A DNA stretch of 14,114 bases from Chitinophagaceae bacterium UBA7600 (lineage in GTDB: Bacteria; Bacteroidota; Bacteroidia; Chitinophagales; Chitinophagaceae): the NCBI GenBank assembly GCA_002478885.1, contig DLKC01000067.1:1-14114 (forward strand). Direction: 5' to 3'. Below are positions 1 through 14,114 of the stretch, in pieces. How positions within the stretch are numbered: the stretch's first letter is position 1; every line of letters starts with the position of its first letter. Both the position numbers and the translations under genes were made by a program. Below the pieces are notes generated by a model. That model worked only from the letters and a program-made list of their open reading frames with translations, did no database searches and was not told where the DNA came from.

Positions 1-585
1 GTAGATGATTTTATTGCCGAAGCAAAACCGGAAGACAAAATGAACTATATACGCCGGGAGCAAATGACGGGCAAAATGGTAGCCATGATGGGTGACGGAA
101 CCAATGATGCCCCGGCTTTGGCGCAAGCCGATGTTGGTGTGGCAATGAACAGCGGCACACAGGCAGCAAAAGAAGCGGGAAATATGGTAGACCTCGACAA
201 TGATCCAACAAAGCTGATTGAAGTGGTGGAGATCGGGAAGCAATTATTAATGACAAGAGGAACGCTGACAACCTTTTCCATTGCCAATGACGTTGCAAAA
301 TACTTCGCTATTGTTCCGGCGTTGTTTATTACCTCCATACCGGCACTGCAGGGTTTAAATATTATGCGGTTGCATAGCCCGGAAAGCGCCATCTTATCGG
401 CCGTTATTTTCAATGCGCTCATCATCCCGATGCTGATACCATTGGCATTGAAGGGCGTTGCATATAAGCCCATTGGTGCAAGTGCCCTGCTTAGAAGAAA
501 CCTGCTGATTTACGGCCTTGGTGGCGTAGTCGTACCCTTTATTGGCATTAAGCTGATTGACTTACTTGTTAGTCTTTGGTTCTAA
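1..585 (+). CDS. kdpB: Potassium-transporting P-type ATPase subunit B, C-terminal part (partial at left edge)
   Basis: This is the catalytic subunit of the KdpFABC high-affinity K+ pump in the inner membrane, which hydrolyses ATP through a phospho-aspartate. Only the last 194 residues are in the window; the reading frame is open from base 1 without a start, so the gene begins upstream. Seen directly: the P-type ATPase hinge motif [10 protein letters not shown] (about 90-120), followed by [19 protein letters not shown] and the KdpB-specific run [18 protein letters not shown] leading into the last membrane helices. The phosphorylation motif DKTGT lies outside the window. It is followed after 11 bp by kdpC, as in other kdp operons. 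kdpA, and perhaps kdpF, should lie immediately upstream, which cannot be seen here. The family assignment is essentially certain. Confidence 0.97.
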
Positions 586-596
586 AATCCTGTAAC

Positions 597-1163
597 ATGA
601 AACAACACATATTGCCTGCGTTAAAACTCACCGTCTTTGCTTTCGTGCTTTTTGTAGTGCTTTATACAGCTTTGGTTTGGGTGATTGCCCAGGCAGCGCC
701 AAACAAGGGCCGTGGGGAAACGGTAACTTCGAAAGGAAAGATTGTTGGTTTTGAAAAAGAAGGACAGCGCTTTGACCGCGACGATTATTTCCGGGGCCGG
801 CCCTCGGCTGTTGGGTACAATGGGGCCGGCAGCGGGGGTAGCAATAAGGGACCGTCCAACCCCGGGTACCTGGAAAAAGTGAAGGCGGAGGCGGATACGT
901 TTTTGGCCCATAATCCAGGCGTTAGCAGGGAGCAGGTACCTTCTGAAATGGTCACGGCGTCGGGCAGCGGCTTAGATCCACACATCTCAACAGAAGCCGC
1001 TTACCTGCAGGTAAAACGAATCGCTGTAAGAAGAGGACTGCCTGAAGCTGATATCAGCCGATTGATTGAGCAGCATACAGAGCCGCCCTTGTTTGGCATT
1101 TTCGGGCCCACGAAAATCAATGTACTCAAACTTAATGTGGCATTAGATGAACTGAAGAGATAG
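597..1163 (+). CDS. kdpC: Potassium-transporting ATPase KdpC subunit
   Basis: KdpC is the single-span subunit that stabilises KdpA-KdpB and helps ATP binding in the Kdp K+ pump. The product is 188 residues, the usual KdpC length. One membrane helix is seen at about residues 8-32, then the hallmark segments FRGRPSA, SNKGPSNP and ASGSGLDPHIS, with an A..QVKRIA.RRGL helix and a C-terminal ALDELKR. The ATG at 597 is preferred: the frame also reaches back to a TTG at 576, but that would overlap kdpB and add seven residues before the normal KdpC N-terminus. There is no Shine-Dalgarno sequence, as is usual in Bacteroidota. It is cotranscribed with kdpB by position (11-bp gap) and followed after 45 bp by the kdpD-like gene. 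Confidence 0.95.
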   Translation: MKQHILPALKLTVFAFVLFVVLYTALVWVIAQAAPNKGRGETVTSKGKIVGFEKEGQRFDRDDYFRGRPSAVGYNGAGSGGSNKGPSNPGYLEKVKAEADTFLAHNPGVSREQVPSEMVTASGSGLDPHISTEAAYLQVKRIAVRRGLPEADISRLIEQHTEPPLFGIFGPTKINVLKLNVALDELKR

Positions 1164-1208
1164 CAACAGCAATTCCTTTCAACCACGCCTTAACTATTGT
1201 ATGTAAAA

Positions 1209-2345
1209 ATGGAAGAAACAGCCGACAGAGACAAGCGGGTGCAGCAGTTCCTTACATTGAACCAAAGCAGCACCAGGGGCAAGCTGAAGATATATATCGG
1301 CATGAGTGCCGGTGTGGGCAAAACCTATCGAATGCTGGAAGAAGCGCATCGTTTGTTAAAGGCAGGCGTGAACGTAAAGCTTGCCTACGTTGAAACACAT
1401 GGCAGGACCGAAACGGAAGCACTGGTTAGCGGGTTGCCTAATATCGCCCGAAGAGCGGTGTTTTATAAAGGTAAACGATTGGAAGAACTGGATGTGCAGG
1501 CTATTTTGCTCCTTCATCCACAGGTGGTGATCATAGATGAGCTCGCACACAGCAATATTCCGGGCAGTAAGAATGAAAAGCGGTGGCAGGATGTGCTGGA
1601 TGTGCTGGATGCAGGAATAGACGTCATCAGTGCCGTTAATATTCAACACATAGAAAGCATTAATGAAGATGTGCAACACATCACCGGTATTGATGTAAAA
1701 GAGCGGGTACCCGACCGGATGCTGCAACTGGCAGATGAAGTAGTGAACATTGACCTTACTGCAGATGAACTCATCAACAGGCTAAAAGAGGGAAAGATTT
1801 ACGACCACAGTAAAATTCAACAGGCGTTAACTAATTTCTTTCAACCTGGAAAGATATTACAGCTCAGAGAGCTGGCGCTAAAAGAAGTGGCCGGCCAGGT
1901 TGAACGACGGGTAGATTATTCCATCAACTACAAAACCAATTCTTTTCGCCATGAGCATTTTCTTGCCTGCATTTCTTCCAACAATGAAATTGCCCAACGA
2001 ATAATCCGTAAGACTGCAAGGCTGGCATCGTATTACAACAGCCAATGGTATGTATTATATGTGCAGACAAGCAAAGAAACGGCTGATAAGATACCTTTGA
2101 ATAAACAACGGCATTTGATCAATAACTTTAAAAATGCAACGGAGTCGGGTGCGGTGGTCATACAAAAGAAAGCGGAGCATGTAGCAGCAGCTATCATGGA
2201 GATTGTGCAGGAGAAAGAGATTACCACAGTTTGCCTTGGCAAGCCACACCTGAACCTGTTCCAGGTTATTTTAAAAACCAGTGTTTTCAACCAGCTATTG
2301 AAAACGCTCTCAAAAAATGATGTTGACTTGGTTATCCTCTCCTGA
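1209..2345 (+). CDS. kdpD: Stand-alone KdpD N-terminal sensor protein (Walker ATP-binding plus USP-like domain)
   Basis: The 378-residue product matches only the cytoplasmic N-terminal part of canonical KdpD (about 890 residues in E. coli). Visible features are the Walker A motif GMSAGVGKT (residues 31-39) and the KdpD signature around the Walker B region, VVIIDELAHSNIPGS (about 106-120). Further on are INIQH-like AVNIQHIESINEDV and a region from about 250 to the end that resembles the universal-stress-protein domain. There are no membrane helices and no kinase domain; these are supplied by the next gene, which starts on the last base of this stop codon (TGATG). The ATG at 1209 is chosen over an in-frame TTG at 1197. 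The expected role is sensing cytoplasmic K+, ATP or ionic status and passing it to the adjacent kinase. In some bacteria the KdpD USP domain binds c-di-AMP; whether this one does cannot be read from the sequence. Confidence 0.92.
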   Translation: MEETADRDKRVQQFLTLNQSSTRGKLKIYIGMSAGVGKTYRMLEEAHRLLKAGVNVKLAYVETHGRTETEALVSGLPNIARRAVFYKGKRLEELDVQAILLLHPQVVIIDELAHSNIPGSKNEKRWQDVLDVLDAGIDVISAVNIQHIESINEDVQHITGIDVKERVPDRMLQLADEVVNIDLTADELINRLKEGKIYDHSKIQQALTNFFQPGKILQLRELALKEVAGQVERRVDYSINYKTNSFRHEHFLACISSNNEIAQRIIRKTARLASYYNSQWYVLYVQTSKETADKIPLNKQRHLINNFKNATESGAVVIQKKAEHVAAAIMEIVQEKEITTVCLGKPHLNLFQVILKTSVFNQLLKTLSKNDVDLVILS

Positions 2346-4045
2346 TGGTATTAAGTGTAAAAAATAAGATCTGGCTGGGAACATTGTTCCTGTTTTTGCT
2401 CCTGTTGTTAACCGGTGGCGTAGGTATTTATTACACCCTACAGTTGAAAGACCAGGCTAAAGCGGTGTTGCAGGATAACTATGAAACGTTGTCGTATGCC
2501 CATGGCATGCAAAAGGAGCTGGATGCTTTTACCAACAGCAACAACTGTAATCTCCCGGCTTTTGACAGCATGTTGCGTCTCCAGGAACAAAACATTACCG
2601 AGCCGGGAGAAGAACAGGCGACACGCCAGGTGAGAAAGGATTACCAACAGCTCAAAACGGGCGACACATCAAAGGCATTGCTGCTGCGCCTGCGGTCTAA
2701 CCTTCAGCAGATTATCTCGCTGAATATGGAAGCGATCAATACCAAAAGCAAAAACGCGGAAGCAGCTGCAAGCAATACGCTTAAATACATCATGGGGTTG
2801 GCCGGCGTGGTGTTTCTTATTGCCTTCACCTTCATTGTTAATTTCCCCTCGGTTATTACAAACCCCATCAGGCAGTTCACGGAAGCCATTAAGGAAATAG
2901 CAGCTAAAAACTACAACCACAGGATACACTTACAACGAAAGGATGAATATGGCAAGCTCGCCAATGCATTTAACGAAATGGCTGAAAGGCTTCAATATTT
3001 TGAAAGCAGCAACCTGAACAAACTGATGTTTGAAAAAAACCGCGCCGAAGCGGTGATCAACAGTTTGAAAGATGCCAGTATTGGCATTGATAAATACGAC
3101 AAGGTACTGTTTGCCAATGCACAGGCATTGCAGTTGCTGGGAATAAAAGCGGCGGATACTGTTGGAAAAAAAGTAGCAGATGTTGCAGCCAGGAACGACC
3201 TGTTCAGGTTCCTGGTCAGCAGCGACAGCAAGACGCCTTTTAAAATAGTGGTGGATGACAAGGAGAATTATTTCAGCAAAGAAATTGTTGAAGTGGAGCA
3301 GGGTGATGCCCGGAATAAAGTTATCGTGATCAAAAATATTACCTCTTTTAAGGAGCTGGATGTAGCCAAAACGAATTTCATTGCCACTATTTCCCACGAA
3401 TTAAAAACACCATTGGCCTCTTCTGATTTTAGCCTGAAGCTCCTGGAAGACGAAAGAACCGGCAAACTGAATGCAGAACAGGCAGAGTTGTTGCAGCATA
3501 TCAGGCAAGACAATCAACGTATACTAAAAATACTGAGTGAACTGCTGAATATGTCGCAGGTGGAAACCGGGCGCATACAGTTGAACAAGCAAAAGGTGCA
3601 GCCGGCGATTATTGTACAAAATGCTGTACATACGGTTATGTCTGCAGCGAAAGAAAAGCATCTTGAACTGGTAATGAGACAAGACAGCTTATTACCGGAT
3701 ATAGAAGTAGATGCCGAAAAAACCACCTGGGTGCTGAATAATTTTTTAACGAATGCGATCAAATATTCTCCTGAAAATAATGTGATTGAAGTCAGCACTT
3801 ATCAGAAAGACAATGCGCTCCGTTTTGCTGTAAAGGACAACGGTTCCGGAATAGCAAAAGAGTATCATCACCGTTTGTTTGAACGCTATTTCCAGGTGCC
3901 GGGCTCAAAGTTTAAGGGCACTGGTTTGGGTTTGGCAATTTCCAAAGATTTTATTGAAGCGCAGGATGGAAAGATCTGGGTAGAAAGCGAGATGGGCCAG
4001 GGAAGTACATTCTTGTTTGAATTGCCGGTGACGAGCCAGGTATAA
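2345..4045 (+). CDS. Membrane sensor histidine kinase (HAMP-PAS-HisKA-HATPase), partner of the split KdpD
   Basis: This 566-residue inner-membrane histidine kinase has its first helix at about 9-31, a periplasmic helical region of about 115 residues, and a second helix at about 148-170. A HAMP domain (171-222) and a PAS-like domain (about 231-337) follow. The HisKA H-box is ISHELKTPLAS, with phospho-accepting His351. The HATPase boxes are N (NAIKYSPE, Asn470), G1 (DNGSGI, from Asp498) and G2 (GTGLGL, from 525). It ends normally after the G2 region and has no receiver domain. The ATG shares one base with the kdpD stop, so the two genes are almost certainly translationally coupled and act as a pair. 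It differs from the kinase half of classic KdpD by having two rather than four helices and a real periplasmic domain. No response regulator follows, so the KdpE equivalent must be encoded elsewhere. Confidence 0.94.
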   Translation: MVLSVKNKIWLGTLFLFLLLLLTGGVGIYYTLQLKDQAKAVLQDNYETLSYAHGMQKELDAFTNSNNCNLPAFDSMLRLQEQNITEPGEEQATRQVRKDYQQLKTGDTSKALLLRLRSNLQQIISLNMEAINTKSKNAEAAASNTLKYIMGLAGVVFLIAFTFIVNFPSVITNPIRQFTEAIKEIAAKNYNHRIHLQRKDEYGKLANAFNEMAERLQYFESSNLNKLMFEKNRAEAVINSLKDASIGIDKYDKVLFANAQALQLLGIKAADTVGKKVADVAARNDLFRFLVSSDSKTPFKIVVDDKENYFSKEIVEVEQGDARNKVIVIKNITSFKELDVAKTNFIATISHELKTPLASSDFSLKLLEDERTGKLNAEQAELLQHIRQDNQRILKILSELLNMSQVETGRIQLNKQKVQPAIIVQNAVHTVMSAAKEKHLELVMRQDSLLPDIEVDAEKTTWVLNNFLTNAIKYSPENNVIEVSTYQKDNALRFAVKDNGSGIAKEYHHRLFERYFQVPGSKFKGTGLGLAISKDFIEAQDGKIWVESEMGQGSTFLFELPVTSQV

Positions 4046-4160
4046 GTGTGGCTGTCTCCACCGGATAGCTAAGCAGACTGCCGCTGACAATAACCGTACA
4101 AGGGAACGATACCAAATGCTCCTGCGGGGCAACAATTTGCTGGCTTTTAGTGGGATTTGT

Positions 4161-4176
4161 TACCGGGAAACCGGTA
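4161..4176. terminator. Short perfect hairpin between convergent genes, possible terminator
   Basis: TACCGG-GAAA-CCGGTA forms a 6-bp stem with a GNRA-type loop in the 140-bp gap between the kinase stop (4045) and the convergent beta-lactamase-like gene (stop at 4186). A T-rich but interrupted stretch follows on the + strand (4182-4197). Position suits transcription termination for the kdp operon or for the opposite gene, but there is no clean T-run, so this is tentative. Confidence 0.35.
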
Positions 4177-4185
4177 TGAATGCCT

Positions 4186-5658
4186 TTATTTTCTTTTCGC
4201 CCTTTGTTCCCTGCCGGTTTTAAAATAGATATCGGTCACCTGTCCTTTGGCGTCTTTTTCAAACTTAAGATCGAAATTCAGTTCCCTTGCGAAGAAGTCC
4301 TCTGCCGTAGCAAAATAAAGGTCATAGCCAAAGCTGTGGTTGATGACAAGTCTTGGCCTGCCGGTGCTCATGCTGATGGTGAGGGTGTCGTCGTGCAGGT
4401 AATAGTCGCCGAGATAAGGCTTCATCATGGAATCGGTGACAGCGATCGCCTTTCTTGTTTTTGGAGTATAAAAGCCTTTCCATCCATATACTTTGGCGAC
4501 ACTGGCCACCACTTCTTCCAATATGCCGCCATCATCGGAGTTGACCATCACCACCACGCCGTTGCCGCCCTCGAAACTTCCATAATACTGGCTACGGAAA
4601 CCTTCATTGGAGCCGCCGTGGCTAAAATACTTCTCGCCTCCTTTTGTTACGATAAAGACGCCGAGGGCTGCATTGCTATCGATATAAGGCGTTAAACGCA
4701 GTTTGGTCATTTCGGTATTCAAAACCTTACCTGGTTTCCCCTGCAATGACAGCTGCGTTTCGATGATATATTTTGCAAGGTCTGCAGGATTAGTCCACAA
4801 GCCGGCGGCAGCCTGTTCGGGGTAGATATGGTATTTGCCTTTGATGGCTTCGCCATTGTCGCGGTAGCCGGTTGCAAGGTATTTTTCCTTATCCTTTGCA
4901 ACAGGTTGCCGGTAGGTGCTGCTGGTCATGCCCATCGGGTCGAGCACGTTTTCCTGCATGTACGTATCGTAAGCCTGTTTGGTAATATCCTGCAGTATCA
5001 GCTGGGAGATGGTGATGCCACCGCCTGAATATTCAGACTTCAAACCCGGTTCGTACATGGAGCGTACGGCCGGTGAGTTGGCTGGCTTTTTCCCGTCAAG
5101 TATTTGCGGAATGGTTGGAATACTGTCGCCGGGTTCATAGCCGCCGAAACCATGTACGGTGAGGCCCCCGGTGTGGCTCAACAGGTTAAGCGTGGATATT
5201 TTTTTCCCGTGGCTGGCAGTATCGTAAGGAAATTTCCAGGTGGTAAGATAGTTGTTGATATCGGCCAGGAGGTCGAGCTTTTTGTCTTGTGCCAGTTTAA
5301 GTATGCCCACCCCGTTTAACGATTTACTGATAGAGGCGGCCTGGAAAAGTGTTTGATCGGTAACGGGCGTTTTAGCGGCAGTATCTGCAAAGCCATAGCC
5401 TTTTGTCCATGCGACTTTATAGTCGTGTATTACCGCGATACTCAACCCATGGACCTTCATTTCTGCCATGCGTTTTTCAATATTCCAGGTGTTTACACTG
5501 TCTTCGATCAATACATTGCCGCTGAGGTTGTCTTCCACCATTTTTATGGTGTCCTGGAGGGCTTTGTCATTACCGGCGGTCTTTTGCTGTTCGGGTGCGT
5601 TGCAGGAACAGAAGAACAGGAAGGCAGTTGCAGCCAGCGGCAAACGCATACTTTGCAT
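4186..5658 (-). CDS. Serine beta-lactamase-family hydrolase, probable lipoprotein
   Basis: The 490-residue product has an N-terminal hydrophobic signal (MRLPLAATAFLFFCSC) with Cys19, or Cys17, as a likely lipidation site of the relaxed Bacteroidota type, so it is expected in the cell envelope. Catalytic motifs of the class C beta-lactamase/penicillin-binding superfamily are present: Ser109-x-x-Lys112 (SISK), Tyr210-Ser-Gly (the YxN position) and His347-Gly-Gly (the KTG position). LLSHTGGL (about 159-166) is also typical. A C-terminal extension of about 95 residues after the catalytic domain resembles the small beta-barrel appended to many of these proteins. YSG and HGG variants are common among esterases and D-amino-acid peptidases, so antibiotic hydrolysis should not be assumed. 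Met4 (ATG at 5649) is an equally good start. It is convergent with the kdp genes and divergent from the dehydrogenase gene. Confidence 0.9.
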   Translation of the reverse strand: MQSMRLPLAATAFLFFCSCNAPEQQKTAGNDKALQDTIKMVEDNLSGNVLIEDSVNTWNIEKRMAEMKVHGLSIAVIHDYKVAWTKGYGFADTAAKTPVTDQTLFQAASISKSLNGVGILKLAQDKKLDLLADINNYLTTWKFPYDTASHGKKISTLNLLSHTGGLTVHGFGGYEPGDSIPTIPQILDGKKPANSPAVRSMYEPGLKSEYSGGGITISQLILQDITKQAYDTYMQENVLDPMGMTSSTYRQPVAKDKEKYLATGYRDNGEAIKGKYHIYPEQAAAGLWTNPADLAKYIIETQLSLQGKPGKVLNTEMTKLRLTPYIDSNAALGVFIVTKGGEKYFSHGGSNEGFRSQYYGSFEGGNGVVVMVNSDDGGILEEVVASVAKVYGWKGFYTPKTRKAIAVTDSMMKPYLGDYYLHDDTLTISMSTGRPRLVINHSFGYDLYFATAEDFFARELNFDLKFEKDAKGQVTDIYFKTGREQRAKRK

Positions 5659-5672
5659 ATATTGATTTTTGC

Positions 5673-5703
5673 CGAAGCTATAAAAAAAGGGGTAGCCTGC
5701 AAG
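5673..5703 (-). promoter_or_regulatory. Weak candidate Bacteroidota-type promoter for the beta-lactamase-like gene
   Basis: On the - strand a TAGCTTCG box (5680-5673) is one mismatch from the Bacteroidota -7 consensus TAnnTTTG. A CTTG (5703-5700), one mismatch from TTTG, lies 18 bp upstream. The transcript would begin only about 10-20 bases before the start codon, which slightly favours the internal ATG at 5649. The 267-bp divergent region shows no better candidate and no convincing promoter for the dehydrogenase gene. Confidence 0.22.
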
Positions 5704-5925
5704 GATGCATTTATAGGCGGCAAAACCTGCCGCGCTGTGCGGCTTTCAGCAGGCCGGGAATGTATAAGCGGCCAAATAAAATTGCCCCGAGCGGAAAATG
5801 TTTTATCTTACAGATGCTGTACATGAATGCTTTCTTTTCCGTAGCCATATTTACCGCTCGTTTATTGACAATACTTCCGGGAACAGGCGGTTCTCATAAA
5901 TAGCAACAATTAAAACCCCCATACT

Positions 5926-6813
5926 ATGGCAGTCATTTTAGTTACAGGAAGCAGCACCGGTATTGGCTATGCTGCAGCAGAAACATTGGGCAGGAACGGG
6001 CATACTGTGTATGCCAGCATGCGCAATCCCCAACGTTCACCGGCATTGCAGCAATTGGCCGACAAAGAAAACCTTCCCATTACCGTTATTACAATGGATG
6101 TTACAGACGAGCAATCTGTAAATAATGCTATTGGTCTTATTCTTTCCAAAGAACCGCAGATCGACGTGCTGGTGAACAATGCCGGAATTGCCTCATGGGG
6201 CGCGGTGGAAGAACTGCCACTCGACCTGTACCGTGCTGATATGGAAACGAACTATTTCGGGGCGATCCGTTGTATTCAAAAGGTACTGCCGGCGATGCGC
6301 AGGCGTAATGCCGGCTGCATCATCAATGTTACTTCTATTGCAGGGAGAATCTACAGTAATTTTCAAAGCACCTATTGCTCTTCGAAAGCGGCACTTGAAG
6401 CATTCAGTGAGAGCCTTGCGCAGGAGGTCGTTCCTTTTGGGATAAGGATTGCCCTCGTAGAACCAGAGGTTATTGAGACGCCCATCTTCTCAAAGTCAAA
6501 CGAGGTGCCTGCAGGTACCAGCTATCCAAACCAGCGCCGGCTTTTCGCATTCTTTGCAGCCGCACTTGAATACCATAACCCGCCATCGCTTGTGGGAGAA
6601 GTGATCAACAATATTGTTAATGGAAACAGCCAGTCGTTCCGCAATCCTGCCGGCCCCATGGCAGCAGGGCTGTTAGGCTGGCGGGCATCACTGCCCGACG
6701 AAGAATGGATTGCTTCCAATGCTGTTGATGAGGAAACCTGGATCGCCGGCATGGCACAAATGGGCCTTGATGTAAGAAAACACATGATGCCGGACAGGCC
6801 GATGCGTTTCTGA
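5926..6813 (+). CDS. Short-chain dehydrogenase/reductase (classical SDR)
   Basis: This is an NAD(P)-dependent oxidoreductase of the classical SDR family, 295 residues, cytoplasmic. Seen directly: the cofactor-binding TGSSTGIG (residues 7-14), the structural NNAG (84-87), and the full catalytic set Asn109, Ser137, Tyr150 and Lys154 (Y-x-x-x-K in YCSSK). An Asp58-Val pair (DVTD) after the third strand is typical of adenine-ring contact. Arg33 after the second strand (ASMRNP) suggests a preference for NADP. The ATG at 5926 begins the Rossmann fold directly (MAVILVTGSS), so the start is secure. The C-terminal part (about 190-295) is longer than in the shortest SDRs and determines substrate, which cannot be told from sequence. 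It appears monocistronic, with fic convergent downstream. Confidence 0.93.
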   Translation: MAVILVTGSSTGIGYAAAETLGRNGHTVYASMRNPQRSPALQQLADKENLPITVITMDVTDEQSVNNAIGLILSKEPQIDVLVNNAGIASWGAVEELPLDLYRADMETNYFGAIRCIQKVLPAMRRRNAGCIINVTSIAGRIYSNFQSTYCSSKAALEAFSESLAQEVVPFGIRIALVEPEVIETPIFSKSNEVPAGTSYPNQRRLFAFFAAALEYHNPPSLVGEVINNIVNGNSQSFRNPAGPMAAGLLGWRASLPDEEWIASNAVDEETWIAGMAQMGLDVRKHMMPDRPMRF

Positions 6814-6881
6814 CAATGTGTAAGTGTTGATATATTTTAGTATTCGTGGCGGTTTGCCGGTGGTTAGTCATTAACATGGCC

Positions 6882-6909
6882 GGGTGATAATCACCCAGGT
6901 GCTTTCACC
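6882..6909. terminator. Two tandem small hairpins at the convergent 3' ends of SDR and fic genes
   Basis: GGGTGA-TAA-TCACCC (6882-6896) is followed directly by GGTG-CTTT-CACC (6898-6909). The second includes the fic stop codon (6907-6905 on the - strand). They lie between two genes that point at each other and would form on either transcript, as expected for a bidirectional stop. No T-run follows on either strand, so termination is inferred from position and symmetry only. Confidence 0.3.
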
Positions 6910-8011
6910 CTGCAAGTATATAGCCTGTACTTCTTCCACCGGCTGCTCCTTTCTCCAATACATTTTTCTCCAGCAGGTCCTGGATGTCCCGTAAGGCAGT
7001 ATCCTGGGAGCAGTTCGCGATTTTCGCCCATTTGGATGTGATGAGTTTGCCGTCGAAGCCATCGAGCAGTTTATTCAGCATCAAAACCTGCCGCGCATTG
7101 AAAATTGTTTGCTGGTGCTGTTTCCAGAATGCGGCTTTTTGCATTACCTGGGCCAGTATTTCCCCTGATGCCAGCAAGGCGCGGCGGAGGCAATTAAGAA
7201 ACCATTCCATCCACGGAGTTATATCCATTCCACCCTGCTGTGTTTTTTCCAGGATGGTATAATAAGCGTTGCGTTCTTTCCTGACCTGGGCGCTCATACT
7301 GTAGAAGCGCTGGGCGGAGCCGTCGGCACGGCTTAATTGCAGGTCGGCGATCGCCCGCGCTATGCGGCCATTGCCATCGTCAAACGGGTGTATGGTAATA
7401 AACCACAGGTGTGCCAGGGCAGCTTTTAAAACGGGGGATGTTTGAAGGTCTGTATTGAACCACTTAAGGAACTGTTGCATTTCATCGGGCAGCAATGCAG
7501 CAGCAGGGGCTTCATAATGGACTTTCTCTTTTCCCATGGCGCCTGAAACTACCTGCATGGGATCGTGGGGAAGATTGTTACGCCATGCGCCGGTAACGAT
7601 GGGCTGCATCCCGCTTCTACCTGTTGGGAACAATGACGCGTGCCAGGCAAAAAGCCGCCACTCCGTAAGCGGTTCCTCAAAATGCTGGGTTGCGTCCAGC
7701 ATCATTTCCACAACGCCTTCCACATCACGGCCTGGTTTTATGGAGGACTCTGTGTCGAGGCCCAATCTTTTTGCCACTGAAGACCTTACCTGCCCTGCAT
7801 CGAGCAGTTCGCCTTCTATTTCGCCGGACTTCAATATATCGGTTGTGATTGTTTGCAGCGTCGCTTCTGCGCGAAGGCCGAAGCCAATGAGTTCCATTTT
7901 TCCCAGCAGGTGACCCTGCAGGTGACCCACCTCATTTAATAACTGTTGCAGTTTATCCTCCTGCCAGGTAAATGACGGCCAATTTTTTAGCTGATGGATA
8001 TACCTGCCCAT
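6905..8011 (-). CDS. Fic-domain AMP-transferase with N-terminal inhibitory helix (class II) and C-terminal winged helix
   Basis: Fic enzymes transfer AMP (sometimes other nucleotide groups) to hydroxyl side chains of target proteins. The 368-residue product carries the complete active-site motif HPFDDGNGRIAR (residues 208-219; His208 is the general base, with the Asp/Gly/Asn/Arg anion and metal site). Upstream it has S-G-E-I-E-G (62-67), which fits the inhibitory helix motif [S/T]xxxE[G/N]; Glu66 would push away ATP gamma-phosphate. This N-terminal placement defines class II self-inhibited Fic proteins. Residues 1 to about 85 resemble DUF4172, and about 305-368 look like a winged helix-turn-helix (KWAKIANCSQDTALRDIQDL). 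The architecture matches solved Fic proteins of Bacteroides and Shewanella. No separate antitoxin gene adjoins it. The start codon (8011-8009) overlaps the first unit of the operator-like repeat array upstream. Confidence 0.95.
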   Translation of the reverse strand: MGRYIHQLKNWPSFTWQEDKLQQLLNEVGHLQGHLLGKMELIGFGLRAEATLQTITTDILKSGEIEGELLDAGQVRSSVAKRLGLDTESSIKPGRDVEGVVEMMLDATQHFEEPLTEWRLFAWHASLFPTGRSGMQPIVTGAWRNNLPHDPMQVVSGAMGKEKVHYEAPAAALLPDEMQQFLKWFNTDLQTSPVLKAALAHLWFITIHPFDDGNGRIARAIADLQLSRADGSAQRFYSMSAQVRKERNAYYTILEKTQQGGMDITPWMEWFLNCLRRALLASGEILAQVMQKAAFWKQHQQTIFNARQVLMLNKLLDGFDGKLITSKWAKIANCSQDTALRDIQDLLEKNVLEKGAAGGRSTGYILAG

Positions 8012-8108
8012 TCTCCGCTGTTTATGCGGTGAATATAGGCATTATTCTCCGCATATTGAGATAATCTACGCATGTTGTGCGGAGATTAGGACAGTTATTC
8101 GCCGCATA
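8009..8108. promoter_or_regulatory. Operator-like array: six 13-bp elements in two phased triplets upstream of fic
   Basis: Six copies of an element with consensus TATTCTCCGCATA lie directly before and over the fic start: 8009-8021 (+, degenerate, core ATTCTCCGC), 8023-8035 (-), 8043-8055 (+), 8062-8074 (+), 8076-8088 (-), 8096-8108 (+). Orientation runs +,-,+ twice. Offsets within each triplet are 14 and 20 bp, and each unit of the second triplet is exactly 53 bp from its counterpart, about five helical turns. Units 2 and 3 form a near-perfect inverted repeat (13-bp arms, one mismatch, 7-bp spacer). Units match each other while the spacers differ, which argues for protein binding rather than a recent duplication. 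The likely target is fic expression; the binder could be the Fic winged-helix domain itself (inference). Confidence 0.72.
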
Positions 8109-8232
8109 GTGACAGGTGAGATCCTATTTGAGGGTGATGCAATTATCCCGGAGCCCGTCCATCCTGCCTTTTTTGTGCCCGCCTGTTGTAGCCTGGTACA
8201 GCAGTTGAAGTGTGCGACCCCGGATCATTCCT

Positions 8233-8261
8233 CCCGGGGCAAGCGCAAAAGCCGCCCCGGG
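8233..8261. repeat. GC-rich hairpin in the 3' region after the TRAFs-binding gene
   Basis: CCCGGGGC (8233-8240) and GCCCCGGG (8254-8261) are perfect 8-bp inverted arms separated by 13 bases. They lie 62-90 bases downstream of the stop of the minus-strand gene ending at 8323. The rest of the 311-bp gap between that gene and fic (8012-8322), apart from the operator array, shows no gene. A terminator role is possible, but no T-run follows on the - strand. Confidence 0.35.
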
Positions 8262-8322
8262 GACAGCAAGCCGGGTAACCAATAATTTTTCTTATCAATC
8301 CTTGCCCTGGAGCTGCCTGTTA

Positions 8323-9594
8323 TTACTGCGCCAAAACCTGTTTGATCGTTTCGATTTTTGCCTTTTGGTCTTCGTAAGCACTTATAGCAAAACTGTCGTC
8401 CATCGCGTCGGCTTCGGCTTTGGCTTTTTGCTCATACGCGGTTTGCTTATCGGTGTCCCCTTTATAATTATACGCCTCTGCAATCGTAAATAATACCCAT
8501 ACCCTGTCGCCCTGTTCTGCAAAGCCTGCACCGGCTTCAATAGCAAGCGAAACTTTTAAGACCTTGTTTCGCGTGGAGTCGGCATCGGTGCGGGTATCTT
8601 CCCACTCATCGTCAGCATTCGCTTTTTGAATGGACGCTTTCCTGTACAGCATGTAGGCCGCATTGATGCCATTGTAGTAATCCTGTTTTAAGCTAAAGCC
8701 CCTGTCGTAATACCAGATCGCTTCTTCGAGGTATTTAGGGTTTGCATTGAGTTCAAAGATCCGTTTGTTGATAGCACCGCTCAGGCCGAGAATCTCCACG
8801 TCCTGTGTATCTTTTGGCGCCAGCGGCGTAAGAATAGCCATGGCCTGCGCCAGCATAAACATGTCTTTGTCATCGGATTTGTAAGTACACAAGGCACGCC
8901 TGCATTCGATAAATGGCAGGTCGCTTTTTGGCGCGAGGTTCTTGTCCACATAACTTTTAGCGGTATCAAACAAAGAAATGGCCAGCTTCCAGTCCTTCTT
9001 TCTTTTGGCTGCTTCGGCACGTGCCATCAACGCCGAAAAAGGTTCCATAACGGGAGCCGGGTCCTTGTCGCCAAACATCGGGTCTTTATTGGGATCGAGT
9101 ATATCATAAACAGGACTGTCGCTGGGAAGGAGGTTGTTCTCCAGGTTTTCGACAATATTCTTTAATACCTTTTTGAACCGCTCTGCTTCCTCGTCGGTAA
9201 TGCCGTCGGGGCTGTGCTGGTAACCCTGGATCACGTGGTGACTCACATCAAAAGGCGGTGTCGGTGAAAGGTGTGCCCAGTCGGAGATGATGATGGTATG
9301 GCATTTCTTCAGCGCATGCCTTACGCCCAGTTCCCAAATGGCATTGGCATTGAGGCAGGTGATGTCGCAGATGACGATGTCAGACTCATTGATGGCTTTG
9401 ATCATTACCTGGTCGATGCTGCCGGACACATTCATATCGCAGGCACGCTGGCATTTGATGCCCAGTTCATCGAATACCGGTTTTATGAGTTTGCTGTAGG
9501 TCTGGTTAAGGTCGAGCATGCGCGCAACACCCGTTGCATAACTGGGTTTGGTGCCAAAGCCAATGACCACGAAACAGAAATTATACGTTTTCAT
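8323..9594 (-). CDS. TIR/nucleoside-deoxyribosyltransferase-like domain fused to TPR-like TRAFs-binding domain (ASK-related)
   Basis: The 423-residue product has two parts. Residues 1 to about 125 form an alpha/beta domain like nucleoside 2-deoxyribosyltransferases and TIR-like NAD hydrolases. It has a first strand FCFVVIGFGTK, then SDIVICDITCLNAN (Asp77) and IWELGVRHAL with Glu88 at the position of the catalytic glutamate. After a charged linker, residues from about 190 onward are helical, with TPR-like pairs (RAEAAKRKKDWKLAISLFDTA, YLEEAIWYYDRGFSL), matching the TRAFs-binding region of animal ASK kinases. It probably acts as a cytosolic stress or conflict protein whose N-terminal domain cleaves a nucleotide or NAD-like substrate (inference). 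The ATG at 9594 is preferred because the domain starts right after it; an in-frame ATG at 9621 adds nine residues but sits in a hairpin loop. It lies downstream of the AI-2E gene on the same strand. Confidence 0.85.
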   Translation of the reverse strand: MKTYNFCFVVIGFGTKPSYATGVARMLDLNQTYSKLIKPVFDELGIKCQRACDMNVSGSIDQVMIKAINESDIVICDITCLNANAIWELGVRHALKKCHTIIISDWAHLSPTPPFDVSHHVIQGYQHSPDGITDEEAERFKKVLKNIVENLENNLLPSDSPVYDILDPNKDPMFGDKDPAPVMEPFSALMARAEAAKRKKDWKLAISLFDTAKSYVDKNLAPKSDLPFIECRRALCTYKSDDKDMFMLAQAMAILTPLAPKDTQDVEILGLSGAINKRIFELNANPKYLEEAIWYYDRGFSLKQDYYNGINAAYMLYRKASIQKANADDEWEDTRTDADSTRNKVLKVSLAIEAGAGFAEQGDRVWVLFTIAEAYNYKGDTDKQTAYEQKAKAEADAMDDSFAISAYEDQKAKIETIKQVLAQ

Positions 9595-9598
9595 AAGC

Positions 9599-9633
9599 GA
9601 AGTAGTTTTTGTGTTGGTCATTAAAACTACTTC
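9599..9633. repeat. Perfect 11-bp inverted repeat with flanking T-run at the start of the TRAFs-binding gene
   Basis: GAAGTAGTTTT (9599-9609) and AAAACTACTTC (9623-9633) are perfect inverted arms with a 13-base loop, followed on the + strand by seven Ts (9634-9640). On the + strand this has the layout of an intrinsic terminator, yet no + strand gene lies upstream of it. On the - strand it forms a hairpin in the leader of the TRAFs-binding gene, ending four bases before the ATG at 9594, with the alternative ATG (9621) in its loop. Either an antisense terminator or a translation-control hairpin would fit. Confidence 0.6.
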
Positions 9634-9679
9634 TTTTTTTAAACAGGCAAAGTCATTTTCGGGTGAACAGCGGCATGGA

Positions 9680-10786
9680 TCAGGCAGCAGCCTTTGCTTT
9701 TTTCACCGGTTTTCGCCTTCCCAGCTTTGTCCACCGCGCATCATCTTCATCGCCGAGCAACATGGCCCAGGGCTTTAGTTCTTCCACATGATCAAATATT
9801 ACTTTGCAGATGGCTACAAAAGGCAGGCTTAAGAACATGCCGCCAACGCCACAGAGGGCACCGCCGACGAGCACGGCCAGTATGGAGACCAGCGCATTCA
9901 GTTTTACGCTGGCACCAATAATGCGCGGCACGAGGAAATTATTATCGATGAACTGTACGATAAAAAAAACGGCCATGCTGCCCAGCGCCTTAAAGGTATC
10001 GCCTGTATTGCTTAAGGTTACGATGGCTGTAAGCCCGAGCGAGATAAGTCCGCCGATATATGGAATCAGGTTCAGTATTGACCCGATCACACCCAGCAAT
10101 ATGGCGTAAGGCGCACCGATGATCAGCAGGCCTATGGAATTCAATACCGCGACACAACCTGTTTCGATGAGCAGGCCTGATACGTATTGGCGGATCACTT
10201 CCCTTATCTTGCCGATTACCCGTGCAACGGTGCCTGCATGTTTATCCTCAAAGATCTTGATGGTGAACATAACGAGGTGTGTGCGGTAATACATAAAAAG
10301 GAAAGTGTAAACCGGCACCAGGAACAGGGTGCCCAGTGAAGCGGTTAAGATTTCAAGGGTGGTACCCGCCACCGCTTTTGCATCGCCCATACCATCATTT
10401 TTGGCATCGGTAATCACCTGGTTTTGCTGTTGTTTGCTGACGTGAAAAGTATCGTCGATCCAATCCTGGATCTTTAAGATAAAACCGGCCAGGTTCTTTT
10501 TGACAGCAGGAAGGTCGTCTACGAAAGAAGAGACCTGGTAAGAGAGAAACATGATCAGTGCGACCAGTACGATAGCGGCGATGAGCAGCGCGACCAGGAT
10601 ACTTACCACACGGGGCAGGCCAATATTTGTCATCTTTTGTTCCAACGGAAATAACAGTACCGCGATAAGAAAGGAAAAGCCGAGCGGCAGTATGATGCCC
10701 TGCCCGATATAGAATAAGAAAAACAGGATGCATAACAGGAAAAGGATACAGGTGATCTTTACATAGAGCGGCAGAGGCGTTGCCAT
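9680..10786 (-). CDS. AI-2E family (YdiK/PerM-like) polytopic membrane transporter
   Basis: The 368-residue inner-membrane protein has the AI-2E/PerM layout. Closely spaced helices lie at about 8-48 and 62-90, followed by a soluble stretch with DDLPAVKKNLAGF and many Gln/Asp/Lys residues (about 95-150). A second block of helices carries the conserved IGSILNLIPYIGGLIS loop (about 255-270) and FIDNNFLVPRIIG (about 300-312). The C-terminus is a basic cytosolic tail (RRKPVKKAKAAA). Family members export small molecules or ions (named after autoinducer-2 export, and including Na+/H+ antiporters); the substrate here is unknown. The ATG at 10786 is preferred over an in-frame TTG at 10828. It is 85 bp upstream of the TRAFs-binding gene on the same strand, so they may share a transcript. 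An inverted repeat spans its start codon. Confidence 0.9.
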   Translation of the reverse strand: MATPLPLYVKITCILFLLCILFFLFYIGQGIILPLGFSFLIAVLLFPLEQKMTNIGLPRVVSILVALLIAAIVLVALIMFLSYQVSSFVDDLPAVKKNLAGFILKIQDWIDDTFHVSKQQQNQVITDAKNDGMGDAKAVAGTTLEILTASLGTLFLVPVYTFLFMYYRTHLVMFTIKIFEDKHAGTVARVIGKIREVIRQYVSGLLIETGCVAVLNSIGLLIIGAPYAILLGVIGSILNLIPYIGGLISLGLTAIVTLSNTGDTFKALGSMAVFFIVQFIDNNFLVPRIIGASVKLNALVSILAVLVGGALCGVGGMFLSLPFVAICKVIFDHVEELKPWAMLLGDEDDARWTKLGRRKPVKKAKAAA

Positions 10787-10812
10787 AGCTGGTTTTTTTA
10801 GCTGAGCTATGG
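10783..10812. repeat. Inverted repeat spanning the AI-2E gene start codon
   Basis: CCATAGCT (10783-10790) and AGCTATGG (10805-10812) are perfect 8-bp arms around a 14-base loop that contains seven Ts on the + strand. The downstream arm on the coding strand (AGCTATGG) includes the ATG (10786-10784). A hairpin in the mRNA would sequester the start codon; alternatively it is a protein-binding site. Confidence 0.45.
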
Positions 10813-11058
10813 TACAATTTAATGCCAATAAAATACGGGTTAGAGCGTTTAGCAGCCGGCAGCAGATGTGTGGCTATTTTTACCTGCCTGCTGAATAAAT
10901 TCCTTACCCGGTGTTGTTAGCAGTCCTTCCATCACTACGGCAGTTTGCGGATACCGTTGTTTGGGACCAGTGGATACAGGATCAATTTTAGCCGATTATG
11001 CCCCCGCAAATGCCGGTAACAATTGTGTAAGCGCCTGCATAAAATGCTTTTCTTTTTT

Positions 11059-11070
11059 TAGCAATTGCTA
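11059..11070. promoter_or_regulatory. Perfect 12-bp palindrome next to a T-run
   Basis: TAGCAATTGCTA reads the same on both strands and directly follows seven Ts (11053-11059, the last being the first palindrome base). This could be an operator half-site pair, but no gene start is near enough to say which gene it would serve. Confidence 0.25.
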
Positions 11071-11150
11071 GCCGGGAAAAGCGGTATTTTGCGTATCTTT
11101 CTTTTTCCCGCGAAAAGGAACATCCTAACCCATTCCCCCAACCATTTCCC

Positions 11151-11165
11151 AGCCGGAAACCGGCT
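11151..11165. repeat. Small GC-rich hairpin
   Basis: AGCCGG-AAA-CCGGCT is a perfect 6-bp stem with a three-base loop. Its core (CCGG-AAA-CCGG) is almost the same as the hairpin at 4161-4176, the only other such structure seen in the window. Confidence 0.4.
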
Positions 11166-11210
11166 ATTACTGAAACTCCCCTACCGGCCACCGCCTGCAA
11201 AAATATCCAA

Positions 11211-11260
11211 ATAACGAAGGATGAGCGAAGGATGAACGAAAGATGGGCGAAGGATGAATG
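11211..11260 (+). repeat. 11-bp tandem repeat, about 4.5 copies
   Basis: Successive units are ATAACGAAGG (11211, one base short), ATGAGCGAAGG (11221), ATGAACGAAAG (11232), ATGGGCGAAGG (11243) and a partial ATGAATG (11254), consensus ATGARCGAAGG. Seventeen bases further on, GGTATT recurs at 11277, 11288 and 11299, again every 11 bp. The period is close to one DNA turn and the units do not keep a reading frame, so this is a non-coding intergenic repeat. Confidence 0.75.
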
Positions 11261-11716
11261 ACTTTAACTACGCTTTGGTATTCCCCAGGTATTAGTGCGG
11301 TATTGCTTAAGGGTTGGGCAAGTGACAGGCAGCTGAGGCCCGGTTACGCCCGTATTGTTAGCGGCTTTTTAGAAAAGCGCTGTTACCCGGCAGCCAGGTT
11401 TGCCAGGCCATTGCAAATCTTATGTACCGGGCTGAAGTGCTGCAATGGGGCTTTGGTTGCGGCGCACACTTGTGCGGTGGGGGTGATGTGGGGCAGGGTG
11501 GGGAGCATTTGAATATTAGAAGCTAGACGTGATGCACACGGCTGCAGAATGGGAATGCACACTTGTTGTATTTGAGCCGCACGTAGCCATTATATTATTC
11601 TAGTGATAAACTTTGATGCCAACGTTAAGTAAAGTAGCTATAAGCCCATATTCAAAAAATAGAATTGCATAGTTCATTGAGTAAATTTAATTTTATCAAT
11701 TAAAAGAAATCCCTAT

Positions 11717-13117
11717 ATGCCTGACCTAGTAGCTGAACCGATTGGACTAATTGAAGACATAAATTCAAGACCTGAAGATGTAGACAAATTAATTATTTCA
11801 AATATCGAGAAAGCTACTGCGGAAAATTCAAATATTTGGACAAGTCCCGATTACAACAAAAGAGAATATATTCATAGTTTCTTTCAGTATCCTGCTCGCA
11901 TGATTCCAGCTGTCCAAAGAAAATTAATTGAAATAATAATTGAAGCGAAACCAGACATTGAAAATATGATCGATCCGTTTATGGGTTCGGCAACTACACT
12001 CGTCGCATGCATGGAATCTGGATTAAATTGTTACGGACAAGATATTAATCCTTTGGCGATTTTAATAGGGAAGGCCAGAACTGGACCGTATTATACCGAA
12101 GCATTGAAAGAAAAAAGTAGCGAACTGTTGAAAATAATTGAGAACGATAGGTCTGAAAATATTGAAATTTCGTTTGACAATTTGAGCAAATGGTTCAAAC
12201 GAAATGTAATAATTGAATTATCAAAAATTGTTAGAGCTATAAAAAAGCAGACTTCTCCGTTTGCAAGAAGATTTTTTTGGGTTGTTTTGGCAGAAACCGT
12301 TCGAGTAACGTCAAATGACCGAACGTCGACCTACAAATTACATGTAAGAAAAAAAGAGGAAATAGCAAAAAGGCAATTTTCCGCTATTGATGTTTTTGCT
12401 CTTCATTTAGATAAATGCATTGAAGATTTTGAGTTGCACGCAAACTTATTGAAAGAAAAGGCGATGTTAACCAAACGCTCATATAAATCGAAATTAGATA
12501 TTATACTTTGGGATTCAAAGCAAAGCATTTATTCTCCAAATAATACAGAGTTTTATGACTTATTAGTTTCATCACCTCCATATGGCGACAATAAAACAAC
12601 AGTCACTTATGGACAAAATTCGTATTTACCGTTGCAATGGATTGAGATGAGTGACATAGATCCACAAGCTACAAAAGGTATATTAAAAACCACCACGGAA
12701 ATTGATGCCAAGTCACTCGGTGGAGTTCTAAAAAATATTAATGAAACAAAACTGCATGATTTATTTTTTAAAAGCCCCACGTTAAAAAAAACGTACGATA
12801 ATGTGGTAAGGAATTCCTCCGCAAAGCATGTAAAAAAGGTCGCTGCTTTTTTTTTAGATCTTGACAAAACCATTGATAATATTTTTTCTGTAATGAAGCC
12901 CAATAGTTACCAAATTTGGACGATTGGAAATAGGACGGTAGCAAAAGTTGAAATTCCAAATGACGAAATTATTATCGAGCTTATTACCTCCAAGGGAGGT
13001 AAATTAATAACTCAAGTTGAAAGAGAAATAATAAATAAGAGGATGGCAAAAAAGAACAAGGATACGTCTCTTATGAATACTGAAGATATTTTAATTTTTC
13101 GAAAAATTGAAGAATAG
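11717..13117 (+). CDS. DNA methyltransferase (amino-group, N4-cytosine/N6-adenine type)
   Basis: The 466-residue product is a site-specific DNA methyltransferase. The AdoMet-binding motif I is MIDPFMGSATTL (Asp86-Leu95), preceded by SFFQYPARMIP, a conserved lead-in of this family, and followed by YGQDINPLA (the acidic ribose contact). The catalytic motif IV is SSPPYGD (Ser286-Pro-Pro-Tyr289), most often seen in N4-cytosine enzymes. Motif I precedes motif IV by about 200 residues, a gap filled by a helical segment with SNDRTSTYKLHVRKK that may hold target-recognition functions. The C-terminal part has IWTIGNRTV. The gene is clearly A/T-richer than everything to its left, suggesting horizontal transfer. 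It overlaps the downstream GHKL ATPase gene by 11 bp, so they form an operon. Methylation target and any restriction partner are not identifiable here. Confidence 0.93.
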   Translation: MPDLVAEPIGLIEDINSRPEDVDKLIISNIEKATAENSNIWTSPDYNKREYIHSFFQYPARMIPAVQRKLIEIIIEAKPDIENMIDPFMGSATTLVACMESGLNCYGQDINPLAILIGKARTGPYYTEALKEKSSELLKIIENDRSENIEISFDNLSKWFKRNVIIELSKIVRAIKKQTSPFARRFFWVVLAETVRVTSNDRTSTYKLHVRKKEEIAKRQFSAIDVFALHLDKCIEDFELHANLLKEKAMLTKRSYKSKLDIILWDSKQSIYSPNNTEFYDLLVSSPPYGDNKTTVTYGQNSYLPLQWIEMSDIDPQATKGILKTTTEIDAKSLGGVLKNINETKLHDLFFKSPTLKKTYDNVVRNSSAKHVKKVAAFFLDLDKTIDNIFSVMKPNSYQIWTIGNRTVAKVEIPNDEIIIELITSKGGKLITQVEREIINKRMAKKNKDTSLMNTEDILIFRKIEE

Positions 13118-14114
13118 TACAACAAATAGCCCCATCAGTAAGAAATCACCCCATTTTGATATTAGCGCTGCTGTTGTGAAACAATTGGGCGAGGAGCTAG
13201 TAACTGATGAAGTAACTGCGCTCATGGAACTTGTAAAGAACGCTTATGATGCAGATGCCACATGGGTAAAAATTGCAATTAATACAAAGGGTGTTTATTC
13301 AGATAGTACCAAATATTTTACTGATAACAAATCTGGGTTTATAACAGTTGAAGACAACGGCTTTGGGATGAACGAGGATGAGATAATTGATGGGTGGCTT
13401 GTCATATCCGTCTCCGAAAAGAGAAAAATGAAAAGTGAAGGCCGAACTACGCCTGAAGGTAGAACGCCGCTTGGAGATAAGGGATTAGGAAGGCTAAGTA
13501 CGCAACGGCTTGGTGACAGATTAGAAATGCTAACAGTAAAGGAGTATACAACTAATATAAATCATATTGCCTTTGATTGGGCTTCTTTTACAGAAGATAT
13601 CTCACTGTCAAGTGTTCCTATCTATATTAATAGAATTCAAGACAATAAAGCCAAAAAAGGAACAAAATTAATCATAACGAACCTGAAAGATAATAAGGTT
13701 TGGGAAGGTGATGCTGCTGACAGAATTAAAGGACAACTCTCCCAATTGATCTTCCCATATGAAAATATGAGAAGATTTAGAGTTTTCTTGTCTTTCAATG
13801 AAGAGCAAATAGATTTTGATGAACTAAATGGAGATCTACGAGATCAAGCTACCGGAAGATTTGAAATTATGTATGCGAACAATCAACTTATTATACGAGG
13901 CCGAATTAAACTATTGAAATTATTAGGTAATAAATCCGATGATCGTGGTTTTTATGATAAATTAATTTCTAATGATTTAGGGCTTAACTTTTTTTCCTTT
14001 TTGACAAATCCAAAATCAAACAAAAAACATTTTTTAAGCAATATTGAGTACCTAGGGAAAAGTGGATGGTTTTTTAAATTTAACCTCGTCAAGAACATTA
14101 TTGAAATTCCAAAT
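13107..14114 (+). CDS. GHKL/Hsp90-like ATPase, N-terminal part (partial at right edge), MTase-associated
   Basis: The frame is open from an upstream stop at 13092 to the end of the window, giving 336 residues with no stop. All three ATP-lid motifs of the GHKL fold are present: ELVKNAYDADA (Glu41, Asn45, Asp48), VEDNGFGM (Asp83-Met88) and PLGDKGLGRL (Gly123-Gly128). Their form is that of Hsp90/MutL/MORC ATPases rather than histidine kinases, and no H-box precedes them. No ATG occurs before the first motif, so the TTG at 13107 is the only plausible common start; it lies inside the methyltransferase gene, overlapping it by 11 bp. Such ATPases are known next to methyltransferases in restriction-modification-like operons. 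A nucleotide-driven clamp used in DNA restriction or phage defence is inferred. The C-terminal domains, which would decide the function, are outside the window. Confidence 0.88.
   Translation, partial: MKNSTTNSPISKKSPHFDISAAVVKQLGEELVTDEVTALMELVKNAYDADATWVKIAINTKGVYSDSTKYFTDNKSGFITVEDNGFGMNEDEIIDGWLVISVSEKRKMKSEGRTTPEGRTPLGDKGLGRLSTQRLGDRLEMLTVKEYTTNINHIAFDWASFTEDISLSSVPIYINRIQDNKAKKGTKLIITNLKDNKVWEGDAADRIKGQLSQLIFPYENMRRFRVFLSFNEEQIDFDELNGDLRDQATGRFEIMYANNQLIIRGRIKLLKLLGNKSDDRGFYDKLISNDLGLNFFSFLTNPKSNKKHFLSNIEYLGKSGWFFKFNLVKNIIEIPN

What the first reader, a model, noticed from the sequence alone, without database searches (positions are those of the whole stretch)
8009..8108. Phased two-triplet array of a 13-bp element over the start of a Fic gene
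Six units matching TATTCTCCGCATA occur in 100 bp, in order +,-,+,+,-,+. Unit starts (8009, 8023, 8043, 8062, 8076, 8096) give internal offsets 14 and 20 in both triplets and a constant 53-bp shift, about five helical turns, so both triplets face the same side of the DNA. The units are conserved whereas the 7-8 bp spacers diverge (8036-8042 against 8089-8095), as expected for selection on protein contacts. The first unit overlaps the fic start codon, so binding would block initiation. This looks like a cooperative autoregulatory operator, plausibly bound by the Fic C-terminal winged helix, which could link AMP-transferase state to its own expression.
Basis: partly seen in the sequence, partly recalled or inferred. 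Interest (0 to 1): 0.75.

Follow-up and report, generated by a model that had tools for sequence, protein, structure and literature searches.

The report
Fic enzyme reads its own promoter
Six copies of a short DNA sign lie over the start of a bacterial gene for an AMP-transferring (Fic) enzyme, and in 136 scorable copies of this gene the letters of the sign change in step with one amino acid in the enzyme's own DNA-reading helix, so the enzyme likely binds its own promoter and would switch its own gene off.

Summary
The array is real and not chance: 5 near-matches in 110 bp against at most 3 in 1000 simulations. It sits over the start of a DUF4172-Fic-winged-helix gene. Its core is a dyad, TGCGGNGAATA-N7-TATTCNCCGCA. 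84 of 90 family Fic genes read carry at least 3 units; control regions never do. A paralogous Fic clade keeps the dyad geometry with another word, TGAGCCGAATA. The letters follow the Fic protein's own recognition helix: residue 336 is the only alignment column that fully predicts unit base 5 (70 of 70 loci). A rule written beforehand was right at 62 of 62 hold-out loci it spelled out (66 of 66 with its plain extension); its base-6 part failed for alanine. A predicted -7 promoter element overlaps the last dyad. Most likely this is an autorepression operator read by the Fic winged helix; neither binding nor repression was measured. Autorepression by a Fic-HTH protein is known (CccR, PMC9755527); the multi-dyad operator and the residue-to-base code did not appear in six library searches. 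Unexplained: correctly spaced sites without fic, in fic-less genomes and viral contigs.

The parts
6905..8011 (-). fic gene: 368-aa Fic protein (DUF4172 + Fic + C-terminal winged helix)
   Evidence: PF13776 E 3.7e-31, PF02661 E 1e-16; PDB 8CIL E 4.3e-91
8096..8106 (-). unit 1 (fic sense, +), TGCGGCGAATA, 0 mismatches
8078..8088 (+). unit 2 (fic antisense, -), pairs with unit 1 as the distal dyad (18-bp offset)
8062..8072 (-). unit 3 (fic sense, +), 1 mismatch
8043..8053 (-). unit 4 (fic sense, +), TGCGGAGAATA, 0 mismatches
8025..8035 (+). unit 5 (fic antisense, -), pairs with unit 4 as the proximal dyad (18-bp offset)
8009..8019 (-). unit 6 (fic sense, +), 2 mismatches of 11, overlaps the fic start codon 8009-8011
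8030..8037 (-). predicted -7 promoter element TATATTCA running into the proximal dyad
   Evidence: TATATT is at this place in 37 of 76 clade-A loci; spacer tail TA in 46 of 55 proximal against 6 of 62 distal dyads
6914..7111 (-). codons 301-366, winged-helix domain (predicted DNA reader)
   Evidence: alignment; model, helices 325-332 and 336-348, block pLDDT 82-91 over 321-350
7004..7006 (-). codon of Q336, first residue of the modelled recognition helix, whose identity predicts unit base 5 (and in part base 6)
7355..7390 (-). FIC motif HPFDDGNGRIAR (codons 208-219)
   Evidence: sequence; all but position 217 invariant in the 40 aligned sequences
7811..7828 (-). class II inhibitory motif SGEIEG (codons 62-67)
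   Evidence: sequence; E64, I65, E66, G67 invariant in the 40 aligned sequences

Best explanation
The six units over the start of fic are most likely an operator with which this Fic enzyme represses its own gene: its C-terminal winged helix is predicted to bind the +/- dyads, which overlap a likely -7 promoter element and the start codon. Shown by the sequences: the array, its conserved dyad geometry, its place at fic, and the covariation between a recognition-helix residue and a base of the unit. Inferred: one Fic dimer per dyad (18-bp offset kept in both clades although the word differs), cooperative filling of the dyads, and repression by blocking RNA polymerase and initiation. Further inferred, from what is proposed for CbFic2: operator-bound dimeric Fic may be held in a deAMPylating or silent state, so that the operator sets enzyme level and perhaps activity.
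For: (1) Conservation: 84 of 90 family loci have >=3 units of one of three words (59 of 62 loci whose best word is GCGG or GCGT and 28 of 28 GAGCC loci have >=2); the same scan at -420..-254 and inside the gene gave >=3 units in 0 of 87 and 0 of 90. (2) Two Fic clades 31-39% identical to each other keep the dyad but change the word, TGCGGNGAATA against TGAGCCGAATA. (3) Column scans: residue 336 is the only column that perfectly separates 5 GCGT from 51 GCGG loci, ranks first for base 6 (F 10.4, R2 0.56; next F 9.8), and has MI/H = 1.0 for base 5 over 70 loci (next 0.545). (4) On a tree built without the winged helix, base 5 and the residue-336 class each change 7 times; the 5 independent pairs on well-supported branches go the same way. 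(6) Helix residue 337 goes with bases 3-4 (D: CG or CA in 134 of 147; A: AG in 40 of 42). (7) The model puts 336 at the start of the recognition helix. (8) Promoter overlap: TAnnTTTG starts exactly 6 bp before the last dyad in 24 of 27 clade-B loci; spacer tail TA in 46 of 55 proximal against 6 of 62 distal clade-A dyads. (9) In family genomes with such a fic, the exact clade-A dyads found (29 in 25 genomes) all lie at fic. (10) Precedent: CccR binds palindromes in its own promoter by its HTH and represses itself (PMC9755527).
Against: No binding or expression was measured. The base-6 rule failed for A336 (predicted T/C, found A in 11 of 14 units), and base 6 against Q/P at 336 got no support from independent pairs on the tree (of 4 pairs about 1 agreed and 3 did not differ). 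For base 5 there are only 5 supported pairs (two-sided p 0.0625), and the H/K/R class was chosen after seeing the data. Base 5 could be called in only 70 of 134 loci; ties include L020, L023 and L056 (Q336) and L141 (H336). A minority of Fic loci have no dyad by the mechanical test: L019, L028, L067, L098, L142, L145, L146, L149, L162, L163, L164, L168, L170, L173, L182. The window's -7 element is TATATTCA, not the full TAnnTTTG. Exact dyads and triplets also occur without a fic in the genome.
Confidence: 0.85

Rival explanations
1. Another host regulator, not Fic, binds the array and controls fic.
For: Direct repeats and dyads upstream of a gene are usually read by some regulator, and no binding was measured. 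Solitary sites occur in genomes with no such Fic.
Against: The letters of the unit change with residues of the Fic's own recognition helix, in two draws and on a hold-out. In family genomes with such a fic the exact clade-A dyad was found only at fic.
Confidence: 0.06
2. The inverted units act as RNA hairpins (attenuator or translational switch) in the fic leader.
For: +/- units form perfect or near-perfect inverted repeats with 7-base loops, and the last unit overlaps the start codon. Base 7 agrees somewhat more within dyads than between them (38 of 52 against 58 of 104).
Against: The variable base 6 does not co-vary within a dyad: equal in 20 of 52 same-dyad pairs against 44 of 104 pairs from different dyads; base 9 likewise 35 of 52 against 68 of 104. 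The distal dyad lies upstream of the predicted start of transcription. A hairpin does not explain the protein-residue code.
Confidence: 0.03
3. Binding is real, but its main purpose is to set the enzyme's activity (operator DNA as an antitoxin or allosteric switch) rather than to repress transcription.
For: CbFic2, the nearest solved relative, is proposed to become a deAMPylating dimer on DNA binding (PMC10628234). Sites without a fic, in fic-less genomes and viral contigs, would make sense as activity-setting DNA.
Against: The dyads sit on the predicted promoter and often on the start codon, as expected for repression. CccR's regulatory and toxic activities were reported as independent (PMC9755527).
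Confidence: 0.2

Closest known systems
CccR of Yersinia pseudotuberculosis (PMC9755527; passages and section 10 part 1 read)
   Same: Class II Fic with C-terminal HTH; represses its own gene by binding inverted repeats near -35/-10; the dimer is needed.
   Different: Its operator is one pair of 10-bp repeats 26 bp apart (AGATAATCAT-N26-ATGATAATCT). Here it is two or more 11-bp dyads with 7-bp spacers plus extra units, another word, and a place reaching the start codon. CccR is a secreted effector; nothing here shows secretion.
CbFic2 of Coxiella burnetii, PDB 8CIL (PMC10628234; abstract, passages and part 1 of the discussion read)
   Same: Same three-part make-up DUF4172-Fic-wHTH; nearest solved relative by sequence (E 4.3e-91) and by fold (E 4.2e-19); DNA binding by the HTH.
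   Different: Random DNA was used there and a specific site was left open; it is an effector that modifies histones. Its gene was not fetched here.
SoFic (Shewanella oneidensis SO_4266, PDB 3EQX/3ZCN) and the SoFic anti-phage system in PADLOC
   Same: PADLOC SoFic model matches over residues 15-365, E 1.4e-39; a Fic protein of the same general fold (weak whole-model match).
   Different: By sequence only residues 164-279 match 3EQX (E 3.5e-8). No anti-phage activity was tested. PMC12249575 (passages searched) on Sofic toxicity has no occurrence of HTH, DNA-binding or transcription.

Membership tests
[quoted passage not shown]
   HPFDDGNGRIAR at 208-219
CccR-like self-repressing Fic-HTH protein | class II inhibitory motif (S/T)xxxE(G/N) N-terminal to the FIC motif | tested here: met
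   SGEIEG at 62-67
CccR-like self-repressing Fic-HTH protein | C-terminal HTH domain | tested here: met
   Alignment and model helices 325-332 and 336-348; whole model aligns to 8CIL
CccR-like self-repressing Fic-HTH protein | one pair of 10-bp inverted repeats 26 bp apart in the promoter | tested here: not met
   Dyads with 7-bp spacers, repeated
CccR-like self-repressing Fic-HTH protein | measured binding and autorepression | not testable with these tools
   Needs gel shift and reporter
CbFic2-type DUF4172 Fic | DUF4172 + Fic + wHTH make-up over the full length | tested here: met
   PF13776 and PF02661; 8CIL over residues 1-365
CbFic2-type DUF4172 Fic | DNA-induced dimerisation and switch to deAMPylation | not testable with these tools
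   Biochemistry
SoFic anti-phage system | PADLOC SoFic model match | tested here: met
   E 1.4e-39
SoFic anti-phage system | close full-length kinship to SoFic itself | tested here: inconclusive
   Only residues 164-279 match 3EQX, E 3.5e-8; weak fold match, best E 2.3e-4 to 3ZEC and 4.9e-4 to 3EQX
SoFic anti-phage system | protection against phage | not testable with these tools
   Plaque assay needed
Two-gene toxin-antitoxin module (Phd-Doc, FicA-FicT) | small antitoxin gene next to fic | tested here: not met
   No same-strand ORF >=60 aa in the 311 bp between fic and the next gene upstream; the downstream neighbour (5926-6813) is convergent. ORFs under 60 aa were not examined

The most novel reading that the evidence does not exclude
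Fic operators are a widespread code of their own, and some are kept without a fic: solitary triplets in fic-less bacteria and correctly spaced dyads in phage genomes act as DNA decoys that catch an incoming or resident Fic enzyme and hold it in its DNA-bound, deAMPylating state, a DNA antidote to a Fic defence or toxin.
Probability: 0.12. Interest if true: 0.88.

Novelty: new variant of a known kind. Interest (0 to 1): 0.64.

Why it matters
Yet the DNA site of the nearest studied member was left open (PMC10628234). This gives a predicted site, its geometry and a residue-to-base rule that passed a hold-out for base 5, so that binding, self-repression and DNA control of AMPylation become directly testable with short probes. 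It also offers a way to forecast the site of an unstudied Fic from its recognition helix, and it raises the question why the same sites occur where no Fic is encoded.

Tried and rejected
RNA hairpin reading: rejected on base 6 and base 9, which do not pair within dyads more than between them (20 of 52 against 44 of 104; 35 of 52 against 68 of 104); base 7 does somewhat (38 of 52 against 58 of 104).

Foreign regulator with a regulon: in genomes with such a fic no second clade-A dyad was found; for clade B 1 of 37, beside a fic remnant (L125).

Orphan dyads (17 GCGG in 15 genomes, 21 GAGCC in 18 genomes without such a fic): first taken for other target genes. Reading the neighbouring ORFs by eye (no family search was run on them), I saw one protein twice (L108, L133) and otherwise no recurrent neighbour. 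Some lie beside fic remnants: L100, L105, L115, L119, L125, L128, L135; L112 and L118 by eye. Of 19 orphan genomes searched with a clade-A winged-helix model, 15 had no match (11 of 15 with the clade-A word, 4 of 4 with the clade-B word). In genome contigs 34 of 117 dyads are not at a fic; 3 of the 34 have a fic trace within 1.3 kb, 29 have the third unit, 22 hold exactly three units. A relic of a whole array does not fit well; left open.

Viral sites: 45 viral stretches hold the strict dyad; controls gave 0 (scrambled arms), 0 (10-bp spacer), 5 over spacers 8-14, four of them at 8, and 0 for a second scramble over seven spacers. Against a function: 33 of 90 fic-less contexts lie inside ORFs of 100 aa or more. 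In the one gene family tested, a phage exonuclease, the full dyad is in 5 of 52 distinct sequences among the best 80 relatives, with no excess of conserved third codon positions (0.54 in units, 0.61 outside), so it looks like a coding coincidence there. Of three viral stretches searched in the annotated phage collection, one matched two Bordetella phage records over 16% of its length and two matched none.

Strict five-turn phasing: pitch varies. Structure model: 40 sequences, mean pLDDT 64.4, under 50 over 43-102, 129-141, 211-215 and 221-237; used only for the winged helix. Base-6 rule for A336: failed.

Rows dropped: nine partial matches of the 99; six partial or weak matches besides repeats of loci held; the genomes already seen (two fetched loci, L198 and L215, removed) and three partial matches (G916, G878 twice).

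Full report
WHAT IS THERE. The region 8009-8108 lies directly upstream of and over the start codon of a gene on the minus strand (6905-8011) for a 368-aa protein with DUF4172 (PF13776, E 3.7e-31) and Fic (PF02661, E 1e-16) domains and a C-terminal winged helix. Read along fic, six 11-bp units TGCGGNGAWTA lie at -95(+), -77(-), -61(+), -42(+), -24(-) and -8(+), i.e. two triplets + N7 - N5 +. In 1000 Markov simulations of the window the largest cluster in 110 bp was 3, once; observed 5. In the 5.47-Mb genome the exact dyad occurs only here, twice.

CONSERVATION. A search of 294 genomes of the same family found 85 with a Fic match at E <= 1e-20. I read the upstream regions of 90 of the 99 matches, the window's included; nine partial matches were dropped. 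84 of 90 have at least 3 units; control regions (-420..-254, and inside the gene) have at least 3 in 0 of 87 and 0 of 90. L067, L097 and L098 have none of the three words searched. The closer relatives carry TGCGGN units, 5 of them TGCGT. The clade that is 31-39% identical carries TGAGCC units in the same +/- dyad (28 of 28 loci assigned to that word have two or more). The +/- offset is 18 bp in 97 of 109 and 49 of 57 adjacent pairs; the dyad pitch is 50-55 or 33-34 in the first clade and 43-45 (once 98) in the second. So the dyad, not the 53-bp pitch, is the fixed element.

WHO READS IT. Alignment of the winged helices showed that the letters follow the helix S-x-[D/A]-T-A-x-R-D. Scanning every column of the protein: residue 336 alone separates the 5 GCGT from 51 GCGG loci perfectly (H in 5 of 5, 0 of 51; next best phi 0.76). 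For base 6 among 56 TGCGG loci, residue 336 again ranks first (F 10.4, R2 0.56; the next F is 9.8, so the margin is small). With 47 further loci from a phylum-wide draw, base 5 could be called in 70 of 134 loci; the rest are the TGAG clade, loci without a dyad, and ties such as L020, L023, L056 and L141. In those 70 residue 336 explains base 5 fully (MI/H 1.0, next 0.545): T with H (5), A with K (6), G with the others (59). On a tree of residues 1-300 both traits change 7 times; the 5 independent pairs on supported branches agree (p 0.0625, too few for 0.05). The H/K/R class was defined after seeing these data. The same kind of test for base 6 against Q/P gave no support (of 4 pairs about 1 agreed, 3 did not differ), so base 6 is the weaker part of the code.

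HOLD-OUT. I wrote the rule down and then drew 395 genomes of the class; 87 new loci were read. Base 5: right in 66 of 66 decidable clade-A loci (59 G, 7 A). There were 5 ties, 6 loci without units and 5 without a readable helix; clade B 5 of 5 GAGCC. No H336 locus turned up, so that part of the rule was not tested. Base 6 (+ arms): Q to A 24 of 25, P to A 19 of 22, T to T or C 21 of 23, S to T 3 of 3; the forecast for A336 failed (A in 11 of 14). The rule that N341 gives TTCGG rests on two training loci (L165, L177). Residue 337 goes with bases 3-4: D with CG or CA in 134 of 147, A with AG in 40 of 42, the remainder mostly ties. 83 lie within -200..+20 of a fic start (72 full length), by record title in Bacteroidota, Proteobacteria, Acidobacteria, Planctomycetes and others; 80 of the 117 titles were listed. 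Of 73 with a readable helix none has H, K or R at 336, as the rule requires. The AlphaFold model (mean pLDDT 64, but 82-91 over residues 321-350) puts 336 as the first residue of the recognition helix 336-348; its best fold match is CbFic2, 8CIL.

HOW IT LIKELY WORKS. The Bacteroidota -7 element TAnnTTTG (recalled consensus) starts exactly 6 bp before the last dyad in 24 of 27 clade-B loci with a dyad at -28. In clade A, TATATT runs into the last dyad's minus arm in 37 of 76 loci, and the TA that completes it is in 46 of 55 proximal but 6 of 62 distal spacers. A unit overlaps the start codon in 20 of 62 and 19 of 28 loci. A protein on these dyads would cover the promoter and start codon, hence repression is inferred. 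The 18-bp dyad offset kept in two clades suggests one dimer per dyad (inferred). In fic-bearing family genomes the exact dyads lie at fic: clade A 29 of 29 (25 of the 62 such genomes have an exact one); clade B 36 of 37, the other beside a fic remnant. So fic is seemingly its own only target. CbFic2 is proposed to become a deAMPylating dimer on DNA (PMC10628234), so operator binding may also set activity (inferred).

AGAINST KNOWN SYSTEMS. CccR of Yersinia pseudotuberculosis represses itself through two 10-bp repeats 26 bp apart (PMC9755527, passages and section 10 part 1 read). The principle is thus known; architecture, word and code differ. For CbFic2 random DNA was used and a specific site was left open. 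Six searches of the paper library showed in their listings no Fic operator array or residue-to-base code for this family; subscription papers are mostly not held.

WHAT REMAINS STRANGE. Exact dyads also occur where no such fic is encoded: 17 in 15 family genomes (clade-A word) and 21 in 18 (clade-B word). Of 19 such genomes searched with a clade-A winged-helix model, 15 had no match. In genome contigs 34 of 117 are such orphans; 29 of 34 keep the third unit and 22 of 34 have exactly three units, against 3-8 at fic genes. In IMG/VR, 45 stretches hold the strict dyad while four control scans gave 0, 0, 5 and 0. Decoys are one reading. But 33 of 90 fic-less contexts lie in ORFs of 100 aa or more, and in the one gene family tested the dyad showed no sign of selection.

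Noticed in passing
window 8323-9621 (-): Gene upstream of fic encodes a protein with a TPR-S domain (PF20308, E 9.8e-19) and a weak N-terminal TIR-like / nucleoside deoxyribosyltransferase-like match; looks like a possible defence effector.
   Followed up: no
window 11717-13117 (+): Type II DNA methyltransferase, PADLOC MTase_II E 1.8e-110; whether a restriction gene lies nearby was not examined.
   Followed up: no
L068-L095 and relatives: A paralogous DUF4172-Fic clade with the word TGAGCCGAATA at mostly 44-bp pitch, its last arm often ending on the A of the fic ATG; subvariants TGAGGC (R336: L096, L183, L185, L186) and TGAGCTATA (L179; by eye L097).
   Followed up: partly
L099-L135 and genome-contig loci L286-L394 (orphan dyads): Solitary Fic-operator sites in places without a fic; in the family set those listed lie outside the kept ORFs. 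In L105, L301 and L385 the site lies directly beside a remnant of the fic winged helix.
   Followed up: partly
L395-L548 (IMG/VR): Fic-operator dyads in viral contigs, far above spacing and scramble controls, mostly without fic.
   Followed up: partly
plasmid collection: Relatives of this Fic sit in 433 of 72,556 plasmid records, the best listed ones in Methylocystis, Hymenobacter and other genera, so the gene probably moves between phyla; operators there were not examined.
   Followed up: no
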